In this document: positions 1-64,000 of the stretch, in pieces | How the letters are laid out: each line of letters begins with the position of its first letter | Numbering within the stretch: the stretch's first letter is position 1 | Source of the DNA: a virus | Direction: 5' to 3' (one strand) | DNA: 64,000 nucleotides | Virus record (IMG/VR): IMGVR_UViG_3300035701_000010 | Span: 33,657 to 97,656 of that record | Notes under the pieces: generated by a model | Databases searched by the model: none | What the model was told of the DNA's origin: nothing | The model's input: the letters and a program-made list of their open reading frames with translations, nothing else | Program-made: the position numbers and the translations under genes

Positions 1-1055
1 ATGCCCTCTTTATATTCGGAATGCCATTCCATAGTTTTTTCTTCATCTTCTATTTCTTTACCAGAAAATTCAAAAAGAATTAATGTGGGCTTGGCCAAAT
101 AGCCATTTCTAATCATCCAGGATAAACTTTTCTTAAAAAGAACTTTCCCAGTCACGGCCCGAAGAAGCATTCCTTCTCCACTGCTTCTCATATACGTTGC
201 CGTTGTTCCAATTCTATAAACCGCATTGGTTGTTTTATAGAATACAGCTTTGAATGTCTTAGCCGGAGAGTGGTGAGCTTCATCTAAATAGACAGCATTT
301 GCGTTGACTAAAAGGTCATGAACTATCTCAGTTTTCATCGCAGGGACAAGAGTTTGATTTTTTGAAAATCGTTTTGGTGGAATAAGATAGTGATAAAGGC
401 TTTCCACACTGGCCACAGTGATTCTTTTAATATCCCATTGACCTTCGCCAACAAACCCCACAGGTTCTCCTTGAAATTTTTCTATTTCTTCCTTGAGTTG
501 TGAAAGAAGAGAAATTCCACTGGTCACGATAAGATGCTTAAAAGTGGGTTGATTTAGATCAAGACAAGAGATAATTAAATTGATAATTAATGTCTTACCA
601 GAGCCAGTAGGAATATTAATAACTCCTGTTCTATTTTCTAATGCTGACTTTAAAGCTTGGAGTTGGTATGGTCTAGGAATGATCTGCGGATGATTAGATA
701 AAACTTTTTGAATGGTGCCTTCTAAAATTTCGAGGGTTTTTCTCGTATCTTTTATCTGAAAAGAAAGATCCCGACTCTTTAGGGCTTTCAGAACTCTGCT
801 TAACATTCCGGTTGGAAAAGTTTGAGATTTAGAGTTATAAAGGCGAATATAACCATCCCACCAATCATTTCTAAATGCGGCAGAGTATTGCGCTCCAGCT
901 TGGAAATATCTTAATTCCTTATCTATGGCTTCGGTAGCTACAGGAGATAGACGACCATAGATTTTAGAATAAACGTTGCCTACGATAATTTGTAGAAGTT
1001 TATCAGACTTCAGACTGGCAACTTTAGAATTAGCAATTTTTTCTAGGATAGACAT
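1..1055 (-). CDS. SF2 DEAH-box helicase (UvsW-like), 3' end cut by window
   Basis: ATP-dependent DNA helicase or translocase of superfamily 2, the type that in T4 (UvsW) handles branched DNA during recombination and replication restart. 351 codons are visible; the C-terminal RecA lobe lies beyond the left edge. Walker A reads PTGSGKT (Lys about residue 154), motif II reads LDEAHHSP (Asp about 258), and motif III reads GTTAT shortly after. A roughly 120-residue N-terminal region precedes the helicase core. The ATG overlaps the TAA of the upstream gene (TAATG), so translation is probably coupled. The assignment to SF2 is secure; the UvsW-type role is inferred from domain order and phage context. 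Confidence 0.9.
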   Translation of the reverse strand, partial: MSILEKIANSKVASLKSDKLLQIIVGNVYSKIYGRLSPVATEAIDKELRYFQAGAQYSAAFRNDWWDGYIRLYNSKSQTFPTGMLSRVLKALKSRDLSFQIKDTRKTLEILEGTIQKVLSNHPQIIPRPYQLQALKSALENRTGVINIPTGSGKTLIINLIISCLDLNQPTFKHLIVTSGISLLSQLKEEIEKFQGEPVGFVGEGQWDIKRITVASVESLYHYLIPPKRFSKNQTLVPAMKTEIVHDLLVNANAVYLDEAHHSPAKTFKAVFYKTTNAVYRIGTTATYMRSSGEGMLLRAVTGKVLFKKSLSWMIRNGYLAKPTLILFEFSGKEIEDEEKTMEWHSEYKEG

Positions 1056-1312
1056 TAGTCTTTTCCTTTATTGAGGCCGGAGAAATCTACTCTTATGATT
1101 AATTCCGAACCTTTACGTTCAAAAGTAAAATATTCTAAAACAGAAGCGGCTATTGCTCCGGTTTGTTTTCTTATTTTATCTTCTACACGAGCACTGGCTT
1201 CTTTGGCTACTTCATTTACGATTTTAGCAACTTCTTGGTTGATTGCGGAAATAATTGAAGACACAATAGAATCGCTGGATGAACACTTGGTATCTGATAT
1301 TCCTAGTCCCAT
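1055..1312 (-). CDS. hypothetical protein, 85 aa
   Basis: No family recognised. I chose the start at 1312 (MGLGISD) because AGGAGG lies 4 bases upstream; a longer frame reaches 1363 but lacks such a site and would overlap the previous gene. The first half is a predicted amphipathic helix with many Ala, Val, Ser and Ile; the C-terminal third looks like beta strand. It sits directly before the helicase with a one-base stop/start overlap, so the two are probably made together. Confidence 0.75.
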   Translation of the reverse strand: MGLGISDTKCSSSDSIVSSIISAINQEVAKIVNEVAKEASARVEDKIRKQTGAIAASVLEYFTFERKGSELIIRVDFSGLNKGKD

Positions 1313-1320
1313 ATTTCCTC

Positions 1321-1536
1321 CTATAGACAACAGTGATATATTCCTCTTTGAATAATCCACCATTCGTTAATCATAGCGGTGCCTTCTCCTTTTTCTCTAT
1401 CAAACGTAATTGATTTCTTGTCTACATCCGTATAAGCGATTTTCATTTCTATTCCATCAATCTTGAGGGTGGCTGTGTGTTCCCAATCTACATTGCGAAT
1501 CACTTCTTCAATTCTAACCAGAACTTTTTTAGCCAT
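1321..1536 (-). CDS. hypothetical protein, 71 aa
   Basis: Begins MAKKVLVRIEEV with AGGAGG 7 bases upstream. A small, mostly beta-rich protein with alternating charged and hydrophobic residues (TATLKIDGIEMKIAY). It is the first gene of the leftmost three-gene block that ends with the helicase. No function can be given. Confidence 0.75.
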   Translation of the reverse strand: MAKKVLVRIEEVIRNVDWEHTATLKIDGIEMKIAYTDVDKKSITFDREKGEGTAMINEWWIIQRGIYHCCL

Positions 1537-1558
1537 TTAATCCTCCTGTTGTAACAAA

Positions 1559-1589
1559 GTTATATACCACGCAAGATGGTCAGAGCATT
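1559..1589 (-). promoter_or_regulatory. possible promoter for the leftmost block
   Basis: Upstream of 1536 the minus strand has an AT-rich -10-like TATATAAC at 1559-1566 preceded by TTGCGTGG. The -35 region is poor, so this fits the promoter family seen at 7.2, 12.1, 16.9, 19.0 and 26.0 kb only in its -10 part. Confidence 0.3.
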
Positions 1590-1837
1590 AAGAAAAAATA
1601 TTTTAAGGTGAAAGAGAGAATACAAAATCTTTTTGTTGTATCATTAGTCTCTAAAACTGTATAGTTTCACTAGCAACGTTCAGAGAAAAACAATAATATA
1701 ATAAGACTCTTCTTTTCTTCTCTTTCTTTATCTTTCTTCCTTTCTACACCTTCTTCTATGACTTTTTTGAATCACGGACTCTTCTCCAATCTCTCATCTA
1801 GCTTGATTCAAAATTTGATTACTTTTAAGCCTTTCTT
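1590..1837. other. intergenic, no gene seen
   Basis: About 250 bases, purine-rich on the minus strand (long TTC/TTT runs on the plus strand). A small AT-rich hairpin (ACAAAA/TTTTGT near 1621-1635) is the only structure. No convincing gene or terminator. Confidence 0.6.
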
Positions 1838-2041
1838 TTATTCCTTTTCCTTCAAGGTTTCGATCGCATCGTCTATAGTTCTATTAATAAACCAATCATC
1901 ATCATTCCACTGGACTGGGATGGTCATCTTAGGCGGTCTTCTTTCAGCGCACATGGCAGCCACCCTGTGTTGGCATTCCTTCAATCTTTCTAGAAGAGAG
2001 CCAGATTCCCTTACTTGGTCAACTAATTGTTTCTTTCTCAT
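1838..2041 (-). CDS. hypothetical protein, 67 aa
   Basis: Start placed at 2041 (MRKKQLVDQ) because GAGGAGG lies 6 bases upstream; a longer frame to 2104 lacks an SD. Predicted helical N-terminus followed by an acidic C-terminus (DDAIETLKEKE). The first 23 bases overlap the end of the upstream gene, and the SD lies inside that gene's EEEA codons, so it is translationally coupled. Confidence 0.75.
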   Translation of the reverse strand: MRKKQLVDQVRESGSLLERLKECQHRVAAMCAERRPPKMTIPVQWNDDDWFINRTIDDAIETLKEKE

Positions 2042-2267
2042 TAGCTTCCTCCTCGATAGGGGTGACCTGTGACAAATCGCCATAGTCAAAAACGTTATCA
2101 TCATAATCTACCAAATAAATTCTATGGCAACACGTTAAAATAACCTCACGCTGATAATTTGGATGATCTTTATCCCAATCAGAGATCGCTTGTGGCTTAA
2201 TCTTAACGGCCCGTATTTGGCCCTTACAGATAGGACACGGAACCTTTAAAATGCTTTCTGCAATCAT
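2019..2267 (-). CDS. zinc-ribbon-like protein, 82 aa
   Basis: Has a CPIC knuckle at residues 10-13 and a CCHR near residue 47, which could bind one zinc ion; the rest is acidic. The start ATG overlaps the stop of the upstream gene (ATGA). Role unknown. Small zinc proteins of this sort are frequent in this window and may act as transcription or host-interaction factors (inference). Confidence 0.75.
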   Translation of the reverse strand: MIAESILKVPCPICKGQIRAVKIKPQAISDWDKDHPNYQREVILTCCHRIYLVDYDDNVFDYGDLSQVTPIEEEANEKETIS

Positions 2268-2545
2268 TTAGCAGTCCCTCCTTCTCCACAACATTCGTTA
2301 AAAAAGTTTTCGTTTTCTTCTTTCTCCCATGGAATGACCTTTTCTCCCACCACGGCATTAAAATCAATAACCTGTTGAAAATCTCCAGAATTTGACATAA
2401 GCCATTGAGTGACTTGCTTTCTGGTTACGGGCAGGCCCATGCTCAGGACGGCCCCTCTTGTGAGTTCGTAGGTCATCGTGGCTTTTCCGCCGATCCAAAG
2501 CAATCCCACCACCTCAATCCAATTTCTTTCAACCACAAATTTCAT
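2264..2545 (-). CDS. hypothetical protein, 93 aa
   Basis: Start at 2545 (MKFVVERNW) chosen for AGGAGG 5 bases upstream. The segment LTRGAVLSMGLPVTRKQVTQWL resembles a short helix-turn-helix-like helical pair, but this is not strong enough to call DNA binding. The ATG lies within the last codons of the upstream gene. Confidence 0.7.
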   Translation of the reverse strand: MKFVVERNWIEVVGLLWIGGKATMTYELTRGAVLSMGLPVTRKQVTQWLMSNSGDFQQVIDFNAVVGEKVIPWEKEENENFFNECCGEGGTAK

Positions 2546-2720
2546 TTGGTCCTCCTTTTTTATAATACACCTTTTTGCAATCATGACAGGAAAAATAAAC
2601 GGGAATTAATGGAATATAAATTCTTCCAAATAATAATTTTCCATTGGAAACGGAAAATTGACGATGAAAATGAAAAAGACAATGAGCTTGTAACTTAATC
2701 CAAGCCACAAGAAATTTCAT
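2529..2720 (-). CDS. hypothetical protein, 63 aa, CxxC motif
   Basis: Begins MKFLVAWIK with GGGAGG 7 bases upstream. Aromatic- and His-rich N-terminal half, then CHDCKK and a lone Cys near the C-terminus. Overlaps the next gene's start by 17 bases. No function recognised. Confidence 0.65.
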   Translation of the reverse strand: MKFLVAWIKLQAHCLFHFHRQFSVSNGKLLFGRIYIPLIPVYFSCHDCKKVYYKKGGPNEICG

Positions 2721-2722
2721 TG

Positions 2723-3043
2723 TTATTTCCTCCCTTTAGGGCTGTTTAAGGTCCAGCATACAGTCTTGCAGACAGGACAAATAGGATGCCCCATATAGTT
2801 ATCGACCTTTGACAGATCAAAGGTATGAAAGTTAGAGCAGCGACTTATCGTTTGATTCTTTCTTCTTGAAGGATTTGGAACTTGACACCTAGAATGTCTT
2901 TCTTTCTTAAGGGGGGCAGAATCAAAAGCTTCGGGATAGACATCGCTTACGGCTTTTTCTGCTCTTTTTAGTTCTTCGGTGGTCGGAGTCCGGTTAAGAA
3001 TTTCCATTAACGCAATGAAAATGTATTTATGAAGAATAGTCAT
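2723..3043 (-). CDS. zinc-finger-like protein, 106 aa
   Basis: N-terminal helix (MTILHKYIFIALMEIL), then a Lys/Arg-rich middle and a C-terminal CPVCKTVCW motif; Cys at about residues 53 and 69 may complete a zinc site. SD AAGGAG. The final base of the upstream gene coincides with the start region at 3043, giving tight coupling. Function unknown. Confidence 0.75.
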   Translation of the reverse strand: MTILHKYIFIALMEILNRTPTTEELKRAEKAVSDVYPEAFDSAPLKKERHSRCQVPNPSRRKNQTISRCSNFHTFDLSKVDNYMGHPICPVCKTVCWTLNSPKGRK

Positions 3044-3234
3044 TACGTTCTCCTTTTGCTTACTTTCTTAGGGTACATTTTCATTTCTATATCTGCAAAA
3101 ACATCAATTCTCTTTTTCGCCGCTTCTATTGTCTTCCACGTTTTTAGACCATAAGTGATGATTACATCTTTTGAAATACTGATAGCTCTATCTCTATAAT
3201 AAATCGTATTGCCTTGCTTGCCTTTTAGTGTCAT
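3043..3234 (-). CDS. hypothetical protein, 63 aa
   Basis: Start at 3234 (MTLKGKQGN) follows AAGGAGG with 6-base spacing; a frame starting at 3261 has no SD. Basic, about half beta-like (NTIYYRDRAISIS), half helix. No family recognised. Confidence 0.7.
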   Translation of the reverse strand: MTLKGKQGNTIYYRDRAISISKDVIITYGLKTWKTIEAAKKRIDVFADIEMKMYPKKVSKRRT

Positions 3235-3434
3235 GATTTTCCTCCTTGTTTTTGAACCCATCGCTTTCTACATGCCCCTAAGGATTTTTGGTTGGGACAA
3301 GTTGGGCACTTCACGTTCCACTTATCTGCTCGATGCCAAAAGGTGCGCTTACATCGGTGACAAAACATCGTATGCTGGTTAACAACGGGGGTCCAAATAG
3401 TGTCTATGAGACTAATCTGATGCTCATCGAGCAC
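3231..3434 (-). CDS. zinc-ribbon protein, 67 aa, GTG start
   Basis: Begins with GTG at 3434 behind AGAGGA. Two CxxC pairs (CHRC, CPTC) about 17 residues apart form a classic zinc ribbon, followed by a basic tail (CRKRWVQKQGGK). Likely a small nucleic-acid- or protein-binding factor; partner unknown. Confidence 0.75.
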   Translation of the reverse strand: MLDEHQISLIDTIWTPVVNQHTMFCHRCKRTFWHRADKWNVKCPTCPNQKSLGACRKRWVQKQGGKS

Positions 3435-3639
3435 TTTTTTTATCCTCTTTGTAGGTGCTGTTCCATCGCTGGCCGGTCTTAATATAGTGGATCGTTTGTT
3501 TAGAAATATGGTATTGATTAGCCAGCCTTGTTTGAATCCCCCAATGCGGAAGGCTGGAGTGTAACGCTTCTCTTATTTCGTTGACTTGTGCTTGGGTCAA
3601 TTTAGCACTACAATTCTTTTCGCCTTTTCTTTGGTACAT
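3424..3639 (-). CDS. helix-turn-helix protein, 71 aa
   Basis: Basic N-terminus, then AKLTQAQVNEIREAL and a typical HTH (IQTRLANQYHISKQTIHYI) ending in GQRW. This layout matches the HTH found in phage HNH/NUMOD-type proteins and small phage regulators. Three possible starts lie in tandem (GTG, ATG, ATG); 3639 has the best spacing from AAGGAG. Probably DNA-binding; the operator is unknown. Confidence 0.8.
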   Translation of the reverse strand: MYQRKGEKNCSAKLTQAQVNEIREALHSSLPHWGIQTRLANQYHISKQTIHYIKTGQRWNSTYKEDKKSAR

Positions 3640-3641
3640 CA

Positions 3642-3863
3642 TCACTCCTTTGTCGTACCGGATATTATTTCTATTAAAAGAGCGTCACATGAGGAACATG
3701 CGAAGGGATTAGATGAAGCAATCCAAGAAGTCGAACCTTTCTTATCAGCTACTGGAGTTCCATCTGGTTCAAACATTCGAAATCTGTCTCCGGTAACTAA
3801 TTCAGAAAAATCTATCTTCATCCATCGTTCGTTAACCCATACTTCTACTTTTCTTTGGGACAT
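3642..3863 (-). CDS. conserved phage small protein, 73 aa
   Basis: Start at 3863 (MSQRKVEVWV) is set by AAAGGAG 6 bases upstream; a longer frame to 3944 lacks a site. The core WMKIDFSELVTGDRFRMFEP, followed by DGTPV and a KGSTSWIAS motif, is a compact beta domain I recognise as recurrent in small phage proteins that have the GD-x-F-R-M-F-E motif. Function unknown. A Cys pair (CSSC) sits near the end. Confidence 0.75.
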   Translation of the reverse strand: MSQRKVEVWVNERWMKIDFSELVTGDRFRMFEPDGTPVADKKGSTSWIASSNPFACSSCDALLIEIISGTTKE

Positions 3864-4693
3864 AACTGCTCCTTTAGAAAACCAAAGAGAACCTTTATGG
3901 TTACATCTATTTTGATATGTTCTGGAATCGCTGGCACTTGACATGGTTCAGCAGTCAATTCAGTGAATTGTGGATCCTTTTCAATTTTTGAAGTATGATC
4001 AACTTCTTTAGTCAGTTCAGATTGAAGATTTTCTTTGGCGGATTCATCAGAAATGGTAATGGCTATTGGAGGATCTCTGAACGGTTTTGTTTTCTTGCCT
4101 ATTTTCGGAATAATTTCAGTATTTGATTTTCTTTCTAATCTTTCTTTTCTTGATAAGATGATGTTTAAACTTCGAAAGGTGCCAACGGCATCTTCAACTG
4201 TTTGATCATCAAAAACGATGTGATATTCATAAACGTTAGCAGAGTTTGCTCGTCGCAACATGGTTGGAGGATGTTTGGTTGCGTTTAGGATCTTATATAT
4301 TCTTGAATTCAAAGCAGTGACACTTGGATAGTGCCCTCCAATGGCCTTATAGAGTTGTGAAGTCGTAAACCACTGTTCTTTATCTTTGAAGTAAAATTCT
4401 AAAATCTGCCTTAGTGCATTTTTTTGTCTTTCTTCTGCCATTTTCGCTACCTCCTCCTGCGAATAGATTTTTGTGCTAATTACCCCCTTCGGACAATTTT
4501 CCCATTTAGTTTTTCTGTAGTGAGATATAATCTTTTTTGTTTCTCTTGTTGATTTTTTGACCTCTTTTTCAATTTCAGAAGTTTTTTCTTTTTCATCTTC
4601 TCCTTTCAAAAACTCCTTAAGAGAGATGGTCTTGCCGCCAATACAGATGTTAATGCCATCCTTAGGATCTTGGCTCCCTTTTGGGTTTTCCAT
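3845..4693 (-). CDS. hypothetical protein with winged-helix-like centre, 282 aa
   Basis: Starts at 4693 behind AGGAG. Charged N-terminal third (Lys/Glu-rich), then a central segment around residues 90-165 (LEFYFKDKEQWFTTSQLYKA, RIYKILNATKHPP) resembling a winged helix, then a low-complexity tail rich in Glu, Lys, Ser and Thr. Could bind nucleic acid or a host protein; I recognise no family. The last 19 bases overlap the next gene, and its start overlaps the coiled-coil gene upstream. Confidence 0.75.
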   Translation of the reverse strand: MENPKGSQDPKDGINICIGGKTISLKEFLKGEDEKEKTSEIEKEVKKSTRETKKIISHYRKTKWENCPKGVISTKIYSQEEVAKMAEERQKNALRQILEFYFKDKEQWFTTSQLYKAIGGHYPSVTALNSRIYKILNATKHPPTMLRRANSANVYEYHIVFDDQTVEDAVGTFRSLNIILSRKERLERKSNTEIIPKIGKKTKPFRDPPIAITISDESAKENLQSELTKEVDHTSKIEKDPQFTELTAEPCQVPAIPEHIKIDVTIKVLFGFLKEQLCPKEK

Positions 4694-5168
4694 TTTCGTT
4701 CTCCTGGGTTACTGGCTTTTCCATTAATAAGATTTCTTCATCTCCTTTCAGTTTGCCATAAAAACTCACTCTCCATCCGCTATCATAAAGAACTAGAATC
4801 TTACTCACTTCTATTTCAGATCCAACAAACTTTTTAACCTTCCAACGAACTTTTTTGTCTATGTGCGATTTAACAACACTATGAGCAATCGATTCTATCA
4901 TGGAGAATAACTGGTTGGTTGCTTTGTTCATAATGTCGTCATGAACTTGCTGCATCATTGCGTCAAGAGCTTTCAAAGCAGTTCTTTTTAATTTCTTTTC
5001 AATGAATTCTGTCATAGCGGCTCTGATCTTTTCGTCAAGAGATTGATTATCTGCTTCTAGTTGAAGAATTCTTGCTTTGGCTGTTTTTAGTCTCGTTGAA
5101 AGAGTTTCAATTTGACCTTCAAGGTCTGTTTTAACGGCTTCTAGTTCTTTTGCTTTGACCAGTAACAT
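4662..5168 (-). CDS. coiled-coil protein, 168 aa
   Basis: Residues 1-60 form a strong predicted coiled coil (ELEAVKTDLEGQIETLSTRL), residues 60-115 are helical, and the C-terminus is more beta-like (YDSGWRVSFYGKL). GAGGAGG precedes the start at 5168. The start overlaps the sigma-like gene by 38 bases, so both are probably coupled. Role unknown; oligomeric by inference. Confidence 0.8.
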   Translation of the reverse strand: MLLVKAKELEAVKTDLEGQIETLSTRLKTAKARILQLEADNQSLDEKIRAAMTEFIEKKLKRTALKALDAMMQQVHDDIMNKATNQLFSMIESIAHSVVKSHIDKKVRWKVKKFVGSEIEVSKILVLYDSGWRVSFYGKLKGDEEILLMEKPVTQENENGKPKREPRS

Positions 5169-6000
5169 AAATAGTTCCCTCCTCAGACATTTGAATTCCT
5201 GTTTGGATGATTGTGTGTTCTATGATTTTAAACGCTTGGTTAATCACTCGTTTGTCTACTTTAAAATAAGTCGCCATAGCTCCTATGGTTGGTGTAACTA
5301 GAAATGGTCTCCTTGAATCATAAGACTGGTTAGCCTTCCTTGCTCTGCATCTAAAATCAAACATAATTATTTCTTCAAAGCGACTGTTGGTTTTATATAG
5401 AGTATCGAAAACTTTTCTTACGAAACTTCTTTTTCTTCTAATAAATCCAGTAGGTGTGTAGCGACTCGCGTCAAGTTTCTTCTTTACTCTTTTAAGGAGT
5501 TGCGAATATGAAAGTTTGAATTCAGGATTTTCTATATGAGAATCTTGAATTACGTCTTGAAGAAAATAGGATGAATTCGGTTGCTCTAAATCTACCCTAT
5601 CATTAAAAATACCAGATCCTTCATTTGCATCAGGTCTAACTCCTTTCCAGAAGAACCCAAAATTCGTTTCAAAAATTGACCGGACTGGAAAAACTTTATT
5701 ATCTATCTTTGGGATTTTGTCTCCTGTAGTTAAATGAGAGCGTTGATTAATAAAAAAGTTCTTAGCGATTTTCTTGATAAAGGTGGCTAAGCTGCTTACT
5801 TCCGGGTTATAGCTGGGAAGATTATTTAGCAGCTTAATTCTTAAATCTTGACATAAATCATCAGTTTCTATAGAGTAATCGAAAAAGAATGATGTAACCC
5901 ATTTGGAACAAATACTTTCTATTAAAGGATTGTATTGGATAAGAAGTTGTTTGACCGAAACCCGTTTGAGTTTTCCATTTTCTCTGATCAGTAATTTCAT
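5131..6000 (-). CDS. sigma-70-like RNA polymerase sigma factor, 289 aa
   Basis: Residues 25-90 match sigma region 2 of ECF-type factors: an NPLIESIC helix, then ETDDLCQDLRIKLLNNLPSY, PEVSSLATFIKKIAKNFFIN. A C-terminal part (about 235-275) could serve as region 4: TIGAMATYFKVDKRVINQAF resembles an HTH. The 150 residues between are unfamiliar. Such a factor would direct host RNA polymerase to phage promoters, perhaps the virion genes. GGAG precedes the start. The region-2 match is fairly clear; the region-4 match is weaker, and the promoter target is unknown. Confidence 0.7.
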   Translation of the reverse strand: MKLLIRENGKLKRVSVKQLLIQYNPLIESICSKWVTSFFFDYSIETDDLCQDLRIKLLNNLPSYNPEVSSLATFIKKIAKNFFINQRSHLTTGDKIPKIDNKVFPVRSIFETNFGFFWKGVRPDANEGSGIFNDRVDLEQPNSSYFLQDVIQDSHIENPEFKLSYSQLLKRVKKKLDASRYTPTGFIRRKRSFVRKVFDTLYKTNSRFEEIIMFDFRCRARKANQSYDSRRPFLVTPTIGAMATYFKVDKRVINQAFKIIEHTIIQTGIQMSEEGTIYVTGQSKRTRSR

Positions 6001-6021
6001 AGATTCTCCGCATATTTAACC

Positions 6022-6705
6022 TCATTTCGAGAGTTCATTGCTTCTTTTAAAGAGTTCCGAAGCCAGTTGTTCTTCTGTTATTTCAGGATTTTTGGTCATT
6101 ATTTCTTCAGCAAGAGCATTCAGCTTGTGCGTTGCTTTTAATCTTAAAGTTTTGGCCATGCCAGCAAGGAGAGCTGAAAACTTAGAGAGGTTGATTTGGG
6201 CAGGAGGCGGTTCAATTTCATCAACGTAGAGAATATTTTGAGAAGTTAAATATCGATCCCATTCCTTATCTGTGGAATGCGGGCATTTAGAGATAAGGCG
6301 TAGACAATCAGAACAAATCATTGCTCGAATTCTAATTTCTATTTCATGAAAGTTTCTAACTACTAGAGTATCTGTATCAAAGTGATAGTTAATTTCTACA
6401 TTTGAGATAAATGTCGTGTGTTCAAAAAATAGACAAAACTGAGCATAAAGCAATTTTGGTTCTTTAAGAGAAATTCTATCACATCCAATATTCGGAGATA
6501 CTCTTATCTCTGCGTCAGCAATGTACCACCAACGATCTTGTTGGTTTGCAGGTGGCCAGACAGAAAACGTGTTGGAAGGCATTTTATGAAATATTGTTTC
6601 TATTTCTTTGTTAGAGCTTAGTAAGTTGTATATTCTTGGCTGTAGCGCCTTAAATAAAGGTGGTTGATCATTAACATACAAGATTTTAATTTTCTTTTCT
6701 GACAT
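6022..6705 (-). CDS. hypothetical protein, 227 aa
   Basis: No family recognised. Mixed alpha/beta protein with one Cys cluster (CSDCLRLISKC, about residues 131-141) that may bind zinc; the C-terminal 60 residues are helical. Its SD is GGGGGTGG. Start overlaps the end of the next gene upstream by 20 bases. Lies directly before the sigma-like gene, suggesting shared regulation. Confidence 0.75.
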   Translation of the reverse strand: MSEKKIKILYVNDQPPLFKALQPRIYNLLSSNKEIETIFHKMPSNTFSVWPPANQQDRWWYIADAEIRVSPNIGCDRISLKEPKLLYAQFCLFFEHTTFISNVEINYHFDTDTLVVRNFHEIEIRIRAMICSDCLRLISKCPHSTDKEWDRYLTSQNILYVDEIEPPPAQINLSKFSALLAGMAKTLRLKATHKLNALAEEIMTKNPEITEEQLASELFKRSNELSK

Positions 6706-6979
6706 AGTCCACCCCCAGAGAATCTCTTACGGTACTCTGTATGTCCTCTTCGCTCCATCCTTCCTCCCTTAAATCTTTAACATAATCGTCGACGATTTCT
6801 GATAGGGTGACGTCTAAACACTCGTCAATGTCTTCTAATTTTCCTTCTTTTTCTTTTTGAATCTCTCGTAATTTTTCTTCAGTTAAGAGTTTATAGTAGA
6901 TTGATTTTACGAAAAGGCTCGTTTTTTCGTAAACTTCCATAAGCCACCACTTCACTATAATCTTAAGATCAGTTATCAT
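6686..6979 (-). CDS. hypothetical acidic helical protein, 97 aa
   Basis: I place the start at 6979 (MITDLKII), 9 bases after GGAG and overlapping the stop of the zinc-ribbon gene upstream; ATGs further upstream would run through that gene. Mostly helical and acidic (EEGWSEEDIQSTVRDSLG). No function recognised. Confidence 0.7.
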   Translation of the reverse strand: MITDLKIIVKWWLMEVYEKTSLFVKSIYYKLLTEEKLREIQKEKEGKLEDIDECLDVTLSEIVDDYVKDLREEGWSEEDIQSTVRDSLGVDYVRKEN

Positions 6980-7142
6980 GTGGCATTTCTCCATCCTCCC
7001 CATTAAGATTTGGTCCGGTGTCTAACAAATCCAAACTGGCACCACAATTGGTGCAGAAAGTTGCACCCAAAATCATAAAAGAAGGGTCTTCATCATAAGA
7101 ATCCTTATGGTCGCACACTGGACATTTGATCGTCATCCCCAT
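6969..7142 (-). CDS. small zinc-ribbon protein, 57 aa
   Basis: Starts at 7142 behind GGGGGTG. Two knuckles, CPVC and CTNCG, about 23 residues apart form a rubredoxin-like zinc ribbon; the tail is acidic. First gene after the promoter at 7167-7195. Its stop overlaps the next start by 11 bases. Confidence 0.75.
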   Translation of the reverse strand: MGMTIKCPVCDHKDSYDEDPSFMILGATFCTNCGASLDLLDTGPNLNGEDGEMPHDN

Positions 7143-7166
7143 ATCAACACCCCCGCCTTTTTATTT

Positions 7167-7195
7167 ATTGTACTATAAAGAAATGCCAGATGCAA
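7167..7195 (-). promoter_or_regulatory. sigma70-type promoter
   Basis: Minus strand: TTGCAT (7190-7195), 17-base spacer, TACAAT (7167-7172). It lies between a terminator-like hairpin and the zinc-ribbon gene starting at 7142. One of a family of near-identical promoters in this window. Confidence 0.75.
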
Positions 7196-7222
7196 TAAAA
7201 AACTGGCGCATTTCCTATGCCA
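7196..7222 (-). terminator. possible intrinsic terminator
   Basis: On the minus strand a TGGC...GCCA stem with an imperfect AT/GC extension is followed by GTTTTTTATT, starting at the stop codon of the gene ending at 7215. The promoter for the next block begins immediately after. Confidence 0.45.
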
Positions 7223-7580
7223 AAAAAGGAGTTTTGGTTTCTTGCCATGTTTGAGAAATTAGTTCGTCACTGACCCTTAACCATTTTCTTATATCTCTAA
7301 TGGCGTCTTGATCAAAATCTGTGACAATAATCGCTCCGCAATTAGAACACGCCATGATTCCACGAATCATATTGTTGCCTATAACGAGTACTGAACTGTG
7401 GAGAATACTATAGCATTGGCCGCATCCAGATTCTCCAATATCTTCAATCGCATGGAGCGAAAGATAAGTTCTTGCTTTAAAGGTAATGAAATACGTTTTT
7501 CCAATATTAACCACATCGTATCCACCTCTCGGGATAAGATCAGTTACATGATATGAAATTTTAGATTTAGATGTTGACAT
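7215..7580 (-). CDS. hypothetical protein, 121 aa, CGQC/CSNC zinc site
   Basis: Begins MSTSKSKISY; two CxxC pairs (CGQC near residue 53, CSNC near 77) bracket a beta-rich core and may hold a zinc ion. C-terminal 35 residues helical. No clear SD; it begins 2 bases after the stop of the gene at 7582, so re-initiation is likely. Function unknown. Confidence 0.7.
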   Translation of the reverse strand: MSTSKSKISYHVTDLIPRGGYDVVNIGKTYFITFKARTYLSLHAIEDIGESGCGQCYSILHSSVLVIGNNMIRGIMACSNCGAIIVTDFDQDAIRDIRKWLRVSDELISQTWQETKTPFLA

Positions 7581-7581
7581 A

Positions 7582-7797
7582 TTATTTTACAATAAACAAG
7601 TGTTTCACTGATCGAAGTAGATAGGTCGCTTTTGGATCATTTAGCTTCAAATCCATCGCTTTTAATCCTTGAGCAATAAGATCTTTCGTTTCTTCCATAG
7701 AAAGGTTATCACTAGATATAACCCAAAGATAATTTTCTTTGTCAACGAAGATCTTTACTTCGGCTATTGCTTCTGGAATGATTGCTTTGCTGCTCAT
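7582..7797 (-). CDS. hypothetical protein, 71 aa
   Basis: Start ATG overlaps the stop of the DNA ligase gene (ATGA), with GGTGAG upstream inside the ligase frame. Alternating strand and helix (VKIFVDKENYLWVISSDN). No family recognised; coupled to ligase expression. Confidence 0.7.
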   Translation of the reverse strand: MSSKAIIPEAIAEVKIFVDKENYLWVISSDNLSMEETKDLIAQGLKAMDLKLNDPKATYLLRSVKHLFIVK

Positions 7798-9647
7798 CCG
7801 CTCACCATTTTCATCAGCTGCTCTTCATTAATCATTTTAATTTTCAAGAACCTTGCTTTGGCGGCTTTTGACGAGATGCTATTTTGATCTGCAATCACTA
7901 GATAGTCTAGATTTCTAGAAACGCTCACAATTTTTCCGCCATTTTGTTCAACCAGTTTAATCAACTCTTCTCTTGGTCTCGAGGCGGCTCCAGTGAATTG
8001 AAAGGTTTTTCCTTTTAAGATGTTAGTCTTCTCTACTTCAAGAAATCTTAATCCTTTACCTTTGAGAAAGGTGTAAAGTTCGTTATAGTCTGGGATGTTG
8101 TCTATGAAAGCGGAAGCAACGCTTGGTCCTATTCCTTTAACGGCAATGAGTTTATTGAACATCTCATTGATTGGCATTGTGAACATTCTGCCGAATCCGT
8201 TGCGAGCTAAGGTGTCTACAATTATTTTAGCATTCTTGATGGCGATTCCAGGAATGCCAAAAGCGGCAAGAAGATTTTCTTCTGTGGTATTCAGAGTCTT
8301 CTTTCTTTCTTCTAAAATTTTATCTGCGGATATTTCTCCCAATCCAACAGCCTTTGCAATTTGTTCCTTAGTTAAATCATAGAAATCTTCAACTACTAGA
8401 ATATTAAGCTTTTCCAACGTTGGCGTTCGAATTCCTTCTGCTCCTAGAGTTCGGATAAAATACTCTACAAATGCGAGGGCTTGTCCTTTACAGGTCAATT
8501 GGGAGTTAGGGCATATTAAATCTACACCATCTTTCTTAAGAGTCTCTTGGCAGGATGGGCAATTGGTTGGTTGGTGAAGGACTTTGGCTTTTTTGACCAC
8601 GCCTGTGATATATGGAATGACATCGCCAGAACGAACAATACTGATCACCGCCCCCCTGTCAATCATTCGCTCTGCAAGCCATTGAGCATTGTGTCCGGTA
8701 GGGTGTTGAATTTCAACTCCTTGGGTTTCAATTGCATCCACATGGACGACAGGAACAACTCTTCCGGTGCGAGTAACATTCCATTCTATTTCTGTGACCT
8801 TTGTAGATATTGGAGCATCTGAAACTTTGAAGGCTACTTTGTTTTCAGGAATTTCAACATTCTCTCGTGGAGCATGGTCGGCCATAATGACCAATCCATC
8901 CATGTCATAAGTCAAATCGCCCTTGGTTTTAATTTTATTGACCCATTTTTCAATCAGCCGATCTGTTTGCGAGATTGTTTCTTTTAAGATTCTAAACCAA
9001 GGAGTGACTTTAAAGCCGAGGAGATTAATTTGGTTGATTCGATCAAATTGAGAGGGGATTTCTTGAGGCCATTCAATGAGTTCATGAAACCAAATAGAGA
9101 TTCGCTCCATGCCTTGAAGATCATCTCTATTCATGATTCCAGCAGCGGCATTTCTTTTTGTTTTATAGCCAACCGGAACAGTTCCGGTGATAATTGCTTC
9201 TCCTCGCATGGCCACTCTTCCAGATTCACGAATGCTCATGATGGGAGTTTTGGTGATGGCTTTGGCTTTCCATAAAAGGTCTTGCCCAATATGTCCATCC
9301 CCTCGGGTACAGAAGGTAGTTAACTTGCCCTTGTTCCATTCAGCGTAGATGGAAATACCATCCAGTTTGAAGGAAGCACAAAGGTCATCTTTTTGGTGGG
9401 CACGGAGCCACTTACCGGCGTCGGCTGGTCCAATTTTATTCAGGCTACCAAGAACATAGGGCAGATGAATTTTGGAGCGTTTTACGGGCGCACCTACTTT
9501 GGCAAGCAGTTGACTGTCTGGCTTCAGTTTCTTAAGCTTGTCTATCAATTGGTCGAACTCTTGGTCTGAAATTTCGGGCTGTTGGTTGTAATACAATTCT
9601 CTGTGATGGGTAATTCTTTCTTCTAGTTTGGCAATACGATCAACCAT
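7794..9647 (-). CDS. ligA: NAD-dependent DNA ligase
   Basis: Seals nicks using NAD+, completing lagging-strand synthesis and repair. The 617 residues follow the usual LigA order: Ia domain with HHRELYY and EISDQEFD (NMN binding), adenylation domain with KLDG (Lys94 is the AMP acceptor), OB fold, a Cys4 zinc finger near residues 367-393 (CPSC...C...C), helix-hairpin-helix repeats (GIPGIAIKNA, VKGIGPSVASAF) and a C-terminal BRCT domain from about 540 (GKTFQFTGAASRPREEL). It is slightly shorter than typical bacterial enzymes of about 670 residues. Nothing suggests inactivation. GGAGG precedes the start. Phages more often carry ATP ligases, so the NAD type is notable. Confidence 0.97.
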   Translation of the reverse strand: MVDRIAKLEERITHHRELYYNQQPEISDQEFDQLIDKLKKLKPDSQLLAKVGAPVKRSKIHLPYVLGSLNKIGPADAGKWLRAHQKDDLCASFKLDGISIYAEWNKGKLTTFCTRGDGHIGQDLLWKAKAITKTPIMSIRESGRVAMRGEAIITGTVPVGYKTKRNAAAGIMNRDDLQGMERISIWFHELIEWPQEIPSQFDRINQINLLGFKVTPWFRILKETISQTDRLIEKWVNKIKTKGDLTYDMDGLVIMADHAPRENVEIPENKVAFKVSDAPISTKVTEIEWNVTRTGRVVPVVHVDAIETQGVEIQHPTGHNAQWLAERMIDRGAVISIVRSGDVIPYITGVVKKAKVLHQPTNCPSCQETLKKDGVDLICPNSQLTCKGQALAFVEYFIRTLGAEGIRTPTLEKLNILVVEDFYDLTKEQIAKAVGLGEISADKILEERKKTLNTTEENLLAAFGIPGIAIKNAKIIVDTLARNGFGRMFTMPINEMFNKLIAVKGIGPSVASAFIDNIPDYNELYTFLKGKGLRFLEVEKTNILKGKTFQFTGAASRPREELIKLVEQNGGKIVSVSRNLDYLVIADQNSISSKAAKARFLKIKMINEEQLMKMVSG

Positions 9648-9666
9648 TTGTTCCCTCCTTGAACGG

Positions 9667-9951
9667 CTATTGTTTTGTCCATCCTCTTGCTTCCATGCAC
9701 CGAGTCATTGCGTTATTGAAGCTTAATGCTTCGGTAATTCCTGCTCCGATTCCGGAACCCATTGCCCCTCCCAACGTGGCAGGGGTCATCGTTGACCCGC
9801 TAAAAGAAGCGGCGTAACTGCGAGCAGTCATTTCGCATCCAAATTTATCACTTTCAAAATCTGCTGTGGTGGCTCCAGATTTGGCGAACATAACTTTTCC
9901 CCCACACCCAAGACACGATAACACAATCAACAGCATCAATATACTTTTCAT
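9667..9951 (-). CDS. small lipoprotein with glycine zipper, 94 aa
   Basis: Signal peptide MKSILMLLIVLSCLGC with a lipobox ending in Cys; after the Cys is a short domain with two Cys and a glycine-zipper stretch (GGAMGSGIGAGI). Predicted to be lipid-anchored after export. Start at 9951 chosen for GGAGGAGC upstream. Could alter the envelope (superinfection exclusion or a spanin-like role), but there is no direct evidence. Confidence 0.8.
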   Translation of the reverse strand: MKSILMLLIVLSCLGCGGKVMFAKSGATTADFESDKFGCEMTARSYAASFSGSTMTPATLGGAMGSGIGAGITEALSFNNAMTRCMEARGWTKQ

Positions 9952-10472
9952 TCTTGCTCCTCCTCCCACTTCTTTAAAAGGTTAAAGGTCTTTTTGAAGA
10001 GTAAATAGGTCACCATCTTGATGCCAGGAATAGAGCTTTCTCTTGGACCGGCCACATTGATAACGAGTGGGGCTTTCACGATCCCATAAATATATTTAAT
10101 GGTTCCTGCAATGTGATACTCCTGCATCTTATGCGTCGGGCTGTAGACGAGAAGACGATGCTTTCTTAACTCTTCAGCCAATTTGCCTGTTAATTTGGTT
10201 CCAGGACCTCCTTTCTGATCAGGATCAATAATGATTGTGAGATCTGAATCTTGAACATTTTGTTTAGTTCTGGGTGACCATTTTTCAGAAGCATGTTCTT
10301 TCAGACCATAAATAGATCCAAGTTTAGGGCTAGGTCCATCTTCAGTCTTAAACCCTTTAGGTGCCGTTCCGCCTGTTTTTAATCCACTTTTCTTGGCTGC
10401 TTTTAAAGCTCCGAAGTCAACCCCTGTTTGGCCGCCGGATATAATTCTTCTAATGTATTTTGTGGTTCCCAT
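9948..10472 (-). CDS. SLOG-fold protein (putative molybdenum-carrier family), 174 aa
   Basis: The N-terminus IISGGQTGVDFGALKAAKKS followed by TGGTAPKGF is the nucleotide-binding signature of the MoCo-carrier/YpsA-like SLOG family (PF12694-type). A second conserved stretch, NVAGPRESSIPG, lies near residue 140. Members bind a nucleotide-derived ligand in a Rossmann-like fold; the ligand here is unknown. Many phages carry such genes. The molybdenum name is historical and I do not infer molybdenum transport. GAGG precedes the start, which lies in the end of the upstream gene. Confidence 0.85.
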   Translation of the reverse strand: MGTTKYIRRIISGGQTGVDFGALKAAKKSGLKTGGTAPKGFKTEDGPSPKLGSIYGLKEHASEKWSPRTKQNVQDSDLTIIIDPDQKGGPGTKLTGKLAEELRKHRLLVYSPTHKMQEYHIAGTIKYIYGIVKAPLVINVAGPRESSIPGIKMVTYLLFKKTFNLLKKWEEEQE

Positions 10473-10732
10473 TCTATCCTCATTGCTTGTGGAAGTAAAT
10501 GAACTGTATCTCCACTCATTGGCTTCACGGCCATTTTAGCTGGAGCAAAAAAATCATTTCTTGGAGAAGAAACTATTATTCCATTAATACGAGTCTTTTG
10601 ACCAATTGTCCAATTGGCTTTGGAAGTGTTAGAAATCCATCCTTCAGATGCAAGAGCGAATTGCACCCATCTCGGTTCGCTTAAAGAACCATCATTAAAT
10701 ATTAAGTGTATCTTAAACTTTGGAAATTTCAT
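10403..10732 (-). CDS. hypothetical protein, 109 aa
   Basis: Start at 10732 (MKFPKFKIHL) behind AGGAG with 9-base spacing. Beta-rich (FKIHLIFNDGSLSEPRWVQF). Overlaps the SLOG gene by 70 bases at its 3' end. No family recognised. Confidence 0.65.
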   Translation of the reverse strand: MKFPKFKIHLIFNDGSLSEPRWVQFALASEGWISNTSKANWTIGQKTRINGIIVSSPRNDFFAPAKMAVKPMSGDTVHLLPQAMRIEWEPQNTLEELYPAAKQGLTSEL

Positions 10733-10733
10733 C

Positions 10734-10976
10734 TTAGAACGCTCCTGAATTTGAAAAAGAATCTCTCTGTTTTTCAAAGAAACGAAACTTCAGATTGAGT
10801 ATTCCATTTTTGGCTTTGAAATAAGCAAGTTCTTGGCTATAGTAGTCTGGGATGTCAGAAACTTTAATGTGCCAATCTGTTTTTGCTCTAAGTTCTTTGA
10901 TCAAGTTTTTAATGGACTTTTTAGCCCCGTGATCAAATAACTCAAGCTGAATTTCAATAGTGATTTCTGGGATCAA
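10734..10976 (-). CDS. hypothetical protein, 80 aa, TTG start
   Basis: AGGAGG lies 9 bases before TTG at 10976, and no ATG or GTG is better placed, so a TTG start is proposed (LIPEITIEIQLELF). A beta-rich N-terminus is followed by a helix and strand pattern. Function unknown. Confidence 0.65.
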   Translation of the reverse strand: MIPEITIEIQLELFDHGAKKSIKNLIKELRAKTDWHIKVSDIPDYYSQELAYFKAKNGILNLKFRFFEKQRDSFSNSGAF

Positions 10977-10995
10977 TTTGACGCACCTCCTTTCT

Positions 10996-11271
10996 CTAGT
11001 CTTTTGTATCGATGGCGTTGAGCAGCATCCATTCCTTATCCATATCAATCACTGTAAGTTGGCCGAAAATTTGTTGGTTAATGAGCCATAAGCATTTTCT
11101 AAAGCGAGCCGCTCCTTTTGAATCTAAGAGTCGTGTTGAAAATTCAGGTTTAATTCTAAAATCCATAGCAGAGTTGGTTCTGTTTTCTTTGAGTATTTCG
11201 ATAAGACGATTGGCCATTGCAATCGTATTCACCGGCAATGCTGTTTCATGGATTGTTTCCTCAATGTTCAT
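10996..11271 (-). CDS. hypothetical protein, 91 aa
   Basis: Starts at 11271 behind AAAGGAGG. Predicted helical throughout, with a hydrophobic C-terminal half (CLWLINQQIFGQLTVI). Start overlaps the upstream stop (ATGA). No family recognised. Confidence 0.75.
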   Translation of the reverse strand: MNIEETIHETALPVNTIAMANRLIEILKENRTNSAMDFRIKPEFSTRLLDSKGAARFRKCLWLINQQIFGQLTVIDMDKEWMLLNAIDTKD

Positions 11272-11690
11272 GTATTCCTCCTTTTCATTCGCTTAGGGGT
11301 TCTTATTATGGGTTGAACCTTTTTGACTGGGAATCTTCTAATCTTAGGAACTCTAGTCACCTCCTTTGCTTTTCGTATTCTCCATTCAAACTTAATCTTT
11401 TTCTTTAAGAAAGAAATGGTTTCTCTGACTTTTTTGTTCCAAACAAATTGAAAAGTTCCCAGTTTAAATTGATGCTTATCCCATTCCTGCCATGAAAGTT
11501 TTTTGTAATCACCTTTTCGGTCAATAAGATATACGAAGAGGTAAGTGGCTAGAGCCACAAGAAAATATTTTTGGTTGATTTCGACAACTGTTCCAAGTCG
11601 GCAATGGTGCCTTTGTTCTGTTTGAGAAATTCTGTAAGAACGTTTTCTTTTTTCTGAACGAAGTGGATCAATAAATCTTTTTCTTGGCAT
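11268..11690 (-). CDS. very basic protein, 140 aa
   Basis: ATG at 11690 (MPRKRFIDPL) has AGAGG upstream. Lys/Arg-rich at both ends (RSEKRKRSYR; RRFPVKKVQPIIRTPKRMKR) around a short hydrophobic centre (YFLVALATYLFVYLI). The charge suggests nucleic-acid binding; the centre could be a strand pair or a membrane-associated helix. No family recognised. Confidence 0.7.
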   Translation of the reverse strand: MPRKRFIDPLRSEKRKRSYRISQTEQRHHCRLGTVVEINQKYFLVALATYLFVYLIDRKGDYKKLSWQEWDKHQFKLGTFQFVWNKKVRETISFLKKKIKFEWRIRKAKEVTRVPKIRRFPVKKVQPIIRTPKRMKRRNT

Positions 11691-11699
11691 CGCCAACCT

Positions 11700-11990
11700 C
11701 TATATATGGGGCAGGTAGAATAGATTACTATTGACACTAGTCATAATTTCCTTAGCCAGGTTACATGTCTGTTCATTTCTTAAATCGTACCAGCCCTTGT
11801 CATATTTGTCTGCCCACAGTTTGATGCAGGAAAGAAAACATTCCATAATTGATTGCTGTAAGGTTGGATGAAGTTTCATAATTTCATCCGCAAATTCTTT
11901 TTCGTGAGTATCTGTTGAGTTAACCAAGTGAGCCAGTGAATCGACTACGTTCATCACCTCTTGATTGATTTCTACTAACTTTTTCTTCAT
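11700..11990 (-). CDS. hypothetical helical protein, 96 aa
   Basis: Starts MKKKLVEINQ behind AAAGGAG with good spacing. All-helical, with three Cys spread through the second half. No function recognised. Confidence 0.75.
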   Translation of the reverse strand: MKKKLVEINQEVMNVVDSLAHLVNSTDTHEKEFADEIMKLHPTLQQSIMECFLSCIKLWADKYDKGWYDLRNEQTCNLAKEIMTSVNSNLFYLPHI

Positions 11991-12120
11991 CTCTGATTCT
12001 CCTTTCCCATTCTAAAATTTCTTCCTTACTTGGTTTTTTATGAGAAACTCCTACGTATCCTCTCGTTTTTCCGCTAACGTGAGATCGATGAGTTTTGAAT
12101 GCGTTGCGCTTCCTTGCCAT
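11920..12120 (-). CDS. basic small protein, 66 aa
   Basis: First gene after the promoter at 12135-12163; GGGAG lies 5 bases before the ATG. N-terminal half very basic (MARKRNAFKTHRSHVSGKTR), C-terminal half charged. It overlaps the next gene by 71 bases in another frame, which is long, so the true end is uncertain although the frame has no earlier stop. Confidence 0.55.
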   Translation of the reverse strand: MARKRNAFKTHRSHVSGKTRGYVGVSHKKPSKEEILEWERRIRDEEKVSRNQSRGDERSRFTGSLG

Positions 12121-12134
12121 GTTTTTCTCCCTAA

Positions 12135-12163
12135 ATTATACCGCAAGAGAACTCAAGATGCAA
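12135..12163 (-). promoter_or_regulatory. sigma70-type promoter
   Basis: Minus strand: TTGCAT (12158-12163), 17-base spacer ending TTGCGG, TATAAT (12135-12140). Best match of the family to the bacterial consensus. The expected start of transcription is only about 8 bases from the next ATG, so the leader is extremely short. Confidence 0.8.
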
Positions 12164-12186
12164 AGGCCAAACATGCCATTTCCCCC

Positions 12187-12435
12187 TTATAGCGGGATTA
12201 ATCCTTTTTTGCAGAGGGTATGACTTAAGAAGGCTCCAGTTGCAAAGACTTGCTTGTTCAATACAATTTCTCCATTTGTTTTGATTACTAAGAAATCTGG
12301 ATCGTCAGGGAAATGAATTTCCAAACCATCCCATTCATCAGTTAGGATGGCAATTTTGCCTGACCGCTTCAAAATTTGCGCTTCGAAATTTCGCTCATTT
12401 ATGCCGGTAATTTTTAGTCCACATTTTCCTTTCAC
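12187..12435 (-). CDS. hypothetical protein, 82 aa, GTG start
   Basis: GTG at 12435 follows AGGAGG with 6-base spacing. Beta-rich (KCGLKITGINERNFEAQILK), with aliphatic repeats. No family recognised. It ends just before the 12.14 kb promoter, with no obvious terminator. Confidence 0.75.
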   Translation of the reverse strand: MKGKCGLKITGINERNFEAQILKRSGKIAILTDEWDGLEIHFPDDPDFLVIKTNGEIVLNKQVFATGAFLSHTLCKKGLIPL

Positions 12436-12446
12436 GACTTACCTCC

Positions 12447-13067
12447 TTATGGCTTTCCAAAACTCATGGTCATAACCATCTCCCCTACTGTTTTCATTAC
12501 GGTATCGTAGTACCGATCGACCTCTTTTGAACCGAAGTAATAGGCGAGGGCGTCTTTGGTGGTTTTGTAATCTCTACACAGCTTGCAAAGAATAGCAGTT
12601 CCTAATTCTATATTGGGTTTTATTTGATAGAGGTGCATTTTGTCAGTAATCCCAAGATCTTTAGCTTCCTTAGATCCAATCCAACTTTCCATAATCTGCA
12701 TCAACCCTATGGCTCCTTTTTTGCTTACGGCCATTTGATTGTAATTTGATTCTACTTCTATAATGGCGAGAATGACTAGGGCGGAAACTCTTTTTCTTTC
12801 TCCAGCTTCTATTACATGATTAGCGATAATGAGAGCGACCATTGGATCTAATCTAGGTTGGCGAGCTAAGATGATTGGAAGGAGTTGTGGAACAGTAAGA
12901 TCTGGAAGATAAACAATTCGGTCTACGTATTCAATTCTTGGATTGTTCATGAGATCTGTAATGATAGAATTTTTGATTTGTTGCTCGTAAATGGAGTAAA
13001 TGATGATTACAATAAGAAGCATGGCTAAGAAAATTGGTCTGACTTGCTCGTACATCGGATGTCTCAT
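12447..13067 (-). CDS. membrane-anchored lytic transglycosylase (SLT), 206 aa
   Basis: Cleaves peptidoglycan glycan strands without hydrolysis; likely the lysis muralytic enzyme or a cell-wall remodelling enzyme. One N-terminal membrane helix (IFLAMLLIVIIIYSIYE) anchors it. The SLT domain starts near residue 85: LAIIEVESNYNQMAVSKKG carries the catalytic Glu of the ES motif, then AIGLMQIM, and AYYFGSKEVDRYY matches the later AYN/Y-type motif. Start at 13067 is set by AGGAGG; a frame to 13103 lacks one. No holin is adjacent. Confidence 0.9.
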   Translation of the reverse strand: MRHPMYEQVRPIFLAMLLIVIIIYSIYEQQIKNSIITDLMNNPRIEYVDRIVYLPDLTVPQLLPIILARQPRLDPMVALIIANHVIEAGERKRVSALVILAIIEVESNYNQMAVSKKGAIGLMQIMESWIGSKEAKDLGITDKMHLYQIKPNIELGTAILCKLCRDYKTTKDALAYYFGSKEVDRYYDTVMKTVGEMVMTMSFGKP

Positions 13068-13095
13068 TGCAATTTCCTCCTTTAATGGTTTATTC

Positions 13096-13323
13096 TTACT
13101 CAATCACAAAAACCATGATGGGTTCTGGATAGTCTAGTTTGGTGTTTTCTATGGCATCTATCTCTACTAATTTTCTACCGTAGAGTTCCTTGTATTCTTC
13201 TTTAAGGATCTTGACTGGTCGGCCTTTGACAAATTCATAGAGTTCTTGCCCCATCGAATCCTCATCACTTAAGAAAACAAGATACCGTCTGCTTTTGAAT
13301 TTTTCCTGTTTGGTCTTCGCCAT
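13096..13323 (-). CDS. hypothetical protein, 75 aa
   Basis: Starts MAKTKQEKFKSRRY behind AAAGGAG. Small alpha/beta protein with a charged centre (KILKEEYKELYGRKL). Lies just upstream of the transglycosylase and may be co-expressed with it. No family recognised. Confidence 0.75.
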   Translation of the reverse strand: MAKTKQEKFKSRRYLVFLSDEDSMGQELYEFVKGRPVKILKEEYKELYGRKLVEIDAIENTKLDYPEPIMVFVIE

Positions 13324-13335
13324 AAGCCATCTCCT

Positions 13336-13590
13336 TTATTTCAATGTTACGCTTTCTAGCAGTTCAACTTCATTGTGATTGGTTGGGCTATTCCATTCTT
13401 CGATTCCAATGTAGCAAATTACTCCTCCAGTAAAGGAAAAATCTGCTGTGTGAACATAGGGTCTGAAGAATGTAATTTCTCCATCCTTAATTTGTTTCAC
13501 CACACTGTCCTGAAAGGCGGGAGATGGTTTTTCAGGGTCCCAAAATCTGATCCTATCTCCCAATTTTAATTCTTTCATTTTAACTTTCAT
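13336..13590 (-). CDS. small beta-barrel-like phage protein, 84 aa
   Basis: Start at 13590 (MKVKMKELKLGDR) chosen for GGAGGG upstream. Opens with ELKLGDRIRFWDPEKPS, the same kind of L-GD-x-F/I motif as the neighbour at 13587 and the gene at 3642; the three may share a small beta fold. Function unknown. Confidence 0.75.
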   Translation of the reverse strand: MKVKMKELKLGDRIRFWDPEKPSPAFQDSVVKQIKDGEITFFRPYVHTADFSFTGGVICYIGIEEWNSPTNHNEVELLESVTLK

Positions 13591-13874
13591 TTGTCCCTCC
13601 ATACTCTGTATTCATGGTCAGCGACCTTTCTGACAATGAAGTGCTTGTTGGGAAACTTCTTGTGGTAGAGGGCAATGGACCCGTAAATCGTGTTTCGCAA
13701 CACATTTTCTTTCTTTTTAGGATTGTTAATGGCAAAGGAATCTCCAACTTTCATTTCTGAAAATGGATATTTTATTCCGTTTCTCATCCTTTGCTCTGGC
13801 ACTTTGATTCCCTTTTCAATGCCGCCCACATACGTTCCATTACTCTCTTCGGTTGTTGCTGGTGTTCTTTTCAT
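13587..13874 (-). CDS. conserved phage small protein, 95 aa
   Basis: N-terminal Thr/Glu-rich segment, then PFSEMKVGDSFAI and a C-terminal HFIVRKVADHEYRVWR. This arrangement is common in small phage proteins of unknown function. AAGGAGG precedes the start at 13874. Confidence 0.75.
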   Translation of the reverse strand: MKRTPATTEESNGTYVGGIEKGIKVPEQRMRNGIKYPFSEMKVGDSFAINNPKKKENVLRNTIYGSIALYHKKFPNKHFIVRKVADHEYRVWRDK

Positions 13875-13884
13875 TTGGTCCTCC

Positions 13885-14409
13885 TTAACGGCTTCCTAAG
13901 CATCTAGACTTAGGATCCTTGAAAGCGGTTAGTCTTAAGGTCTCCAATATTCCCAGTTCACTCGCTCCTCCAATACTTTTCTCTCCTTGCCATAATCCCC
14001 ATTCGTTCAATTTCCAATTTCTGGATTTAGCCACCCTGCGACAATAGATGTTAAACTCCTTGTCTCCTGTAAAATGGAGTATGGAGGCTCCGATAGAGAA
14101 TTTGTTGGTGATCAGAAAATCGAATTGGACATGGTTGTGAATAAGAGATACTTTCTTATCGCCAGCCGAAATAATTTGATCTGCAAAGGCTCTTAGGTTG
14201 TGAAGAAAGACATCAAGAATCTTTGGGATCACTACAAAATCTAGATCATGGACTATTCGCTCTTCTCTCCTGTAAGAACCGCAGGCGATAAGATTGACGG
14301 AATAAGTGGCAAATCTATGTCTTATTTCTTCAACAGCCATTTGCGCTTCATCTAATGTTAACGTTCTTACTTCGTCAATGGGGTCGATTTGTTGATGGAT
14401 TGTTTCCAT
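13885..14409 (-). CDS. DNA polymerase beta-like nucleotidyltransferase, 174 aa
   Basis: Has the polymerase-beta superfamily palm signature: CGSYRREERIVHDLDFVV gives Gly44-Ser45 and Asp55/Asp57, and QFDFLIT supplies the third carboxylate (Asp97). The segment FNIYCRRVAKSRNWKLNEWG matches the PolX thumb, whose family motif is KGYKLNEYGL. The 8-kDa lyase and fingers domains and the PHP domain of bacterial PolX are absent, so this is a palm-thumb minimum. It probably adds nucleotides to DNA ends or gaps. GGAGG precedes the start. Confidence 0.85.
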   Translation of the reverse strand: METIHQQIDPIDEVRTLTLDEAQMAVEEIRHRFATYSVNLIACGSYRREERIVHDLDFVVIPKILDVFLHNLRAFADQIISAGDKKVSLIHNHVQFDFLITNKFSIGASILHFTGDKEFNIYCRRVAKSRNWKLNEWGLWQGEKSIGGASELGILETLRLTAFKDPKSRCLGSR

Positions 14410-14421
14410 TAGTCACCTCCT

Positions 14422-14622
14422 TTATTTTAAATTGTTTGGAGCATCTCTCCTGAATTTAATTCCTGGCTGCGTGTGGGGTGGGGTCAAGCCCACAAAGACA
14501 CTTTCTTCAGAAATTCTAGTCCAGGCTCCATGAGTCCATTCGATCCAATCCTGGCCTTGGATAAGTTCGGTGTCTTCTAATTCCCTAGTCATTTCAAAAA
14601 ACAATGGTCCTTTATTTAACAT
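14422..14622 (-). CDS. hypothetical protein, 66 aa
   Basis: Start at 14622 (MLNKGPLFFEM) follows AAGGAG with 5-base spacing. Acidic centre with two Trp (WIEWTHGAWTR) and Pro near the end. No family recognised. Confidence 0.7.
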   Translation of the reverse strand: MLNKGPLFFEMTRELEDTELIQGQDWIEWTHGAWTRISEESVFVGLTPPHTQPGIKFRRDAPNNLK

Positions 14623-14875
14623 CATTTCTCCTTTCTTCTTCACTTTTACCATCTCTAAGATGAGCGAAAATGAAGATGTCTGATGAACAATTGTAACATA
14701 GGTCTAGATTTTTTGTTTTGGTATCTGTAATTTGTTGAAGACTAAAGGTGACTTCTACCAACTTATCTTTTCCTTTATCTTTCAATAATCCATGGGCGCT
14801 GCGTCTAGTTTTTCCATCAATAAACCCATCCAGCGTAATCTCTTCCCCACATCGATCACAAAAATTCTTTTTCAT
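14612..14875 (-). CDS. zinc-ribbon protein, 87 aa
   Basis: Start at 14875 (MKKNFCDRCGEE) behind AAAGGAG. CDRCG at the N-terminus and CYNC near residue 60 form a zinc site; the middle (TFSLQQITDTKTKNLDLC) is beta-like. This resembles many phage and bacterial zinc-ribbon mini-proteins. Function unknown. Confidence 0.75.
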   Translation of the reverse strand: MKKNFCDRCGEEITLDGFIDGKTRRSAHGLLKDKGKDKLVEVTFSLQQITDTKTKNLDLCYNCSSDIFIFAHLRDGKSEEERRNDVK

Positions 14876-14888
14876 TGTTTTCTCCTTT

Positions 14889-15113
14889 TTAATTGTTGAT
14901 TTGTGAAACGACAGCCACATATTGAGGCAATAGTTTTTCTGCTTCTTTTCTGGTTTTGAAATAACATGATTCGCGGGAATAGGGTCCGCATTTGCACCAA
15001 GTTCCTATATAAAATCCAGCATTAGAATGCAGAACTTTTGGGTTTAGAACTGTTTTACAATCTGGGCAGATACTTTCAGCTCCGGTTAAAATTGTTTCTT
15101 TAGAAACAGCCAT
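14889..15113 (-). CDS. zinc-ribbon protein, 74 aa
   Basis: CPDC near residue 16 and CKCG near residue 40, with a further Cys at 50, form a probable zinc ribbon. AAGGAGG precedes the start at 15113. Followed by a short helical C-terminus. Function unknown. Confidence 0.75.
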   Translation of the reverse strand: MAVSKETILTGAESICPDCKTVLNPKVLHSNAGFYIGTWCKCGPYSRESCYFKTRKEAEKLLPQYVAVVSQINN

Positions 15114-15153
15114 TGTTCCATCCTCCTTGTTGTTGAAATTGATAATGGTTTGT

Positions 15154-15303
15154 TTATTTATTTTTCACTTCGTTATCAATAATTTTTATTAGAAGAATAA
15201 TAGCGCATATCCACCCTAAAAGGGCATTCCAATTTTTAGCATAGGCACTTGCAATGATGTCTGCTATGAATAAAATTGCTAATATGATATATGTTACCAT
15301 CAT
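15154..15303 (-). CDS. small membrane protein, 49 aa
   Basis: Two hydrophobic segments (MMVTYIILAILFIADIIA; ALLGWICAIILLIKII) suggest a two-helix hairpin in the inner membrane. A GTG at 15315 behind AAGGAA is an alternative start. Follows a lipoprotein gene; could be a holin-like or envelope-modifying protein, with no direct evidence. Confidence 0.65.
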   Translation of the reverse strand: MMVTYIILAILFIADIIASAYAKNWNALLGWICAIILLIKIIDNEVKNK

Positions 15304-15325
15304 GTTCTCACCCACATGCTTCCTT

Positions 15326-15592
15326 TTAAAAGTCATATTCTTGTTCAGAACATCCACAGGTATATTGAATGTATTGAACATAGAAACCTTGATCAAAGTA
15401 GAAATAATTTGCGGACCATTGTCTCCTTGGAATGCTATGGTCTACAGTAAAATATTCAATTTCATCAGGATCGCCATTTTCTTTTAACATATTGGCGATT
15501 AGATCATCACAGTCTGTGCATCCTAAAGGACCATTGTCCCCGCCACAGGAGGCCATTAGTAAGAGAAGAATAACAATAAGAAAAGTTTTCAT
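15326..15592 (-). CDS. small lipoprotein, 88 aa
   Basis: Signal peptide MKTFLIVILLLLMASC ends in a lipobox Cys. The mature part is acidic and has four more Cys (CTDC, CGC), which could pair after export. AGGAG precedes the start. Predicted envelope lipoprotein; its role in exclusion or lysis is unknown. Confidence 0.8.
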   Translation of the reverse strand: MKTFLIVILLLLMASCGGDNGPLGCTDCDDLIANMLKENGDPDEIEYFTVDHSIPRRQWSANYFYFDQGFYVQYIQYTCGCSEQEYDF

Positions 15593-15601
15593 TGAACTCT
15601 C

Positions 15602-15946
15602 CTAATCTTCAAAGATTTGAGGAAGTTTGCTCATGAATTCATAGGCTTTCTCTGCCGCTTCGGTGTGGGTAAGATTTGGTTCTTTGTTCCTATAGGCGTT
15701 GCAGGTCTCTGCGACGAAGTCGACATAGCGGATTCTTTTGATTTTTTCGTCATCGGTTTTGACAAGAACTTGGGTGGCACATCTTCCAATAATGGATTTA
15801 ACGATGCTGGTATCTGTACTTGAAACATAGTCTAATTGTTCTACAAACCTTTTCTTCATGGTCATGACGGTTATAAGGTAAGCCTCTTTTTCAAGAGGAA
15901 CTTTGAGCAATCCTTTTTGTGTCTTGATTGATTCTGCATTCTTCAT
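15602..15946 (-). CDS. hypothetical protein, 114 aa
   Basis: AAGGAG with 8-base spacing favours the start at 15946 (MKNAESIKTQ); an ATG 6 bases upstream is possible. Helical C-terminus (TEAAEKAYEFMSKL). Overlaps the end of the zinc protein upstream by 56 bases. No family recognised. Confidence 0.7.
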   Translation of the reverse strand: MKNAESIKTQKGLLKVPLEKEAYLITVMTMKKRFVEQLDYVSSTDTSIVKSIIGRCATQVLVKTDDEKIKRIRYVDFVAETCNAYRNKEPNLTHTEAAEKAYEFMSKLPQIFED

Positions 15947-16112
15947 TTTCATGTCTCCTTTTTGCGCTTTCTGGAACTCTCCACCATTCTGAATCTTCAT
16001 CTCGAATCAAGATTCTTCCGCATTGATGGCACCACCAGTGGTCAATATACGAATCGTCATGATTTTGATGAATAAGATCCATTTCCTCATTCTTTCCGCA
16101 TTGGCATTCCAT
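15891..16112 (-). CDS. zinc-ribbon protein, 73 aa
   Basis: MECQCGKNEE starts with a CxC knuckle and WWCHQCGR gives the second pair, separated by a His/Asp-rich loop. AAGGAGG precedes the start at 16112. Probable zinc-binding mini-protein. Confidence 0.75.
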   Translation of the reverse strand: MECQCGKNEEMDLIHQNHDDSYIDHWWCHQCGRILIRDEDSEWWRVPESAKRRHENEECRINQDTKRIAQSSS

Positions 16113-16300
16113 TATTCCTCCTTGGTGTTGAAACTCAAAAGGGTTTGTTCAGTCATTTCCATATCATCTACCTCTATTCCATCAATTGTTGAAATGAATC
16201 CGTAGTCCATCTCATTCACGCACTTGGTCAATTCTGTAACCGTTTTGGGTTCTTCATGTCTAAAACCGAGTTTGATTGTGACATAGACGGTTGATTTCAT
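16112..16300 (-). CDS. conserved small phage protein, 62 aa
   Basis: Pattern YVTIKLGFRHEEPKTVTELT, then NEMDYGF and an acidic D-E-x-T end, resembles a small protein shared by many phages, of unknown function, with a beta-alpha-beta layout. AAAGGAG precedes the start. Confidence 0.75.
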   Translation of the reverse strand: MKSTVYVTIKLGFRHEEPKTVTELTKCVNEMDYGFISTIDGIEVDDMEMTEQTLLSFNTKEE

Positions 16301-16605
16301 GCTTCTTCTCCTTTCTTTATTTGTTGGTCAATCTCAAAAATCAGATCTCTTAAATTCTTCATCGCCTTTTTCACAAAAAATGGAAATTTACTCCAACCGG
16401 AGTGGCAACAAGCTTCCCATAAAAGCATAGTCATTAAAAAGTAAGATTTAAAGATAGGATCTTTTCGTATCATCTTATTTAACAAGAAAAGATGATACGT
16501 TTCTTCAGGTTCCAGTTCTATATCTGGCATGTTAGAACTGATAAGATTTTCTACTCCTTCATAAGCTTCAATCGCTTCAATCAGTTGTTGTTGTGTCATT
16601 CCCAT
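16297..16605 (-). CDS. hypothetical helical protein, 102 aa
   Basis: All-helical with aromatic patches (FKSYFLMTMLLWEACCHSGW). Overlaps the next gene by 4 bases (ATGA type). An SD-like GGAGAAAG lies upstream; the second ATG at 16599 is an alternative start. No family recognised. Confidence 0.7.
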   Translation of the reverse strand: MGMTQQQLIEAIEAYEGVENLISSNMPDIELEPEETYHLFLLNKMIRKDPIFKSYFLMTMLLWEACCHSGWSKFPFFVKKAMKNLRDLIFEIDQQIKKGEEA

Positions 16606-16825
16606 TTTTCTTCTTTCTCCTTTTGGGGATAGATAGGTGTCTTATTTCCATGTTGAGCAAACTCAGTTTTTCTTTCAGCGCATCGGCTTTCGCTTGCATA
16701 ATTCTCATCTTCTTTTCAAATTCATTCACCTGTCGTACCGAAGCTTGAAGATCAATTTTCAACTTTCGCATTTGTTCTACCAATGCTCTAACTTTCAGCC
16801 ACCGCTCTTTTATATCTATAATCAT
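16577..16825 (-). CDS. coiled-coil protein, 82 aa
   Basis: Continuous amphipathic helix with heptad pattern over residues 5-65, then a Lys/Arg-rich tail and a Thr-rich end. First gene after the promoter at 16849-16877. No convincing SD. Probably oligomeric; function unknown. Confidence 0.7.
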   Translation of the reverse strand: MIIDIKERWLKVRALVEQMRKLKIDLQASVRQVNEFEKKMRIMQAKADALKEKLSLLNMEIRHLSIPKRRKKKNGNDTTTTD

Positions 16826-16848
16826 AGGGGTGCCCTAAAACTAGGTAA

Positions 16849-16877
16849 ATGCTACCATAACGATTTGTTTGATGCCA
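16849..16877 (-). promoter_or_regulatory. sigma70-type promoter
   Basis: Minus strand: TGGCAT (16872-16877), 17-base spacer ending TATGG, TAGCAT (16849-16854). It shares the upstream TTTTGCTGGCATCA with the 18.97 kb promoter. An alternative reading is TTGCTG-16-TATGGT. Confidence 0.7.
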
Positions 16878-16912
16878 GCAAAAACCATAGGCTTTCTGTG
16901 AAAGCTTTGAGT

Positions 16913-17239
16913 CTACAAGTTAACAAATCGCATAGGTTCTCTGTTTACCACTTCTAATTTTTCTCTAGTTCTAGATTCATTCAAGGTGGCAAGAGTGGCC
17001 GCACAGGTGGATAGGGCAACGGCATCGCGTCTAATATCGTCTGCACGCAGATACATCCTGATATTATTTTTCCCTTCCATATCTTTTCTCACTTCAGAAA
17101 CTCTTGCTTCTCTTACTTCAGAGAGATGTCTTGAAATACTTTCTATCAGAAGTCCGACAGCCATGTTTGCCGTGAAAATCATCGCTTCGAAATCTAACTT
17201 CGCAACATCGGCACATAAATCATTCTTTGTATTGTTCAT
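16913..17239 (-). CDS. hypothetical helical protein, 108 aa
   Basis: All-helical, Ala-rich, with a basic stretch SEVREARVSEVRKDMEGK. GAGGAGG precedes the start at 17239, which overlaps the upstream stop by 4 bases. No family recognised. Confidence 0.75.
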   Translation of the reverse strand: MNNTKNDLCADVAKLDFEAMIFTANMAVGLLIESISRHLSEVREARVSEVRKDMEGKNNIRMYLRADDIRRDAVALSTCAATLATLNESRTREKLEVVNREPMRFVNL

Positions 17240-17937
17240 TTTTTGTCCTCCTCTAATTCTTTTTTAGCCATTTCATGGAGTGTGGGTTGAAGAGCCGCCC
17301 CGATGTTATGAAGCTGCTCTATGGTCGGCGCAGGATGATCTATTAATTTTTCTAATCCTGCACTGTGAATACAAGGTCCGCAAATGTTAAATTGATTTGA
17401 GAGAAAGATGGTGTTGATAAAGAGAGGAATTTTTAGATCAGAATGTAAATTTTTAAAAAGTGTCTTGACAGTCTCCTCTCCAAACTGTTCTTTCACCACA
17501 TTCAAAATAAAGGTGAATATTGGTAAATCTTTTTCTGTCATGAACTTTTTGATCTTGGTATGAAATTCAGGATCAAAAAAGTGGGTGGGTTCGTCAATGA
17601 GGGAAAGTTTTTCCAGAGTGATTGCCATCTTGAGATAGAAGTCTCTTACATCTATTCCCTCTTTTTTGCAACAGAAACATTTAGGAGCATTGAAGACAAA
17701 TTCTTCCTTACGGCTTCTGTTCATCTTACGATCTTTTTTCTGCTCCGCTTTGATTTCTGGGGTGACTTTCTTTTGAATTTGTTCTTTTATGAACTTCTCA
17801 TTCAAAGCTGCTGCTTCAGGGTGAATTTTGCAGATGCGATCCTTTGGATTGATCGGAACTGTAGATCGTCGATTGAGTACATGACCACAAAGTGAACAGG
17901 TTACGGTTTTTGGTCTAAACAATCCTTTCTTTTCCAT
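17236..17937 (-). CDS. zinc-binding protein, 233 aa
   Basis: Three Cys groups: CSLCG near residue 14 with a Cys at 36, CFCCKKEG near 87, and CGPC near 187, suggesting one or two zinc sites. A Lys-rich linker (KKVTPEIKAEQKKDRKMNRS) joins the first two; the C-terminal half is helical. AAAGGAGG precedes the start. No family recognised; possibly a transcription- or replication-associated factor (inference). Confidence 0.75.
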   Translation of the reverse strand: MEKKGLFRPKTVTCSLCGHVLNRRSTVPINPKDRICKIHPEAAALNEKFIKEQIQKKVTPEIKAEQKKDRKMNRSRKEEFVFNAPKCFCCKKEGIDVRDFYLKMAITLEKLSLIDEPTHFFDPEFHTKIKKFMTEKDLPIFTFILNVVKEQFGEETVKTLFKNLHSDLKIPLFINTIFLSNQFNICGPCIHSAGLEKLIDHPAPTIEQLHNIGAALQPTLHEMAKKELEEDKK

Positions 17938-17952
17938 CTCGTCCTCCTTTTA

Positions 17953-18360
17953 TTATATAGGATCAAACCCATAAACTTCTTTTACAAGGTATCTCATTTC
18001 TTGAATAAGGAAATATTTCCGGGCTACATCAGACGGAACTTTTTTGGGATAATCTCCTATCTGGATCATACTTCCTATCCTCCAGCATGGACAAATGGTT
18101 GTGATATGAAATTGATGAAAGAATTGCGTTTCGTCATAACCTGATAGGAAGTTGACTAGGTTAGAAAGTCCTAGGCATGTGGCTTTGCATAATCTATCTC
18201 TATCCCAAGATGTAATTAGCTGATGCCATTTTTGAAATGGACATGTAGAAAGGAATTCAGAATCTTTTTTAGTAGCAACAAACCATTCTCTGGCTAGTTG
18301 ATCTCTTTCTTTAAGAACACTGTCTATAGCCTCTCGTATTTCTATATATTTCACTTCCAT
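17953..18360 (-). CDS. hypothetical protein, 135 aa
   Basis: Start at 18360 (MEVKYIEIREAI) set by AGGAGGG 6 bases upstream; the longer frame to 18447 would absorb a separate mini-gene with its own SD. Four Cys, two of them close together (TTICPCWRIG). Helical. Function unknown. Confidence 0.75.
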   Translation of the reverse strand: MEVKYIEIREAIDSVLKERDQLAREWFVATKKDSEFLSTCPFQKWHQLITSWDRDRLCKATCLGLSNLVNFLSGYDETQFFHQFHITTICPCWRIGSMIQIGDYPKKVPSDVARKYFLIQEMRYLVKEVYGFDPI

Positions 18361-18374
18361 CTTATCCCTCCTCA

Positions 18375-18440
18375 TCAGTTTAGAAGAATAGCGGCCATGA
18401 TCCAGAATCCTAACCAGAACCATGCTTGTCTTCTTGCCAT
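18375..18440 (-). CDS. tiny membrane peptide, 21 aa
   Basis: A 21-codon frame with an excellent SD (AAAAGGAGGTGAC, 4 bases before ATG). MARRQ followed by a Trp-rich hydrophobic stretch (AWFWLGFWIMAAILLN) forms one membrane span with a positive N-terminus. The strength of the SD argues it is translated. Role unknown. Confidence 0.65.
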   Translation of the reverse strand: MARRQAWFWLGFWIMAAILLN

Positions 18441-18468
18441 AAGTCACCTCCTTTTAAGAGATTATAGT

Positions 18469-18627
18469 TTATTTCTCAGTCCTTTCGATGTCTATGTAAA
18501 ATCTTTTTTTGTCATCCGATGTATAAGCACTCAAGATTACCCATTTAATAACAGGATTAGAAAATATTTCAATTTCTGCGTCCATCGGAACCTCTGCCAA
18601 ATCTTGAAGTAACTCTTTTTTGTTCAT
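18469..18627 (-). CDS. hypothetical protein, 52 aa
   Basis: AAAAGGAG precedes the start at 18627 (MNKKELLQDL). Short helix, then alternating beta strands (AEIEIFSNPVIKWVIL) and a charged end. It lies between the tiny membrane peptide and a zinc protein. No family recognised. Confidence 0.7.
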   Translation of the reverse strand: MNKKELLQDLAEVPMDAEIEIFSNPVIKWVILSAYTSDDKKRFYIDIERTEK

Positions 18628-18638
18628 CTTTACTCCTT

Positions 18639-18932
18639 TTATTCGTCATCTTTGTCTTCTGGCTGAACAGATTTGGGACTGTCAAATCGTAGGTTGGCTG
18701 TGAATCCTATTGCAGATTCACGTCTCAGAACGGCTCTTACAAAAGCCAGATTAGTACGAAAAATTTCCACGCTGCCATCCTTATTGGTCAATCCAGGACG
18801 TCCCAAATACCTTTCCACATCCCCTTGTCGTCTAGCGCAATGAATACACTGGTTGAAAAATCCGATCTTTTGTTTCATTTTTTCATCAGGATCAAACTCT
18901 TCATCGCAATCCCTACACTTCAAATGCATCAT
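18639..18932 (-). CDS. zinc-ribbon protein, 97 aa
   Basis: CRDCDEEF at the N-terminus and CIHCARR near residue 32 form a zinc ribbon. The rest is mixed. GGGGGTG precedes tandem ATGs (18932 or 18929). First gene after the promoter at 18966-18994. Confidence 0.75.
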   Translation of the reverse strand: MMHLKCRDCDEEFDPDEKMKQKIGFFNQCIHCARRQGDVERYLGRPGLTNKDGSVEIFRTNLAFVRAVLRRESAIGFTANLRFDSPKSVQPEDKDDE

Positions 18933-18965
18933 CACCCCCCTGTCATAAAAGGTTAGCTATGGGTA

Positions 18966-18994
18966 ACTATACCATAGCGAATTAGATGATGCCA
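18966..18994 (-). promoter_or_regulatory. sigma70-type promoter with extended -10
   Basis: Minus strand: TGGCAT (18989-18994), 17-base spacer ending TATGG, TATAGT (18966-18971). The TGG directly before the -10 gives a TGn extended -10. Confidence 0.75.
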
Positions 18995-19014
18995 GCAAAA
19001 TACTACCCTATTCC

Positions 19015-19317
19015 CTACCAGCCATACCACTCAAAAGGAAAAGCTTTTTTCCTGAGTTCACTATCTTTCTTCCTATCTCTCTTCCTAAAGGCTTCAACAT
19101 CTACTTTTTCTAGGTTAGAATGAGTTTCGAAATAACAATCTGCTGCGAGCTCAAAAACATCAGATCGTTTGATACTTTTAGACATGTCTGGTCTTCCCAT
19201 TTCGTCAGATAGAATCTCATCGCCAATGGCTTGCCAGACTGCTCTCAAGCCGCGAATCCATCGCTCTTCTTGCGTAATCCCTTTCATTTCAAAGCTCTTT
19301 TTAATTTTTGCTTTCAT
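19015..19317 (-). CDS. hypothetical protein, 100 aa
   Basis: Starts MKAKIKKSFEMKG behind AGGAGG. Helical and charged; the C-terminus ends FPFEWYGW. It ends just before the 18.97 kb promoter. The segment ELAADCYFETHSN is typical of small phage proteins without known role. Confidence 0.75.
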   Translation of the reverse strand: MKAKIKKSFEMKGITQEERWIRGLRAVWQAIGDEILSDEMGRPDMSKSIKRSDVFELAADCYFETHSNLEKVDVEAFRKRDRKKDSELRKKAFPFEWYGW

Positions 19318-19327
19318 TTTTCACCTC

Positions 19328-19522
19328 CTATCTATTTCTTACTGCTTTGATAATCCATGCCCCGTCTTTGAGAGTAATGTCTTGTTCGGAAAGACCCCAA
19401 ATCGCTTGCCTTTTTTCATAAACTCCAAGAAGATGAGTTTTGACTCCTTCCGTTCCATGAACTAGAATTTCACTTTTCATGGAAGCTCTCTTAAGTTTCT
19501 TGATCAATTCTTCTGCCGTCAT
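19328..19522 (-). CDS. hypothetical protein, 64 aa
   Basis: GAGGTG precedes the start at 19522. N-terminal basic helix (TAEELIKKLKRASMKSEIL) then beta strands. Start overlaps the upstream stop by 4 bases. No family recognised. Confidence 0.7.
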   Translation of the reverse strand: MTAEELIKKLKRASMKSEILVHGTEGVKTHLLGVYEKRQAIWGLSEQDITLKDGAWIIKAVRNR

Positions 19523-19719
19523 TTTTCACCTCGCTTTTCTGCTTTAAGAATTTCTTCCCAAACATCTTCTCCAAGCCCTTCTGCTGAAGAATAGTTACCA
19601 TCGGTGTAATAGTTGTGTTCTGGATCTGCATCGAGATCTTCTATATCAAAATCTATCTTGTGTCCGATGCTCCAGAAGCAGATAATCTCACCATCATCAT
19701 TAGTCAGGGTAAGTTTCAC
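19519..19719 (-). CDS. acidic small protein, 66 aa, GTG start
   Basis: GTG at 19719 follows AGGAGG with 9-base spacing. Strongly acidic (DFDIEDLDADPEHNYY, EGLGEDVWEEIL), suggesting possible DNA mimicry or a protein-binding role, which is inference only. Overlaps the zinc gene upstream by 20 bases. Confidence 0.7.
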   Translation of the reverse strand: MKLTLTNDDGEIICFWSIGHKIDFDIEDLDADPEHNYYTDGNYSSAEGLGEDVWEEILKAEKRGEK

Positions 19720-19918
19720 TTTGCTTATCCTCCTCTAATTCTAGAACACAAAAGATGGTTTGATGACAAAATTGACATTCTTTTTCTATCACGGTTAATG
19801 GTTCTGTTGACTTATCCAAGATAAAGATATTGGATTTTGAGCAATGAGGGCAACTAGTGACGAAAGTTATGCCACTCGTTTCAGTAGATTGAACAGTTTG
19901 TTTTTCAGGAATCTTCAT
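19700..19918 (-). CDS. zinc-ribbon protein, 72 aa
   Basis: CPHC near residue 23 and CQFC near residue 48 form a zinc ribbon with a 22-residue loop; another Cys lies near 57. GGAGG precedes the start at 19918. Confidence 0.75.
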   Translation of the reverse strand: MKIPEKQTVQSTETSGITFVTSCPHCSKSNIFILDKSTEPLTVIEKECQFCHQTIFCVLELEEDKQSETYPD

Positions 19919-19919
19919 T

Positions 19920-20213
19920 TCATACCTCCAATTTTTTAAATCCCATTGTGGTGAGAAAAGCTTCTCCTAACGTTTCTTGAAATGAAGAGACCAACAGCCT
20001 GTAGAATGCTGGAGTATGGCTTGCTTCCATTTGCCAGATGGTACCGTCGTCTTCTGCTTCAGGATTCAAATGAATCTCCATTCCCTGAGCATCGGCTATG
20101 AGAAAATAGTTTTTGCCTTCACCAATTAAGGGATCAGAGTCTGGTTCTTTAAACCTTTCTGCTCCAGCAAAGGCATACCAATCCGTTTTATCAAATTCTT
20201 TAAGATCCATCAT
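19920..20213 (-). CDS. hypothetical protein, 97 aa
   Basis: AAGGAGG precedes tandem ATGs at 20213/20210. Acidic, mixed fold (GKNYFLIADAQGMEIHLNPE). No family recognised. Confidence 0.75.
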   Translation of the reverse strand: MMDLKEFDKTDWYAFAGAERFKEPDSDPLIGEGKNYFLIADAQGMEIHLNPEAEDDGTIWQMEASHTPAFYRLLVSSFQETLGEAFLTTMGFKKLEV

Positions 20214-20238
20214 AGTCCTCCTTTCAGATTATCATCAT

Positions 20239-20634
20239 CTAAGGCATTTCTTCTTCAAATTGCTCTTCTTTAAAAAGGATTGCTTCGCAGCCACAATAGA
20301 AATATTTTTGCTTTTTGGTCAATATAGAACCATCGATACATTGATACTCGTCATCAAAAACTTCCATACAGACATTGTTTGGATAAAACTTTCCACAGTT
20401 CCAACACCAGAATCCAGATCCGCCACAGAGTTGTTTTTGATGTTTGTGGATAAATTCAGTGTTCGCCTTAGCACAGTCCGGACCCGTCTTTGTACACTCG
20501 CAAAAGTAATTCAGATCTTTACTTCCTGGACCGCAATGCGATCTTATCCACCATTCTTTTGGATCTTTGATTTGTTTTTCAATATACCAATTAACGATAA
20601 GACCTTGGTCATTTTTAAAATTTCCCTTTCTCAT
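20239..20634 (-). CDS. cysteine-rich protein, 131 aa
   Basis: About twelve Cys, in groups CECTKTGPDC, CGGSGFWCWNCG and CGCE, suggesting two or more metal sites. GGGAGG precedes the start at 20634, which overlaps the TAA of the upstream frame (TAATG). Function unknown. Confidence 0.75.
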   Translation of the reverse strand: MRKGNFKNDQGLIVNWYIEKQIKDPKEWWIRSHCGPGSKDLNYFCECTKTGPDCAKANTEFIHKHQKQLCGGSGFWCWNCGKFYPNNVCMEVFDDEYQCIDGSILTKKQKYFYCGCEAILFKEEQFEEEMP

Positions 20635-20813
20635 TACTTCCTCCCTCTTTCAATGTTCATGATCTCTGCCATCGCCATAAGATGGGCTACTAATCCCCTT
20701 CCTTTTGGAGGGGGCGTTGAACGATGCTCTGTTTATCTATGCCTGTTCTTTTCACGTTTCAATGCAGAAGCTTTCCGTTCTTCAAACGTTCCTCGACGCT
20801 TCGCTTGTCCCAT
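20634..20813 (-). pseudogene. small MGQAKRRG-type gene with in-frame TAA
   Basis: From ATG at 20813 a frame encodes 26 residues starting MGQAKRRGTFEERK, a start I know from many small bacterial and phage proteins, then meets TAA (20733-20735). The same frame continues open for 32 more codons (PPPKGRGLVAHLMAMAEIMN) and ends in a TAATG overlap with the next gene, as intact genes here do. Either the protein is only 26 residues, or a 59-codon gene was broken by one stop, or the stop is read through. AGGAGG lies 12 bases upstream, a long spacing. Confidence 0.55.
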
Positions 20814-20832
20814 TTAAAATGGTCACCTCCTT

Positions 20833-21030
20833 TTAATATTCTACATCCACGTTTGCCGCCCCATATTCCTGGCATCGCTTGCATTTTACACGATGTTTTG
20901 ATTCAAAAGCTTCTCCAATTTCATCGGTGGGTGCGCCCATCGCTTGGGTCATTGGATCGTTTAGTAACGTATCCCAGAATTTTCTCACTTCTGGACACCC
21001 TGGGTCTACTGGAGTTATCCATCTTGCCAT
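20833..21030 (-). CDS. hypothetical protein, 65 aa, CKRC motif
   Basis: AAAAGGAG precedes the start at 21030. Pro/Asp-rich N-terminus (ITPVDPGCPEVRKFWD), one CKRC near residue 50. May bind metal with Cys12. Function unknown. Confidence 0.7.
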   Translation of the reverse strand: MARWITPVDPGCPEVRKFWDTLLNDPMTQAMGAPTDEIGEAFESKHRVKCKRCQEYGAANVDVEY

Positions 21031-21031
21031 C

Positions 21032-21328
21032 TTAGTCTCCTTTTCTGTTTTTCTTGTAGTCTCTGGCCATTTCTTGGCACATCTTTCTTTCTCGTTTAAG
21101 GAATTCCTTTTCTTTCTTTTGGTATTCTTTGAAGCTGGCTTTCTGTTCCTTGGTCCTCACCAATCCATGCTTTTCATAGCATTTTGGATCGCCATACGAA
21201 GAACACTTGGGACATTCTTGACAGATGCAGTCATCTGTAAATTTCCCACAGACTTCGCATGGACGGTCTGGCGGATCAATATCATTCATGCTCACTCCTG
21301 GGGGTAAACTCCATCCAAAAATTCCCAT
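21032..21328 (-). CDS. cysteine-rich small phage protein, 98 aa
   Basis: The start MGIFGWSLPPGVSMNDI matches the SLPPG opening of a family of small phage proteins I recognise but cannot name. It is followed by CEVCGKFTDDCICQECPKC, two close zinc-like knuckle groups, and a Lys/Glu-rich helix. AAAGGAGGTGACC is a perfect SD. Confidence 0.75.
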   Translation of the reverse strand: MGIFGWSLPPGVSMNDIDPPDRPCEVCGKFTDDCICQECPKCSSYGDPKCYEKHGLVRTKEQKASFKEYQKKEKEFLKRERKMCQEMARDYKKNRKGD

Positions 21329-21343
21329 AGGTCACCTCCTTTC

Positions 21344-21583
21344 TTATTTTTCTTCTGTTAACTCTCGTGTGAGTTGCCTTCTTATATCATCATCAACGGA
21401 TTGGCCCTCCGGCACTTCGTCATCTTTTTCGTCTGGACTTTCCGCAGGGTAGAAAGATTTCCATAGATACCCTTCCCATTTGATGTTACACTTTTCACAT
21501 ACCATTTCTACAGAGATGGTATGAGCAGCAGGGAAGAACTCTTCTTCTTCAACGCACTCTGTTCCACAATAAGGACACAACAT
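21344..21583 (-). CDS. zinc-ribbon protein with acidic tail, 79 aa
   Basis: MLCPYCGTEC and CEKCNI form a zinc ribbon over residues 3-32; the remaining 45 residues are very acidic (DEKDDEVPEGQSVDDD). AAAGGAG precedes the start at 21583. Confidence 0.75.
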   Translation of the reverse strand: MLCPYCGTECVEEEEFFPAAHTISVEMVCEKCNIKWEGYLWKSFYPAESPDEKDDEVPEGQSVDDDIRRQLTRELTEEK

Positions 21584-21599
21584 AGGTCAACTCCTTTCT

Positions 21600-22052
21600 T
21601 TATTTTCTCTCTTTTCGCCAGCGTTCAATGTATTCCTTTATTTCTTTTTTGAACGATTTTCTATAGTCCTCCTCTAAATTGGGTTTATCTCCAAAATTCC
21701 AAATCTCTATAAGGTCTTCAGCAAATGGATTAGTTTCCATTTCCGCTGCATAGAGATCAAAGACAGGAAAGAGGATGATTTGGCCAGACAATTCTGTTAC
21801 GAAATCGAAATCCTCTATTCCTTTCTCGTATCCAGTAACGTATCTTGGTACTTCAATTCCTACGGTTTTCAGGTAGTCAATAATCCAATCAAAATAGATA
21901 TCCTGGCAAGAAATATCGCTATCGATCCCCACCTTGTTCAGCCAACCTTTTCTGGTGTGATGTTTTTCCAATTCGCGGACTTTGACTTTAAGAAAATCAA
22001 AGATTTTGTCCTGGTCCTGAGTAATCTTTTTGATCACAGTTTTTACATCCAT
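21600..22052 (-). CDS. hypothetical protein, 150 aa
   Basis: Helical N-terminus, a central mixed part (YFDWIIDYLKTVGIEVPRYV) and a basic helical end (KKEIKEYIERWRKERK). AAAAGGAG precedes the start. No family recognised. Confidence 0.75.
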   Translation of the reverse strand: MDVKTVIKKITQDQDKIFDFLKVKVRELEKHHTRKGWLNKVGIDSDISCQDIYFDWIIDYLKTVGIEVPRYVTGYEKGIEDFDFVTELSGQIILFPVFDLYAAEMETNPFAEDLIEIWNFGDKPNLEEDYRKSFKKEIKEYIERWRKERK

Positions 22053-22055
22053 ATC

Positions 22056-22409
22056 TCAACTCCTTTTTTTATGTTTCCATGGATCACACTTGTCATCACA
22101 GATGACCCTATAGAATTCAAGAAGCCCAAACCCGATGTTTTCATTAACGACTTCAGAGATGAGCGGACTTTTGCAAGAACAGAACCAGATACGGTTGAAG
22201 TGGGCAGGGGCTAGAGTGTCACTGACCATGCAATGTTCTTTCCCGAAAACGATATGGTGAGCCACACGGTTGTCATCATCAAAGAATCCTTGGTCCAAAT
22301 CTACAGCGAAGTATCGCCAATGCTTCTTGCATTTTTCACAAATGACATCCGATTCAGGATAGAACTCACCATCTCTCAAATATGAACGATCAAGCTTCCA
22401 TCTGGGCAT
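22056..22409 (-). CDS. zinc-binding protein, 117 aa
   Basis: CEKCKKHWR near residue 24, Cys60, and CSC near residue 77, plus a late CDDKC, may form one or two metal sites. ATAGGAG precedes the start at 22409. Function unknown. Confidence 0.7.
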   Translation of the reverse strand: MPRWKLDRSYLRDGEFYPESDVICEKCKKHWRYFAVDLDQGFFDDDNRVAHHIVFGKEHCMVSDTLAPAHFNRIWFCSCKSPLISEVVNENIGFGLLEFYRVICDDKCDPWKHKKRS

Positions 22410-22434
22410 TATTGTCTCCTATCCTTCTTTATGA

Positions 22435-22773
22435 TTAAAGTCCTTCTTTTTCAATCCGTTTGAGTTCATCAATAATTTTTGAATATTTCTTGGGGTTTTT
22501 GCTTGACAGAATTTTGATGATATAACGGTTGATAAAGCTGGTTTCATCATGCGTGTTGCCTTCATACTCTACAAGCCTTGTATATTCACAGTAATTGTCC
22601 CAAGGGTCATAAATTCCATCATAAAAGATTTCTGACTTCAGCCCGTCGAAGTCGGCTCGCGCAAAGGTATCTCCATAGTTGATGATGGCTTTGTTGATGA
22701 ACGGTCTATACTTCTTGGTCAGATTCATCACGACCTGAAGTTGCTCTGATCGTTTCCTAACGTTAATCAGCAT
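22435..22773 (-). CDS. hypothetical protein, 112 aa
   Basis: AAAAGGAG precedes the start. N- and C-terminal helices flank an acidic aromatic centre (EIFYDGIYDPWDNYCEY). No family recognised. Confidence 0.75.
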   Translation of the reverse strand: MLINVRKRSEQLQVVMNLTKKYRPFINKAIINYGDTFARADFDGLKSEIFYDGIYDPWDNYCEYTRLVEYEGNTHDETSFINRYIIKILSSKNPKKYSKIIDELKRIEKEGL

Positions 22774-22785
22774 GATTGTCTCCTT

Positions 22786-22986
22786 TTAATACTCGCCGCC
22801 GTTTTCCCTCTTGTCAGCACATGAATTGCAATAATCGTACTCCGGTTTGATGATCACTGTTCTACCACATCCAGAACAGACTTTCTTCACTGATTTCAAG
22901 TGTGTTTTTCGGTAGAATTTCACCATTTCAGGATCATCCATGTTTTCCCACACGCCATAATTGTCGTCTATGAATACTCTGCTCAT
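22786..22986 (-). CDS. zinc-ribbon protein, 66 aa
   Basis: C-terminal CSGCGRTVIIK and CNSC form a zinc ribbon; the N-terminus is acidic. TAGGAG precedes the start at 22986, immediately after a strong intrinsic terminator, so it relies on its own promoter or on readthrough. Confidence 0.75.
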   Translation of the reverse strand: MSRVFIDDNYGVWENMDDPEMVKFYRKTHLKSVKKVCSGCGRTVIIKPEYDYCNSCADKRENGGEY

Positions 22987-22997
22987 GGTAGTCTCCT

Positions 22998-23026
22998 AAG
23001 AAAAGGGCGGACCTTGCGATCCGCCC
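22998..23026 (-). terminator. intrinsic terminator
   Basis: Minus strand: GGGCGGA stem, loop TCGCAAGG, TCCGCCC, then TTTTCTT. It ends the transcript of the gene at 23049-23240. The loop and closing pairs are the same as in the terminator at 24724-24756. Confidence 0.9.
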
Positions 23027-23048
23027 CCGATTCTATGGTAGATCTTGT

Positions 23049-23240
23049 TTACTTCTCGGTCAGCACCACCGTCACTTCATCAGGGATTTCCATGCCCTTT
23101 TTGAAGTACAGATTGCCGACCACTCCCTGCTCCATGTCCTCGATGATGTAGGGGTGATAGCGTTTGCTGTCCACGCCCTTGTACTTCATGTTGACGGTCA
23201 GGGTGCTCTTGCCTTTCTTCGCCGGTGTTTTCTCAGCCAT
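23049..23240 (-). CDS. hypothetical protein, 63 aa
   Basis: AAAGGAG precedes the start at 23240. Basic Ala/Lys-rich N-terminus (MAEKTPAKKGKST) then a beta-rich domain. Ends just before a strong terminator. GC content is visibly higher than in its neighbours, as for the genes at 24.8 and 27.9 kb. Confidence 0.75.
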   Translation of the reverse strand: MAEKTPAKKGKSTLTVNMKYKGVDSKRYHPYIIEDMEQGVVGNLYFKKGMEIPDEVTVVLTEK

Positions 23241-23349
23241 TTCTCTTCTCCTTTATCATTGTTTGTTTCAACATAACTCCACCTTAAGACTCTTCTTCAC
23301 GCTCTCTGTTGGTTTCTTCCTATCGGGTTACTGGTTCGTCACCTCCTTT

Positions 23350-23550
23350 CTAGCCCTGATACTTCGGGTCAGGGTTTGGAATTTCAGTCGCGCTTAAGTA
23401 ATAGATCTTCTTCAATTCCTCCTTTGTCTCACAAGAATAGAATGTAATGGGGACCCACTCGTCATCCAAATTCGGCTGAATATGACTAGTCGAAAAGAAG
23501 AAACGTTCTGTTTCTTCGGAACCACCATCCGCAAAAACAATCAATCTCAT
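23350..23550 (-). CDS. hypothetical protein, 66 aa
   Basis: Start at 23550 (MRLIVFADGGSEE) follows AAAGGAG; the frame open to 23691 is overlap with the next gene. Beta-alpha pattern; FADGGSEETERFFF resembles small phage proteins of unknown role. The 23241-23349 gap holds no convincing gene. Confidence 0.7.
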   Translation of the reverse strand: MRLIVFADGGSEETERFFFSTSHIQPNLDDEWVPITFYSCETKEELKKIYYLSATEIPNPDPKYQG

Positions 23551-23564
23551 CTTACTTCTCCTTT

Positions 23565-23930
23565 CTATGCAAGGTTCACCTTGGTGTGACACCCTGCTCC
23601 TTTCTTTCTCCAAATGAGTTTGCTCGCTACCCATTCCAAAAGGCGATAGTAGAGTTTGTACCGCCCCCTGAAAGGTCCGTATGTTTGACACATGAGCTCT
23701 GTAAGGTCCAACAGAGCCATCTCCATACTCTCTTCGAGACTCTGTTGGTCGTCAGACCAGAGTGGCTTATTGGGATCAGGATCTTTCCATGCATCTGTTT
23801 CCCACGGGTCTTTGGTTTTCAAAAATTGGGCGATGGCTTCATCCCGCTCTTCCTCGCTGATGAGCCCGCTTAGACAGGCCCAATCCGCGTCAATCCGTTC
23901 TCCACCTGGATCCAATCCAATTCTTCCCAT
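23565..23930 (-). CDS. hypothetical protein, 121 aa
   Basis: GAGGAGG precedes the start at 23930. Acidic, Trp-rich (WETDAWKDPDPNKPLW), helical second half. No family recognised. Confidence 0.75.
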   Translation of the reverse strand: MGRIGLDPGGERIDADWACLSGLISEEERDEAIAQFLKTKDPWETDAWKDPDPNKPLWSDDQQSLEESMEMALLDLTELMCQTYGPFRGRYKLYYRLLEWVASKLIWRKKGAGCHTKVNLA

Positions 23931-23943
23931 CTTTATCCTCCTC

Positions 23944-24168
23944 TTAAGGGTGTATTCTTTTCCTGCTCTTTAGCATCGCAAAGAGATTCTCCTCCTCTCC
24001 AAAGCTAATGTATCCCATTTCTGCCATCATCTTGAGTTGACTCTCCAGGTCGTAGACCGATCCCTCCGTCAAGCATTGTCTAACCGCTTTCTGTTCTCTC
24101 ACCCTCTTTTTGAGGTCTTCAAGAATCTCATGCTTCGCTCCTTCCGATAGACTCAGAATTCTTCCCAT
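23944..24168 (-). CDS. hypothetical helical protein, 74 aa
   Basis: Start at 24168 (MGRILSLSEG) with GGAGGAG 5 bases upstream. Basic helix (LKKRVREQKAV) then an acidic helix (YISFGEEENLFAML). No family recognised. Confidence 0.75.
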   Translation of the reverse strand: MGRILSLSEGAKHEILEDLKKRVREQKAVRQCLTEGSVYDLESQLKMMAEMGYISFGEEENLFAMLKSRKRIHP

Positions 24169-24723
24169 GTGTCTCCTCCTCTCTTTCCAGTTCTCTTCGA
24201 ACAAATCTTCTTCTCTTCATTTCCCCTTACTTCCCCTTGACTGTGATGTGATTAACCTCCTTGGGTGACCATAAGGGTGAAGGGGTAGGGGTAAAGTGAA
24301 GTAGATAAGAGTCTACAGATTTCCGTAAGGGTTGTACTCGGTGTCCGGCTAGAAACAGATGGGGCGTTAGGAGACTGATGATCAGGTCTACGGATTGTTG
24401 AGGGGGTTGCGCTCGGTGTCCGGCTAGAAACAGAGAAAAGATCGGAAACGTGGAGGGACCTCGAATTCCTGATTCTAGGGATTCCCCTGTGGAATCTATT
24501 CCATCGTTTCTTGCAGGATTAGAAGTTAAAGAAAAGAGAAACGAAAAAGTCAGAGTCTGTCCTTTCGCTTCAACGGCCAGTACGCCCAGGGTTATTTTTC
24601 GTTTTTTCTTCAGGTTCATGATCAATCTAAAAGGGGTGGATAGGGTCAATGGGTGAGATAGGTCCCAGTTCTTGGGGGGTAATGAAAAAATGAACTTATG
24701 TTTCGGGATTCGCATATGGCTCC
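24169..24723. other. non-coding region with G-rich stretches and repeats
   Basis: About 550 bases without a supported gene. The plus strand is G-rich, with runs GGGGTAGGGGT and GGGGGTTG, and holds two copies of a 49-bp repeat. A minus-strand frame of 162 codons crosses it but has no SD, and its protein repeats simply mirror the DNA repeats. Similar words (GGAAACG, GGAATAGG) occur in the non-coding stretches at 26.1 and 35.2 kb. Confidence 0.6.
24311..24434. repeat. two 49-bp direct repeats
   Basis: Copies at 24311-24359 and 24386-24434, 75 bp apart start to start. The last 20-odd bases (ending CGGCTAGAAACAGA) are identical; the first halves differ at several positions but both open with GTCTAC. 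No homing gene or palindrome explains them. Confidence 0.85.
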
Positions 24724-24756
24724 AAAAAAGTCGGGTGGACCTTGCGATCCACCCGA
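24724..24756 (-). terminator. intrinsic terminator
   Basis: Minus strand: TCGGGTGGA stem, loop TCGCAAGG, TCCACCCGA, then CTTTTTT. It ends the 24776-25378 gene. Same loop as the 23.0 kb terminator. Confidence 0.95.
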
Positions 24757-24775
24757 CGGGTTGCGAAACGTGGAA

Positions 24776-25378
24776 CTACTTGCTGGCGACGAGGGCGACG
24801 GCCTTCCTGATCGCCTTGGCTGGAGTCTTGGCCGCTTTCTTCTCGACCAACTCCGCTTTCACTGCCTTCCCCTCTCGCTTGAGGGCGGTCTTCTTGACGC
24901 CTGCCTCATCCGAGGCTTTGGCCATTCTGGCTTTCGCGGCGGCGGCTTTCTTGACCAGACCAGCCTCGTCCTCACGTCCCTTGTAGAGGGACGTATGGTA
25001 ATCGGCACGAGTCATCGGGTCGTTGGCCCGACCAATGAGCATCTCAGCCGTGACCTTGTCGAAGGGGACTTGGCTCAGATCATCCCATTTCCCGCCGCTG
25101 ATCTGGAAGATGCGCTTCCGATCCTTGCCCTTCCCTTCGTACATGGGGCGAGTGATGATCGCATTGCCGTCACTCCGAGCGGAGAACAGAAGACCCCGCC
25201 CGTCCTTGACCTGGATGGCCCCATGAGCATTTTCAACCAGCGTCAATCCCTTCACCTTGGTGAGAACGCTGTTGAAAATCTTTCGGATGTTGGTATAATC
25301 CGGAGCCACTTTGACCGCGACGGTCTTCATGACCTTCTTGGTCGCCTCTACCGATTTGACACTGTTTGCCTTAGCCAT
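24776..25378 (-). CDS. Lys/Ala-rich probable DNA-binding protein, 200 aa
   Basis: A folded N-terminal part (residues 1-130: FNSVLTKVKGLTLVENAHGA, GRGLLFSARSDGNAII) is followed by a Lys/Ala-rich tail like histone H1 or bacterial nucleoid proteins (KKAAKTPAKAIRKAVAL). Such tails bind DNA non-specifically. AAGGAGG precedes the start. The gene is markedly GC-richer than most of the window, suggesting separate ancestry or codon selection for high expression. Function otherwise unknown. Confidence 0.8.
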   Translation of the reverse strand: MAKANSVKSVEATKKVMKTVAVKVAPDYTNIRKIFNSVLTKVKGLTLVENAHGAIQVKDGRGLLFSARSDGNAIITRPMYEGKGKDRKRIFQISGGKWDDLSQVPFDKVTAEMLIGRANDPMTRADYHTSLYKGREDEAGLVKKAAAAKARMAKASDEAGVKKTALKREGKAVKAELVEKKAAKTPAKAIRKAVALVASK

Positions 25379-25731
25379 GAGAATTCCTCCTTCTTGGCTT
25401 TCTTAAGTCCAGCCATCTCTTTACGAATGGCTGTCATCGGGGGCCTCCACGTCTTCTTAAGTGCCTTGGTCAAGTCAGCCCTTAACTTGTCCTTGGGTCG
25501 GTCAATCCCATACGTTTGACGGTATAGGGCGACCGATGTCTCTAGGTCTTCCATGAACATTTCCTCAGTCCTCGCGACGACCCAAACCCGCCAGAAATCT
25601 TGATCCCCCTCCCGAGCGATGATGTCTCTGGCGTCTCTGGTATCTTGGCTGGTCGCAAACATCCGACTCCAGCCTCCATTCCTCTCCAACGCTTTGATTA
25701 CGCTGAGCGTTGGACTTGGGTAGTCGCTCAT
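25348..25731 (-). CDS. hypothetical protein, 127 aa
   Basis: Start at 25731 (MSDYPSPTLS) behind AAGGAGGTGG. Helical, with basic stretches near the end (KAKKEEFSWLRQ). GC-rich like the gene it overlaps by 31 bases. A 10-codon leader frame precedes and couples to it. No family recognised. Confidence 0.75.
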   Translation of the reverse strand: MSDYPSPTLSVIKALERNGGWSRMFATSQDTRDARDIIAREGDQDFWRVWVVARTEEMFMEDLETSVALYRQTYGIDRPKDKLRADLTKALKKTWRPPMTAIRKEMAGLKKAKKEEFSWLRQTVSNR

Positions 25732-25762
25732 AACAACCACCTCCTTTCTTGTTTGACCATTG
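25730..25762 (-). CDS. possible leader peptide, 10 aa
   Basis: MVKQERRWLL, with AGGAGGAGC just upstream; its codons contain the SD of the next gene and its TGA overlaps that gene's ATG (ATGA). This may tune translation of the following gene. Coordinates follow from that overlap. Confidence 0.4.
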
Positions 25763-25951
25763 CGCTCCTCCTGTATCCTCGCTGCCTTGCTTATGCCCTA
25801 TACACTGCAAACACCATGCCAATTGATGAACGCTGATATCTTATTCATAACCTATTGGTTTTATTGCCTTTTTTAAGTCCTTAAAACATCGCTGTTTATT
25901 GAGGGCTTAAAGATGTGTTAATAGTGCCGCACTTGCCTATTCATTGGGTAT

Positions 25952-25980
25952 ATTTTACCACAACGAGAGGCTTGACGCAA
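25952..25980 (-). promoter_or_regulatory. sigma70-type promoter
   Basis: Minus strand: TTGCGT (25975-25980), 17-base spacer ending TTGTGG, TAAAAT (25952-25957). Drives the GC-rich genes at 24.8-25.7 kb through a long leader. Confidence 0.75.
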
Positions 25981-26254
25981 GCAAAAAGTACTCGGTTTCC
26001 TTTGCTGGCAGTTTTGGCCTATGGACTGGACGTGATAGGGAATCCACGAACAAAAAACTCATTGTCTTTCATGTTATAGGAAACAGATAGAAGTTTTTTC
26101 ATTTGGCCACGGCTGGGGGGAGTAGCAAACGATGGGAACGCACGAGGGGCGAGGGGTGTACGAATAAGTCAGAGATTCTCATGTGCCCTCAGGTTCTGGC
26201 CCTCTAGTTCTGAGATGAAACGCAGGTTCAAAAAGTAGGAATTGGAAAGAGATT

Positions 26255-26406
26255 AGACCACGCCGTTCCGCCGTCAACGAATAGGATTAGGAAACGCAGA
26301 ACGTGGAATAGGAAAAAGGGGAAGCCCTGAAAAATCGCGAACTCGCGAAATGAGGAAACCCCCGCCCCCTCGATGATAATAGACTACACCGTTCCGCCGT
26401 CAACGA
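26255..26406. repeat. 26-bp direct repeats, CCGTTCCGCCGT core
   Basis: Copies at 26255-26280 and 26381-26406 differ at only two positions (AGACYACRCCGTTCCGCCGT followed by CAACGA). A third, shorter copy at about 30617-30636 lies inside a coding gene, where it reads Thr-Ala-Glu-Arg-Arg. Could be protein-binding sites, origin iterons or gene remnants. Confidence 0.8.
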
Positions 26407-26432
26407 TTTATAGGGGCATCTAGCCCTTTAGT

Positions 26433-26462
26433 CTCCCCAGAACCCTTTCAAATTCTGGGGAG
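26433..26462 (-). other. strong hairpin after the 26478 gene
   Basis: CTCCCCAGAA/TTCTGGGGAG, a perfect 10-bp stem with a 10-base loop, followed on the minus strand by no U-run. It stands just after the stop of the gene at 26478, as do hairpins of the genes to its right. Confidence 0.8.
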
Positions 26463-26477
26463 GTAAAAGGTTAGAAA

Positions 26478-26648
26478 CTAGCCTTTGATCTCAGGGTCAA
26501 AATGTTGGGGTTGCTTATTCTTGTATTCTTTTTCGAGTTCTGAGAGATATGGACAGTCATCGTCGTGTTGGCTGAATGCAACTTCTGCCTCATATTCATC
26601 TCGACCTTTAAATTCTTTTCCGCATTCTTTACATCTGAAAATGATCAT
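26478..26648 (-). CDS. zinc-finger-like protein, 56 aa
   Basis: Start at 26648 (MIIFRCKECGKEF) after GGAG with 6-base spacing. CKECGKEF then SQHDDDC gives a C2-H-C-like metal site. Leftmost gene of the modular hairpin region. Function unknown. Confidence 0.75.
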   Translation of the reverse strand: MIIFRCKECGKEFKGRDEYEAEVAFSQHDDDCPYLSELEKEYKNKQPQHFDPEIKG

Positions 26649-26660
26649 AGTTGTCTCCAT

Positions 26661-26858
26661 CTAATTCTTGTTTGTCAGTTCAGCAAAGAGTTCCTGAATC
26701 ACAGCCCCTTTGAACTCATTCTTGCCACAGATGTACGAAGGTCCCATCACTCGCATGGCTTCTCTAACGTACTTCTTAACATGCGGATTGATCTTACCTT
26801 CTCCACATCTTCCCTTCTCTCTAGAGAAGGCTCTACATTGTCTGCATTTTACTATCAT
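26661..26858 (-). CDS. cysteine-containing small protein, 65 aa
   Basis: AGGAGGTGAC precedes the start. CRQCRAF, CG near residue 18 and CGKNEF suggest a four-Cys metal site. Basic middle (HVKKYVREAMRV). Function unknown. Confidence 0.75.
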   Translation of the reverse strand: MIVKCRQCRAFSREKGRCGEGKINPHVKKYVREAMRVMGPSYICGKNEFKGAVIQELFAELTNKN

Positions 26859-26868
26859 AAGTCACCTC

Positions 26869-27231
26869 CTATAGTTCATTTTTGCCACAGACTGTCGGAT
26901 AACGTTTTTCAAGAATGGCTATGGCTTCTACAATGGCTTCTTTGAAGGTAAGGATCGCATTCTTATCTATCCTTACCTTATCACCACATCGGCTAGAGAT
27001 TTCAATAGCGAGGTCTCCAGGGCGATCAATGACTTTGATTACTCCATAGGTCAGCCTGTTCCCTTCACGCTCTGTAGATGGCCCAACGGCATAGATAATC
27101 TCTTCTATGCACGCCACTTCATTGCCAATACAATTGACTAGTTCAGTTGAAGTGATTAGTCCTACGTGATGCTGCTCGCAGAACCGTTTGATGTTCGTGA
27201 TCGCTTGCTTATTAGGATCTTTGTTTACCAT
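26869..27231 (-). CDS. hypothetical protein, 120 aa
   Basis: Start at 27231 (MVNKDPNKQA) behind AAGGAG; the SD lies at the end of a 45-bp intergenic repeat. An in-frame ATG 30 bases upstream, inside the repeat, lacks an SD. Mixed fold with four Cys. No family recognised. Confidence 0.75.
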   Translation of the reverse strand: MVNKDPNKQAITNIKRFCEQHHVGLITSTELVNCIGNEVACIEEIIYAVGPSTEREGNRLTYGVIKVIDRPGDLAIEISSRCGDKVRIDKNAILTFKEAIVEAIAILEKRYPTVCGKNEL

Positions 27232-27237
27232 AAATCT

Positions 27238-27282
27238 TCTCCTTGAGCAGTTTAATGTCATGCTCAGGACGGTTAAGGGTTA
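27238..27282 (-). repeat. 45-bp intergenic repeat, copy 1
   Basis: Identical to 29350-29394. On the minus strand it runs from the stop codon of one gene (TAACCCTTAACC) through a TGAGCA/TGCTCA hairpin to the SD of the next gene. Confidence 0.95.
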
Positions 27283-27522
27283 ATAGTAGCACGACACCTT
27301 GCTGGTTTCAAAATCAATGCCTCTAAACATTTTGCATTTGTAATTAGTGAAGAGTGGCTGATCGTGTGGAGCAACGCTCATGCCTCTGCAAATGCAATCT
27401 TGCATACTTTCTACAAGCCAATCAGGTTGCGGTTGAAACAGTCCAACAGGGCAGTCATTCCAATCAGTGCAGATGGCTATGCTGCTGTCATCAACTCGGA
27501 TATACGCCTTTATTATCGCCAT
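27280..27522 (-). CDS. hypothetical protein, 80 aa
   Basis: Start at 27522 (MAIIKAYIRVDD) behind GGGGGTGG. Beta-rich with five Cys (CTDWNDC, CICRG). The stop lies inside the 45-bp repeat. No family recognised. Confidence 0.7.
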   Translation of the reverse strand: MAIIKAYIRVDDSSIAICTDWNDCPVGLFQPQPDWLVESMQDCICRGMSVAPHDQPLFTNYKCKMFRGIDFETSKVSCYY

Positions 27523-27524
27523 AG

Positions 27525-27878
27525 TTACCACCCCCTTAGTGTGTCTGCAGAAACGCCGAATTTGTCAAATTGAAGTATGATTTCCTTTCCTTCAAAAGTC
27601 TTGCCTGTGTTGATTCTGGTTCGTTGAATAGCTTCCGTGACTGCCTTACAAGAAGGCAATCCCCTAAACCCAGTCCTTCCAGATTGACGCCATTTGCCGA
27701 CTACCCAAATGTAGATGATTGGATAGCCGTAGCCTTCTTTGCCGTCAGACACAACGGCCTTGAGGATACATGGGTTGTCCTTGCTAGGATCACATCCCCC
27801 ATATTCCTCTTTGACAATCTTGTCAATGATGCTGATCATAAGATTGTCAGCCTGTGTGGGGTTCATCAAATCGCACAT
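27525..27878 (-). CDS. hypothetical protein, 117 aa
   Basis: TAGGAG precedes the start at 27878. A helical N-terminus, then a beta segment (YGYPIIYIWVVGKWRQSG) and a helix. No family recognised. Confidence 0.75.
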   Translation of the reverse strand: MCDLMNPTQADNLMISIIDKIVKEEYGGCDPSKDNPCILKAVVSDGKEGYGYPIIYIWVVGKWRQSGRTGFRGLPSCKAVTEAIQRTRINTGKTFEGKEIILQFDKFGVSADTLRGW

Positions 27879-27894
27879 AGATGTCTCCTAATTT

Positions 27895-27914
27895 GGGGAG
27901 CCCGAAGGCTCCCC
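27895..27914 (-). other. UUCG-loop hairpin
   Basis: Minus strand GGGGAGCC-TTCG-GGCTCCCC, a perfect 8-bp stem capped by the very stable UUCG tetraloop, lying between the stop at 27925 and the next SD. No U-run follows, so mRNA protection or processing is as likely as termination. Confidence 0.9.
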
Positions 27915-27924
27915 GGAAAGTTGG

Positions 27925-28617
27925 TTAGTTACCGGCAACTGCCTCAACCGCTGCCAGAATAGCAGGGGTAGCGGTTGCAACGACCTTAGCCTTTTTCTTG
28001 GCCTTGGGTTTGGCCGTTTGCTTGGCCAACTGCATTTTGATTGCAGCGAGCTCATTCTCTACTCTCTTACGGCGGGCCTCCAAGTCCTCCGGTTGAGCCT
28101 TGCCAGCCTGAGCTCTCGGTGCAAAGCCAAGCTGTTTCGCCCATGCGGTCGAAGCCACCTTGTCCTTCAAGGCTTTTCTAAACGCCTTGTCCAGATTGGG
28201 GTCGTCATATTTCAGGATGGTGACATACACCCAACGTCCAGGAGCCTGAGCACCAAAGCCGAGTTCCGATTGCGGAAGGTAGGCAACGATGTCGTTCGAT
28301 CTCACTGCCACCTTGATCCCAACTCCGGTAAACGCTTGAAGTGCGCCAAGCCCAGACTTGGAATCGGCCTTGGCAGAAACTCTGCGTGGAGGAGCCATCT
28401 TCAACTCCTTGCAGATGTCAATCAGGATCTGCTCTGCCCTTTGGCGACCAGTCAACGGAGTCACATCCTTCTTGGCCTTGGGCTTGGGAGTTCCCTTGGC
28501 AATCGCTCTGGTTTTCGCGATCAGTTCCGGATTGCTCTTTTTCGTGGCTTCGTAGTCTGCGGTCATCTTCGTAGCCATTTCCTCAGCCGTCATTTCCTTG
28601 CCATTAAGATCTACCAT
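27925..28617 (-). CDS. Lys/Ala-rich protein, paralogue of 29764-30432, 230 aa
   Basis: The conserved centre (residues 60-170) contains ICKELKM, DSKSGLGALQAF, GIKVAVRSNDIVAYLPQ, WVYVTILKYDDPNLDKAFRK and AWAKQLGFA, each matched in the 222-aa paralogue. N-terminal and C-terminal arms are Lys/Ala/Pro-rich (GTPKPKAKKD; AKPKAKKKAKVVATATPA), like nucleoid or histone-type tails. GC-rich. CGGAGG precedes the start. Likely abundant and nucleic-acid-binding (inference). Confidence 0.8.
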   Translation of the reverse strand: MVDLNGKEMTAEEMATKMTADYEATKKSNPELIAKTRAIAKGTPKPKAKKDVTPLTGRQRAEQILIDICKELKMAPPRRVSAKADSKSGLGALQAFTGVGIKVAVRSNDIVAYLPQSELGFGAQAPGRWVYVTILKYDDPNLDKAFRKALKDKVASTAWAKQLGFAPRAQAGKAQPEDLEARRKRVENELAAIKMQLAKQTAKPKAKKKAKVVATATPAILAAVEAVAGN

Positions 28618-28731
28618 AGAATCCTCCGAGAATCTTTGTAACGAACGTTAGTAAGACCGGCCAGTGTATCTCCCAACCCTCTGAACAAGACAGAGTGGGC
28701 CTTAGCCGTGGTTAGCGTTCAGCGCCTAGAA
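28618..28731 (-). other. intergenic with small hairpin
   Basis: Contains CTCTG/CAGAG (28679-28695) and a TAACG/CGTTA inverted pair around 28639-28650. No gene seen. Confidence 0.5.
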
Positions 28732-29094
28732 CTAGCATGGTCTAGCTCCCTTGCGCTGCATGTCTTTAAGATGGTTTTGAAGATAGTTAGTCAGATACTC
28801 TTCTTGAGTTTTCAGATCAAACCTTCTAGGGTTACGGGTTTTATTGAAGTTAAAGTATTTTCTTGAATGGTCTTCATGCTGACAATGGCCGTGGTTGATG
28901 GCTCCAAGGCATGGACAATCCAAGAAGACTTCGGCTTCAACTTTACGAACTCTAACTAGATAGCGATGCTTCTTTACATCCTCATCTCTAAAGACAAGAA
29001 TATAACCAGGCTTCTCCAAGTAGTAGAGTTCATACCAATCGACTCTTGTTCTGGTTCTTGGTATGAAGTACCTAGCCTTTTGCAAATGGTTCAC
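28732..29094 (-). CDS. SWIM-like zinc protein, 120 aa
   Basis: DCPCLGAINHGHCQHEDH fits the CxC...CxH pattern of SWIM zinc fingers, which bind DNA or proteins. Basic flanks (RTRTRVDWYELYYLEKPGY; KKHRYLVRVRKVEAEVF). GGGAGG precedes the start. The SWIM match rests on the motif only. Confidence 0.75.
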   Translation of the reverse strand: MNHLQKARYFIPRTRTRVDWYELYYLEKPGYILVFRDEDVKKHRYLVRVRKVEAEVFLDCPCLGAINHGHCQHEDHSRKYFNFNKTRNPRRFDLKTQEEYLTNYLQNHLKDMQRKGARPC

Positions 29095-29100
29095 CTCCCT

Positions 29101-29343
29101 TCAGGGCATATCGCAATCATTGAATTGCGAACCAGCATACTGGTCCAGTTCATCCGCCAGGGCAGGATGGAAGACACAGTTCTGGAAGTAATACATTCCA
29201 GGGGGAGGGAGTGGAAGCCCAGACATCTCCCTTCCTTGCCAGCCATGCGAAAACTTGAAGTAATGGTGTTTAATAATCGGAAGCGATTCAAATACATCAG
29301 CTTCCACCTCTACCAGCATACAAGGGACTTGAAGCAATGGCAT
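29101..29343 (-). CDS. hypothetical protein, 80 aa
   Basis: Start at 29343 (MPLLQVPCMLVEV) behind GGAGATG at the end of the second 45-bp repeat. Aromatic- and Pro-rich centre (GLPLPPPGMYYFQN), acidic end. No family recognised. Confidence 0.7.
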   Translation of the reverse strand: MPLLQVPCMLVEVEADVFESLPIIKHHYFKFSHGWQGREMSGLPLPPPGMYYFQNCVFHPALADELDQYAGSQFNDCDMP

Positions 29344-29349
29344 TTTACA

Positions 29350-29394
29350 TCTCCTTGAGCAGTTTAATGTCATGCTCAGGACGGTTAAGGGTTA
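29350..29394 (-). repeat. 45-bp intergenic repeat, copy 2
   Basis: Identical to 27238-27282, with the same placement from the stop of the gene at 29392 to the SD of the gene starting 29343. Confidence 0.95.
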
Positions 29395-29700
29395 CGGTTC
29401 AATTTGATCTTGGTCCAGTTGAAGGGTATAGCCCAATACAGACAGTTTGTGACTAGTACTGAATTGAGCAGTGATTGGTCGTCCACATTCACAGATTACC
29501 ATTTGAATTTCTCCACTGTCTTCTTTAGAGAAAGTATACTCTTTTGCAAATTCTAGGGTTCGTGTGTTAAGGGCATGAAGCTTAATCCCATCATCCAGAA
29601 TGCGATAGGGTCTCATGCATTGGCACGCCAATTCATAATCTTGCATCAAAGGCTGTGCTTCCATCAACGCATTGAACATTTTCATATCATCATTAGTCAT
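29392..29700 (-). CDS. hypothetical protein, 102 aa, four Cys
   Basis: MTNDDMKMFN start at 29700 with only AAGAAAG upstream. CQC near residue 27 and CECG near 70 may bind zinc. Beta-rich second half. Function unknown. Confidence 0.7.
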   Translation of the reverse strand: MTNDDMKMFNALMEAQPLMQDYELACQCMRPYRILDDGIKLHALNTRTLEFAKEYTFSKEDSGEIQMVICECGRPITAQFSTSHKLSVLGYTLQLDQDQIEP

Positions 29701-29728
29701 AAATCATTTTCTTTCTTTGTTTAATTCT

Positions 29729-29747
29729 GTGCGTGTAGGATGCGCAC
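29729..29747 (-). other. short hairpin
   Basis: GTGCG/CGCAC with a 9-base loop between the stop at 29764 and the next gene. Confidence 0.5.
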
Positions 29748-29763
29748 CCCCCATTAAAGATGG

Positions 29764-30432
29764 TTACGCCGTGACGGGTTCCTGAGTTGTGATTACGGCT
29801 TTGGGTTTGGCTCGTTTCTTTGCCAAGGCAGACTTTGTTGCTTTCAGTTCAGCCTGCAACTGCTTGGCCTTCTGTTCCAGAGACAGGGCATTCTGGATCT
29901 TGGTCGCAACAACCTTCCGAGCAAAGCCAAGTTCCTTTGCCCATGTTGCTCCGGATCGTGTATCTTTGAGAGCCTTGCGGAAGGCTTTCTCCAGATCAGC
30001 ATCATCCCACCGCATTTGCGAGCAATAGACCCAAGGATCTTTCGACTGACGTCCGTATCCCAATGCCTTTTGCGGCATGTAGAATACGATGTCGTGGTCC
30101 CGGACTGCGACCTTGACCCCACCAGCCACACCATGAGCCTGGAATGCTCCGATGCCAGACTTAGAAGTGGACTTAGCCTGGATGCGTGTGACCGACAGTT
30201 TCATCTCCTTGCAAACCTTCGCAAGGAGGGCTTCAGCATGTGTTCTAGCACTCATAATAGTCACCTCCTTTCTTGTGGTTTTGGACACTTTTTCGGTCTT
30301 TTTGACCGAAATTGACCGCTTTTTCTTCAGTTCGTTATACTCTTTGGTCATTCTTTCGGCCTCTGTGGTCGCTTTAACAAGTTTTTCATCAAGAATGACT
30401 GGATTAGCCTCTTTTCCTATGACGTTTTCCAT
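29764..30432 (-). CDS. Lys/Ala-rich protein, paralogue of 27925-28617, 222 aa
   Basis: The start at 30432 (MENVIGKEAN) follows GGAGG. The centre matches the 230-aa paralogue (VCKEMKL, SKSGIGAFQA, GVKVAVRDHDIVFYMPQ, DDADLEKAFRKALKD, TWAKELGFA), and the C-terminus is Lys/Ala-rich. Inside the frame AAAGGAGGTGAC lies just before an ATG at 30255 (MSARTHAEAL), so a 163-residue form lacking the charged N-terminal arm may also be made. GC-rich. Confidence 0.8.
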   Translation of the reverse strand: MENVIGKEANPVILDEKLVKATTEAERMTKEYNELKKKRSISVKKTEKVSKTTRKEVTIMSARTHAEALLAKVCKEMKLSVTRIQAKSTSKSGIGAFQAHGVAGGVKVAVRDHDIVFYMPQKALGYGRQSKDPWVYCSQMRWDDADLEKAFRKALKDTRSGATWAKELGFARKVVATKIQNALSLEQKAKQLQAELKATKSALAKKRAKPKAVITTQEPVTA

Positions 30433-30460
30433 ATTATCCTCCAGATAATGTAAAATTGTG

Positions 30461-30503
30461 AATAAAAAGGGCGAATTATGATCAAAATCACCATAATTCG
30501 CCC
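30461..30503 (-). terminator. intrinsic terminator
   Basis: Minus strand: perfect 12-bp stem GGGCGAATTATG/CATAATTCGCCC with an 11-base loop, followed by TTTTTATT. Ends the transcript of the gene at 30526-30687. Confidence 0.95.
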
Positions 30504-30525
30504 CAAAAATGGTCAAATTGTGAAG

Positions 30526-30687
30526 TTAACGAATTTCCTTCCAACGCTTCCGAATGACGTTGGGGTTCGCCCTAGTAGAGACAAGTTGCTTCTGTAAGGT
30601 CACCTCCCTCCCGACAAGTCTACGCCGTTCCGCCGTTTTATTGGGGAGCGTAGGCTTCATTTCTGCCAGTTTAGATTTCCAGTTCAT
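30526..30687 (-). CDS. basic small protein, 53 aa
   Basis: GAGGAGG precedes the start at 30687. Highly basic (NKTAERRRLVGREVTLQKQL; IRKRWKEIR), helical, probably nucleic-acid-binding. Its TAERRR codons contain the CCGTTCCGCCGT repeat core. A strong terminator follows. Confidence 0.75.
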   Translation of the reverse strand: MNWKSKLAEMKPTLPNKTAERRRLVGREVTLQKQLVSTRANPNVIRKRWKEIR

Positions 30688-30699
30688 AGGTAGTCCTCC

Positions 30700-30873
30700 T
30701 CAACTACGGTTAGGGTTAACGAACCAGAAGATAGCCCAATCGGTTTCTCGTCCAATGCGAACGATTTCGTAATACCCGATTGTGTTTGGAATGAAGGTAC
30801 AGATGAACCAGTCCAAAAGGCTTCTTCGCTTGATGGCCACCTTACCATTCGGGAGCAATTTGTAATTCTTCAT
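30700..30873 (-). CDS. hypothetical protein, 57 aa
   Basis: AAGGAG precedes the start at 30873 (MKNYKLLPNG). A Trp/Ile-rich hydrophobic middle (LLDWFICTFIPNTIGYY) could touch the membrane; the end is beta-like. No family recognised. Confidence 0.7.
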   Translation of the reverse strand: MKNYKLLPNGKVAIKRRSLLDWFICTFIPNTIGYYEIVRIGRETDWAIFWFVNPNRS

Positions 30874-30884
30874 TGCTTCTCCTT

Positions 30885-30904
30885 GGGGAGTCTTTCGACT
30901 CCCC
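30885..30904 (-). other. GNRA-loop hairpin
   Basis: Minus strand GGGGAGTC-GAAA-GACTCCCC: perfect 8-bp stem with a GAAA tetraloop, between the stop at 30915 and the next SD. Confidence 0.9.
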
Positions 30905-30914
30905 AGCTAAAGGG

Positions 30915-31301
30915 TTATCTGAGTTCCTTCGGATAGGCGCACTTGACATACGTTGTGGCTGGCTCGCCATCCGGTCTAACATAATCGAACAGTTCGACAA
31001 AATGTTTACAGATTTCTGGTTTGTCTGGGTGATGGAGATAGGTCACGACACATGGACATGTTGGAATACCACTGTCGATATCCCCATCGTGCATCTGTCC
31101 TTCCACCATCACGGGGCAATTCCAATCGTCAGAAACCTCAATCCTTGTCTCTTCTCCAGGGAGACTTTCGCTGCATACTTCTGCGAATCTGAAATCAATT
31201 CTTTCGTGCGCCCTAAAAGCCGCTTCGAATTCTTCATTTGCCGCCGTTCTCTTGCTAAACTGCTCAAGAGTTTCATTTGCCATTGGTTGTTCTTTACACA
31301 T
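30915..31301 (-). CDS. hypothetical acidic protein, 128 aa
   Basis: AAGGAG precedes the start at 31301. Acidic; Cys at about 43, 62, 82, 84, 98 and 121, with a PTCPCVV knuckle. No family recognised. Confidence 0.75.
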   Translation of the reverse strand: MCKEQPMANETLEQFSKRTAANEEFEAAFRAHERIDFRFAEVCSESLPGEETRIEVSDDWNCPVMVEGQMHDGDIDSGIPTCPCVVTYLHHPDKPEICKHFVELFDYVRPDGEPATTYVKCAYPKELR

Positions 31302-31313
31302 GCCTTTCTCCTT

Positions 31314-31337
31314 AGCGGAGAGCCGAAGCCCTCCGCT
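31314..31337 (-). other. UUCG-loop hairpin
   Basis: Minus strand: stem AGCGGAGGGC / GCTCTCCGCT (one wobble) closed by TTCG. Between the stop at 31345 and the next SD. Confidence 0.85.
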
Positions 31338-31344
31338 CGGTTAG

Positions 31345-31569
31345 TTAAGCGGTGGTCAGATCCTTTCTTGGGTCATGCCTTCGCATGGTGGTTGTCGAAG
31401 TTCTAACTCTGACTTGATACCGCTTGTCTTCGTACCCAGGAAAGAGGTTTTGATCGATCACTACGTTGTTTCGTTGAAGGGTTGCTCTGGTGACATAGCC
31501 TGGATGGTGTTTATCTCCAGCCTTTACCTTTCTACTCTGGTCTACAATGTATTGCCTTAATCCTTCCAT
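31345..31569 (-). CDS. basic small protein, 74 aa
   Basis: AGGAGG precedes the start at 31569. Basic with a Thr-rich end (RVRTSTTTMRRHDPRK). Probably nucleic-acid-binding by charge alone. Confidence 0.75.
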   Translation of the reverse strand: MEGLRQYIVDQSRKVKAGDKHHPGYVTRATLQRNNVVIDQNLFPGYEDKRYQVRVRTSTTTMRRHDPRKDLTTA

Positions 31570-31598
31570 GATTGCCTCCTATCAGGCTTGGTTAAAAG

Positions 31599-31805
31599 TT
31601 AGACCTTGTTGATATGCACAAAGATATAGCTTCCGCAAGAGCAATATCCGACAGTCTTGCTGAAGAAGTGCCCAAAGTCTTTATCATCTTCAGGATTCAC
31701 GCCATGTTTCTTGCGATATCTTCGCGCCGCTTTCGTTTCATTAATAGGGCTATTGCATTTGTAACATCGAATAACCCCATCTCTGAATTCACTTTTCACT
31801 GCCAT
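31599..31805 (-). CDS. zinc-ribbon protein, 68 aa
   Basis: Start at 31805 (MAVKSEFRDG) behind AAAGGAGGTGAC. CYKCNSPIN and CSCGS form a zinc ribbon with a long basic loop (KAARRYRKKHG). Function unknown. Confidence 0.75.
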   Translation of the reverse strand: MAVKSEFRDGVIRCYKCNSPINETKAARRYRKKHGVNPEDDKDFGHFFSKTVGYCSCGSYIFVHINKV

Positions 31806-31828
31806 TGTTGTCACCTCCTTTCTAAGAT

Positions 31829-31845
31829 AGGGATGTGCAGTCCCT
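31829..31845 (-). repeat. 17-bp hairpin repeat, copy 1
   Basis: AGGGATGTGCAGTCCCT: AGGGA/TCCCT stem with a 7-base loop after the stop at 31860. The same 17 bases recur at 32200-32216. Confidence 0.9.
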
Positions 31846-31859
31846 TCTGTTAAGGGTTG

Positions 31860-32180
31860 CTAGAACTTACCTTTCTTCAGATCTTCCAAGTGTCCTTGAA
31901 AAGCCCATCGTCCATAGGCGATGTTAAGATAGGGCAATCCAAGAAGTCGAGGCTGAATGATTTTGCCCTGCTTAATGAAACGAAGAAGTATTTCTTTCGC
32001 CATTTCATAGCAGCTAATCCATTCAAGCTTCTTGTACTGATTGAGGAGATGGTCTACATCGTCAAGAGGCCAACAAGTCCCTGCAACGATGCATTTGACA
32101 TCTTGCTCATCAATCAACCCCTTAGCGATGTCCATGATGCATCCGGACAAACTAAGACCAATAAACCTTGCATTATCCAT
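31860..32180 (-). CDS. hypothetical protein, 106 aa
   Basis: AAAGGAAC precedes the start at 32180. Opens MDNARFIGLSLSGCIMDIAK, with a hydrophobic alpha/beta pattern; the C-terminus is helical. The first 25 residues suggest a small Rossmann-like strand-loop-helix, but I recognise no family. Confidence 0.7.
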   Translation of the reverse strand: MDNARFIGLSLSGCIMDIAKGLIDEQDVKCIVAGTCWPLDDVDHLLNQYKKLEWISCYEMAKEILLRFIKQGKIIQPRLLGLPYLNIAYGRWAFQGHLEDLKKGKF

Positions 32181-32199
32181 GCTAGTTCCTTTCTAGAAC

Positions 32200-32216
32200 A
32201 GGGATGTGCAGTCCCT
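32200..32216 (-). repeat. 17-bp hairpin repeat, copy 2
   Basis: Identical to 31829-31845 and in the same place relative to its gene (after the stop at 32227). Confidence 0.9.
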
Positions 32217-32226
32217 AGGTTAAAGG

Positions 32227-32415
32227 TTAGTCAATGAATTGAATGCTTGACAAGTCCAACAGATTGGCTTTGGCGAAATGCCGTAGATTCTTTACATTGC
32301 TACGATACTTGGCTAATGCTTCTCTTCTAGCTGTGATCCTCTTGATCATTTTCAGCTCAGCCTTTAGCCTGCTCTTAGCCATGCCATAATCGGGCTTCAT
32401 CTCAATCAAGTCCAT
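32227..32415 (-). CDS. basic helical protein, 62 aa
   Basis: Start at 32415 (MDLIEMKPDY) behind AAAGGAGGTGAC. Lys/Arg-rich helix (RLKAELKMIKRITARREALA). Probably nucleic-acid-binding; no family recognised. Confidence 0.75.
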   Translation of the reverse strand: MDLIEMKPDYGMAKSRLKAELKMIKRITARREALAKYRSNVKNLRHFAKANLLDLSSIQFID

Positions 32416-32446
32416 CGTTGTCACCTCCTTTCCTTGTGGGTTTATT

Positions 32447-32524
32447 TCTGCTTATGCCGACTCGTTAGAGCAAGCATAAGCAGAAGGGCTAACATCAGCC
32501 TCCTTGAGCGGACATTAGCCCTTC
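32447..32524 (-). other. double hairpin
   Basis: Two strong stems in tandem: TCTGCTTATGC/GCATAAGCAGA (32447-32484) and GAAGGGCTAA/TTAGCCCTTC (32483-32524), after the stop at 32545. They share bases at 32483-32484. Confidence 0.85.
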
Positions 32525-32544
32525 CTAGTTATGCTAGAAGCAGA

Positions 32545-32754
32545 CTACTTTTTGGCTTTCGCCTTCTGCTTCTGCTGTCCTACCCTAACCTTGCCATTGA
32601 CAACGGTTGCCGTTGCCATCCGGTTGGTTTGTGAAGCACATCCCCCAACCATTCGCTGTTTCGCAAATGGAGCCGCCCAGATAGAGCAACCAAGCCCATC
32701 AATGCGACCACATCCTGTACATGCCGACACAATAGCCAATCTAAAAAGTTCCAT
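32545..32754 (-). CDS. cysteine-rich small protein, 69 aa
   Basis: Start at 32754 (MELFRLAIVS) behind TAGGAG. CTGCGRIDGLGC and a later GGC suggest a metal site; C-terminus Lys-rich (QQKQKAKAKK). Function unknown. Confidence 0.75.
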   Translation of the reverse strand: MELFRLAIVSACTGCGRIDGLGCSIWAAPFAKQRMVGGCASQTNRMATATVVNGKVRVGQQKQKAKAKK

Positions 32755-32806
32755 AGTCATCTCCTATTGGGTTAAGGTTATGAAGATAAGTTAACGATAT
32801 GAAGTA

Positions 32807-32873
32807 GACCGTTGTTTCTGTTGACAAGGACAACGGTCAAACCTCCGACATCCCTAAGATGTCAGTATGGAGG
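32807..32873 (-). other. double hairpin
   Basis: GACCGTTGT/ACAACGGTC (32807-32838) then CCTCCGACATC.../...GATGTC...GGAGG (32842-32873), just after the stop at 32881. Confidence 0.85.
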
Positions 32874-32880
32874 ACGGATG

Positions 32881-33144
32881 CTAAAAGCTTTCGCTTTCGC
32901 ATATGGTCTTATGAAGCAATCGCACTTCGTAAGACCACCTTCGCCCTTGGGCATAATCGTGGTCTCCATAGCTGATTGATATAATCAGCCATGAAGACTT
33001 ACCGACCATGACCATGAAGCCAAGGTCATCGTCCTCGTGATCCTGCGTTCTCTCCAACGAGAACCAGAACCATTCTGTGTTGGCGCAGGTCCATTTGAAT
33101 GGTTTGCACCAACTCCAGAGCTTCCATACGAGGAAGTCTATCAT
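32881..33144 (-). CDS. Trp-rich protein, 87 aa
   Basis: Start at 33144 (MIDFLVWKLW) behind AAGGAGGTGA. Seven or more Trp, many in the first third (WKLWSWCKPFKWTCANTEWFWF), and an acidic centre. Possibly membrane-associated. No family recognised. Confidence 0.75.
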   Translation of the reverse strand: MIDFLVWKLWSWCKPFKWTCANTEWFWFSLERTQDHEDDDLGFMVMVGKSSWLIISISYGDHDYAQGRRWSYEVRLLHKTICESESF

Positions 33145-33181
33145 GTAGTTCACCTCCTTTTTAAGGGTAGATTTAAAACTT

Positions 33182-33227
33182 AACCCTTAATCGAAAGCCC
33201 TGTTTCCAGGGCTTTCTGTTAAGGGTT
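33182..33227 (-). terminator. long hairpin terminator
   Basis: Minus strand: AACCCTTAA and GAAAGCCCT pair with AGGGCTTTC and TTAAGGGTT around a 6-base loop (about 18 pairs with a 2-base internal mismatch), then AAGTTTTAAA. Lies after the stop at 33230. Confidence 0.8.
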
Positions 33228-33229
33228 AC

Positions 33230-33337
33230 TCACCACGGGTACCATTGTCTGTTTCCGTGTTTCCATTCCCAGAAACAGTCATAGGCTCCGTAATACTCCA
33301 TGTTAATAACTTCTAATCTAAACCAATACTCTCTCAT
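33230..33337 (-). CDS. small Trp/Tyr-rich protein, 35 aa
   Basis: AAGGAGGTGAC precedes the start at 33337 (MREYWFRLEV). Six Trp and five Tyr in 35 residues. First gene after the promoter at 33379-33408. Function unknown. Confidence 0.7.
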   Translation of the reverse strand: MREYWFRLEVINMEYYGAYDCFWEWKHGNRQWYPW

Positions 33338-33378
33338 CTTTGTCACCTCCTTCCTGTCATGTAGTTTGCCATTTACCA

Positions 33379-33408
33379 ACTATATATGAATTGTCTATAG
33401 TCTGACAA
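33379..33408 (-). promoter_or_regulatory. probable sigma70-type promoter
   Basis: Minus strand: TTGTCA (33403-33408), then TATATA at 33381-33386 (16-base spacer) or TATAGT at 33379-33384 (18-base spacer). Confidence 0.6.
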
Positions 33409-33428
33409 GCAACTATAGGCAAATTTTT

Positions 33429-33458
33429 TTTGTCCCCCTCAATGAAGAGGGGGACAAA
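33429..33458 (-). other. 12-bp hairpin
   Basis: TTTGTCCCCCTC/GAGGGGGACAAA with a 6-base loop, after the stop at 33467. A-rather than U-run follows on the minus strand, so it is not a standard terminator. Confidence 0.85.
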
Positions 33459-33466
33459 TTTAAAGG

Positions 33467-33778
33467 TTAACGGCTTCCAGGTGAGCAGTCCTGCACCATC
33501 GTCCTAAGTTGGTCTTGAGTAAGACCTTCATAGTCCGGGTCATGCAGGTCGGACAGTAGCTTCTTAGTATCGCACTTCGAAGCTACTATGCCACATGACA
33601 CGCACTTCTTTTCAGAAGCACGTCCATTAGGCATGTCCCAATGGCCCCACGGAATGCATCCACTGACTACATAGTGGGTGCAAAGGCAATCCCAATTGCA
33701 CGGATCACGATAGCGCATCCGGCACTTGGCGTTGATTGCACAATCAAAGATTGGCAGATCAGCGTGTTTCTTTGCCAT
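33467..33778 (-). CDS. cysteine-rich protein, 103 aa
   Basis: AAGGAGG precedes the start at 33778. Nine Cys, in pairs C-x5-C, CNWDCLC, CVSCG; probably two metal sites. The last 25 residues are helical. Function unknown. Confidence 0.75.
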   Translation of the reverse strand: MAKKHADLPIFDCAINAKCRMRYRDPCNWDCLCTHYVVSGCIPWGHWDMPNGRASEKKCVSCGIVASKCDTKKLLSDLHDPDYEGLTQDQLRTMVQDCSPGSR

Positions 33779-33805
33779 ATTGGTATCCTCCTTTCAGGCA
33801 AGTGA

Positions 33806-33857
33806 GTGTGAACAGTGACATCTCAGTAAGTGCCTATCCTTACTGAACTGTTCACAC
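33806..33857 (-). other. two-part hairpin
   Basis: Outer stem GTGTGAACAGT/ACTGTTCACAC (11 bp) and inner stem TCAGTAAG/CTTACTGA (8 bp), after the stop at 33881. Confidence 0.9.
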
Positions 33858-33880
33858 GACGGGTTATGAAGATAGGTTAA

Positions 33881-33976
33881 TTAGTTCCCAAAGAAGATGG
33901 GAACGAGTATGGTCAAGTTCAAGAACCATACCACGATACAGATGCCTCCAACCACTATGTAGATCCATTCTCTCAT
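33881..33976 (-). CDS. tiny membrane protein, 31 aa
   Basis: AAAGGAGGTGAC precedes the start at 33976 (MREWIYIVVG). One long hydrophobic span (IYIVVGGICIVVWFLNLTIL). Probably an inner-membrane peptide; role unknown. First ordinary gene left of the GA-free island. Confidence 0.7.
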   Translation of the reverse strand: MREWIYIVVGGICIVVWFLNLTILVPIFFGN

Positions 33977-34127
33977 CGTTGTCACCTCCTTTCCTAGAGT
34001 AAAAAGGTTTGATCTAACTATCAGTTCACAGACTATTTAGACTGCCTGCAAAGCATGGGCAGAGTACAGGCATAGTTATATGGCTATCATTTGCTTATTG
34101 TATTTGTGGTGTGGTTATGCAATTAAA

Positions 34128-34748
34128 CTACCATGTTACTGTTGCGTATTGTAGTTTAGCAATTGCATACTTATTGCAATATGCATGTATTTGTTTACCC
34201 CATAGTTTGTATACATACAGCCCAACCATAAACGTTTGCCTTATAGCACAACCGTATAGTATTGGTTGCACCATGCACACCATTGGTATATATGCAACAA
34301 GGTTAATAAGCTTTAGCTTTTGTGCTAACCTTTGGTATTTTGCACCCATTGCAAACAACGTGTATGTTACTGCGTATAGCATACTGTTAAAGCAGTTAAT
34401 TGTGCTTGGTATGTTATGCCATAGTTGGTTAGTGTATATGTTAACTGCTAATGTTAATGCTATGCCAATACTAAGCGCAATATATGGCAGCTTAGTGCTT
34501 TTAATTGGCTTGTTGCCCCATTGCCTATTGCCATACCAATTTAAAAACACAAAATATACTGTTATTGCAATGTTGCCATACCATGCAAACCACCAGCCAA
34601 ATAATAACCAGTAAATATTAATTGCCCACCCAATTTTAAAAGCATGTTTTACAACAGTTGGGCTTTTAGCCAAAAATGCAAAGTTTTGGCAGCATGTAAG
34701 CCCTGTGTATAGCCAATTGCAAATAATAATAATTACATTAATAAGCAT
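34128..34748 (-). CDS. polytopic membrane protein without Asp or Glu, 206 aa
   Basis: A multi-span membrane protein: hydrophobic segments near residues 3-15, 40-70, 85-105, 118-135 and 145-175, eleven Trp and not one Asp or Glu. The absence follows from the DNA, since all Asp and Glu codons begin GA. Ser is coded only by AGC/AGT. AAAGGGG 6 bases before the ATG replaces the AGGAGG used elsewhere. The alternation of Trp-ended helices loosely recalls PnuC-type transporters, but that is not a firm match. The plus-strand frame over the same bases (34111-34614) is a shadow caused by the missing TGA. Confidence 0.75.
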   Translation of the reverse strand: MLINVIIIICNWLYTGLTCCQNFAFLAKSPTVVKHAFKIGWAINIYWLLFGWWFAWYGNIAITVYFVFLNWYGNRQWGNKPIKSTKLPYIALSIGIALTLAVNIYTNQLWHNIPSTINCFNSMLYAVTYTLFAMGAKYQRLAQKLKLINLVAYIPMVCMVQPILYGCAIRQTFMVGLYVYKLWGKQIHAYCNKYAIAKLQYATVTW

Positions 34749-34840
34749 TTAATTACCCCTTTATTATTTAATTGTTATATTGTTAAGTTAACAACCGCAC
34801 GTTATTAAGTTATGTTGTTAGTTAATTATTGTTGTTGCAA

Positions 34841-34915
34841 TTATACATACATGCAAATAACTGCAACGCCAAAAACGCCTAACCACAATACATACCAAAA
34901 ATGTTTGCTTACCAT
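34841..34915 (-). CDS. tiny membrane peptide, 24 aa
   Basis: Inside the GA-free island; GGGGGG lies 7 bases before the ATG. MVSKHFWYVLW starts a single hydrophobic span; no acidic residues. Probably translated with the 206-aa protein downstream of it. Confidence 0.6.
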   Translation of the reverse strand: MVSKHFWYVLWLGVFGVAVICMYV

Positions 34916-34956
34916 TGCGTTACCCCCCTTACTATGTAATTGTTAATGGCACTAAT

Positions 34957-34995
34957 GCCCTACCCTATGCTATTGTTACACAACGCAACAATAAT
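34957..34995 (-). other. hairpins at right edge of the GA-free island
   Basis: TATTGTT/AACAATA with a 9-base loop (about 34971-34993) next to a small GGCA/TGCC hairpin (34947-34958). Possible terminator-like or recognition structure; no U-run. Confidence 0.45.
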
Positions 34996-35004
34996 ATATG
35001 TAGG

Positions 35005-35335
35005 TCATTTTCTGAATCCTCGAGATTTTTCTGGTCAATCTGGCCAGATCCTGAGTAAATCGGATAACCATCGGATAGCCCTAAAGGGGACGATCGCCAA
35101 ACTCTGAAGACCCTGAGTAAATCGATTAGACCCAAAGGAGGCATAGGGTTAGGACGGGCTGACCAAGGCTAGACGATGAAATCGACCAAGGGGGAGGCGA
35201 TAAGGCGTATAAGGGAGGTAAGGGGTTGAAGGAATCGGAAACGCAAAGGGGGAAAATCAAAAAGGGAACCCGAGAGGGTCACGAAGTTCCCCTGGGTCCC
35301 CAATAGGACGAGGGATAGAAATAGGCGGGAAAAAT
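35005..35335. other. non-coding G-rich region
   Basis: No supported gene. CCTGAGTAAATCG occurs twice (about 35050 and 35111). The plus strand is G-rich, with words shared with 24.4 and 26.3 kb (GGAAACGCA). It separates the GA-free island from the next block. Confidence 0.6.
35254..35291 (-). terminator. probable intrinsic terminator
   Basis: Minus strand: GGGAAC/GTTCCC stem with a partly paired 16-base loop, then TTTTTGATTTT. Ends the block whose last gene stops at 35336. Confidence 0.7.
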
Positions 35336-35566
35336 TTATCGAGGAGTTTTTCGGAAAAACACTGGATCAGTTTTCAATTCTTGAGCGGCTTCCTTCAATT
35401 GCTTCCTAAAACAGGCTTCGGGGGTTTTTCCATCTTTTGGAATGTTCCAGAAAGAAGGATAGCCCGTCTTTTCCCAAACCACCCAATCGATCAAGGCAGG
35501 GGTGGCTTTGGGAAAATATTCTCTTACGAGGCTTTGAATGGTGGGGCGTTTCTTTTTAGGACGCAT
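35336..35566 (-). CDS. hypothetical basic protein, 76 aa
   Basis: AAGGAG precedes the start at 35566. Basic N-terminus (MRPKKKRPTIQSLVREYFPK), helical. No family recognised; the charge suggests nucleic-acid binding. Confidence 0.75.
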   Translation of the reverse strand: MRPKKKRPTIQSLVREYFPKATPALIDWVVWEKTGYPSFWNIPKDGKTPEACFRKQLKEAAQELKTDPVFFRKTPR

Positions 35567-35750
35567 CAGAAACTCCTTTTTGAATGGCTTCTTTGTCTAA
35601 GGTTCCCATTTCTCCACGAATAATCTTAAGACTGCCACAGTGTCCACAGAAATCTTCCCCTTTATTTCTTAAATCAAGACGAAGCTGTCCACACTGTTGA
35701 CAGAAGTATTCAGTGAGTTTCAATTCAACGAGTGGCTTCAATTCATTCAT
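35556..35750 (-). CDS. zinc-ribbon protein, 64 aa
   Basis: CQQCGQLRL and CGHCGSLK form a zinc ribbon. AAGGAG precedes GTG-ATG at 35753/35750; ATG chosen. Overlaps the next gene by 11 bases. Confidence 0.75.
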   Translation of the reverse strand: MNELKPLVELKLTEYFCQQCGQLRLDLRNKGEDFCGHCGSLKIIRGEMGTLDKEAIQKGVSDAS

Positions 35751-35769
35751 CACGCAACTCCTTTTTGGT

Positions 35770-35937
35770 TTAAAGTTTCTCGGCTAAAACCCATAGAAAC
35801 ATGAAGAAAAGGGCAATGACGATAAGGAGGGTGAGGTAGCAGGCGATTTCAGCTTCAATTGCAAACCCTCCAGTTTTTCTTGATTCTATTTTAATGATTT
35901 CAGCCCGCTTATTGTTATCTTTTTTGATAGGAATCAT
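35770..35937 (-). CDS. small membrane protein, 55 aa
   Basis: Start at 35937 (MIPIKKDNNK) with GGGTGA upstream. Basic N-terminal half, then one membrane span (CYLTLLIVIALFFMFLWVL) near the C-terminus. Role unknown. Confidence 0.65.
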   Translation of the reverse strand: MIPIKKDNNKRAEIIKIESRKTGGFAIEAEIACYLTLLIVIALFFMFLWVLAEKL

Positions 35938-35976
35938 TTGGTCACCCAATTTGAAAAAAGGCACCAAGCCTTTTTC

Positions 35977-36453
35977 TTAGTCATGCAGTTCTTCCTCCAG
36001 CACAAAGGCATGGTCAGATTCGAATTGGTAGCCAAGAAAGAAGAGGTAGCCGTCGATCGTCTTTTCTTCAATGCCTTCAGGATGGGCCACATGCTCTTCC
36101 ATAAAGGTTTTGACATGAGCAATGGCGTTTTCAGGATCTTTGAAGAGTTTGATTTCTGGATCGGTATGTCGATCGTTACAATAAGCAATATAGACTTTCA
36201 TAGAAGACTCCTTTATTGGAGATAAATCGGGTTCATTTTTAGGAACTGGAGGAGGAAACGCAGAACCCCCTCCCCCTCCTCCCATCATCGTCACCATAAC
36301 AGCGGTGGTGCCTTCTCGAATCGTAATGGATTCACTAAAAGGCCGAATCTTTTTGGAAGCCCTCTTTTCCCTTATCTTGTCTCTAGCCCAAGAATAGACA
36401 AAGGCCGTAAGAAACGAAATGACTGGAACGAGCCATAAAAGATTTTGGTCCAT
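35977..36453 (-). CDS. membrane-anchored protein fused to small phage domain, 158 aa
   Basis: Start at 36453 overlaps the upstream TAA (TAATG). One N-terminal span (LLWLVPVISFLTAFVYSW), a charged stretch, a Gly6/Pro linker (about residue 58-70), then a C-terminal domain beginning MKVYIAYCNDRHTDPEIKLF that I recognise as a stand-alone small phage protein type. AAAGGAG lies before that internal ATG at 36201, so a separate 74-residue product is likely. Either one fusion with two starts, or two genes whose separating stop was lost. Confidence 0.65.
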   Translation of the reverse strand: MDQNLLWLVPVISFLTAFVYSWARDKIREKRASKKIRPFSESITIREGTTAVMVTMMGGGGGGSAFPPPVPKNEPDLSPIKESSMKVYIAYCNDRHTDPEIKLFKDPENAIAHVKTFMEEHVAHPEGIEEKTIDGYLFFLGYQFESDHAFVLEEELHD

Positions 36454-36779
36454 TATTTTCCCTTCCATTTGTCATCAATTTTCATCATGTCCAATTGATT
36501 CTTCTGGTACTCCGTTCGAACGTCTGCTGGCATCTTGATAGGATCTCTGGTATTGTATTTGGCTTCTAAAGCCCAATTGCGTTCTTGGAGTTTCTCACGT
36601 CTTCTAGAATCCAATTCTTGTTGAAAGGCAACGCCTTGTTGGTTCACCTGTTGTTGGAGTTGGGCAGCGGCTTCCGTGTGGAAAAATTCTTTGTGTCCCC
36701 ACGTGTCAATTCCGACTAGGGCTCCAGCAAGCAACATCGCTAATCCAATAGCAGAAGCAATTTGTTGAATTTTGCTCAT
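36453..36779 (-). CDS. membrane-anchored coiled-coil protein, 108 aa
   Basis: TAGGAGG precedes the start at 36779. N-terminal hydrophobic segment (IASAIGLAMLLAGALVGI), then Gln-rich coiled coil (LQQQVNQQGVAFQQELDSRR). Topology with a periplasmic coiled coil resembles i-spanins, but it is not adjacent to a lysis cassette, so the assignment is open. Confidence 0.7.
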   Translation of the reverse strand: MSKIQQIASAIGLAMLLAGALVGIDTWGHKEFFHTEAAAQLQQQVNQQGVAFQQELDSRRREKLQERNWALEAKYNTRDPIKMPADVRTEYQKNQLDMMKIDDKWKGK

Positions 36780-36788
36780 GGGTTCCTC

Positions 36789-36998
36789 CTATTCATTTCT
36801 AGCAATGGAAGCGTTGGCCCACATGACGGCTTCTTCCAGTTTGGTCATCGCCACTGATTTTTCACGGCTGTCTGGACAATAGTCATCTATCAAAAGAGCG
36901 AGTCCTTTGGCAGCGGTTCGAAGATTTTCATACCGAGCGGCTTGGTCGTTTTTGGGAGGGTGATACGTAAACCGTTTGATTAGCTCTGCTGAATCCAT
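36789..36998 (-). CDS. acb2: Acb2-type anti-CBASS cyclic nucleotide sponge, 69 aa
   Basis: The sequence ELIKRFTYHPPKNDQAARYE then SREKSVAMTKLEEAVMWANA matches the Acb2 family (DUF7681, Acb2/Tad1-type hairpin), first characterised as phage proteins that form hexamers and bind cyclic di- and trinucleotides, blocking CBASS effectors. Length (69) is typical. The conserved F-T-Y-H-x-P and E-K-S-x-A-x-T-K-L-E-E-A-x-M-W-A-N motifs are intact. AAAGGAG precedes the start. Binding specificity cannot be read from sequence alone. Confidence 0.85.
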   Translation of the reverse strand: MDSAELIKRFTYHPPKNDQAARYENLRTAAKGLALLIDDYCPDSREKSVAMTKLEEAVMWANASIARNE

Positions 36999-37025
36999 AG
37001 TTTTTTCTCCTTTGGGGTAATAGGG

Positions 37026-37208
37026 TTAAGGACTAGGAAAGACAATACTGACTTCTTTTCCAGAACGCAAAGCTTTAAAGATTGCAGAAGCAGGGTAGAT
37101 AGATTCTTTTTCGCAATAAAATTCTACTCCATGTTCTAAGCATTGGTAGATAAATTTGATAATAAAGAGATCTGAAAGCTTGGCGTCAATCATGGTTTTT
37201 TTGATCAC
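37026..37208 (-). CDS. hypothetical protein, 60 aa, GTG start
   Basis: GTG at 37208 behind AAGGTGAT, 2 bases after the upstream stop. Helical, two Cys. No family recognised. Confidence 0.65.
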   Translation of the reverse strand: MIKKTMIDAKLSDLFIIKFIYQCLEHGVEFYCEKESIYPASAIFKALRSGKEVSIVFPSP

Positions 37209-37209
37209 G

Positions 37210-37434
37210 TTATATCACCTTCTTTCGTTTCCTTTTTTCTAAAAGATCTATGGAAAGAGTGTGTTGGCCATCCTTACTGGCTGAACATGGAAATTCGCCA
37301 TCACACGCCATGCAGTCTCCACAGTCTTCACAGAAGTCTTCTCCACAAATAAAATCATATATTTCTCCTTCTTCTGGAGCGGCTCCAAAAATTTTTCCTA
37401 GGAGCTCAATTGTTTTTTGGGTTGTTTCTTCCAT
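37210..37434 (-). CDS. acidic cysteine-rich protein, 74 aa
   Basis: AAAAGGAG with a 10-base spacer precedes the start at 37434. Acidic helix, then CGEDFCEDCGDCMACDGEFPC, eight Cys within 25 residues, possibly a metal cluster, then a Lys-rich end. Function unknown. Confidence 0.75.
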   Translation of the reverse strand: MEETTQKTIELLGKIFGAAPEEGEIYDFICGEDFCEDCGDCMACDGEFPCSASKDGQHTLSIDLLEKRKRKKVI

Positions 37435-37721
37435 GGTTTGAGTTCTCCTTTTACTTTGATGAATAGAGTAGGGTTCTTGCCATTAAATCGGACATGAGAA
37501 GGACTGGAATTGAGAATAGCCAGTTCGATTATTTTAAAAGAAACGATTTTGTGTCTAACTGGAAGAATAGTGCTGAGGGTATCCCCAAGTTTGAGATTTG
37601 AGGCGATGCGCTTAGGAAGAAATAGAAGAATCTTAGAAAAAGGAATGTCTTTGCTAAATTCCTTTTCCCCTTTGGTATATTCCATTGAGGCGATATATTT
37701 AGAGTTAATAAATTCCTTCAT
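37398..37721 (-). CDS. hypothetical protein, 107 aa
   Basis: Start at 37721 (MKEFINSKYI), just after a strong terminator; weak GGGCGA upstream. The frame is open further, to an ATG at 37856 (MGRWVLVLRCW), passing through the terminator. Basic, beta-rich protein (KIVSFKIIELAILNSSPS). No family recognised. Confidence 0.6.
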   Translation of the reverse strand: MKEFINSKYIASMEYTKGEKEFSKDIPFSKILLFLPKRIASNLKLGDTLSTILPVRHKIVSFKIIELAILNSSPSHVRFNGKNPTLFIKVKGELKPWKKQPKKQLSS

Positions 37722-37738
37722 CTGGTCGCCCGTTAGAC

Positions 37739-37774
37739 AAAAAAAGCCGCTCGGCGTGCCCAACCGAGCGGCTT
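37739..37774 (-). terminator. intrinsic terminator
   Basis: Minus strand: perfect 11-bp stem AAGCCGCTCGG/CCGAGCGGCTT with a 9-base loop, then TTTTTTTG. Ends the exonuclease/DUF3820 transcript, yet lies inside an open frame that continues into the next gene. Confidence 0.95.
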
Positions 37775-37896
37775 CCTCACCAAGAAAGGAGGAGTGACAA
37801 GGCATACCAAAGATTGCAACAACCCAACAACGAAGAACAAGAACCCATCTGCCCATAGTTACAATTTCCGTTATTCGGAATGCAAAAAAATTTTTT

Positions 37897-38112
37897 CTAG
37901 TAACGATCTTGGGCATTTTCATATTCCTCAATAAGTTCTTGGGCCTTTCTAAAGAGACGTGGATATTTTTCTTCAAACCATCCAGTTTCAGATAAAAATA
38001 TAAGATAGTCCGTTGGAACATCTTCAATATATTCCCCATTGTATTTTCCAAAGGACATGATGAGTTTGCCACTTTTCAATTTATTGATATTTGTCTTGCC
38101 TATCTTTACCAT
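37897..38112 (-). CDS. DUF3820-family protein, 71 aa
   Basis: MSFGKYNGEYIEDVPTDYLI (from residue 19) matches the F-G-K-Y-x-G-x-x-x-x-D-x-P-x-D-Y-L motif of DUF3820, a small domain often found with or fused to 3'-5' exonucleases. Here it directly follows a 5'-3' exonuclease gene (stop and start overlap), fitting a DNA-metabolism role. The first 18 residues are extra; ATG at 38058 could be an alternative start. Confidence 0.8.
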   Translation of the reverse strand: MVKIGKTNINKLKSGKLIMSFGKYNGEYIEDVPTDYLIFLSETGWFEEKYPRLFRKAQELIEEYENAQDRY

Positions 38113-39035
38113 TTTATGATCCTTTGCAGTTCTTCTATTTGAAATTTATTTCTCTCACGAAGTTTAACAAGTTGAAGTTTATTGGTGCCTTTGAGCAGGC
38201 TATAGGCTTCTATATACCCTAAGATTTGTTCGAATGACAATTTTATTTTTGGAACAAATAGTTCCACTTTGGGGGGAGGGACAATGGTCGTTAAAAATTT
38301 TGATTCACTTATAGAACCATCATTTTTTGCGTTGATTAATTTTTGGGCGAGGGTTGGCCTTAGCTGGTCTAAATTGAAATAGACATTTCTTACTGTTTTA
38401 TAATGCGATATAAGATCGGATGCTTTTTTGGGTCCAATTCCTTTGACGCCTTGAATATTATCACTGGCGCACCCCATGATAATTTTCATTGCAGAAAACT
38501 GTTTTGGCGTGACTCCAAATTCCTTTTTTAAATCTTCTATGGAAAAATAAGTCAGTTCTGACCGTTTTAGCTTGCTATTAAAAACAGTATTGATCAGTTG
38601 GACATTGTTATCCAACAAGGCGTAGCAATCTCTATCATTTGTGTAAAAATGAATTTCACGATTATTATCGATTCTGTTAATAATATATGAAGCTACGTCT
38701 TCTCCTTCGTACGTTTTGGCGTATAGGGAAGGAATATTTAAGTTATAAAGAATGCCCTTAATCATTTCTCTTTCATTAGCCAACGATGGAATATCCTTTT
38801 TCCTTTTTTCTTTATAAGTCTGAATTTTATCTTTTTTGTAATAAGGTGGAGTATCCCATACGCAGATAATTGTTTTATATCCGTAGTCCGTTAACGAGAT
38901 CAATTCTCTAATGAATCCAAATATTGCACTTGTGATGATCTCTTCTCCATCTCTAACTACAGATAAATGGTTTTTGGCGAATGCAAAATAGGATTTATAA
39001 GATAGATAGGACGAGTCAATAATTGATATAGCCAT
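38106..39035 (-). CDS. 5'-3' exonuclease / flap endonuclease, 309 aa
   Basis: Removes RNA primers and flaps during phage DNA replication. FEN/PIN-like layout: IIDSSYLSY with Asp7, VWDTPPYYKKDKIQTYKEKR (arch start), YEGEDVASYI and YTNDRDCYALL (acidic metal ligands), then MGCASDNIQGVKGIGPKKAS, the helix-hairpin-helix that contacts DNA. Length is typical of phage and bacterial exonucleases. GGGAG lies 11 bases before the start at 39035. First leftward gene from the divergent region. Confidence 0.93.
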   Translation of the reverse strand: MAISIIDSSYLSYKSYFAFAKNHLSVVRDGEEIITSAIFGFIRELISLTDYGYKTIICVWDTPPYYKKDKIQTYKEKRKKDIPSLANEREMIKGILYNLNIPSLYAKTYEGEDVASYIINRIDNNREIHFYTNDRDCYALLDNNVQLINTVFNSKLKRSELTYFSIEDLKKEFGVTPKQFSAMKIIMGCASDNIQGVKGIGPKKASDLISHYKTVRNVYFNLDQLRPTLAQKLINAKNDGSISESKFLTTIVPPPKVELFVPKIKLSFEQILGYIEAYSLLKGTNKLQLVKLRERNKFQIEELQRIIKW

Positions 39036-39072
39036 CTTTTGATTTTCTCCCTCTATTTAGTTAATGGTTTAC

Positions 39073-39104
39073 TTTATATACCGGTCGCTGTACCTGAGGG
39101 TAAA
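39073..39104 (-). promoter_or_regulatory. leftward promoter
   Basis: Minus strand: TTTACC (39099-39104), 18-base spacer ending CCGG, TATATA (39075-39080), upstream of the exonuclease gene. Confidence 0.6.
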
Positions 39105-39261
39105 AAATTTTTACTAATTTCTCCCACCATGTTACAGGTCAGAATTTTCTGTTAAGGCTGAAAATACTTGTTTCTTATTCCTATTCTTCAGGTATGCTTT
39201 TATATAACCTCCTTTTAGGTTCGGGTTATGCTCCATCCGATCTGTGTCGTGGGTAGGGCAC

Positions 39262-39297
39262 ATGATGGGAGTGGTTTCCGCCGACCGCTCCCATCAT
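39262..39297 (+). other. 13-bp hairpin before terS
   Basis: ATGATGGGAGTGG pairs with CCGCTCCCATCAT (one G-T wobble) around a 10-base loop; CTTATAATTT follows. Could be a leader-RNA structure, a weak terminator protecting late genes, or a terminase recognition element, as such sites often lie near terS. Confidence 0.85.
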
Positions 39298-39320
39298 CTT
39301 ATAATTTCGAGGATTCGTTC

Positions 39321-39854
39321 ATGAAAAAAGATGGATTATCTCTGAGGCAAATAGAAGCGGCTGAACTGTTAGCTACAAGCAACAATACAGAAGTTGACAT
39401 TGCCGAAATGGTTGGAATTTCAATCAACACACTCAGAGCTTGGAAGAGCGACATTAAGTTTAAGGTGTATGTTTTCCAGCTTTTTGAACAGAGATTGGAG
39501 TATGAACGAAATACCAGAATTAAGAAGATGGCAAAATATCTTAGGCCGGTCTACAATGCGATAAGAAAGAAAATGGAAGATGCAACGGTTATAAGATCTT
39601 TAAGCTTAAGAGATCTTATGAAGATTATGGCTCAATTGCATTACGAGATTAGACAGGATAAGATTATTTTCAAGGGGGCTTCTGTAAGAGAAGAGAAAAA
39701 AGAAACTGGGAGAGTAGAGATAGAGGGTGGAGCCGAGGAAGACGGTAGTGAACTTGATGATATGGATGCGGTAGCCGAGGCTAAAAAGCTTTATCTTGCC
39801 GGAAGAAGAGCGGCAAGTAACAAAGTAGTTCCTATCCAACGTGCTAAGGAATGA
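39321..39854 (+). CDS. terS: terminase small subunit, 177 aa
   Basis: Recognises phage DNA for packaging. Start at 39321 (MKKDGLSLRQ) behind GAGG; a longer frame from 39228 includes the hairpin and has no SD. The N-terminal HTH (LLATSNNTEVDIAEMVGISI, NTLRAWKSDIKF) is the usual DNA-binding part of TerS proteins; the middle is a helical oligomerisation region and the C-terminus is acidic (EIEGGAEEDGSELDDMD), as expected for contact with TerL. Identification rests on the HTH and position before terL. Confidence 0.8.
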   Translation: MKKDGLSLRQIEAAELLATSNNTEVDIAEMVGISINTLRAWKSDIKFKVYVFQLFEQRLEYERNTRIKKMAKYLRPVYNAIRKKMEDATVIRSLSLRDLMKIMAQLHYEIRQDKIIFKGASVREEKKETGRVEIEGGAEEDGSELDDMDAVAEAKKLYLAGRRAASNKVVPIQRAKE

Positions 39855-41722
39855 AAATAAGAATTCAAAGAACACCAGTTGGGAAAAGGATAAAAAGAAC
39901 TCCAGCTTTAGGAATTAAGAGGACTCCTGTGAGTGGCCCTCTTCTTCTTATTAGGAAGAATCCAAAAGATGATCCTAAAGATTTTTCTAAAACGATGAAG
40001 GAGACTAGAGAAAGAGCTAAGAAATTCATTAAAGATATTTCAAGCGAAACAGGCTATATTGAACGATTAACGCAAACCAACTTAGAGCCTACCAAGTTAT
40101 ATTCCTACCAAGACAGATGGATGCGTGATAGAAGCAGATATCGCCATTGCGATAAAAGCAGGCAAATTGGAATGTCATATAATTTTGCTTGTGAAGGGTA
40201 CGCTAAGGCTCAACTGTTAGAAATCTATACGGGTCTATTTGTTTCAGTTAATCAAGAAGAAGCGAACAACAAAATTCAGTATGCTCGCGCCCTCAATGAA
40301 AGCACTCCTCATAAATATCGTAAAAAGTTGGCCGTTGATCGTGTAACCGCTTTGGAATGGGAAAGTAAAACAACTGATGGGCAAAGAGTTAGAACAAGGC
40401 TCATCAGTCACCCGCAGAGGGAACCTCGTGGAAAAGGATATAACACGGATGCCTTTCTAGATGAGTTTGCTCATTTTCAGTGGCCAGAAAAAATATATAT
40501 CGCGGCTGTTCCTATTATCACAAGAGGTTTTGGTCAACTTTCTCTTGCTTCTTCTCCTTTAGGCAAAGCTGGTCTTCATTATGAGATAGGTGCCAATAAG
40601 GACGCCTATTCAATGTATTCCAGACACAAGATTTTCTGGTGGGATAACCCAGATTTTTTAAACGAAGACGCTTTGAAATATGGTCTTGATGAAATAAGTA
40701 GATTGTCTATTGATATGGAAACATCGGACCGAGTACTAGAATTCGGTAACGATGCGATTCAGCAAGCCTATCACAGTATGCTTGAAGAGTATTTCCAACA
40801 AGAGTATGAGCTTAAAGCAATAGACGAGCAAGAATCATACTTTCCTATGGATCTCATTAAGCAATGTACTTTTGAAGCGCTTCGAGGTTTTGAAACTCTT
40901 GAGAATGGAGACATTTATGGAGATCATCCTGTTGTTGTAGATTCAATTTATCCTGGGATAGATTTCAAAATTTATGGGTCTCCTGAAAGCTTGTCTCATG
41001 CCATTTATACTGGAGCGGTGGGTAAACGACTTTTTGCCGGTTTTGATGTAGGAAGGAAAGAAGACAAGTCAGAAATCGTGATTTTGGAAGAAAAACCCAA
41101 TGAAACGTTCTTGCAAATTGTTCGCCTTTTCGTGACCATGAAGAGAACAGAGTTTCGAAAGCAGTTTGAGACAATAGAGAATTTGTTTAAAATTCTTCCA
41201 ATTTCAAAACTAAGGATAGATTCTACAGGCATGGGAAAGAATTTGGCTGAAGATTTGCAAAGAAGGTTTAGGAGCAGAATTGATGATATCAACTTTAATA
41301 ATGAAAATAAAGCAGGGTTGGCAACGAATCTGCGGCTTCGCATGGAAGATCGCAGCATTGCCTTCCCGAATGATAAGGACCTTATTCGGCAAATTCACAG
41401 CATTAAAAGAAAAATTACGGAAGGAGCCTTGGTAAAATTCGAAGCTGATCCTTCAGAAAGAAGAATGCATCATGGGGATAAGTTTTGGGCGCTTGCTCTT
41501 GCTTCTTCTGCTGGGGAAAAGGCTCAAATGTATCGGGTTAGACTTGTTTCTTCTGATGTCATATCGGCTATTAAAAATACAAGGCGAGTAGTTGAACTTC
41601 CACCAACAAGGGTCTTTAGAGCGAGCGGAATGGCTTTTGGAATGAATTATAAAAATTTTGGCTTGCCTCCTAATCATCAACAAGAATTTCAGAAACTAGG
41701 GGCTTTGATTTCTGGGGTATGA
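39851..41722 (+). CDS. terL: terminase large subunit (Mu gp28-like), 623 aa
   Basis: Packaging motor ATPase and headful/cos nuclease. Walker A-like CDKSRQIGMS (residues 100-109) and Walker B FLDEFAH (202-208) lie in the ATPase domain. The RNase H-like nuclease domain starts at GFDVGRKEDKSEIVIL (Asp399), with RIDSTGMGK (Asp457) and HHGDKFWALAL (Asp543). The SRQIGMS motif is characteristic of the Mu gp28 family. The N-terminal tail has three near-copies of KRTPx. Start overlaps terS by 4 bases. Confidence 0.95.
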   Translation: MKIRIQRTPVGKRIKRTPALGIKRTPVSGPLLLIRKNPKDDPKDFSKTMKETRERAKKFIKDISSETGYIERLTQTNLEPTKLYSYQDRWMRDRSRYRHCDKSRQIGMSYNFACEGYAKAQLLEIYTGLFVSVNQEEANNKIQYARALNESTPHKYRKKLAVDRVTALEWESKTTDGQRVRTRLISHPQREPRGKGYNTDAFLDEFAHFQWPEKIYIAAVPIITRGFGQLSLASSPLGKAGLHYEIGANKDAYSMYSRHKIFWWDNPDFLNEDALKYGLDEISRLSIDMETSDRVLEFGNDAIQQAYHSMLEEYFQQEYELKAIDEQESYFPMDLIKQCTFEALRGFETLENGDIYGDHPVVVDSIYPGIDFKIYGSPESLSHAIYTGAVGKRLFAGFDVGRKEDKSEIVILEEKPNETFLQIVRLFVTMKRTEFRKQFETIENLFKILPISKLRIDSTGMGKNLAEDLQRRFRSRIDDINFNNENKAGLATNLRLRMEDRSIAFPNDKDLIRQIHSIKRKITEGALVKFEADPSERRMHHGDKFWALALASSAGEKAQMYRVRLVSSDVISAIKNTRRVVELPPTRVFRASGMAFGMNYKNFGLPPNHQQEFQKLGALISGV

Positions 41723-41723
41723 A

Positions 41724-43361
41724 ATGCAACAAAGCGTTAAAATCATAGATCCTAATTTTACAAAGTATTTTGATACTCAAAACTTTGACGAAGACATATA
41801 CGCAGAGCATGGGAGGAGAATGCTCAGTTTTCTTAAAAGTAGTGGAGTAGAAAAAGAAGTAAGAGATGATTTTCGAGTTTTCTTAGCCAAGAATGTGGAT
41901 GTGCTTAAAAAGACCAAAGATCTTTCAAAACTTAAACTTCCGCCAAATTATATGAAAGAGATGACTCGTCATGGTCATCCCTCTTTTGCTATGAGTTTTG
42001 GTGCTGAAACATTGGGCGTTTACAATCCAGATATTATACCTATCGATACCTACAACAGAATGAAGACTGACCCTCAAGTGGCCATTGGCATCTCCGTAAT
42101 TAAAATGCCCATAGAATCATTAAACTGGCATGTGGAATGCGACGACAAGGATATTAGGGAATTTGTTAAGGTTGCGTTAACGAAAGTTTGGCGTAAGCTT
42201 ATTCGGTCCATGCTGACGGCGGTTGATTACGGTTTTTGTAGTCACGAGGTTATCTGGGAATTACAAGAGATGATGGTCGTTTCTCAATTGCCTACTGGAA
42301 GAAGAAAAACTCACTTCAAAGGGCCTGCCGAAATTTTCAAAAAGATTAAAGCTCATTATCCAGCCACCATCAGAGTAAGAAAAGATGCGTTAACGGATGA
42401 GTTTTTAGGTATCGTCCAAATAGCCGCTGGAGGATCTCCTGTATCCTTAGATGCTGATAAATGTTTCTTTTTTGCTCTGAATGATGAGTTTGGAAATTAT
42501 TTCGGAACTAGTCGGCTTAAAGCGGCGTACAAGCCGTGGTATTGGAGAGAAGTTTTAACTCAGTTCATGCTCAGGTACTTTGAACGCAAAGGGGGACCGA
42601 CGACCGTTATTCAACATCCAACAGGCGGGGGTATTGACCGCGAGGGAAATGAATATGACAATTCTGAAATCGCTCTCAGAATAGGTCAAAACATCGTAGA
42701 AAATGGAGTGGTTACGGTTCCGTTTGAAGCGGATCGAGAAGGCAAAAATCAGTGGGGCGTGACTTATTTGCAAGATGACCGCCGTGGCGAAATGTTTGTA
42801 AACGCCCTTAACTATCTTGGCGCTCAAATTCTTCGTGGATTGTTAACGCCAGAAAGAGTTATGACACAGGATTTGTCCACAGGAAGCTTTAGCATGGCGC
42901 AATCTCACGCTGAAATATTTCTTTTGGCTGAAGAAGGGTTGGCGGCAGAGATGTGTGATGCGGTTAATCTTATTCTTGTTCCGCAATTGGTTCAATTTAA
43001 TTTTCCTGCTAATAAGATTATTCCATGTCAGGTTAAGATCGAAAAAATTCAATATGACAGAAGGAGGATTTTAAAAGAAATACTTATTGAGGTTTTAAGG
43101 AACATTAACACATTCATGAAGGGTGGCAAGATGCCTTTGATTTTGCCGAGTATTCAGGAGATGTCAGATATTTTAGGCGTTCCTCTTGTAGCGGCGGAAG
43201 AAGAGTATTACGATACTGGAGAAGTTGATCCGACAGCTGTTGGAACGGATGGCGTGGGCGGAAATCCAGCAAATCCACCAAAACCGAAAGGAAAAGAGGC
43301 TATTAAGCCTGAACCAAAGAAGGAAGTAAAAAGGGCACCTTTAAAAGTTGTTAAAAAATGA
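41724..43361 (+). CDS. portal protein (DUF935, Mu gp29-like), 545 aa
   Basis: Forms the head vertex ring for DNA entry and exit. DUF935-type features: MKTDPQVAIGISVIKMPIES, then DYGFCSHEVIW, YFGTSRLKAAYKPWYWREV, and the QNIVENGVVTVPFEAD segment before the C-terminal wing. Length is typical (about 500). The final 50 residues are Pro/Lys-rich. It starts one base after terL ends, consistent with coupled expression in the packaging operon. Confidence 0.9.
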   Translation: MQQSVKIIDPNFTKYFDTQNFDEDIYAEHGRRMLSFLKSSGVEKEVRDDFRVFLAKNVDVLKKTKDLSKLKLPPNYMKEMTRHGHPSFAMSFGAETLGVYNPDIIPIDTYNRMKTDPQVAIGISVIKMPIESLNWHVECDDKDIREFVKVALTKVWRKLIRSMLTAVDYGFCSHEVIWELQEMMVVSQLPTGRRKTHFKGPAEIFKKIKAHYPATIRVRKDALTDEFLGIVQIAAGGSPVSLDADKCFFFALNDEFGNYFGTSRLKAAYKPWYWREVLTQFMLRYFERKGGPTTVIQHPTGGGIDREGNEYDNSEIALRIGQNIVENGVVTVPFEADREGKNQWGVTYLQDDRRGEMFVNALNYLGAQILRGLLTPERVMTQDLSTGSFSMAQSHAEIFLLAEEGLAAEMCDAVNLILVPQLVQFNFPANKIIPCQVKIEKIQYDRRRILKEILIEVLRNINTFMKGGKMPLILPSIQEMSDILGVPLVAAEEEYYDTGEVDPTAVGTDGVGGNPANPPKPKGKEAIKPEPKKEVKRAPLKVVKK

Positions 43362-43378
43362 AAACGGAGGTATGAAAC

Positions 43379-43717
43379 ATGGCGATTAATGTTAAGACGA
43401 ATCCCCCATTGTTGAGAGATTTGCGGCAAATGGGGCTTCTGTCGGCAGATGCTGTGCCAGCACTTTCTGGTCCATTCAGATTGTACACGCAAGCATTCAA
43501 GGGTGGTGGTTCTGCAGTTCCAATTCATTTGACATACGCTATGGTCCCAGGAGGTCAAGTGGCTGCGCTCTATATTAAAACGGATGGAACCGCTGCTCAT
43601 TATTTCTCAAATTTGGCTTATCCGGCCAAATACACCGTAAGTGCTGATGGGACAGCTTTTCTACAAACCACTTGGCTTGGTTCAAACAACGAGATCCTTT
43701 TCACTTATGCGTATTAG
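43379..43717 (+). CDS. small virion-module protein, 112 aa
   Basis: GGAGG precedes the start. Beta-rich with Gly and Ala (FKGGGSAVPIHLTYAMVPGG); ends in a short strand pattern. It lies between portal and protease, where small head proteins are common. No family recognised. Confidence 0.7.
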   Translation: MAINVKTNPPLLRDLRQMGLLSADAVPALSGPFRLYTQAFKGGGSAVPIHLTYAMVPGGQVAALYIKTDGTAAHYFSNLAYPAKYTVSADGTAFLQTTWLGSNNEILFTYAY

Positions 43718-43733
43718 TGGGATTGGAGGAACT

Positions 43734-44393
43734 ATGGACTTTAGTTTTTCTAAGTTCTTAGAGGGTACGGAAACAGCGGTTCAGATTCCTGCGATCACCA
43801 CGGCAACGGGAAAAGACCACAACGATGTTCATTATCTTTATCGACTGAGGAAAGCGACTGGCCTTTTGGTTGGCGAAGAGAACATGAAAGGGTATAGTGC
43901 TTCACAACTTCAGGTGATGCATGTGGCAATTGTGAGAGGACTTATTGCTAGTGGGATCAATCATTGGTTTGACACTTATGACAGCGATTTGGATGAAAGT
44001 CTTCCAATGGATTTAAAATTGGTCAGCAGCGGCTTTGATCCTCCTAAAGATGAGAGCATTTTTGGGTTGGAAGAAGATGAAATGGCGATCCGGGCAATCT
44101 TGGAGGATAATGATTTGTTGTATTTTTGGACTGCTCCTACAGCAAGAGCCAAAGTACCGGCAAATCATTTTCTTGATCAAAAAAACAAGAAATATCCTTA
44201 CAAGGACTCTAAAGGATCGGTCAACTGTGGTGGGCTAATGGCAGCTTACAAAGCGGCTAGAGGGGCAAGAGGAGCTCCGAAGCGTCCAGAAGTTGCCGCA
44301 AAAGCCAAACGGCTTCTTACTGCCCATTGCGGGAAGTCGGTGAAGGAAAAAAAGGCTTCAGAATCGGTTTATGGAAAACTTGTAAGACTTTGA
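43734..44393 (+). CDS. DUF6582-like small-domain protein, 219 aa
   Basis: Start at 43734 (MDFSFSKFLE) chosen for GGAGG; the frame from 43641 overlaps the previous gene without an SD. The C-terminal part (KVPANHFLDQKNKKYPYKDS, then AKRLLTAHCGK) resembles the DUF6582-type segment (x-P-x-x-x-F-x-x-x-x-K-x-Y-P) found near phage proteases and portals. The N-terminal 120 residues are unfamiliar. Possibly a head-assembly accessory. Confidence 0.7.
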   Translation: MDFSFSKFLEGTETAVQIPAITTATGKDHNDVHYLYRLRKATGLLVGEENMKGYSASQLQVMHVAIVRGLIASGINHWFDTYDSDLDESLPMDLKLVSSGFDPPKDESIFGLEEDEMAIRAILEDNDLLYFWTAPTARAKVPANHFLDQKNKKYPYKDSKGSVNCGGLMAAYKAARGARGAPKRPEVAAKAKRLLTAHCGKSVKEKKASESVYGKLVRL

Positions 44394-44407
44394 TTTGAGG
44401 TGGAGGT

Positions 44408-45580
44408 ATGAAGAAAAACAAAAAGAAGATGGCTCAGTTGACCAAATATACGGCTGATAGATTCTTCAGCATAGTTTCTGTTGAAGATATTGTCGATCTT
44501 GATGATACGTCAGCGGTAGACATTGAGATGCTTCGAGTGGGTACGTTTAAGCACAAGGCGTATGGGGAATTGAAAATAACTGCTGAAATGCTCGAAGCGA
44601 TGGTTAAAAACTTTAACGATGAGGTAATTGGTAGAGAGGTTAGTTTTGATTGGAATCACAAGGCCGAAGAGGCTTCAGGTTGGCTCAAGGATCTAAAAGT
44701 AGAAGATGGTAAGTTGATTGGAACAACAGAACTTACCGACAAGGGAATTGGAAGTATTTCTGCAAAGGAATACGGCTATTTCAGCATTGAGTACAGTGAT
44801 AACTATGTTGATGCTGAAACGGGTGATGAGTATGGCCCTACAATCCTTGGTGGAGCTTTAACCAATCGACCTTTCATGACTAAACTGAAGAAAATCGAAT
44901 TTTCTTCTAAAGATGATGATGTTTCACTTTATCGGTTTGGAAAATCAGAAACTCAACAAGACGACGATGACGACGACGAGGAGGATAAATCAATGGAAGT
45001 TAAAGACAAAAAAGTTGTGGTAGAGGAGCCGATTGTGAGAACTCCTGTTAAAAAGGTTGAGGATGATGAGGGCGTCAAAAAGGCAGAGGCTGATAAGGAC
45101 GACAAGAAACTTATGGAATTCATCGACGAGCAGAAGAAAGAGATGAAGACCATGAAAGACAGCATTGTCGCTCTTCAGGAAGAAAACAAAGCCCTTCGCA
45201 ATGACAGCGATGCCAGCAAGGGTCATGCTCGCAAAATGGAAGTGCAGGTTATTTGCGAGAAACTTTTGAGGGACGATCATCATCATCCAGCGGTGGTGGC
45301 AATTGCCAAAGAGCTCATGCTCAATGATGGCGGAGCTAAATTGGTCAAGCTGACTGAGAAAAGTGGCGATAAAGAAGTGCAGGTGGAGTACACTCTGACA
45401 AAGGTCGTTGAAAAACTTCTGGAAGCTATTCCCGCTAGTCAGAGAGCAAATTACACAGAGAAAACTACAACTTCTTCTGAGAAGGAAGTTACAGAGGAAG
45501 ATCAGAAGAAGATGGAAGACAGGGCGATCGATAGAGCAAAGGCCAAAAAGGGTCTTAAGCTTGCCGTTAAGAATGGCTAG
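44408..45580 (+). CDS. head maturation protease with C-terminal scaffold, 390 aa
   Basis: The N-terminal 170 residues match the Mu gpI-type prohead protease: GREVSFDWNHKAEEASGWL, TTELTDKGIGSISAKEYGYF and SIEY. Residues 185-196 are a run of Asp and Glu. The C-terminal half is a charged coiled coil (EQKKEMKTMKDSIVALQEEN) of scaffold type. Such fused protease-scaffolds process the prohead from inside. GGAGG lies close to the ATG at 44408. The protease match is by motif and position; catalytic residues are not assigned. Confidence 0.85.
   Translation: MKKNKKKMAQLTKYTADRFFSIVSVEDIVDLDDTSAVDIEMLRVGTFKHKAYGELKITAEMLEAMVKNFNDEVIGREVSFDWNHKAEEASGWLKDLKVEDGKLIGTTELTDKGIGSISAKEYGYFSIEYSDNYVDAETGDEYGPTILGGALTNRPFMTKLKKIEFSSKDDDVSLYRFGKSETQQDDDDDDEEDKSMEVKDKKVVVEEPIVRTPVKKVEDDEGVKKAEADKDDKKLMEFIDEQKKEMKTMKDSIVALQEENKALRNDSDASKGHARKMEVQVICEKLLRDDHHHPAVVAIAKELMLNDGGAKLVKLTEKSGDKEVQVEYTLTKVVEKLLEAIPASQRANYTEKTTTSSEKEVTEEDQKKMEDRAIDRAKAKKGLKLAVKNG
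44993..45580 (+). CDS. nested scaffold start inside the protease gene, 195 aa
   Basis: GAGGAGG lies 8 bases before an in-frame ATG at 44993 (MEVKDKKVVVEE), giving the C-terminal scaffold alone. This mirrors lambda C/Nu3, where the scaffold is translated from an internal start of the protease gene. Not proven; the SD strength and exact domain boundary are the evidence. Confidence 0.6.
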   Translation: MEVKDKKVVVEEPIVRTPVKKVEDDEGVKKAEADKDDKKLMEFIDEQKKEMKTMKDSIVALQEENKALRNDSDASKGHARKMEVQVICEKLLRDDHHHPAVVAIAKELMLNDGGAKLVKLTEKSGDKEVQVEYTLTKVVEKLLEAIPASQRANYTEKTTTSSEKEVTEEDQKKMEDRAIDRAKAKKGLKLAVKNG

Positions 45581-45590
45581 GAGTTAGGTA

Positions 45591-46148
45591 ATGTATCCTT
45601 CAAGTGGATTTGGTCGGCAATCTCAATATTATGATTCTGAGATTCTTCTAGATGGAACGTATCAGGTATCTTCTGTTATTATTGATTCGTCGTCTAGAGA
45701 TTTGACGAATGTTGCTGACCCGACCATTTTGAGAAAAGGGTTGCTCCTAGCGAAATCAACTGTTCTTGGTGGTAAGTATATTCCATTGGATACCTCTGAT
45801 GGATATCTTAATGGAGTAACTCCCACACAATTCATGCCTGATGTTGTGGTCTTAGCTAGAGAAGAACATATTCAATATGACTACATCATGGGATTGAGGC
45901 GAAGAAGAGTTATTCCGTTTGCTAATCGGGTTGTTCCTGTTTATTTCCACTGTCATATTTATGACACGAAGATTTATCATAACAACAGCGATTTAATCGC
46001 AATAACTGAAGATCAATGGATGCTTTGTCAAAGGATTACTCTGGTGAGTATTAATATGTATAAATTTGTTCCGTCAGATACCACAATAAGATCTTTGTTG
46101 TGGAATCTTGGTGAAGAAACAATTTTGACAGATACTGACATCAACTAG
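45591..46148 (+). CDS. lambda D-like head decoration protein 1, 185 aa
   Basis: Y-D-S-E-I-L-L-D-G-T-Y-Q-V-S-S-V-I-I-D opens a fold like gpD; then LRKGLLLAKSTVLGGKYIPL and TPTQFMPDVVVLA match the next gene. gpD-type trimers stud the capsid threefold positions. Extra residues near 110-140 (GLRRRRVIPFAN) are absent from the neighbour. TAGGAG precedes the start. Confidence 0.8.
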   Translation: MYPSSGFGRQSQYYDSEILLDGTYQVSSVIIDSSSRDLTNVADPTILRKGLLLAKSTVLGGKYIPLDTSDGYLNGVTPTQFMPDVVVLAREEHIQYDYIMGLRRRRVIPFANRVVPVYFHCHIYDTKIYHNNSDLIAITEDQWMLCQRITLVSINMYKFVPSDTTIRSLLWNLGEETILTDTDIN

Positions 46149-46161
46149 GAGGTATTAAATT

Positions 46162-46605
46162 ATGAAGCCGGGATATGTGTTTCAAACTGGTCAGTTCGAA
46201 AGTGAAATTCTTGCCAGCGGTGATTTTCAGCTGGTGAGTATTACTCTTGACTCTTTGGCGAGATATGCCCCTGCGGTCTACACTGACGGTTCCAATACAA
46301 AGATTATTCCTAAAGGAACGCTTGTTACGAAGGATACTGATCTTTCAGATGGGACCTATTTGCCGATCAATACTCGGGCAAGCTTCAACGATCTTAACGG
46401 TACGCCCACTCAGTTTATGAAGGATGCGGTGGTGTTGGCTGAGTCTGTGGACGTTTCAAACGGAGATGTGGTGGTCAAGGCGTATTGGGCTGGAACATTC
46501 AAGTGGACCAAGATCAGATACAACTACATGGGCACAACGACAATCACGTTGGCTCAGTGTGCAGCGTGTCAAAGACTGAAATTCATTGATGGTCCTTCTG
46601 CGTAA
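46162..46605 (+). CDS. lambda D-like head decoration protein 2, 147 aa
   Basis: Paralogue of the previous gene: FESEILASGDFQLVSITLDS, then PKGTLVTKDTDL and TPTQFMKDAVVLAES. Shorter and without the basic insertion. GGAGGT precedes the start. A tandem pair suggests two kinds of decoration or stepwise binding. Confidence 0.85.
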   Translation: MKPGYVFQTGQFESEILASGDFQLVSITLDSLARYAPAVYTDGSNTKIIPKGTLVTKDTDLSDGTYLPINTRASFNDLNGTPTQFMKDAVVLAESVDVSNGDVVVKAYWAGTFKWTKIRYNYMGTTTITLAQCAACQRLKFIDGPSA

Positions 46606-46643
46606 TTATGATGAGCGGTAGTGATTAGCCATTGCTATGAGAT

Positions 46644-46817
46644 ATGTTTCCAAAAAAACTAAGGAAAAGATTTCTAAATCACTTAAGAAATTTTTCCTTG
46701 AGAATCCAGAACGGAGACATTTTGGAAATAAATCGAATAGAGGTAAAAGATATAACTTTTTCTATTTGGTCTGAAGATCAGGTATTTAAACATAAAATAA
46801 GAAGGCCAATAAATTAG
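46644..46817 (+). CDS. possible small protein, 57 aa
   Basis: Frame from ATG 46644 (MFPKKLRKRF) encodes a basic start and a beta-like second half (ILEINRIEVKDITFSIWSED); its TAG overlaps the AGGAGG of the capsid gene, which is typical of real genes here. An overlapping 45-residue frame (46637-46774, MRYVSKKTKEKISK) resembles a NUMOD3-like segment of homing endonucleases. No clear SD for either, so only one or neither may be used. Confidence 0.4.
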   Translation: MFPKKLRKRFLNHLRNFSLRIQNGDILEINRIEVKDITFSIWSEDQVFKHKIRRPIN

Positions 46818-46829
46818 GAGGTAGTAAAT

Positions 46830-48068
46830 ATGGACGCTTTGGTAAATAATCCTCTTCTACAGCCCCGATATTTGATGAAAGTGATCGACGATATACCAGC
46901 CCTCACAAATGTCTATCGTGGACAGGAAATGTTCCCACTTACAACTCAGCCCGGACCTCGGGTTGAATGGGATATCAGACGCCCTCTCGGTGGAATGACG
47001 CAAGCGGTGGCTCGTGGTGCTGAGTCTCCTGTTATCCATCGGAGGGGAGTCGGTCAGGCGGCATTTGAGCCTGCCCATTTCCGTGAAAAAGTAATTCTTG
47101 GCGAGTCTGATGTTACGACTCTTAGAAAACTCGGCACATGGGAACAGAGAGAAACCGCCGCTGAGATGATCGCAGGCATCATGCTCGATCTTAACTCTCG
47201 TCTCGAAACTCGTATTGAGTGGATGAGATGGCAGCCAGTGGTGAACAATGCTCTGACCATTAACGAAAACAAGGTTCAGTTTACCGTGAATTACAACATG
47301 CCCACAAGACAGAGGCCGACGGCTTCTCCGTTGTGGTCTGTGTACGCCACGGCTGATCCGATTAACGATATTCAGACATGGCTTCGGTTGGCCAGAGGGT
47401 CTGGTGGTGTTCCTAAGAAATTTTGGTTTAGCTCGTTGGTTGAGCTTCACCTGTTCAGGAATGCTAGAATTTTGAGTCTCATCGACCGTATTTTCCATTC
47501 TGCTAATGTGGGTTTGATTAGCAAGGAAATTTTGTCAACCATTATGAAAACCTACATCGGGAACTATGAGTATGAGGTTTACGATGCGGGTTATAATCTG
47601 ATCACCTATACGGCGGCTGCTCAAGCCGCTGGTGGGGTCACCACGTTGGCAGTGGACGACGCAACAGGGTATGCGACTGGCGATGTCGTTCAGATTTCAG
47701 CGGCCGATGAGAGTGCTGAGGAAAATATGACTGTCCTTAGCGTTTCTGGCAACACGATTAACTTTACGGGTTCGACGGTTACGGGCACCTATCCTGCCAA
47801 TAGTATGATCAGGTGTTACAAGACCTTCCTTCCTGACAATGTCTTCATCATCGAAATGTCATTTCCCGCTGGGTCTGGTACGGTGGGTGAGGTTATTAGC
47901 GTGGATGCGGTTTACGGGGCTGGAAATCTTATGAATCCAGTTCCTGGAAAATTTGCTGAAACGATTTTCCTCATGAAAGATCCTAAACAGATCGAGATCA
48001 TTTGCGGGATTAACGCTCTTCCTGTTCTTTATCGGAAGAGAGGGTTTGTAACAGCGACTATCGCGTAA
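46830..48068 (+). CDS. major capsid protein (lambda gpE family), 412 aa
   Basis: Builds the icosahedral shell. gpE-type signature: VYRGQEMFPLTTQPGPRVEW near the start, ETRIEWMRWQ, and FHSANVGLISKEILSTIMKT followed by YEVYDAGYN. Residues about 258-330 (TTLAVDDATGYATGDVVQIS, MTVLSVSGNTINFTGSTV) form an extra beta domain inserted before FLPDNVFIIEMS; such insertions protrude from the shell. TAGGAGG precedes the start. Confidence 0.88.
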   Translation: MDALVNNPLLQPRYLMKVIDDIPALTNVYRGQEMFPLTTQPGPRVEWDIRRPLGGMTQAVARGAESPVIHRRGVGQAAFEPAHFREKVILGESDVTTLRKLGTWEQRETAAEMIAGIMLDLNSRLETRIEWMRWQPVVNNALTINENKVQFTVNYNMPTRQRPTASPLWSVYATADPINDIQTWLRLARGSGGVPKKFWFSSLVELHLFRNARILSLIDRIFHSANVGLISKEILSTIMKTYIGNYEYEVYDAGYNLITYTAAAQAAGGVTTLAVDDATGYATGDVVQISAADESAEENMTVLSVSGNTINFTGSTVTGTYPANSMIRCYKTFLPDNVFIIEMSFPAGSGTVGEVISVDAVYGAGNLMNPVPGKFAETIFLMKDPKQIEIICGINALPVLYRKRGFVTATIA

Positions 48069-48074
48069 TTATCT

Positions 48075-48090
48075 AGGTTTGGCTAAACCT
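48075..48090 (+). other. small hairpin after the capsid gene
   Basis: AGGTTT/AAACCT with loop GGCT, just after the capsid stop; no U-run, so termination is doubtful. Confidence 0.5.
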
Positions 48091-48099
48091 ACAACATTT

Positions 48100-48118
48100 A
48101 TATTCCTTGCGACGTACA
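48100..48118. repeat. 19-bp inverted repeat, left copy
   Basis: ATATTCCTTGCGACGTACA. The exact reverse complement stands at 51363-51381. It lies between the capsid stop and the next SD. Confidence 0.98.
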
Positions 48119-48137
48119 GAGTAGAAAAGGAGGGCGT

Positions 48138-48500
48138 ATGAGCACAAAAGGTAGATCGGTAATGATTCTGTTTCCGGGACTTACTCATGCTGGCAAGCTG
48201 TATGATTATGGAGATATAGAAAAAGATCCTGATGATTTCCTTCTAAGTGCTGCCAGTAGTAAGGAAACCATGTTCCATAGAGATAGTAACAAACAAGTCA
48301 GGATGTGCAAGTTTGTCGGCAGTGACACAAGAGTTCCTGAAACGGATGTTGAAATTGATGACGTTGTAGACGATTTGGAAGACATGATGGGGCCAGAACT
48401 TGAACTTCTGGCCATATCATCCGGTCTTCAAAAGAAGAAAACTAAAGAGCTTGACAAGAAACAATTGAAAAAAGTTATCAGGTTTTTTAGGAGGCTTTAA
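48138..48500 (+). CDS. hypothetical head-neck module protein, 120 aa
   Basis: AAGGAGG precedes the start. Small beta-like N-terminus, acidic middle (DVEIDDVVDDLEDMMGPELE) and basic helical C-terminus (KKQLKKVIRFFRRL). Its place after capsid fits a head-completion or connector accessory. No family recognised. Confidence 0.7.
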   Translation: MSTKGRSVMILFPGLTHAGKLYDYGDIEKDPDDFLLSAASSKETMFHRDSNKQVRMCKFVGSDTRVPETDVEIDDVVDDLEDMMGPELELLAISSGLQKKKTKELDKKQLKKVIRFFRRL

Positions 48501-49327
48501 TGGGCTATTGTACGGTAGATGATGTAAAGCGACTTCTTCGGATTTTGGACAGTTCGACGAATAACCAGTATAAGGTTCGCTTGTCTGATTCCCATACGGT
48601 TCCAGAATCCTTTGATACCAATCAAGGGACTGGAACCTTTTTGGGAGTTACTCAGATTAGGGATGATTATGCTGGAAGCGAGATGTGGCATGTTAAATTT
48701 TCCGATGGAAGTCGCTTTCTTCTCTACCGTGGAGACGGGCAGTTAAGTTGTGATGGAACAGGAAATATTTATCATGACTTTACTTCTTTGTCTACCAATA
48801 TTATAATCTTTAAAGATCGATGGGCTGGAACCTTCTTGGCTGATGATCGATTTAAATTTAGAACTGACTCAAACATTTCTATTGACGATACCATTGAATT
48901 TATCGATGACAGTGAAGTAATCATCGACAATATGTTGAATAAGTTTATTGAGAATACGGATCCGATGGAACCTATGTTTACGGAGGAAAATGCTCCGAGA
49001 GCAATTAGAAAAGCATCGGCTTACATCACCGCCAATTTGGTTTTTACTTCGGCGTTTTCAACCGTATCTACAGAAAACGTTCCTACTCTAGTTAGAAGAT
49101 GGTATAATCTAGGAAACAATCTGGTTGAGCAATTCTTGCAAACCATTTATGGCAAAGGGCTTCAGAAATTCATTGGATACCCTAGATTTGTTTCAAGACA
49201 ACCTTTGTTTACCAAAGTGGGGATACAAGAAACGGCTGGCATTGATAGTTCTCCAGGAGAAGTGGAGGCTCAAAACGTTGAGTACGATCGCGATTTCAAT
49301 ACTAAAGAATCGGTTGGAGCAGATTAA
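48500..49327 (+). CDS. probable head-tail connector, 275 aa
   Basis: Starts MGYCTVDDVKRLL, the opening typical of connector (gp6-like/adaptor) proteins, and continues at DDTIEFIDDSEVIIDNMLNK with a helical bundle. A beta-rich insertion (residues 20-115) separates the two parts. Position between capsid and tail genes agrees. The start overlaps the previous stop. Confidence 0.6.
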   Translation: MGYCTVDDVKRLLRILDSSTNNQYKVRLSDSHTVPESFDTNQGTGTFLGVTQIRDDYAGSEMWHVKFSDGSRFLLYRGDGQLSCDGTGNIYHDFTSLSTNIIIFKDRWAGTFLADDRFKFRTDSNISIDDTIEFIDDSEVIIDNMLNKFIENTDPMEPMFTEENAPRAIRKASAYITANLVFTSAFSTVSTENVPTLVRRWYNLGNNLVEQFLQTIYGKGLQKFIGYPRFVSRQPLFTKVGIQETAGIDSSPGEVEAQNVEYDRDFNTKESVGAD

Positions 49328-50892
49328 TGGTTAAAAGATATCAAGGCAGGGGATATAAATCTGAATATATTCCAGAGAAAGAAATTGAGAAACCCATAGA
49401 GGTCGATAAGGGTCGTTCTGAACTTGTTGTTAGTCTTAATGATGTTAATGTTTCTGATGATTTTCATGAATATGTAAAAACTCCTGAGGAAATATTGTTA
49501 GAACAAGAGGCCGAGGAACAAGGTCAACCTGAGGGCGGAGCCGATTTAAAAAGGATTGAAGCAGCGTTTGTTGGAAAAACCCCTGTTGAAAGAAAATCTA
49601 TGGCTGAAGAAATTGTTTCTCATATGGAATCTATGGGGTTTCATGGTGTTCGTGAAGATCGTTTAGTTGGGATTGCTCAAGTATTAGAGACGACCATTAG
49701 AGAAGCTTTTCCTAACAAAGAATCTGCATACCTTAAAAAGACTGAAGCGTTTAGCGCCACATGTGAATTAGATTTAACTGACGTGAATCTTTTTATTGAA
49801 AAGATGAGAAAAATTCAGCCATTGGACAAGGAAGATTTAGGGCATATTGCGAAAATCGTTTTTGGCAATAGAATTGCTTTGGATGGAATTCATGGCATTG
49901 TCAACGATTTCTTGACAGATCAGATAGAACAGTTGAAAAAGGTTAGTACAAGTGTGTCAACAAGTTATTACAAGCATCTTCTTTTTCTTACAAAACTTTT
50001 CAGTAATTTAGCTTCTGAAATTTCATCAATCATTAATGTCGTATCTATAAACAGGCAACATCACAATCCGGATCTTTTTAAAGCTTTTATCTTAGAGAAT
50101 AAAGACTTTTTTCTTAGTCGGTTAGGAGAAAGGGAAGATCTAGGTGAGTTTGCTTCATTTTTATACGATGAAGAGCAAAGAAAGGGAGAAGAGAGAAGAT
50201 CTAAATTGTCAATTATGGCTCATGGGTTTTTTGAAAAATCCGTTGGCCTAATTGATGAAATTCTTGAAACATTGTTCGCTTTAACTCGTTCAATAGATAG
50301 ATTGTCAAGCGAGTTACAACGGTTTATTAGTGGTGGAGATATTTCTAGATTTTTTGAATATCAACAAGAATTATCTCTAGCGGCAGAATCTGTTCAGAGT
50401 CAATGTACGAATACAATCAGTCATCTTGAAGATTTTTTAAAAGAAACGTTTTGGCTAGGGAAAATACTTCCACCAGGAGTTGCAGGATTTGGTTCTGGTT
50501 CTATTTCTCAAGGGGGCTTGTTGGTTGGAGTATTGGCAATGCTAAGGTCTGTTCATGGCCAGATGCATGTGGTTAGAAATTTTAGGGCTTACAAGATTGT
50601 TGGTGAGTCAGATTGGGAAACGCTAAAAAAAGAGTTGGATAGAAAAAGCAATAAACTTTCTTCTGTTGAAATGATTGGTTCTAAATACTCCAAAGAAGGA
50701 CCAGATTCTGCGTCATATATGCTTTATTTGGCCAAAGAGTTCACGCAAGGGTTATCCGATTACGGGTTTAGTTCGGAACAGATAGATGGAATTCGTGGGG
50801 TTGTGAGCAATGAATTTTTTGACCGAGCAGGAATTGATTCTGAAATTACCAACACAGTTGCTGATATGATTAGGGAGCATTTACAGAGTTAG
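49327..50892 (+). CDS. large helical protein of unknown function, 521 aa
   Basis: Almost all-helical after a disordered N-terminus (residues 1-65). No motif or family recognised. Glu/Lys-rich helices (FSNLASEISSIINVVSINRQ) and a Gly stretch near residue 387 (PGVAGFGSGSISQGG) break it into parts. It stands between a connector and a tail-terminator-like gene, so a virion or assembly role is likely. Start overlaps the previous stop by one base. Confidence 0.75.
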   Translation: MVKRYQGRGYKSEYIPEKEIEKPIEVDKGRSELVVSLNDVNVSDDFHEYVKTPEEILLEQEAEEQGQPEGGADLKRIEAAFVGKTPVERKSMAEEIVSHMESMGFHGVREDRLVGIAQVLETTIREAFPNKESAYLKKTEAFSATCELDLTDVNLFIEKMRKIQPLDKEDLGHIAKIVFGNRIALDGIHGIVNDFLTDQIEQLKKVSTSVSTSYYKHLLFLTKLFSNLASEISSIINVVSINRQHHNPDLFKAFILENKDFFLSRLGEREDLGEFASFLYDEEQRKGEERRSKLSIMAHGFFEKSVGLIDEILETLFALTRSIDRLSSELQRFISGGDISRFFEYQQELSLAAESVQSQCTNTISHLEDFLKETFWLGKILPPGVAGFGSGSISQGGLLVGVLAMLRSVHGQMHVVRNFRAYKIVGESDWETLKKELDRKSNKLSSVEMIGSKYSKEGPDSASYMLYLAKEFTQGLSDYGFSSEQIDGIRGVVSNEFFDRAGIDSEITNTVADMIREHLQS

Positions 50893-50893
50893 T

Positions 50894-51355
50894 ATGACTA
50901 TTCAATCTAATAATCTAGTTGATGAGTTTATTGCCAATTCAGCGGCTATTTTTTCTCCTTATTTTAAAGAGTTGGGTCTTAAAGAAGTATTTAAGGATGA
51001 TGTGCTCTTGATACCGACTATGCCTTCGTTGGCCATCTCCTGTACTTCCTTTTGGAGTGATTTAAAAACGATTGGCAGTACGAATGTGCGTTATGAATTC
51101 AGTTTTATAGGAAATCTTTGGTACTACCATTCCGCTCTTAACGAAGATTTGCATGTCAACTTAATTATGCGGAATGCCTATAGAATTGCGGAGCATGTGA
51201 TCAAGAATGCTTCGTTAAATGGGTGGCTTGTGAATACCAGAGCAACGGTGCGGTCTTGTGCTTTTATGCCTCGTAGGAGATCTGGGACGATCTTGGCAGC
51301 CGCTCGGATTACTTACATGGCACCGAATCAGCTAAGAGTAGATCAAATTTCTTAG
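50894..51355 (+). CDS. tail terminator/completion-like protein, 153 aa
   Basis: Pattern FSFIGNLWYYHSALNEDLHV followed by a helix (RNAYRIAEHVIKNASLNGWL) and a final strand (ILAAARITYMAP) resembles tail-terminator proteins that cap the tail tube. Directly precedes the tail tube gene. It begins one base after the previous stop. Identification is moderate. Confidence 0.55.
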   Translation: MTIQSNNLVDEFIANSAAIFSPYFKELGLKEVFKDDVLLIPTMPSLAISCTSFWSDLKTIGSTNVRYEFSFIGNLWYYHSALNEDLHVNLIMRNAYRIAEHVIKNASLNGWLVNTRATVRSCAFMPRRRSGTILAAARITYMAPNQLRVDQIS

Positions 51356-51362
51356 CCTGTTG

Positions 51363-51381
51363 TGTACGTCGCAAGGAATAT
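51363..51381. repeat. 19-bp inverted repeat, right copy
   Basis: TGTACGTCGCAAGGAATAT, the exact reverse complement of 48100-48118, between the terminator-like gene and the tail tube SD. Confidence 0.98.
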
Positions 51382-51404
51382 TTTGATTAACAGGAGGATT
51401 TCAA

Positions 51405-53435
51405 ATGGTTAAGACGATTGGACCGGCAGTAGGGAGTAAAGGTCAGGTTGCCTTTAAAGAAGAGTCTAAATGGGGATTTCCATGTTCCCCTCCAGACAAG
51501 TTTGTTGAATTCACGAGTGAAGGAGTGGCAAGCGAATTTACCAATTTGGTGAGCGCTTCTCTTCGTTCGGATCGTGCCGTTCATAAACAAAGAACGGGAA
51601 CAGAAACAGCTGGTGGGGATGTAAACATGGAATTTGGTCCGGAAGGAATTGAGACTTGGCTGAAACATGCCTTGGGCAAAAAACGGACCAAACGAAAAGA
51701 CGTTGCGATGGTTCTGGTCTTCACGGGAGCCGGAGCAAATGTGTATGTGGATATAAGCGCTACCAAAATGACTTCGGTCGGGGTGACCGGCGGTGGCAAT
51801 CTTGATATCACTTTTGGAAACGGCCAGACGATGACCAACTTGATTACCTTGGTGGATGGTTCTTCAAAATGGAATGCGTATGCCCCTTGGGGAACCGGCG
51901 CTAACGGGTATTTTGGTCTTCCTGCGGCGTCTGCCAAGACAACTGCTGTGAAGCTTTATGGGTCAGCAGATTTTGATGGGACTGGAACCGTGTGCAAAAC
52001 GTCTGGTGGCGTTCTGAATCTAGAGACGTTATCGCATGTTCCGATCAAACCTTCAACCAATGCCGATCGGGCCTTTTTGCCGATTTTTTTCAAGTATGGG
52101 ATTTACGAGCACACGCTTGATGCGGCTCCGACCTTGCCTGAGGGGATGAGTCTCGAGATCGGACGAGATGTGGCCGCATTTAACTATTACGGGTGCAAGG
52201 TGAATAGTGTGGCCTTGACTCTGAACCCAAGTGAAATCGCTACAGCGACCTTCAATGTGATGTCTAAGGGAGCCAGCACTTGTGGGGATCCAGCGACTTT
52301 CGGAACCAATACGGGATGGGCGAATCCTTTTCTTGCATTGCGATATGCAGGAAGCGCTGCAAATGCGTACACCGAAATCAACATCGATGGTTCAAGGGAT
52401 ATGTTCCACTTCGAAATGGGAGCAGCGGGAACTGAGCTTGAGTATTCTTTCCCGTTTACGAGAGGAACCTGTACGCATGATGGGTTCTACTATGATGTAA
52501 CCACTCTGAAAGGGTTTATCGAGTTCCTGGATCATGATGGATATTTCTCCATGACTCGGAAATCTGGATACAATCCGAGTATGATTTCCAATACGACGGT
52601 TGGCGGCCTTGCTGATTTTGCTCGAACACAGTTGTTGGCGACCGCTGATCAAACCTGGAATTTGACTGCCAATCCAGCGATTACTCCGTTGGTTCGCGGT
52701 AACTACATCGGGAGTGATGTCGGAGAAAGTGTTTCGATTTATATTGACATCACAACGGTTGGAGCCACCAATGGAACGGCAGGGTTCAAGGGGTCCAATA
52801 ACAATTCAACATGGAGTCTTGAACAGAAGATTACCAGTGGCATTTGGTATACTATTAAGTTTAACGCCGAAGTTGATTCAGGTTTTCAAGTCATGTGGCC
52901 TGAAAGTTCAACTCAAACGTTGGGCGATACTTGGGTATTCACCAGTTTTAAGGATGAAAAAGCTGGAGCAACCTTCCCCGTGAGCGAACCGTTTACTGGA
53001 TTCCAAGGAGCGGTAACGATTGACGGGGTGGCTCAGGGAATCATGAGTTTGAATTTTACCCTGACCAACAACCTTTTTGGCGACAAATTTGAGCTCGGGG
53101 ATCGCCAGAGGGCGGCTTTGATTGAGCAACGGAGAACGACAGAAGGAACCATTAACACAGAGTTTGACAACCTTGATCTGTATCGAAAGTTTGTCAACGG
53201 CACGTCTGGGAACTTGGTGGTTTCGTTGATCTCTGATCAGTATGTGAATGCGGCTCATGGGACTAAGTTTAGCTTTACGGTAAGGCTTCCCAACATCAAA
53301 TTCTCTGGAGCTACGCCGGTGATTGGGGGTGCGGACATTATCACGACAGATTTCCCGTTTAATGCGCTGTATGATGATGTCAACGTAGTTCCTGATCTTA
53401 GAATCACGATTGTAAACAGTCAGGCATACGTTTAG
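51405..53435 (+). CDS. tail tube protein with large insertions, 676 aa
   Basis: Polymerises into the tail tube. The N-terminus (KGQVAFKEESKWGFPCSPPD, then GGDVNMEFGPEGIETWLKHA) and GMSLEIGRDVAAFNYYGCKV match siphophage tail tube proteins; the C-terminus repeats the tube motif (AQGIMSLNFTLTNNLFGDKF). At 676 residues it is about twice the usual size; residues 110-200 and 400-510 look like inserted beta domains, probably exposed on the tail. AGGAGG precedes the start. GC is higher than in neighbours, as expected for an abundant protein. Confidence 0.8.
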   Translation: MVKTIGPAVGSKGQVAFKEESKWGFPCSPPDKFVEFTSEGVASEFTNLVSASLRSDRAVHKQRTGTETAGGDVNMEFGPEGIETWLKHALGKKRTKRKDVAMVLVFTGAGANVYVDISATKMTSVGVTGGGNLDITFGNGQTMTNLITLVDGSSKWNAYAPWGTGANGYFGLPAASAKTTAVKLYGSADFDGTGTVCKTSGGVLNLETLSHVPIKPSTNADRAFLPIFFKYGIYEHTLDAAPTLPEGMSLEIGRDVAAFNYYGCKVNSVALTLNPSEIATATFNVMSKGASTCGDPATFGTNTGWANPFLALRYAGSAANAYTEINIDGSRDMFHFEMGAAGTELEYSFPFTRGTCTHDGFYYDVTTLKGFIEFLDHDGYFSMTRKSGYNPSMISNTTVGGLADFARTQLLATADQTWNLTANPAITPLVRGNYIGSDVGESVSIYIDITTVGATNGTAGFKGSNNNSTWSLEQKITSGIWYTIKFNAEVDSGFQVMWPESSTQTLGDTWVFTSFKDEKAGATFPVSEPFTGFQGAVTIDGVAQGIMSLNFTLTNNLFGDKFELGDRQRAALIEQRRTTEGTINTEFDNLDLYRKFVNGTSGNLVVSLISDQYVNAAHGTKFSFTVRLPNIKFSGATPVIGGADIITTDFPFNALYDDVNVVPDLRITIVNSQAYV

Positions 53436-53453
53436 CCTGATCGATTAAGAGGG

Positions 53454-53490
53454 GAAGGGTCACTCAAGTATCGTGTGACCCTTCCTTATC
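53454..53490 (+). terminator. probable intrinsic terminator
   Basis: GGAAGGGTCAC/GTGACCCTTCC (11-bp stem, 11-base loop), followed by TTATCT. It would end the tail tube transcript and limit tail gene expression further right. Confidence 0.7.
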
Positions 53491-53745
53491 TAAAAGATGG
53501 AAACTCAAACAACATTCTTAATTGCGATTCTTTCTACCTGTCTTCTTTTAGACAGGAGGGCGTTGCAAGGGCTGGTGAGCTTATTCTGGTTTCCTTATCG
53601 GGTATGGCTAAAAGGGTTGGTACGGGCATTATTTCTTTTGTCGAAGATACAATTCTGTAGGTCTCGATGGGAGACTGGATACTTATATAAGCTGTATCTT
53701 AAAGCCGTATTACGGCTATTAAAAACGAAGGAGGTAGAAGAAGCG
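53491..53745 (+). other. intergenic, no convincing gene
   Basis: A frame from 53497 runs in phase into the next gene but has no SD, and its product (hydrophobic, then basic) is unlike the chaperone fold. AGCCGT/ACGGCT forms a small hairpin near 53703-53717. Confidence 0.55.
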
Positions 53746-54096
53746 ATGAAAGGAATTAGAACAGACAAACCAGTGGAGTATGTGTGCAAGTGCGATCGTG
53801 ACTTGCCAAAAGATTCTCAAACCATTTTCGTGGTGAAGCTTTTGACGCCAGAGGAACAAGCCAAGCATAGAGATCAAATGTATAGCGTCAAAGGGATTGG
53901 GGCACAGAGGAAAGAGCAATTTCTAACCGGCACCGTATCACTCGATGCGTTGAGAATGGGATTGAAGGGGTGGAAAAATTTCAAGTTCGAGGATGGAGAA
54001 GAAATTCAATTCAAGGATGAGAATCTTGCCTGTATCCCTTCAACGCAAAGAGATGAATTGGCCAATTACATCAGAGGGGCTGAAGAAGAGATTTAA
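53746..54096 (+). CDS. tail assembly chaperone-like protein 1, 116 aa
   Basis: Start at 53746 (MKGIRTDKPV) behind AGGAGG. Pattern VEYVCKCDRDLPKDSQTIFV, then VSLDALRMGLKGWKNFKF and RDELANYI recurs in the next gene. Tail assembly chaperones bind the tape measure and are normally encoded as a pair between tube and tape measure, as here. Confidence 0.7.
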   Translation: MKGIRTDKPVEYVCKCDRDLPKDSQTIFVVKLLTPEEQAKHRDQMYSVKGIGAQRKEQFLTGTVSLDALRMGLKGWKNFKFEDGEEIQFKDENLACIPSTQRDELANYIRGAEEEI

Positions 54097-54111
54097 CGTG
54101 GGCTCTTTGGA

Positions 54112-54942
54112 ATGCAATACTCGATTATGGCGAGACTTGATCCTCGCAGCCGCTTGGAGTATGTCTGCGAAAGTGAAAGAGAATCTGAAGGCAAGACGAT
54201 TTTCTATCTTAAGCCTTTGTCGATTGCTGAGTATTTGAAATGTGAGTCGGTTGGAAGAGTACAGGCGGTTAAGGTTGGAACTTTCACTTTAAGAGCTCTT
54301 CAGTACGGATTGATCGGATGGGATAACTTCGCTGACGAAGAAGGCGGGGTTATCCCATTTGATTTGAAAAACATAAGCTATCTCCACCCTAACATTCAAA
54401 TTGAATTGGCTGAGGAGATTGTAAGAATAGCTGAACTTGAAGGAGAAATTGTAGAAGAATTGAAGTTAGTGGCTCGGTGGGGTGAATGGTTGGATAAAAA
54501 TGAAAACAGAAAACATCAATGGGAATGTGAATTTTGTTTAGAAAAGAAACTCTTTAAAAATAGAAATTGTGATGGAACCCTTCCAAACAAATGCAGCAAA
54601 TGTTCAAAAGAAACACTTGAAGATGAGTGTCCGATATGTGGCGTTAAAACCATTCCACAATTTAAATTTCGGTTCAGTTCTACGATTACAGATTGGGTGG
54701 CTCGATGTCCGGTTGCCATGTTAACGCCAAGAGCAATTCAGCTAACGAATATTGTTAATTTTACCGATAATGCCAAAGCCCTTCCGTTTCATTGTGGAGC
54801 ATTCGAACAAACCTATTTCTTTTATTTGATTCGTATGGTGGTATTGTCCGAACAGAATGCAATTCTTAAGAAAGAATTAGATCAGAAACCTGACTTTAAC
54901 CACATACAAAAAGAGAGCAAACGACATGGCCAAAGTAAATAA
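54112..54942 (+). CDS. tail assembly chaperone-like protein 2, 276 aa
   Basis: The first 110 residues are homologous to the previous gene (RLEYVCESERESEGKTIFYL, FTLRALQYGLIGWDNF). An added part has a zinc-ribbon cluster (CEFCLEKKL...CSKCSKETLEDECPICG, about 142-180) and a helical end. Same frame as the 116-aa gene, with a TAA and 15 bases between, so a longer fusion by stop readthrough is possible but unproven. No good SD; coupled start likely. Overlaps the tape measure by 17 bases. Confidence 0.65.
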   Translation: MQYSIMARLDPRSRLEYVCESERESEGKTIFYLKPLSIAEYLKCESVGRVQAVKVGTFTLRALQYGLIGWDNFADEEGGVIPFDLKNISYLHPNIQIELAEEIVRIAELEGEIVEELKLVARWGEWLDKNENRKHQWECEFCLEKKLFKNRNCDGTLPNKCSKCSKETLEDECPICGVKTIPQFKFRFSSTITDWVARCPVAMLTPRAIQLTNIVNFTDNAKALPFHCGAFEQTYFFYLIRMVVLSEQNAILKKELDQKPDFNHIQKESKRHGQSK

Positions 54943-57900
54943 AGAAATCAATTTTGTCATTAATGTGGCGTATGCGGCGCAAAAGCAAATGAAAAGCTTT
55001 ACGGATGACATTGACCGCATTAGTTTAGCTGTTCAACAAATTGACAAAATTGGTGGTAGAACAGGAGCGGATAATATCGCATTGGCTCAAGATGCTCTAA
55101 GTGGGTTTGTTAAAGAACTGAGCGAGTTAACAACGAAAAACTTTTATCAGGGTTTTGAAAATCTGGCTACTTCTCTTAGAGATATTAGACTAGCAACGCA
55201 ATCGGCTTCCGGTTCGATGCAAGAATTGCATGGCATGTTTTCAATTATGGGTAAAATTGGTGATCTATTTGAGGGAAAGATTGGGAGTATTTTTCGGGCG
55301 ACGGTTGCATTGAGAGAGTTTGCAAAGCAAGTAAGGCTAATAGGTCGTATTGAAGATGATAAATTAGAAGCCATCACATTACTTTTTGATCGAATTGCGC
55401 TTGCTTTAGGTAAATTGGGTTCTGGTAGTGTTCTTCCGCAAATTATGACAACCATTGGCAGTCAAGCGACTCAATTGAGTTCAGTCGCTGATGCTATTGA
55501 AAGGATCGCCAAGGCATTAACTCTTGAGGGAGTAAGACAAACGGCAGAGTCTATATCTAGAATTGGTCCTAATTTTCCTAAAGGGGTTCTTAGTGGAGCG
55601 CCGGTTGCTGGTGGGGGTGCTGGAACACCTGTCGTTGGGATAGGTCCTGCAGCGCAGGCCCCTGTCACAACTGGCGGAGGAATGGGAGAAACTGGAACAT
55701 TTGCGTATGATAAATATGCCGACTGGGGGGCAGCTTCTCCAGCAGGAAGTAAGGTTCTAGATAGTATCTTCAGTGGGCTACAGAAAGAGTTTGGAGGTCC
55801 AGGAGGCGCTAGTACCTTTGATGAAGATATTATTGATACGGTCATAAGTTCTATGAGAGGCCTTAATGCCAGGATAACAGATAAAAGAAAGGAAATCCTT
55901 GAACAAGGGTTGGTTGATAATACGGCAGTTATGGAAAGATTGAATTCGACTAAATTTAAAGGAGGAGTGGGAGCAACCGAAGCGACGACTATTGCCAAAT
56001 TAACAAGTGGAGCAGAATGGTCTGAAGATCTTGATCTTCCAAAAGAAATGAAAGCATTGTCTTTTGCTCGTGGGACTGCAATTCATTCTGGAATGGAGCA
56101 TGTGATTAAAAACGTAATTACGGCTAAAAATTCTATGGGCGAATTTTTACAGAAAAATTTATATATGAGTCCTGAATTTGCGAAGGGAGTAGAACAGGAA
56201 GCTATTTTTGCAGCTAATTCATTCAAAGTTCTAGTTGGGGAAGCTATTAAGAGATCAGAAACCGAAGGAACACCTATAACGATGACTAAGGAGTTGAGCG
56301 AACAAGTTAAGATTCAAGCCAACACGATTCAGAAAGCTCTTATGAACATGTTTTCCCCTAAGATGATGGAAAAAATGAAAAATGATATATCTGTATTAGC
56401 TGAAAGTAGGGGGAAGACATTGACAGAAGCCTTGCAAGCTATGACCATAGATGTAGAAAAGACGCTACAGCCACTTGTTCTTTTGGATCCTGGTATGGCA
56501 ATCCCTAAGGGAGCATCTCCAGAACAGAAAAAGTTGGTTGAAGATATGGTTGCTTTGTTAAAAGTCAAATATAAAGATGCAAACAGCAAACTTCAAAAAC
56601 TTTTTGATGAATGGAATCAAATGGGGCTTATTGTTTTTTCACAAGCTGATCTTGTGGCTCATTTTGGTGAAGACATTGGCAAAATAATTTGGGATCTTAA
56701 AACAGGAACCAAAAAAACTAAAGAAAGCGCTCAATATCAAAAAGTGCAGGGATCGATTTACCAATTGTCTGAAGCTCAGGGAACTAAGGGCGGCGTGGGT
56801 AACGTTCAATTTGAAACTATGAACCCCTTAGCTAGAGATGAAACGAATTTAATGCGAAAAGAAGGTCTTAGTGAAGAAGTTGTAAAAATGACAGAAGTCC
56901 AAGAATTAAATCAAAAGCTAATAGAAGTAGATAGACAACGGTTGACAGCAATTGACATGATGAATGTTGCACAAGAAAAATACATCAGAAAGGAAGAAGA
57001 AAATCTTAAATTAACTCAGGATCTTAAAAATACATCAAAATTTTTAGCCGAAACAGTTTATCAAAGAGATCTTCCGCAGTTGAGTGAGCCTCCTTCACCT
57101 CCAGCAAAAGGAGGAGGTGGGGGTGGGGCAGGAGGCGGAGGAGAAGGAAAAGGCAGTTTTGGTTTTTTTGGTCCTGTTGGGAATCTTGTTGAAAGAAGTG
57201 TAAAAGGATTAAATTTGGGCGGCGCACAAGGAGAGTTGGATGCGCTAACCATTGCGGTGAGTAAATATGACCAAGCCGTGACCGCTGCTTACTTGAAACA
57301 GAAAATGTTTAGCGAATCACTTGATCTTTCTATAGTTAGGTTTACAGAATATGGAAAGATCATGTCTTCTGCAGCTGACGTTTTTTCTAAATTTGTAAGT
57401 TATCAAAAAGTTGGAACCACTCAAGAAGAATTAGCAACTAATGAACTAACGAGAGGGTTCACGCTCCGTGCGGCAGCTTATGAAAAATTGATCAACGTGA
57501 TGAGGCAGTATGATACTAAAATGGAACAGAGTCGCAGCCATGAAATTGATTTGGCTGATTTAAGGCAGACGATTACAAGGCAATTAGAAAAGATTCGACC
57601 TGAAACAGCGGAGGCTTTAAAGCCGGTTCCGAAGGAACAGTTTGAAAAGCGTATCTTTTCTAAAGAATTTCAGACAGCAAAAAGTACGGGGACTATAGAT
57701 GCGGGAAGTACAGAAACAGAAACAAGTATGATTAAGAATGCTGAAGCGTATCAAGCTCAAAGAAAGGCAATTAAAGATCTTACAAGAGCTCATGCGGATT
57801 TTTCTACGGAATTAGTGAACGCAATTAATAAGCAGGGAACAGTAAGAGAAGATCTTAAAAGAACGATTGATGTTATTGCTTCTGGTGATGCAGGGTTGGC

Positions 57901-60900
57901 GGCATCTCGGGTTGGGATTACAACCACGGCGCAGGCGATTGAATGGCTTACGGAGGCATTGTCTAGAAATCAATTAAGACAGATGGATTCTATTGGTACT
58001 ATGGATAGAGTTAAGGGTGTTACAGAAAGAATGAATGCAACGATAACCGCTCTAGGAGTTAATGTTAAGGACCGTCAGTTACAATGGGGAAAGTTGTCAG
58101 AAAGTTTACAAGTTTATAACAATGTTCTTAAGACTGGGCAAACAGAACTGAACATGTATGGGGCCGGGATGACCGCCCATCTAAATAAACTTGTGGAAGT
58201 GACCCTTGCAATTAAAAAGAATGAAGAAGCTTTGGCGCTTAATGAAAAAGCGATGGCGGCTAACAATACGGCCACGACAAAAGATGTGAAATTAGAAACA
58301 GATCTTATAGCAGTAAATAAAGCGCTCAATGTGGAACTGACAAAGCAAGCTGCTCAAGTTGCTGAACTTGTGGCTGGGAGAGAAAAGATTAGCAAGGCTT
58401 CTAATGAAATGGCCAAGACAGTGAGTAGCGTTCGTGAAGGGCTAGGAGAACTTTCAAAAACAGAAAAGATGAAAATTGGGGATACGGCTGAAGCCTATCG
58501 TGGTTTTTTTAGAACAACGCTTCAAGGCTTCGCCAATATGATTCGTTCGCAAATTGCGTGGATTGCCGGTTACGCTTTGATGTTTGGAACAATGAGGGCG
58601 TTTAAAGAATCTCTTATGTCTGTGGTTACGATTCAACACGAATTTGCTCGAGCAATGAGAACGGCTCGGGATGATGCCCTGTCTACTTCTCAAATTTTGA
58701 CTATGTTTAAGACGGAAGGTGTTAGCGCAATGATTCAGTTTGGAGAATCCTCTAAGAAGGTTGGTGAAACTCTCTATCAACTGGGAAGTGCAGGGTTATC
58801 AGCTACTGAATCCGTAGCGGCTTTGAATACAACGATGAGAATGCTTGTGGCAACGGAGGAAGATGCTCAAGAAGGAGTGAAATTGGTGGCTTCGGTTTAC
58901 AATAACTTTAAGGATACGCTTAAAGGGTCAACCACTCAGGCTGAAAAATTTCAATGGATTAACGACATTATGGTGAATACGTTTGACCGTCACCAAGTAG
59001 AAATGAATGAATTGAGAGAAGGATATAAATATCTTTTAGCGATGGGAAAATTGACCAACCTTACTTTTACAGATATGTCTGGAATTTTGGCGGTATTGAA
59101 TGACAATTTGATTAAAGCGGGAGTGGCTGGTCGTTCGATGCAAAGTGTATTGTCCGAAATTGCACAGCAACCCTTAAAATTTGCGGAAATGTTTAATATT
59201 CCAATAAACCCTGAAGCGCCGTTAGATGTTCTTAAAATTCTTGAAGGTGTTAACGCACAGATGAATAATCAAAAACTTTCTGTTGACGAATTGTCTAGAG
59301 TATGGGAAACAATGGGGTTAAGAGGAGCAAGAACTTTTGTGATTTTGGCTCAGAACGTTGATAGATTAAAAGAGGTAATCGAACGGCTGGGCAAAACTTC
59401 GGTTGGAGCAAACGAAAGAATGTCAGACATTATGCTACAGAAGCCAGATGTGGCATTTAGGCGGTTAGGAGAGGCAGTAACCGCTCTTGTCAGAACGGGA
59501 TTTGAACCGCTAGTGACTGTTGGATATGGAGTGGCTTCAGTTCTTGGAGATATAGGAATGAAGGTTGCTGGAACACAAAGCGGTATTGTTTCGCTTAGCG
59601 GTTCAGTGTTGGGATGGGCCACAACCTTTATGGTATTAAAATCGGCAGTTGTTGGATTTGGATTGGTTAGAGCTCATTATTTCACTAAACTTTCTTCAGA
59701 TAAAGAATTAATAGATCAGATCAAATTCTCTGTGTGGAACTTTGCAAAGGCGTGGGTCTGGGCTGCTGCGGTGATTGGAGTTTCTATCAAAGATATAGTA
59801 GTTCAAGTTGGATTATTAATTAAAGCAATGAATTTTTCTGTAATTTTGCCTATGCTGAAGCAATTGAATTTTACTTCCGCAACTGCTTCTCTTACTCTTT
59901 TCATAACTTCTTTGAAAGCATTAAATTTTGCTGCGCTTACAGCTTCGTTAAAAAATGTGGTGACACAGATTAGTGCCATTGGAGTGGCGCTACTTGGAAG
60001 TGCTACCCTTTGGTGGTTATTGATTGCTGCAACGGCGGTATGGGGTGCCTATAAGATTTGGGATTCAATTCGTATGACCAATGAGAAATATATTAACTTG
60101 ACAGGAGCAATGGTTGAAAATAATAGAGCTGCTCTTGAAGAAATAGAATCACTAAAGGAGAGAATAGATAAATATGCCGAGATTGGTGAGTCGATGAAGG
60201 GTTTGCGCGAAAGTATGAATGTTCGCCTTAAATTTAAATTGAGTGCGGAAGTTAATAAGCTAGAAGAGGATTTTAAGAAAATACATGAGCCAGCGGCTAA
60301 ATTTACAGATGCGATAAAAGAGATGGCTGACAGTTATATCGATAACGTTGAGAATATGGCAGAAAGAACTGAAAAGGCAACGACTTCTATTTATGAGAAT
60401 ATGGCACAAGCGACCAAGTGGCTCGGTGGGGTTAATGTAAACGCTTTTGATTCAGAAAAGGACAAGAAGGCGATTGGACAATTTGGGCAGGATGTCTTTA
60501 AACAAGAGGATATTATAAGGAAACAGATTAAGCAATTGGAAGGTTTAAAGAAAGCAGGAGAAGGAGTTTTTAGTTCTGAAACGGTTGAAAAAATTGATAA
60601 GAAAATTTTACAATATACTGAAGATGTAGATAAGCTAACTGGAGCGACGCAAAGAGGACTTAATGCTATTGGTCAAGCCGTTTTTGAAGTTAAAAGAGCT
60701 TTTGATCCTAAAGAAACGTGGCATCAGGGAGCATTTTTAGAAGAAGTAACTAAGAAGAAAATAATTTCGGAACAAAGTGAATATATCCATTTATTGCACG
60801 AACAGGAGGAGTTAGATAAGAGAATTGTCAAAATGGCAAAACTGCGGGGTGAAGTTTCTGTTAATGAATTTAAAGACAAGGTGGCAACCCTTATACAAAG

Positions 60901-63900
60901 CAAGGATTTAAAGAAAATTGATCAAGAAGTTTTAACGGTCGTAGAACGGTGGCTGGAAATAGAGATTAGAAAAGGACATGCCATTAGAGAACAGCGAAGA
61001 GCAGCGGATGAACTTTCTCGTTCATATAGAAATCTCATGGACAGCATAGTTAGAGCAACTGAAGATCTAGTAATAAGCATGGCTGACTTAGGACCTCTTC
61101 AGAATATTCTAAAAGTTGATGAAAAAAATCAGAGAAAATTTGAAGAAATCAAAAAATCTGTTCAAGAGTTCATAGACAACGCAGACGTTGCACCTAAAGA
61201 TATCGTTGCGTTGTGGATGACAGACCAGGGAATTAGCACGGCGAATGAGGCTAGGAAAGCATTGGATGCGTATGCTGCTTCTTTCGAGCGAGTATCTAAG
61301 GTGCAAGCAGAATCGGCACGACGAAAAGCGTATTACGAGCAAATGGTACAAGTTCGAGAAGCTTTTGATAGTGTTAGTGATAGTATTAAAGATTTTATAG
61401 AACAAGCAAAAAAGGCATCTGGAGTGGATGAAGATTTAACAAGTACAATTAATGGGATTACTAAACAAACCAGAGATTACAAACAGGCTATCGCAGATTT
61501 GAATGAAAAGCTTGGCTATGCGGAAACGAATGACATAGAAAGCATCAATATCCATAAAGATAAAATTGCTGTGCAAAAAAATGCCATTGAACTCACTAAA
61601 CAGAATATTGCCGCAACACTCCAATCGATGCCTATTCAATTTCAAAGTGATGAATTAACCAAAAAAATGGCAGATGACTATACTGCTTTAAATAAAACTC
61701 TTAAATTTCATCAAGAAGAGTTAGAAAAAGTAACTAAGAATGAAGAAAAAGATTCGGTAGCTAGAGCAACAAATATTGCAGGAATAAAGGATCAAATTAG
61801 TTTTCAGGCGATGCTTTTGAAATCTTATATTGCTTGGGGTGAAGTTCAGAAACGAGTTGCCATGAACAAATACGCCTATACCATGATGAAGGCCAATAGA
61901 GATATAGAAGAAAGTAGGTCTGACAAGTTAGAAGAACTTGATTATCAAATGAATGAATACCACACTGTTGCACAAGAATCATATCATCAAACGTATGCGT
62001 TAAGCAAGCAAACGAGGGTTTATAGAGATGAAATAGAAGCGGTGACAGAGCAAATTAAGAATCAAGAATTGGTTTTACAAACGGCTAGAAGTCTTGGAGA
62101 TGACCATAACGAAACAATTGAAAAAAGCATTTCATTGTCTAAAAAGAAACAAAAAGCCTTGCAGGATGAATACGATTTATGGGTGCGTGTTCTTCCCGAA
62201 TTAAAAAGGCGTATTGACTTGGATACTAAAATTGCTAGTCTTCAACGAAGAGCTGAAATTTTAACGGAAGCTGGTGAAAAGAAACGAATAGGAGGAGGAA
62301 AAGATTACGAAGAACAAAGAGAGGCGACGCGATATTATAAAGAAGCATTGGATGAACGTCAAAAATTAGACTTAGCGGCTTTTGATAAAAAAATACAATT
62401 GGCGGAAGCCGAAGGATTTTCAACGAAAGAGTTGACTAAACAGAGAGAAGAGTTGCAAAAGGCTCATCTTGTAGCCCTGAAGCAATTCACGTTAACGAGT
62501 CATCAAGAAGAATTGCAAGCAATCAGAAATTCTTCTGCCTTGGAAGCTGAAATGATTGTAAGGACCGCTCAGACTGCTACCGAAACAATTACGGGGCTGA
62601 TGAAATCCGTGGTGGTGGGGCTGCAAGATTCGTATATTCAATACGAAGACATTTCCAAAAATATGGCTAGAATTGGGACTGACACATTTGAAACAGTTAC
62701 GGGCGCAATGACTTCGATGGTGGAAGCGTGGATTACAAATACTGAGAAAGGTTCTGAGAAATACAAAGCCATTATGCGGGATATGTTGAATACGATAGGG
62801 CGTGCCTTGGTTGATTACGCCTTTAAATTGATCATGATTCAAATTCTTCAAAAGGCGATAGGAATGGCCGTAAGTGCTGCAGGAGGTGCTGCAGGAGGTG
62901 CTAGTGCTGGAGCATCCGCTGGAACCATTATTGGAGGATCAGAAGGGACTTATCAGATGAGTACAATTGTCCCAGCGTTTAAGAAAGAGGGTGGCTTTCT
63001 TAAAGGTGGAATCAAAGGTAAAGACTCTATCCCAATCTTAGCTCAGGAGGGAGAGTTTATTATCCCAAAGCGAACAGTAGACAAATATGGGGTTGCCTTT
63101 TTTGAAAAGTTAAGAAGTCGGAAATATGCGGAGGGTGGAGTAGTTGATAAGAAAGATAAGGTAGCGTATAAGCGTGAAGTAAAGGATCAGGATAGAGAAC
63201 GTTTTAGAAAAGAGATTAGAAAAGAAGGCTTCATTATTCCAAAAATACTCAAAGAAAGATATGAGAAAAAGCTTATCAAGACAATAGAGAGGCAACAGAG
63301 GTTTGAGCGTGGCGGGCTTCTTAAGGAGAAGATCACGAATGAAATGGAGTTCCAAAAAGGCGGAGTGGTTAGAAGTCAGATTATTAACAACAACAGAGAA
63401 TTTCAGAAAGGCGGAGTAGTCAGAAGTCAGATAACGAATAACAACAGAGAGTTTCAAAAAGGCGGAGTAGTCAGAGAAAGAGTTGAGTCGAATAGGCAAG
63501 AGTTTAGACGTGGTGGTTCGGTTAAGAATAGTGAAATGAGAATGGAAAGAATTGAACTTGATCAATTAGAATTTCAAAAAGGTGGAATGGTTAGCAATCA
63601 GATTACGAACAACAACAGAGAGTTTCAGAAAGGTGGGATGATTAGAGAAATAAGTGATACCAGGAGGTATGAATTCACTAAAGGCGGATTAGTTAAAGAT
63701 AGAGAAAAAATTAGTGAAAAGGAAAGAGATAAAGATAAGGTCTTTGTTGAAGAAAAAGTTCATAAAAAAGAAGTGGCTATTCCAAAATTGGTGGCAAGAA
63801 GATTAGGTCCGGAATTGACTAGCATGTTGCGGAGGCAAAAGCATGAGCAAGGCGGACTGGTTACGATTGTTAAAGAATTTCAGAAAGGCGGAGTAGTCAG

Positions 63901-64000
63901 AGAAAGAGTTGAGTCGAATAACAGAGAATTTCAGAAAGGCGGAGTAGTCAGAGAAAGAGTTGAGTCGAATAACAGAGAATTTCAGAAAGGCGGAGTAGTC
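54926..64000 (+). CDS. tape measure protein with nuclease-like domain, 3' end cut by window
   Basis: At least 3,025 residues; sets tail length and passes into the host envelope. Layout: helical N-terminus (1-340); PD-(D/E)XK-like motifs (about 345-625); a GGGGGGAGGGG linker near 730; TP901-type tape-measure core (about 1200-1490) with hydrophobic MIRSQIAWIAGYALMFGTM; more hydrophobic helices near 1550 and 1690-1715; a long coiled-coil region; and GEFIIPKRTVDKYG (about 2709), the usual C-terminal tape-measure motif. After it comes a repeat array of FQKGG units that leaves the window. Start at 54926 (MAKVNKEINF) lies in the upstream gene; GAGAG lies 12 bases before. Confidence 0.92.
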   Translation, partial: MAKVNKEINFVINVAYAAQKQMKSFTDDIDRISLAVQQIDKIGGRTGADNIALAQDALSGFVKELSELTTKNFYQGFENLATSLRDIRLATQSASGSMQELHGMFSIMGKIGDLFEGKIGSIFRATVALREFAKQVRLIGRIEDDKLEAITLLFDRIALALGKLGSGSVLPQIMTTIGSQATQLSSVADAIERIAKALTLEGVRQTAESISRIGPNFPKGVLSGAPVAGGGAGTPVVGIGPAAQAPVTTGGGMGETGTFAYDKYADWGAASPAGSKVLDSIFSGLQKEFGGPGGASTFDEDIIDTVISSMRGLNARITDKRKEILEQGLVDNTAVMERLNSTKFKGGVGATEATTIAKLTSGAEWSEDLDLPKEMKALSFARGTAIHSGMEHVIKNVITAKNSMGEFLQKNLYMSPEFAKGVEQEAIFAANSFKVLVGEAIKRSETEGTPITMTKELSEQVKIQANTIQKALMNMFSPKMMEKMKNDISVLAESRGKTLTEALQAMTIDVEKTLQPLVLLDPGMAIPKGASPEQKKLVEDMVALLKVKYKDANSKLQKLFDEWNQMGLIVFSQADLVAHFGEDIGKIIWDLKTGTKKTKESAQYQKVQGSIYQLSEAQGTKGGVGNVQFETMNPLARDETNLMRKEGLSEEVVKMTEVQELNQKLIEVDRQRLTAIDMMNVAQEKYIRKEEENLKLTQDLKNTSKFLAETVYQRDLPQLSEPPSPPAKGGGGGGAGGGGEGKGSFGFFGPVGNLVERSVKGLNLGGAQGELDALTIAVSKYDQAVTAAYLKQKMFSESLDLSIVRFTEYGKIMSSAADVFSKFVSYQKVGTTQEELATNELTRGFTLRAAAYEKLINVMRQYDTKMEQSRSHEIDLADLRQTITRQLEKIRPETAEALKPVPKEQFEKRIFSKEFQTAKSTGTIDAGSTETETSMIKNAEAYQAQRKAIKDLTRAHADFSTELVNAINKQGTVREDLKRTIDVIASGDAGLAASRVGITTTAQAIEWLTEALSRNQLRQMDSIGTMDRVKGVTERMNATITALGVNVKDRQLQWGKLSESLQVYNNVLKTGQTELNMYGAGMTAHLNKLVEVTLAIKKNEEALALNEKAMAANNTATTKDVKLETDLIAVNKALNVELTKQAAQVAELVAGREKISKASNEMAKTVSSVREGLGELSKTEKMKIGDTAEAYRGFFRTTLQGFANMIRSQIAWIAGYALMFGTMRAFKESLMSVVTIQHEFARAMRTARDDALSTSQILTMFKTEGVSAMIQFGESSKKVGETLYQLGSAGLSATESVAALNTTMRMLVATEEDAQEGVKLVASVYNNFKDTLKGSTTQAEKFQWINDIMVNTFDRHQVEMNELREGYKYLLAMGKLTNLTFTDMSGILAVLNDNLIKAGVAGRSMQSVLSEIAQQPLKFAEMFNIPINPEAPLDVLKILEGVNAQMNNQKLSVDELSRVWETMGLRGARTFVILAQNVDRLKEVIERLGKTSVGANERMSDIMLQKPDVAFRRLGEAVTALVRTGFEPLVTVGYGVASVLGDIGMKVAGTQSGIVSLSGSVLGWATTFMVLKSAVVGFGLVRAHYFTKLSSDKELIDQIKFSVWNFAKAWVWAAAVIGVSIKDIVVQVGLLIKAMNFSVILPMLKQLNFTSATASLTLFITSLKALNFAALTASLKNVVTQISAIGVALLGSATLWWLLIAATAVWGAYKIWDSIRMTNEKYINLTGAMVENNRAALEEIESLKERIDKYAEIGESMKGLRESMNVRLKFKLSAEVNKLEEDFKKIHEPAAKFTDAIKEMADSYIDNVENMAERTEKATTSIYENMAQATKWLGGVNVNAFDSEKDKKAIGQFGQDVFKQEDIIRKQIKQLEGLKKAGEGVFSSETVEKIDKKILQYTEDVDKLTGATQRGLNAIGQAVFEVKRAFDPKETWHQGAFLEEVTKKKIISEQSEYIHLLHEQEELDKRIVKMAKLRGEVSVNEFKDKVATLIQSKDLKKIDQEVLTVVERWLEIEIRKGHAIREQRRAADELSRSYRNLMDSIVRATEDLVISMADLGPLQNILKVDEKNQRKFEEIKKSVQEFIDNADVAPKDIVALWMTDQGISTANEARKALDAYAASFERVSKVQAESARRKAYYEQMVQVREAFDSVSDSIKDFIEQAKKASGVDEDLTSTINGITKQTRDYKQAIADLNEKLGYAETNDIESINIHKDKIAVQKNAIELTKQNIAATLQSMPIQFQSDELTKKMADDYTALNKTLKFHQEELEKVTKNEEKDSVARATNIAGIKDQISFQAMLLKSYIAWGEVQKRVAMNKYAYTMMKANRDIEESRSDKLEELDYQMNEYHTVAQESYHQTYALSKQTRVYRDEIEAVTEQIKNQELVLQTARSLGDDHNETIEKSISLSKKKQKALQDEYDLWVRVLPELKRRIDLDTKIASLQRRAEILTEAGEKKRIGGGKDYEEQREATRYYKEALDERQKLDLAAFDKKIQLAEAEGFSTKELTKQREELQKAHLVALKQFTLTSHQEELQAIRNSSALEAEMIVRTAQTATETITGLMKSVVVGLQDSYIQYEDISKNMARIGTDTFETVTGAMTSMVEAWITNTEKGSEKYKAIMRDMLNTIGRALVDYAFKLIMIQILQKAIGMAVSAAGGAAGGASAGASAGTIIGGSEGTYQMSTIVPAFKKEGGFLKGGIKGKDSIPILAQEGEFIIPKRTVDKYGVAFFEKLRSRKYAEGGVVDKKDKVAYKREVKDQDRERFRKEIRKEGFIIPKILKERYEKKLIKTIERQQRFERGGLLKEKITNEMEFQKGGVVRSQIINNNREFQKGGVVRSQITNNNREFQKGGVVRERVESNRQEFRRGGSVKNSEMRMERIELDQLEFQKGGMVSNQITNNNREFQKGGMIREISDTRRYEFTKGGLVKDREKISEKERDKDKVFVEEKVHKKEVAIPKLVARRLGPELTSMLRRQKHEQGGLVTIVKEFQKGGVVRERVESNNREFQKGGVVRERVESNNREFQKGGVV
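55958..56800 (+). other. PD-(D/E)XK nuclease-like domain in the tape measure
   Basis: In the order typical of RecB/Cas4-type nucleases: GATEATTIAKL, then RGTAIHSGMEHVI (His387, Glu391), QADLVAHFGE (Asp575), IIWDLKTG (Asp590, Lys592), and AQYQKVQGSIYQ (Gln603, Tyr612). All core positions are present, with an insertion of about 150 residues between motif I and the rest. The match is by motif only. Confidence 0.7.
63341..64000 (+). repeat. C-terminal repeat array of the tape measure
   Basis: About a dozen units with EFQKGGVVR or variants (EFRRGGSV, EFTKGGLV, HEQGGLV). The last three copies in the window, starting 63875, 63926 and 63977, are near-identical 51-bp units (17 residues each). IPK-containing spacers before and within it (IIPKILKERY, AIPKLVARRLG) look like degenerate copies of the GEFIIPK motif. 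The array runs past the window end. Confidence 0.9.

Follow-up and report, generated by a model that had tools for sequence, protein, structure and literature searches.

The window, by which we mean the whole 64-kb stretch of DNA analysed, contains a two-gene unit on the minus strand that is enclosed, leaders included, in a 916-bp island (34089..35004, no strand assigned) lacking both GA and TC on direct count. The larger gene (34128..34748, minus strand) encodes a polytopic membrane protein of 206 amino acids and the smaller one (34841..34915, minus strand) a 24-aa peptide with a single helix, MVSKHFWYVLWLGVFGVAVICMYV. Both are preceded by Shine-Dalgarno-like sequences that avoid GA, AAAGGGG (34756..34762, minus strand) before the 206-aa gene and AAGGGGGG (34923..34930, minus strand) before the 24-aa gene. 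The intergenic spacer (34749..34840, minus strand) and the upstream leader or promoter region (34916..35004, minus strand) are GA/TC-free as well; no convincing sigma-70 site was detected in the latter. Neighbouring genes are mostly on the same strand as far as the divergent terminase genes at 39.2 kb. The window represents the right-hand 64 kb of a record of 97,656 bp classed as linear. Since a tape-measure-like frame of more than 3,000 codons runs past the record end, the record is a fragment.

The earlier note had reported that no GA or TC occurs from 34089 to 35004, where about a hundred would be expected. Direct count confirms this, with 128 expected over the island length at the window's own rate. 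Its description of the edges as sharp and of the loss as strand-symmetric is likewise correct: the nearest TC dinucleotides lie at 34087-34088 on the 5' side and at 35005-35006 on the 3' side. Under a first-order Markov model of the flanks, the probability of such an island is about 10^-74.5. Outside the island, GA/TC-free runs reach at most 45 bp in the window and 47 bp over the first 40 kb of the record, so that the count over the record, which the earlier note had called for, contains no other run above 47 bp. By direct count, nothing like this gap exists in the window for the other strand-symmetric dinucleotide classes. A TCATTT hexamer is present at both edges (34087-34092 and 35005-35010), its TC being forced by the definition of the island; this direct repeat is a possible target duplication. 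No transposase was found in the island and no terminal repeats are obvious.

Composition of the island deviates in further respects. AG/CT (0.62) and CG (0.44) are low and GC (2.29) is high. Compared with a model in which GA/TC is forbidden, AG/CT (0.74), CG (0.53) and CA/TG (1.42) are still off. The 206-aa protein contains no Asp and no Glu, its serines are encoded by AGC or AGT only and its arginines by AGG only. When this protein was recoded in the codon usage of the phage, 2,000 draws gave a mean of 42 GA+TC with a minimum of 24; protein composition alone is thus insufficient, and both codon choice and residue choice are shaped in this gene. Non-coding parts of the island are purged as well. 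The 206-codon frame is intact and has 11 Trp, as the earlier note had stated. Structure prediction gave an all-helical model of low confidence. Searches of annotated phages, plasmids and bacterial genomes recovered no relatives of this protein, and an Rfam search gave no match.

Recurrence of the island in related phages

We wondered if similar islands occur elsewhere. Terminase search retrieved contig IMGVR_UViG_3300032156_000042, whose terminase is 62% identical to that of the window phage. It carries an island of 1157 bp without GA/TC (L027:3718-4874; chance probability about 10^-89), located, as in the window, 4 to 5 kb upstream of the terminase. Occurrence of a homologous clean island on an independent contig rules out an assembly or chance artefact. 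The membrane protein of this island (214 aa, L027:3862-4506) is 34% identical to the 206-aa protein, and 35 of the 68 identical residues are coded differently, still with zero GA/TC. DNA conservation between both islands is strongest in the stretch coding for the 24-aa peptide, which is kept as MPSKHFWYVLWLGVFGVAVVCIYV, and alignment also reveals conserved blocks in the intergenic spacer. Behind the stop codon of the L027 gene (3718-3861), a long hairpin of about 24 pairs (z=-5.2), also without GA/TC, was observed.

The membrane protein may be PnuC-like, to judge from a weak profile match. It resembles PnuC nicotinamide riboside/NMN transporters in being a small polytopic membrane protein, and the L027 homologue matches the Pfam family NMN_transporter (PF04973) with E=0.0065. 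This score (16.9 bits), however, is below the curated cut-off of 27.3, and the window protein, devoid of Asp and Glu, does not match PF04973.

Wider relatives were retrieved by searches with capsid and terminase alignments. The 140-kb genome G009 contains an island of about 925 bp (L092:2460-3384) with four GA and no TC, two of these GA being parts of AGGAGG Shine-Dalgarno sites. Its GC content is 48%, with no shift towards AT, and GA/TC is reduced to 0.03 of expectation. It encodes a short hydrophobic peptide and a 204-aa protein, the latter unrelated in sequence to that of the window. An 83-aa protein encoded next to this island (L092:4018-4269) looks by eye like half a PnuC/SemiSWEET transporter. 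Another island (L139:1397-3052, 1656 bp) retains eight GA and one TC, and partial depletion was detected at loci L146 and L133. Near-clean islands of further relatives are situated upstream of the terminase and have other genes inside. As to whether other GA/TC-free segments share genes, a question raised by the earlier note, the L027 island does, whereas further relatives carry different genes. On the coding strand of two near-clean islands, residual GA prevails over TC (12 versus 1) because of Shine-Dalgarno sites and Asp/Glu codons.

The L139 island is particularly informative, as it covers one of two tandem paralogues whose proteins are 67% identical. The normal copy (511-1071, 561 bp) has 25 GA and 21 TC, the purged copy (1673-2287, 615 bp) two GA and one TC. 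In the latter, 9 of 11 aligned Asp/Glu are replaced and 73 of 123 identical residues are recoded. This shows that GA/TC avoidance was imposed on one of two gene copies within one genome.

Taken together, the dinucleotide is absent from both strands, in coding and non-coding sequence, and its absence is kept across divergence. Whole genes with their leaders are covered, and other members of the family show the phenomenon in different genes, among them a purged duplicate. In the survey of examined loci, no other 300-bp window falls below 0.31 of its own mean, apart from one low-complexity repeat in G024. The trait is patchy among relatives, since there is no island in the examined parts of G002, G003/G008, G004, G010, G011, G012, G028 and G030. 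Three candidates were rejected: L038 is a chance match at 25% identity, where GA/TC is not depleted; the 243-bp run in G024 falls in low-complexity coding or repeat sequence; and the 98-bp run in L008 is a GC-rich stretch taken as chance.

Forces that could purge GA and TC

The earlier note had proposed import from a replicon that avoids GA/TC genome-wide. The sharp edges and the possible target duplication would agree with such an origin, but relatives hold diverged or different purged genes at corresponding places, no genome GA/TC-free throughout was found in the 3.98 Mb examined, and a replicon deprived of Asp and Glu could encode few enzymes. The strongest argument against import is the L139 pair, where a purged duplicate stands beside its normal paralogue. 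We consider import highly improbable; given the corresponding islands of relatives and the tandem pair, avoidance seems to be maintained or produced in place in the phage family. Directional mutation away from GA/TC, whether by a TC-targeting deaminase or through the decay of a modified base, would account for strand-symmetric loss of a single dinucleotide and for the window island being AT-richer than its neighbours. Yet AA/TT in that island is 0.98 of the GA/TC-forbidden model and thus not in excess, the G009 island became nearly free of GA/TC at 48% GC, and full-length frames are conserved through deep divergence. Mutational erasure is excluded on these grounds. The composition of the G009 island speaks against the TC-directed deaminase that the earlier note had also suggested, and bears out its view that a single burst of TC-to-TT editing is unlikely. 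Only if GA/TC turned into many different products would directional mutation escape refutation, and we give it hardly any credence.

Selection could also act on transcripts, an endoribonuclease cutting at GA or UC making these mRNAs avoid GA/UC. The islands do match transcription units, and the residual excess of GA over TC on the coding strand points the same way, but this excess is accounted for by Shine-Dalgarno sites and Asp/Glu codons. Moreover, one strand-specific word would do, yet its reverse complement is missing too, and leaders and sequence past stop codons are likewise purged. Loss of the word together with its reverse complement, in coding as well as non-coding sequence, fits selection at the level of double-stranded DNA better than selection on RNA, which appears improbable. 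Comparably poor prospects are assigned to a structural or replicative role, i.e. an origin or packaging site that needs unmodified DNA and to which the genes are incidental. The turning point of the cumulative GC skew falls at about 34-35 kb in the window and, in L027, at 4-5 kb; the 3' end of the L027 island holds the long hairpin. On the other hand, the island is filled by two conserved genes with Shine-Dalgarno sites, different genes occupy this place in other relatives, and the purged L139 paralogue has kept a conserved protein. This leaves selection, within a chosen transcription unit, against the target sites of a DNA activity that recognises GA/TC.

A possible unmarked operon in a marked genome

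In our preferred reading, to which we assign a probability of about 0.5, the island is an operon kept unmarked in a TC/GA-marked genome, open to transcription while the rest is not, or the other way round. Selection on double-stranded DNA would clear one transcription unit, or a few of them, of all GA/TC, leaving a GA/TC-recognising enzyme without targets there. The likeliest enzyme would belong to a base-hypermodification system of the phage itself, with T or C in TC (or G or A in GA) as its substrate, so that the operon would remain ordinary DNA within an otherwise marked genome. It might then be transcribed when marked DNA cannot be, for example by host RNA polymerase from freshly injected virion DNA; alternatively, it would stay usable when unmarked DNA containing GA/TC is attacked. 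Our inferences from the pattern concern the nature of the recogniser (a DNA modification), the base that it marks and the protection of transcription. As only one or a few operons are purged, early transcription of the remaining genome requires another explanation.

The same DNA facts, i.e. clean islands and the purged L139 copy, would be expected if the operon were spared by a GA/TC-specific DNA-damaging activity other than the phage's own modification. This might be a restriction system of the host, a toxin that marks TC in DNA or a nuclease with which the phage destroys host DNA, and the operon would have to be expressed while other DNA is cut or blocked. Such evasion would account for the retention of a normal copy next to a purged one. 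Further counter-defence is encoded by the window phage in the form of an Acb2/Tad1 anti-CBASS/Thoeris family member (one ORF between 35336 and 54942 of the window, alignment A4), and the possibly PnuC-like membrane protein would fit NAD replenishment under attack. However, shielding about 1% of the genome is no rescue when cuts fall elsewhere, unless the rest is modified, and no candidate nuclease with dinucleotide specificity was found. We regard evasion of this kind as rather unlikely.

Returning to the operon kept unmarked, a wider proposal can be put forward somewhat more tentatively: phages that mark their DNA by modification keep chosen operons, including purged duplicates, without the marked dinucleotide. 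These operons would stay unmarked and be scheduled separately, an exemption from the phage's own epigenetic code. The titles and abstracts listed in literature searches on dinucleotide context in modified phage DNA, depleted phage regions and hypermodification genes do not mention islands of this kind. Phage DNA modifications with dinucleotide specificity have been described, but we found no report of genes written to escape them. The mechanism is a proposal. If confirmed, it would reveal how phages time expression on modified DNA, offer a signature, readable from genomes alone, by which uncultured viruses could be searched for new modification motifs (here GA/TC), and document selection strong enough to rid proteins of Asp and Glu altogether. 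Should the recogniser instead be a nuclease or toxin, the islands would indicate an undescribed GA/TC-specific conflict system.

Modification genes and comparison with known systems

Genes that might serve DNA modification are present in island phages. The window phage encodes a TET-associated-type glycosyltransferase (TAGT), a radical-SAM/SPASM protein, a methyltransferase and a thymidylate-synthase-like enzyme. Its TAGT (PF20691; L003:1835-2641, in the same record outside the window) scores 67.9 bits against a curated cut-off of 27.5. It was not found in G001-G004 or G006-G008, and the TAGT cluster has no match in G009. G009 encodes a thymidylate-synthase-like enzyme, SHMT, radical SAM and glycosyltransferases; G022 a thymidylate-synthase-like enzyme, glycosyltransferases and methyltransferases. 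Thymidylate-synthase-like homologues in G000, G009 and G022 match M6 gp58 with E values from 1e-19 to 1e-25, those of G000 and G009 share an RSND-xx-WG motif, and the enzyme has homology to the thymidylate-synthase-like genes of M6 (E=1e-19) and LuckyBarnes. On this similarity the enzyme is a putative pyrimidine hydroxymethylase homologue. It is also present in G002, G008 and G028, which are island-less in the examined parts.

An ATP-grasp gene (L002:1301-1915) was detected in G000, G002, G009, G022, G023 and G027 but not in the island-less G008, G010-012, G024, G028 and G030. G001, a 36-kb fragment, is the one island-bearing record in which it was not found; G002 has it as well. Model of the protein matches RimK/PurK-like ATP-grasp folds. 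The gene tracks islands in part and may be a pathway candidate, although the correlation may be phylogenetic. Acidic, highly repetitive DDDDKPKKKAKKVVEE proteins are encoded at L003:3574-4761 and L002:7271-8602.

Among known systems, TAGT pyrimidine hypermodification clusters resemble the gene content of the window phage's record, which combines TAGT, radical SAM, methyltransferase and hydroxymethylase homologue; LuckyBarnes and MW202897 likewise carry TAGT-like glycosyltransferases with a hydroxymethylase homologue. They differ in that no TET/JBP dioxygenase family was among the Pfam matches of scanned window-phage ORFs, and the examined parts of LuckyBarnes and MW202897 have no island.

Iggyvirus (Queuovirinae) uses dPreQ0 with a single GA motif, according to a title cited in PMC11008142. 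Its target word is that of the island, but neither DpdA/TGT nor QueC/QueD/QueE/FolE appeared among the Pfam matches of scanned window-phage ORFs, a scan that covered the larger ORFs lying within the record. We scanned the Iggyvirus Knedl (OR805297), closely related to a phage whose dPreQ0 modification is specific for GA, and found one GA/TC-poor region at the early-gene end of its genome (58400-59205; 17 GA/TC per 700 bp against a mean of 68, the next lowest 700-bp window having 35). Unlike the island, this region is depleted rather than clean, and the short ORFs annotated there are doubtful. Low windows of Knedl and CAjan at 39.5 kb, 42.9 kb and 39.1 kb were discarded as low-complexity coding or repeat sequence; the scan detected no island in the dPreQ0-modified CAjan. 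The Knedl region supports, but does not prove, the idea that GA-marking phages spare a region from marking.

The 5hmdU-derived modifications of phages M6, ViI and phiW-14 target TG and TC, as inferred from restriction-resistant sites (PMC6449724). Dinucleotide targeting that includes TC and the hydroxymethylase homologue are common to these systems and island phages. An M6-type 5hmdU DNA kinase is a point of difference, as M6 gp51-gp56 gave no match in the examined genomes at E<=0.001. The kinase itself we take to be among gp51-gp56. The first 50 kb of M6 have no TC/GA-poor island; island phages instead drop the target word from chosen operons.

What the first reader, a model, noticed from the sequence alone, without database searches (positions are those of the whole stretch)
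55958..56800. RecB/Cas4-type nuclease motifs inside a tape measure protein
Tape measures sometimes carry peptidases or muralytic domains. Here the N-terminal part contains the full set of PD-(D/E)XK motifs in order (His387/Glu391, Asp575, Asp590-x-Lys592, Gln603). Because tape measures are ejected into the cell envelope or cytoplasm, a nuclease part could cut host DNA, resolve or protect entering DNA, or have once been a separate gene. I do not know of a described example.
Basis: partly seen in the sequence, partly recalled or inferred. Interest (0 to 1): 0.85.

Follow-up and report, generated by a model that had tools for sequence, protein, structure and literature searches.

The report
RecB-type nuclease inside phage tape-measure protein
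A group of uncultured tailed phages carries a DNA-cutting enzyme domain, with its cutting residues kept, inside the long protein that sets tail length and is pushed into the host ahead of the genome, a combination I could not find described for a phage.

Summary
The frame 54926..>64000 (+) is a tape-measure protein (PhageMin_Tail E=1.2e-18). Residues ~345-655 match Pfam PDDEXK_1 above its cut-off. Phages related by capsid protein (65-82% identical) carry the same domain at the same place in six further, independently assembled tape measures. Pairwise identity there is only 17-31%, yet 11 of 244 ungapped columns are invariant, and they include His387, Asp575, Asp590, Lys592 and Gln608: the RecB-family active site. 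There is no cysteine, so it is not an Fe-S Cas4. Glycine-rich linkers flank the module. Phages one step further out have tape measures without it. Best reading: a working RecB-type nuclease built into the virion, head-proximal, next to the leading DNA end, and delivered at genome entry. Its substrate is unknown. Closest precedents are T5 pb2 (peptidase) and Tme (injection-system effector with a C-terminal EndA-type nuclease). New variant of a known kind.

The parts
54926..64000 (+). Tape-measure protein gene, 3025 codons visible, cut off by the end of the record
   Evidence: PhageMin_Tail E=1.2e-18; PHROG tape-measure families E=9e-17 and weaker
55565..55696 (+). Glycine-rich linker before the nuclease module (residues 214-257)
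   Evidence: similar linkers in the homologues
55958..56890 (+). RecB-family PD-(D/E)XK nuclease domain (residues 345-655)
   Evidence: predicted fold of the homologue
56069..56098 (+). Motif I RGTAIHSGME: Gly383-Thr384 and His387 invariant in 7 tape measures; Glu391 in 5 of 7
56456..56458 (+). Glu511 on predicted strand 1, invariant
56648..56650 (+). Motif II Asp575, invariant
56693..56701 (+). Motif III Asp590-x-Lys592, invariant
56747..56761 (+). Motif IV Gln608 (invariant) ... Tyr612
57062..57211 (+). Glycine-rich linker after the nuclease module (residues 713-762)
58730..59194 (+). Conserved tape-measure core, PhageMin_Tail (residues 1269-1423)
59756..60043 (+). Hydrophobic, probably membrane-spanning segments (residues 1611-1706); similar segments in all homologues
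   Evidence: Kyte-Doolittle scan
53497..54096 (+). Small gene in the position of a tail assembly chaperone, upstream of the tape measure
   Evidence: position only; no family match
54112..54942 (+). Second gene in tail-assembly-chaperone position, with CxxC pairs
   Evidence: position and sequence; no family match above cut-off
46830..48068 (+). Major head protein used to find the relatives
   Evidence: phrog_29 E=4.5e-41

Best explanation
The tape-measure proteins of this clade of uncultured tailed phages contain an autonomous, catalytically competent RecB-family PD-(D/E)XK nuclease domain (closest in predicted fold to Dna2, AddB/AdnA, RecB and MGME1; without an iron-sulphur cluster), tethered by glycine-rich linkers between the N-terminal helical part and the tape-measure core. 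Because the C-terminus of a siphophage tape measure sits in the tail tip, this domain should lie in the head-proximal part of the tail, next to the end of the packaged DNA that leaves first. At ejection it would leave the tail last among the tape-measure segments, just ahead of or with the DNA, and act on DNA at the host membrane or in the cytoplasm: most likely on DNA ends or single strands, either trimming the incoming phage end or attacking host or rival DNA at the entry site. Shown here: the domain, its fusion in one reading frame, the conserved active site, the predicted fold. Inferred: catalysis, position in the virion, delivery, substrate.
For: PDDEXK_1 above cut-off in the window domain and in a complete homologous tape measure together with PhageMin_Tail. 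Six further tape measures with the domain at the same place; three of them were found by a model that did not include them, E=3e-29, 1e-19, 1e-12. Active-site residues invariant at 17-31% identity, while most of the N-terminal half has almost no invariant columns. AlphaFold2 pLDDT 80.1, pTM 0.77, core order helix-strand-strand-strand-helix-strand. The first 36 VIA-align rows are RecB-superfamily or Cas4/DinG-type nucleases, Z 12.3 to 6.5, before the first unrelated row at 6.0. Profile search of solved structures by sequence: MGME1 is the top match, E=0.006. Phage exonuclease families phrog_69 and phrog_298 match 4 of 7 members each. Linkers on both sides. Tape-measure orientation (C-terminus at the tip) and trimer: PMC10721106, PMC11445458. 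Tape measure reaches inner-membrane partners at injection: PMC13190303.
Against: No activity has been measured. Two of seven members lack the motif I glutamate. The model of the window's own sequence with 4 aligned sequences was poor (pLDDT 45); the good model is of a homologue at 24% identity. Foldseek alone gave no match under E=0.001 in the PDB. A folded domain of about 300 residues is tight for a siphophage tail channel, so it may be unfolded, cleaved off, or placed at the neck. Nothing in the sequence tells the substrate.
Confidence: 0.62

Rival explanations
1. The nuclease works during assembly, not infection: it trims or senses the DNA end at the head-tail junction, or is released by cleavage when the tail is complete.
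For: N-terminal, hence head-proximal, place (orientation from PMC10721106 and PMC11445458); linkers that would suit a cleavage or a hinge; the difficulty of holding a folded domain in the tail channel.
Against: Tailed phages cut their genome with terminase, and these phages have an ordinary terminase, so no assembly step obviously needs it; siphophage tails form separately from DNA-filled heads (established knowledge).
Confidence: 0.18
2. A dead nuclease fold kept as a DNA-binding or structural plug that holds the DNA end in the neck.
For: Motif I glutamate lost in 2 of 7; one member has KSS in place of KTG (L017).
Against: All metal-binding and catalytic positions (His, Asp, Asp, Lys) and the motif IV Gln are invariant at 17-31% identity, which a plug would not need.
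Confidence: 0.12
3. A mobile or selfish insertion (intein or homing-type nuclease) that happens to sit in the tape-measure gene.
For: Homing genes are common in phages; the module is absent from outgroup tape measures.
Against: Same place in all seven lineages, in frame, with linkers; no intein or homing family match; no allele without it seen inside the clade; RecB-type rather than a homing-type domain.
Confidence: 0.04
4. Chance motif match or assembly fusion of two genes.
For: The window copy alone scores only just above the Pfam cut-off as a fragment, and below it in the six-frame search.
Against: Uninterrupted reading frames in seven divergent records; held-out members found by profile; active-site conservation and predicted fold.
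Confidence: 0.02

Closest known systems
RecB-family nuclease domains (Pfam PDDEXK_1 PF12705; Dna2, AddB/AdnA/RecB nuclease domains, MGME1)
   Same: Motifs GTxxHxxxE, Asp, DxKTG, QxxxY; alpha-beta3-alpha-beta core; best fold matches (Z 8 to 12).
   Different: Here inside a virion tape measure, with no helicase in the same protein; no cysteines; a long helical insert between motif I and strand 1.
Phage Cas4-like/RecB-like exonucleases (phrog_69, phrog_298) and Cas4
   Same: Weak profile matches; predicted-structure neighbours in BFVD.
   Different: Those are stand-alone enzymes of about 200-500 aa; Cas4 carries four Fe-S cysteines, this domain has none.
Tme, tape-measure-related effector of Streptomyces contractile injection systems (PMC11126660)
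   Same: Tape-measure-related protein with a fused DNA-cutting domain, in a tail-like machine.
   Different: Tme has an EndA-type (DRGH, H-N-N) nuclease at the C-terminus, in a non-phage injection system; here a PD-(D/E)XK domain near the N-terminus of a phage tape measure.
T5 tape measure pb2 (PMC10038345)
   Same: Phage tape measure with a fused enzyme that acts at entry.
   Different: Muralytic metallopeptidase near the C-terminus, cleaved off at a mapped site; no nuclease.
SNIPE host nuclease (PMC13190303)
   Same: A nuclease acting where tape measure and phage DNA cross the inner membrane.
   Different: Host defence protein that binds the tape measure; here the phage carries the nuclease in the tape measure itself.

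Membership tests
RecB-family PD-(D/E)XK nuclease (PDDEXK_1) | Profile match above curated cut-off | tested here: met
   24.5 bits vs 22 for the window domain; 28.8 and 24.1 in a homologue; 5 of 7 members match; the window whole-protein scan does not list it
RecB-family PD-(D/E)XK nuclease (PDDEXK_1) | Motif I His, motif II Asp, motif III Asp/Glu-x-Lys, motif IV Gln | tested here: met
   All invariant in 7 divergent tape measures
RecB-family PD-(D/E)XK nuclease (PDDEXK_1) | Motif I Glu four residues after His | tested here: inconclusive
   Present in the window and 4 others, absent in L017 and L018
RecB-family PD-(D/E)XK nuclease (PDDEXK_1) | Alpha-beta3-alpha-beta core with the RecB-type helical region | tested here: met
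   AlphaFold2 model of homologue, pLDDT 80; Dna2/ACE1/AddB/AdnA Z 9-12. The window's own model was low-confidence
RecB-family PD-(D/E)XK nuclease (PDDEXK_1) | Metal-dependent DNA cleavage | not testable with these tools
   Needs purified protein
Cas4 / AddB / Dna2 iron-sulphur nucleases | Four cysteines that bind a 4Fe-4S cluster around the nuclease core | tested here: not met
   No cysteine in any of the seven domains
Siphophage tape-measure protein | Tape-measure family match, very long helical protein, in the tail operon after chaperone-position genes | tested here: met
   PhageMin_Tail E=1.2e-18, PHROG tape measures; homologues 2450-2717 aa; gene order
Siphophage tape-measure protein | Length proportional to tail length; present in the tail lumen | not testable with these tools
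   Uncultured phages, no particles
Tme-type CIS effector | C-terminal EndA-like nuclease on a tape-measure-related protein of an injection system | tested here: not met
   No such Pfam match in three complete homologues; nuclease is N-terminal and PD-(D/E)XK; the gene lies in a phage with terminase, portal and head genes

The most novel reading that the evidence does not exclude
A phage that carries an active RecB-type nuclease in the head-proximal end of its tape measure, so that a DNA-end-processing enzyme travels with the leading end of its genome into each new host, shaping that end against host end-recognising defences or attacking resident DNA at the entry site.
Probability: 0.4. Interest if true: 0.88.

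Novelty: new variant of a known kind. Interest (0 to 1): 0.74.

Why it matters
Tape measures are known as rulers, membrane channels and carriers of cell-wall enzymes. A nuclease kept active in the part nearest the DNA would add a DNA-processing step to genome delivery, and would mirror the host nuclease SNIPE, which attacks DNA at the same place by binding the tape measure. It is directly testable with one purified domain, and the clade-wide conservation suggests that the activity is under selection rather than an accident.

Tried and rejected
Direct searches with the window domain found nothing (viral contigs; phages by tblastn; solved structures by single sequence): the region evolves too fast. 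Relatives were therefore reached through the major head protein. Searching with the conserved tape-measure core in viral contigs gave nothing. A search through terminase relatives (50 records, mostly 40% identity or less, some short fragments) found no further domain; that call had no positive control of its own, but the same kind of search rang. Outgroup tape measures (L021, L027) have PhageMin_Tail but no PDDEXK_1, and no glycine linkers. The first AlphaFold2 job with 4 sequences was unusable. The genome-contig scan with the head protein gave only distant prophages, so no host is named. Domain searches of the phage collection with three homologues gave nothing of note. dN/dS was not possible because the close pairs are identical. 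Intein or homing insertion rejected (same place in all, no family match). Literature: no described phage tape measure with a PD-(D/E)XK nuclease was found in the library held; subscription journals and preprints are mostly outside it.

Full report
WHAT IS THERE. The window is bases 33657-97656 of a 97.7-kb virus record. Its right part is a head-and-tail operon: terminase small and large subunits, portal, head maturation protease, major head protein, a tail protein, two small genes in chaperone position, then a frame from 54926 that runs off the record end (3025 codons). The frame is a tape-measure protein: PhageMin_Tail at residues 1269-1423, E=1.2e-18, and PHROG tape-measure families.

THE MOTIFS. 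Residues 291-690 taken alone match Pfam PDDEXK_1 at E=3.1e-5, above the curated cut-off, and phage exonuclease phrog_69 at 3e-4. This alone is borderline: in the scan of the whole 3025-aa protein the match is not listed and in the six-frame search it is under the cut-off.

RELATIVES SETTLE IT. The nuclease region cannot be found by direct search, so I reached relatives through the major head protein. Every relative with a head protein about 65% or more identical to the window's and with its tape measure in the record carries the domain: L003/L009, L004, L006/L007, L017, L018, L019. A model built from four members found the other three with E=3e-29, 1e-19 and 1e-12. In the seven-member alignment, pairwise identity is 17-31%, and 11 of 244 ungapped columns are invariant: in window numbering Gly383, Thr384, His387, Phe433, Leu503, Glu511, Gly567, Asp575, Asp590, Lys592, Gln608 (the residue labels printed are one too high). 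These include all the metal-binding and catalytic positions of the RecB family. The chance that five named columns all fall among the invariant ones is about 7e-8; this treats columns as equal and independent, so it is a rough guide. Outside the nuclease, the N-terminal 1100 residues have few invariant columns; the next conserved block is the PhageMin core. Five of seven members match PDDEXK_1 on their own, and in the complete 2480-aa protein of G001 PDDEXK_1 and PhageMin_Tail both pass their cut-offs. A gene-fusion artefact is therefore excluded.

FOLD. The 4-sequence AlphaFold2 job on the window domain was poor (pLDDT 45). With seven sequences and the G001 homologue as target, pLDDT is 80.1 and pTM 0.77, and the elements run helix 30-53 (His44), strand 164-177 (Glu168), strand 226-237 (Asp233), strand 244-250 (Asp248, Lys250), helix 259-276 (Gln264), strand 283-289: the PD-(D/E)XK core. 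VIA-align gives Dna2 Z 12.3, ACE1 11.4, AddB 10.8, AdnA 10.5, RecB 8.7, MGME1 8.6, RecE 7.8, Cas4 7.3; the first unrelated row is at 6.0. Foldseek's own top matches are the same enzymes but with weak E-values, 0.015 and up; against predicted viral structures the named top matches are phage PD-(D/E)XK nucleases, best E=4e-5 for an unnamed protein and 2e-4 for a named one. A profile search of solved structures by sequence puts MGME1 first, E=0.006.

ANATOMY OF THE PROTEIN. The nuclease lies between glycine-rich linkers in the window (residues 214-257 and 713-762) and similarly in most homologues. Hydrophobic, probably membrane-spanning segments lie around residues 1400-1700 in all. Outgroup tape measures (head protein about 36% identical; L021, L027) share the region that follows the second linker (E=3e-26 and 1e-19) but have neither linkers nor a nuclease match, and about 300 fewer residues before that region. 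So the module entered, or was kept, in one clade. The nuclease is the only PDDEXK_1 match above cut-off in these phage records, with the caution that several records are fragments.

HOW IT WOULD WORK. Structures of lambda and JBD30 put the tape measure's C-terminus in the tail tip and show or suggest a trimer (PMC10721106, PMC11445458). The nuclease near the N-terminus should then be head-proximal, close to the DNA end that leaves first. Tape measures are expelled before the DNA and reach the inner membrane (PMC11445458, PMC13190303). RecB-family enzymes mostly work on DNA ends or single strands (established knowledge). The simplest account is a virion-borne nuclease acting on DNA at entry. 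Whether it trims the phage's own end, attacks resident DNA, or acts in assembly is open; I give delivery-stage action about 0.6 in total.

NOVELTY. Tape measures with fused enzymes are known (T5 pb2 peptidase, PMC10038345), and a tape-measure-related effector of a contractile injection system has a C-terminal EndA-type nuclease with shown activity (Tme, PMC11126660). I found no described phage tape measure with a PD-(D/E)XK nuclease, in a library that lacks most subscription papers and preprints. Hence: new variant of a known kind, with high interest.

Noticed in passing
window 63386-64000: The visible end of the tape measure is a run of imperfect repeats (EFQKGGVVRERVESNNR and variants) absent from the C-termini of the homologues G001-G005; the record stops inside it, perhaps because of the repeats.
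   Followed up: partly
window 5134-6000 (-), 7797-9647 (-), 38109-39035 (-): The phage codes a sigma-70 region 2 protein, an NAD-dependent DNA ligase with BRCT, and a 5'-3' exonuclease.
   Followed up: no
G002 record, 16292-16432 (L128): A second, weak PDDEXK_1 match (E=0.012, below cut-off) in a 379-aa frame away from the tape measure.
   Followed up: no
window 54112-54942: The gene just before the tape measure has CxxC pairs like a zinc ribbon, unusual for a tail assembly chaperone position.
   Followed up: no
L017 and L018 tape measures: Two members lack the motif I glutamate, and L017 has DIKSS where others have DxKTG, KTA or KAG; possibly altered activity.
   Followed up: partly
window 46830-48068 against 55958-56890: Strong contrast in evolutionary rate: head protein 65-82% identical between phages whose nuclease region is only about 20-25% identical.
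   Followed up: partly
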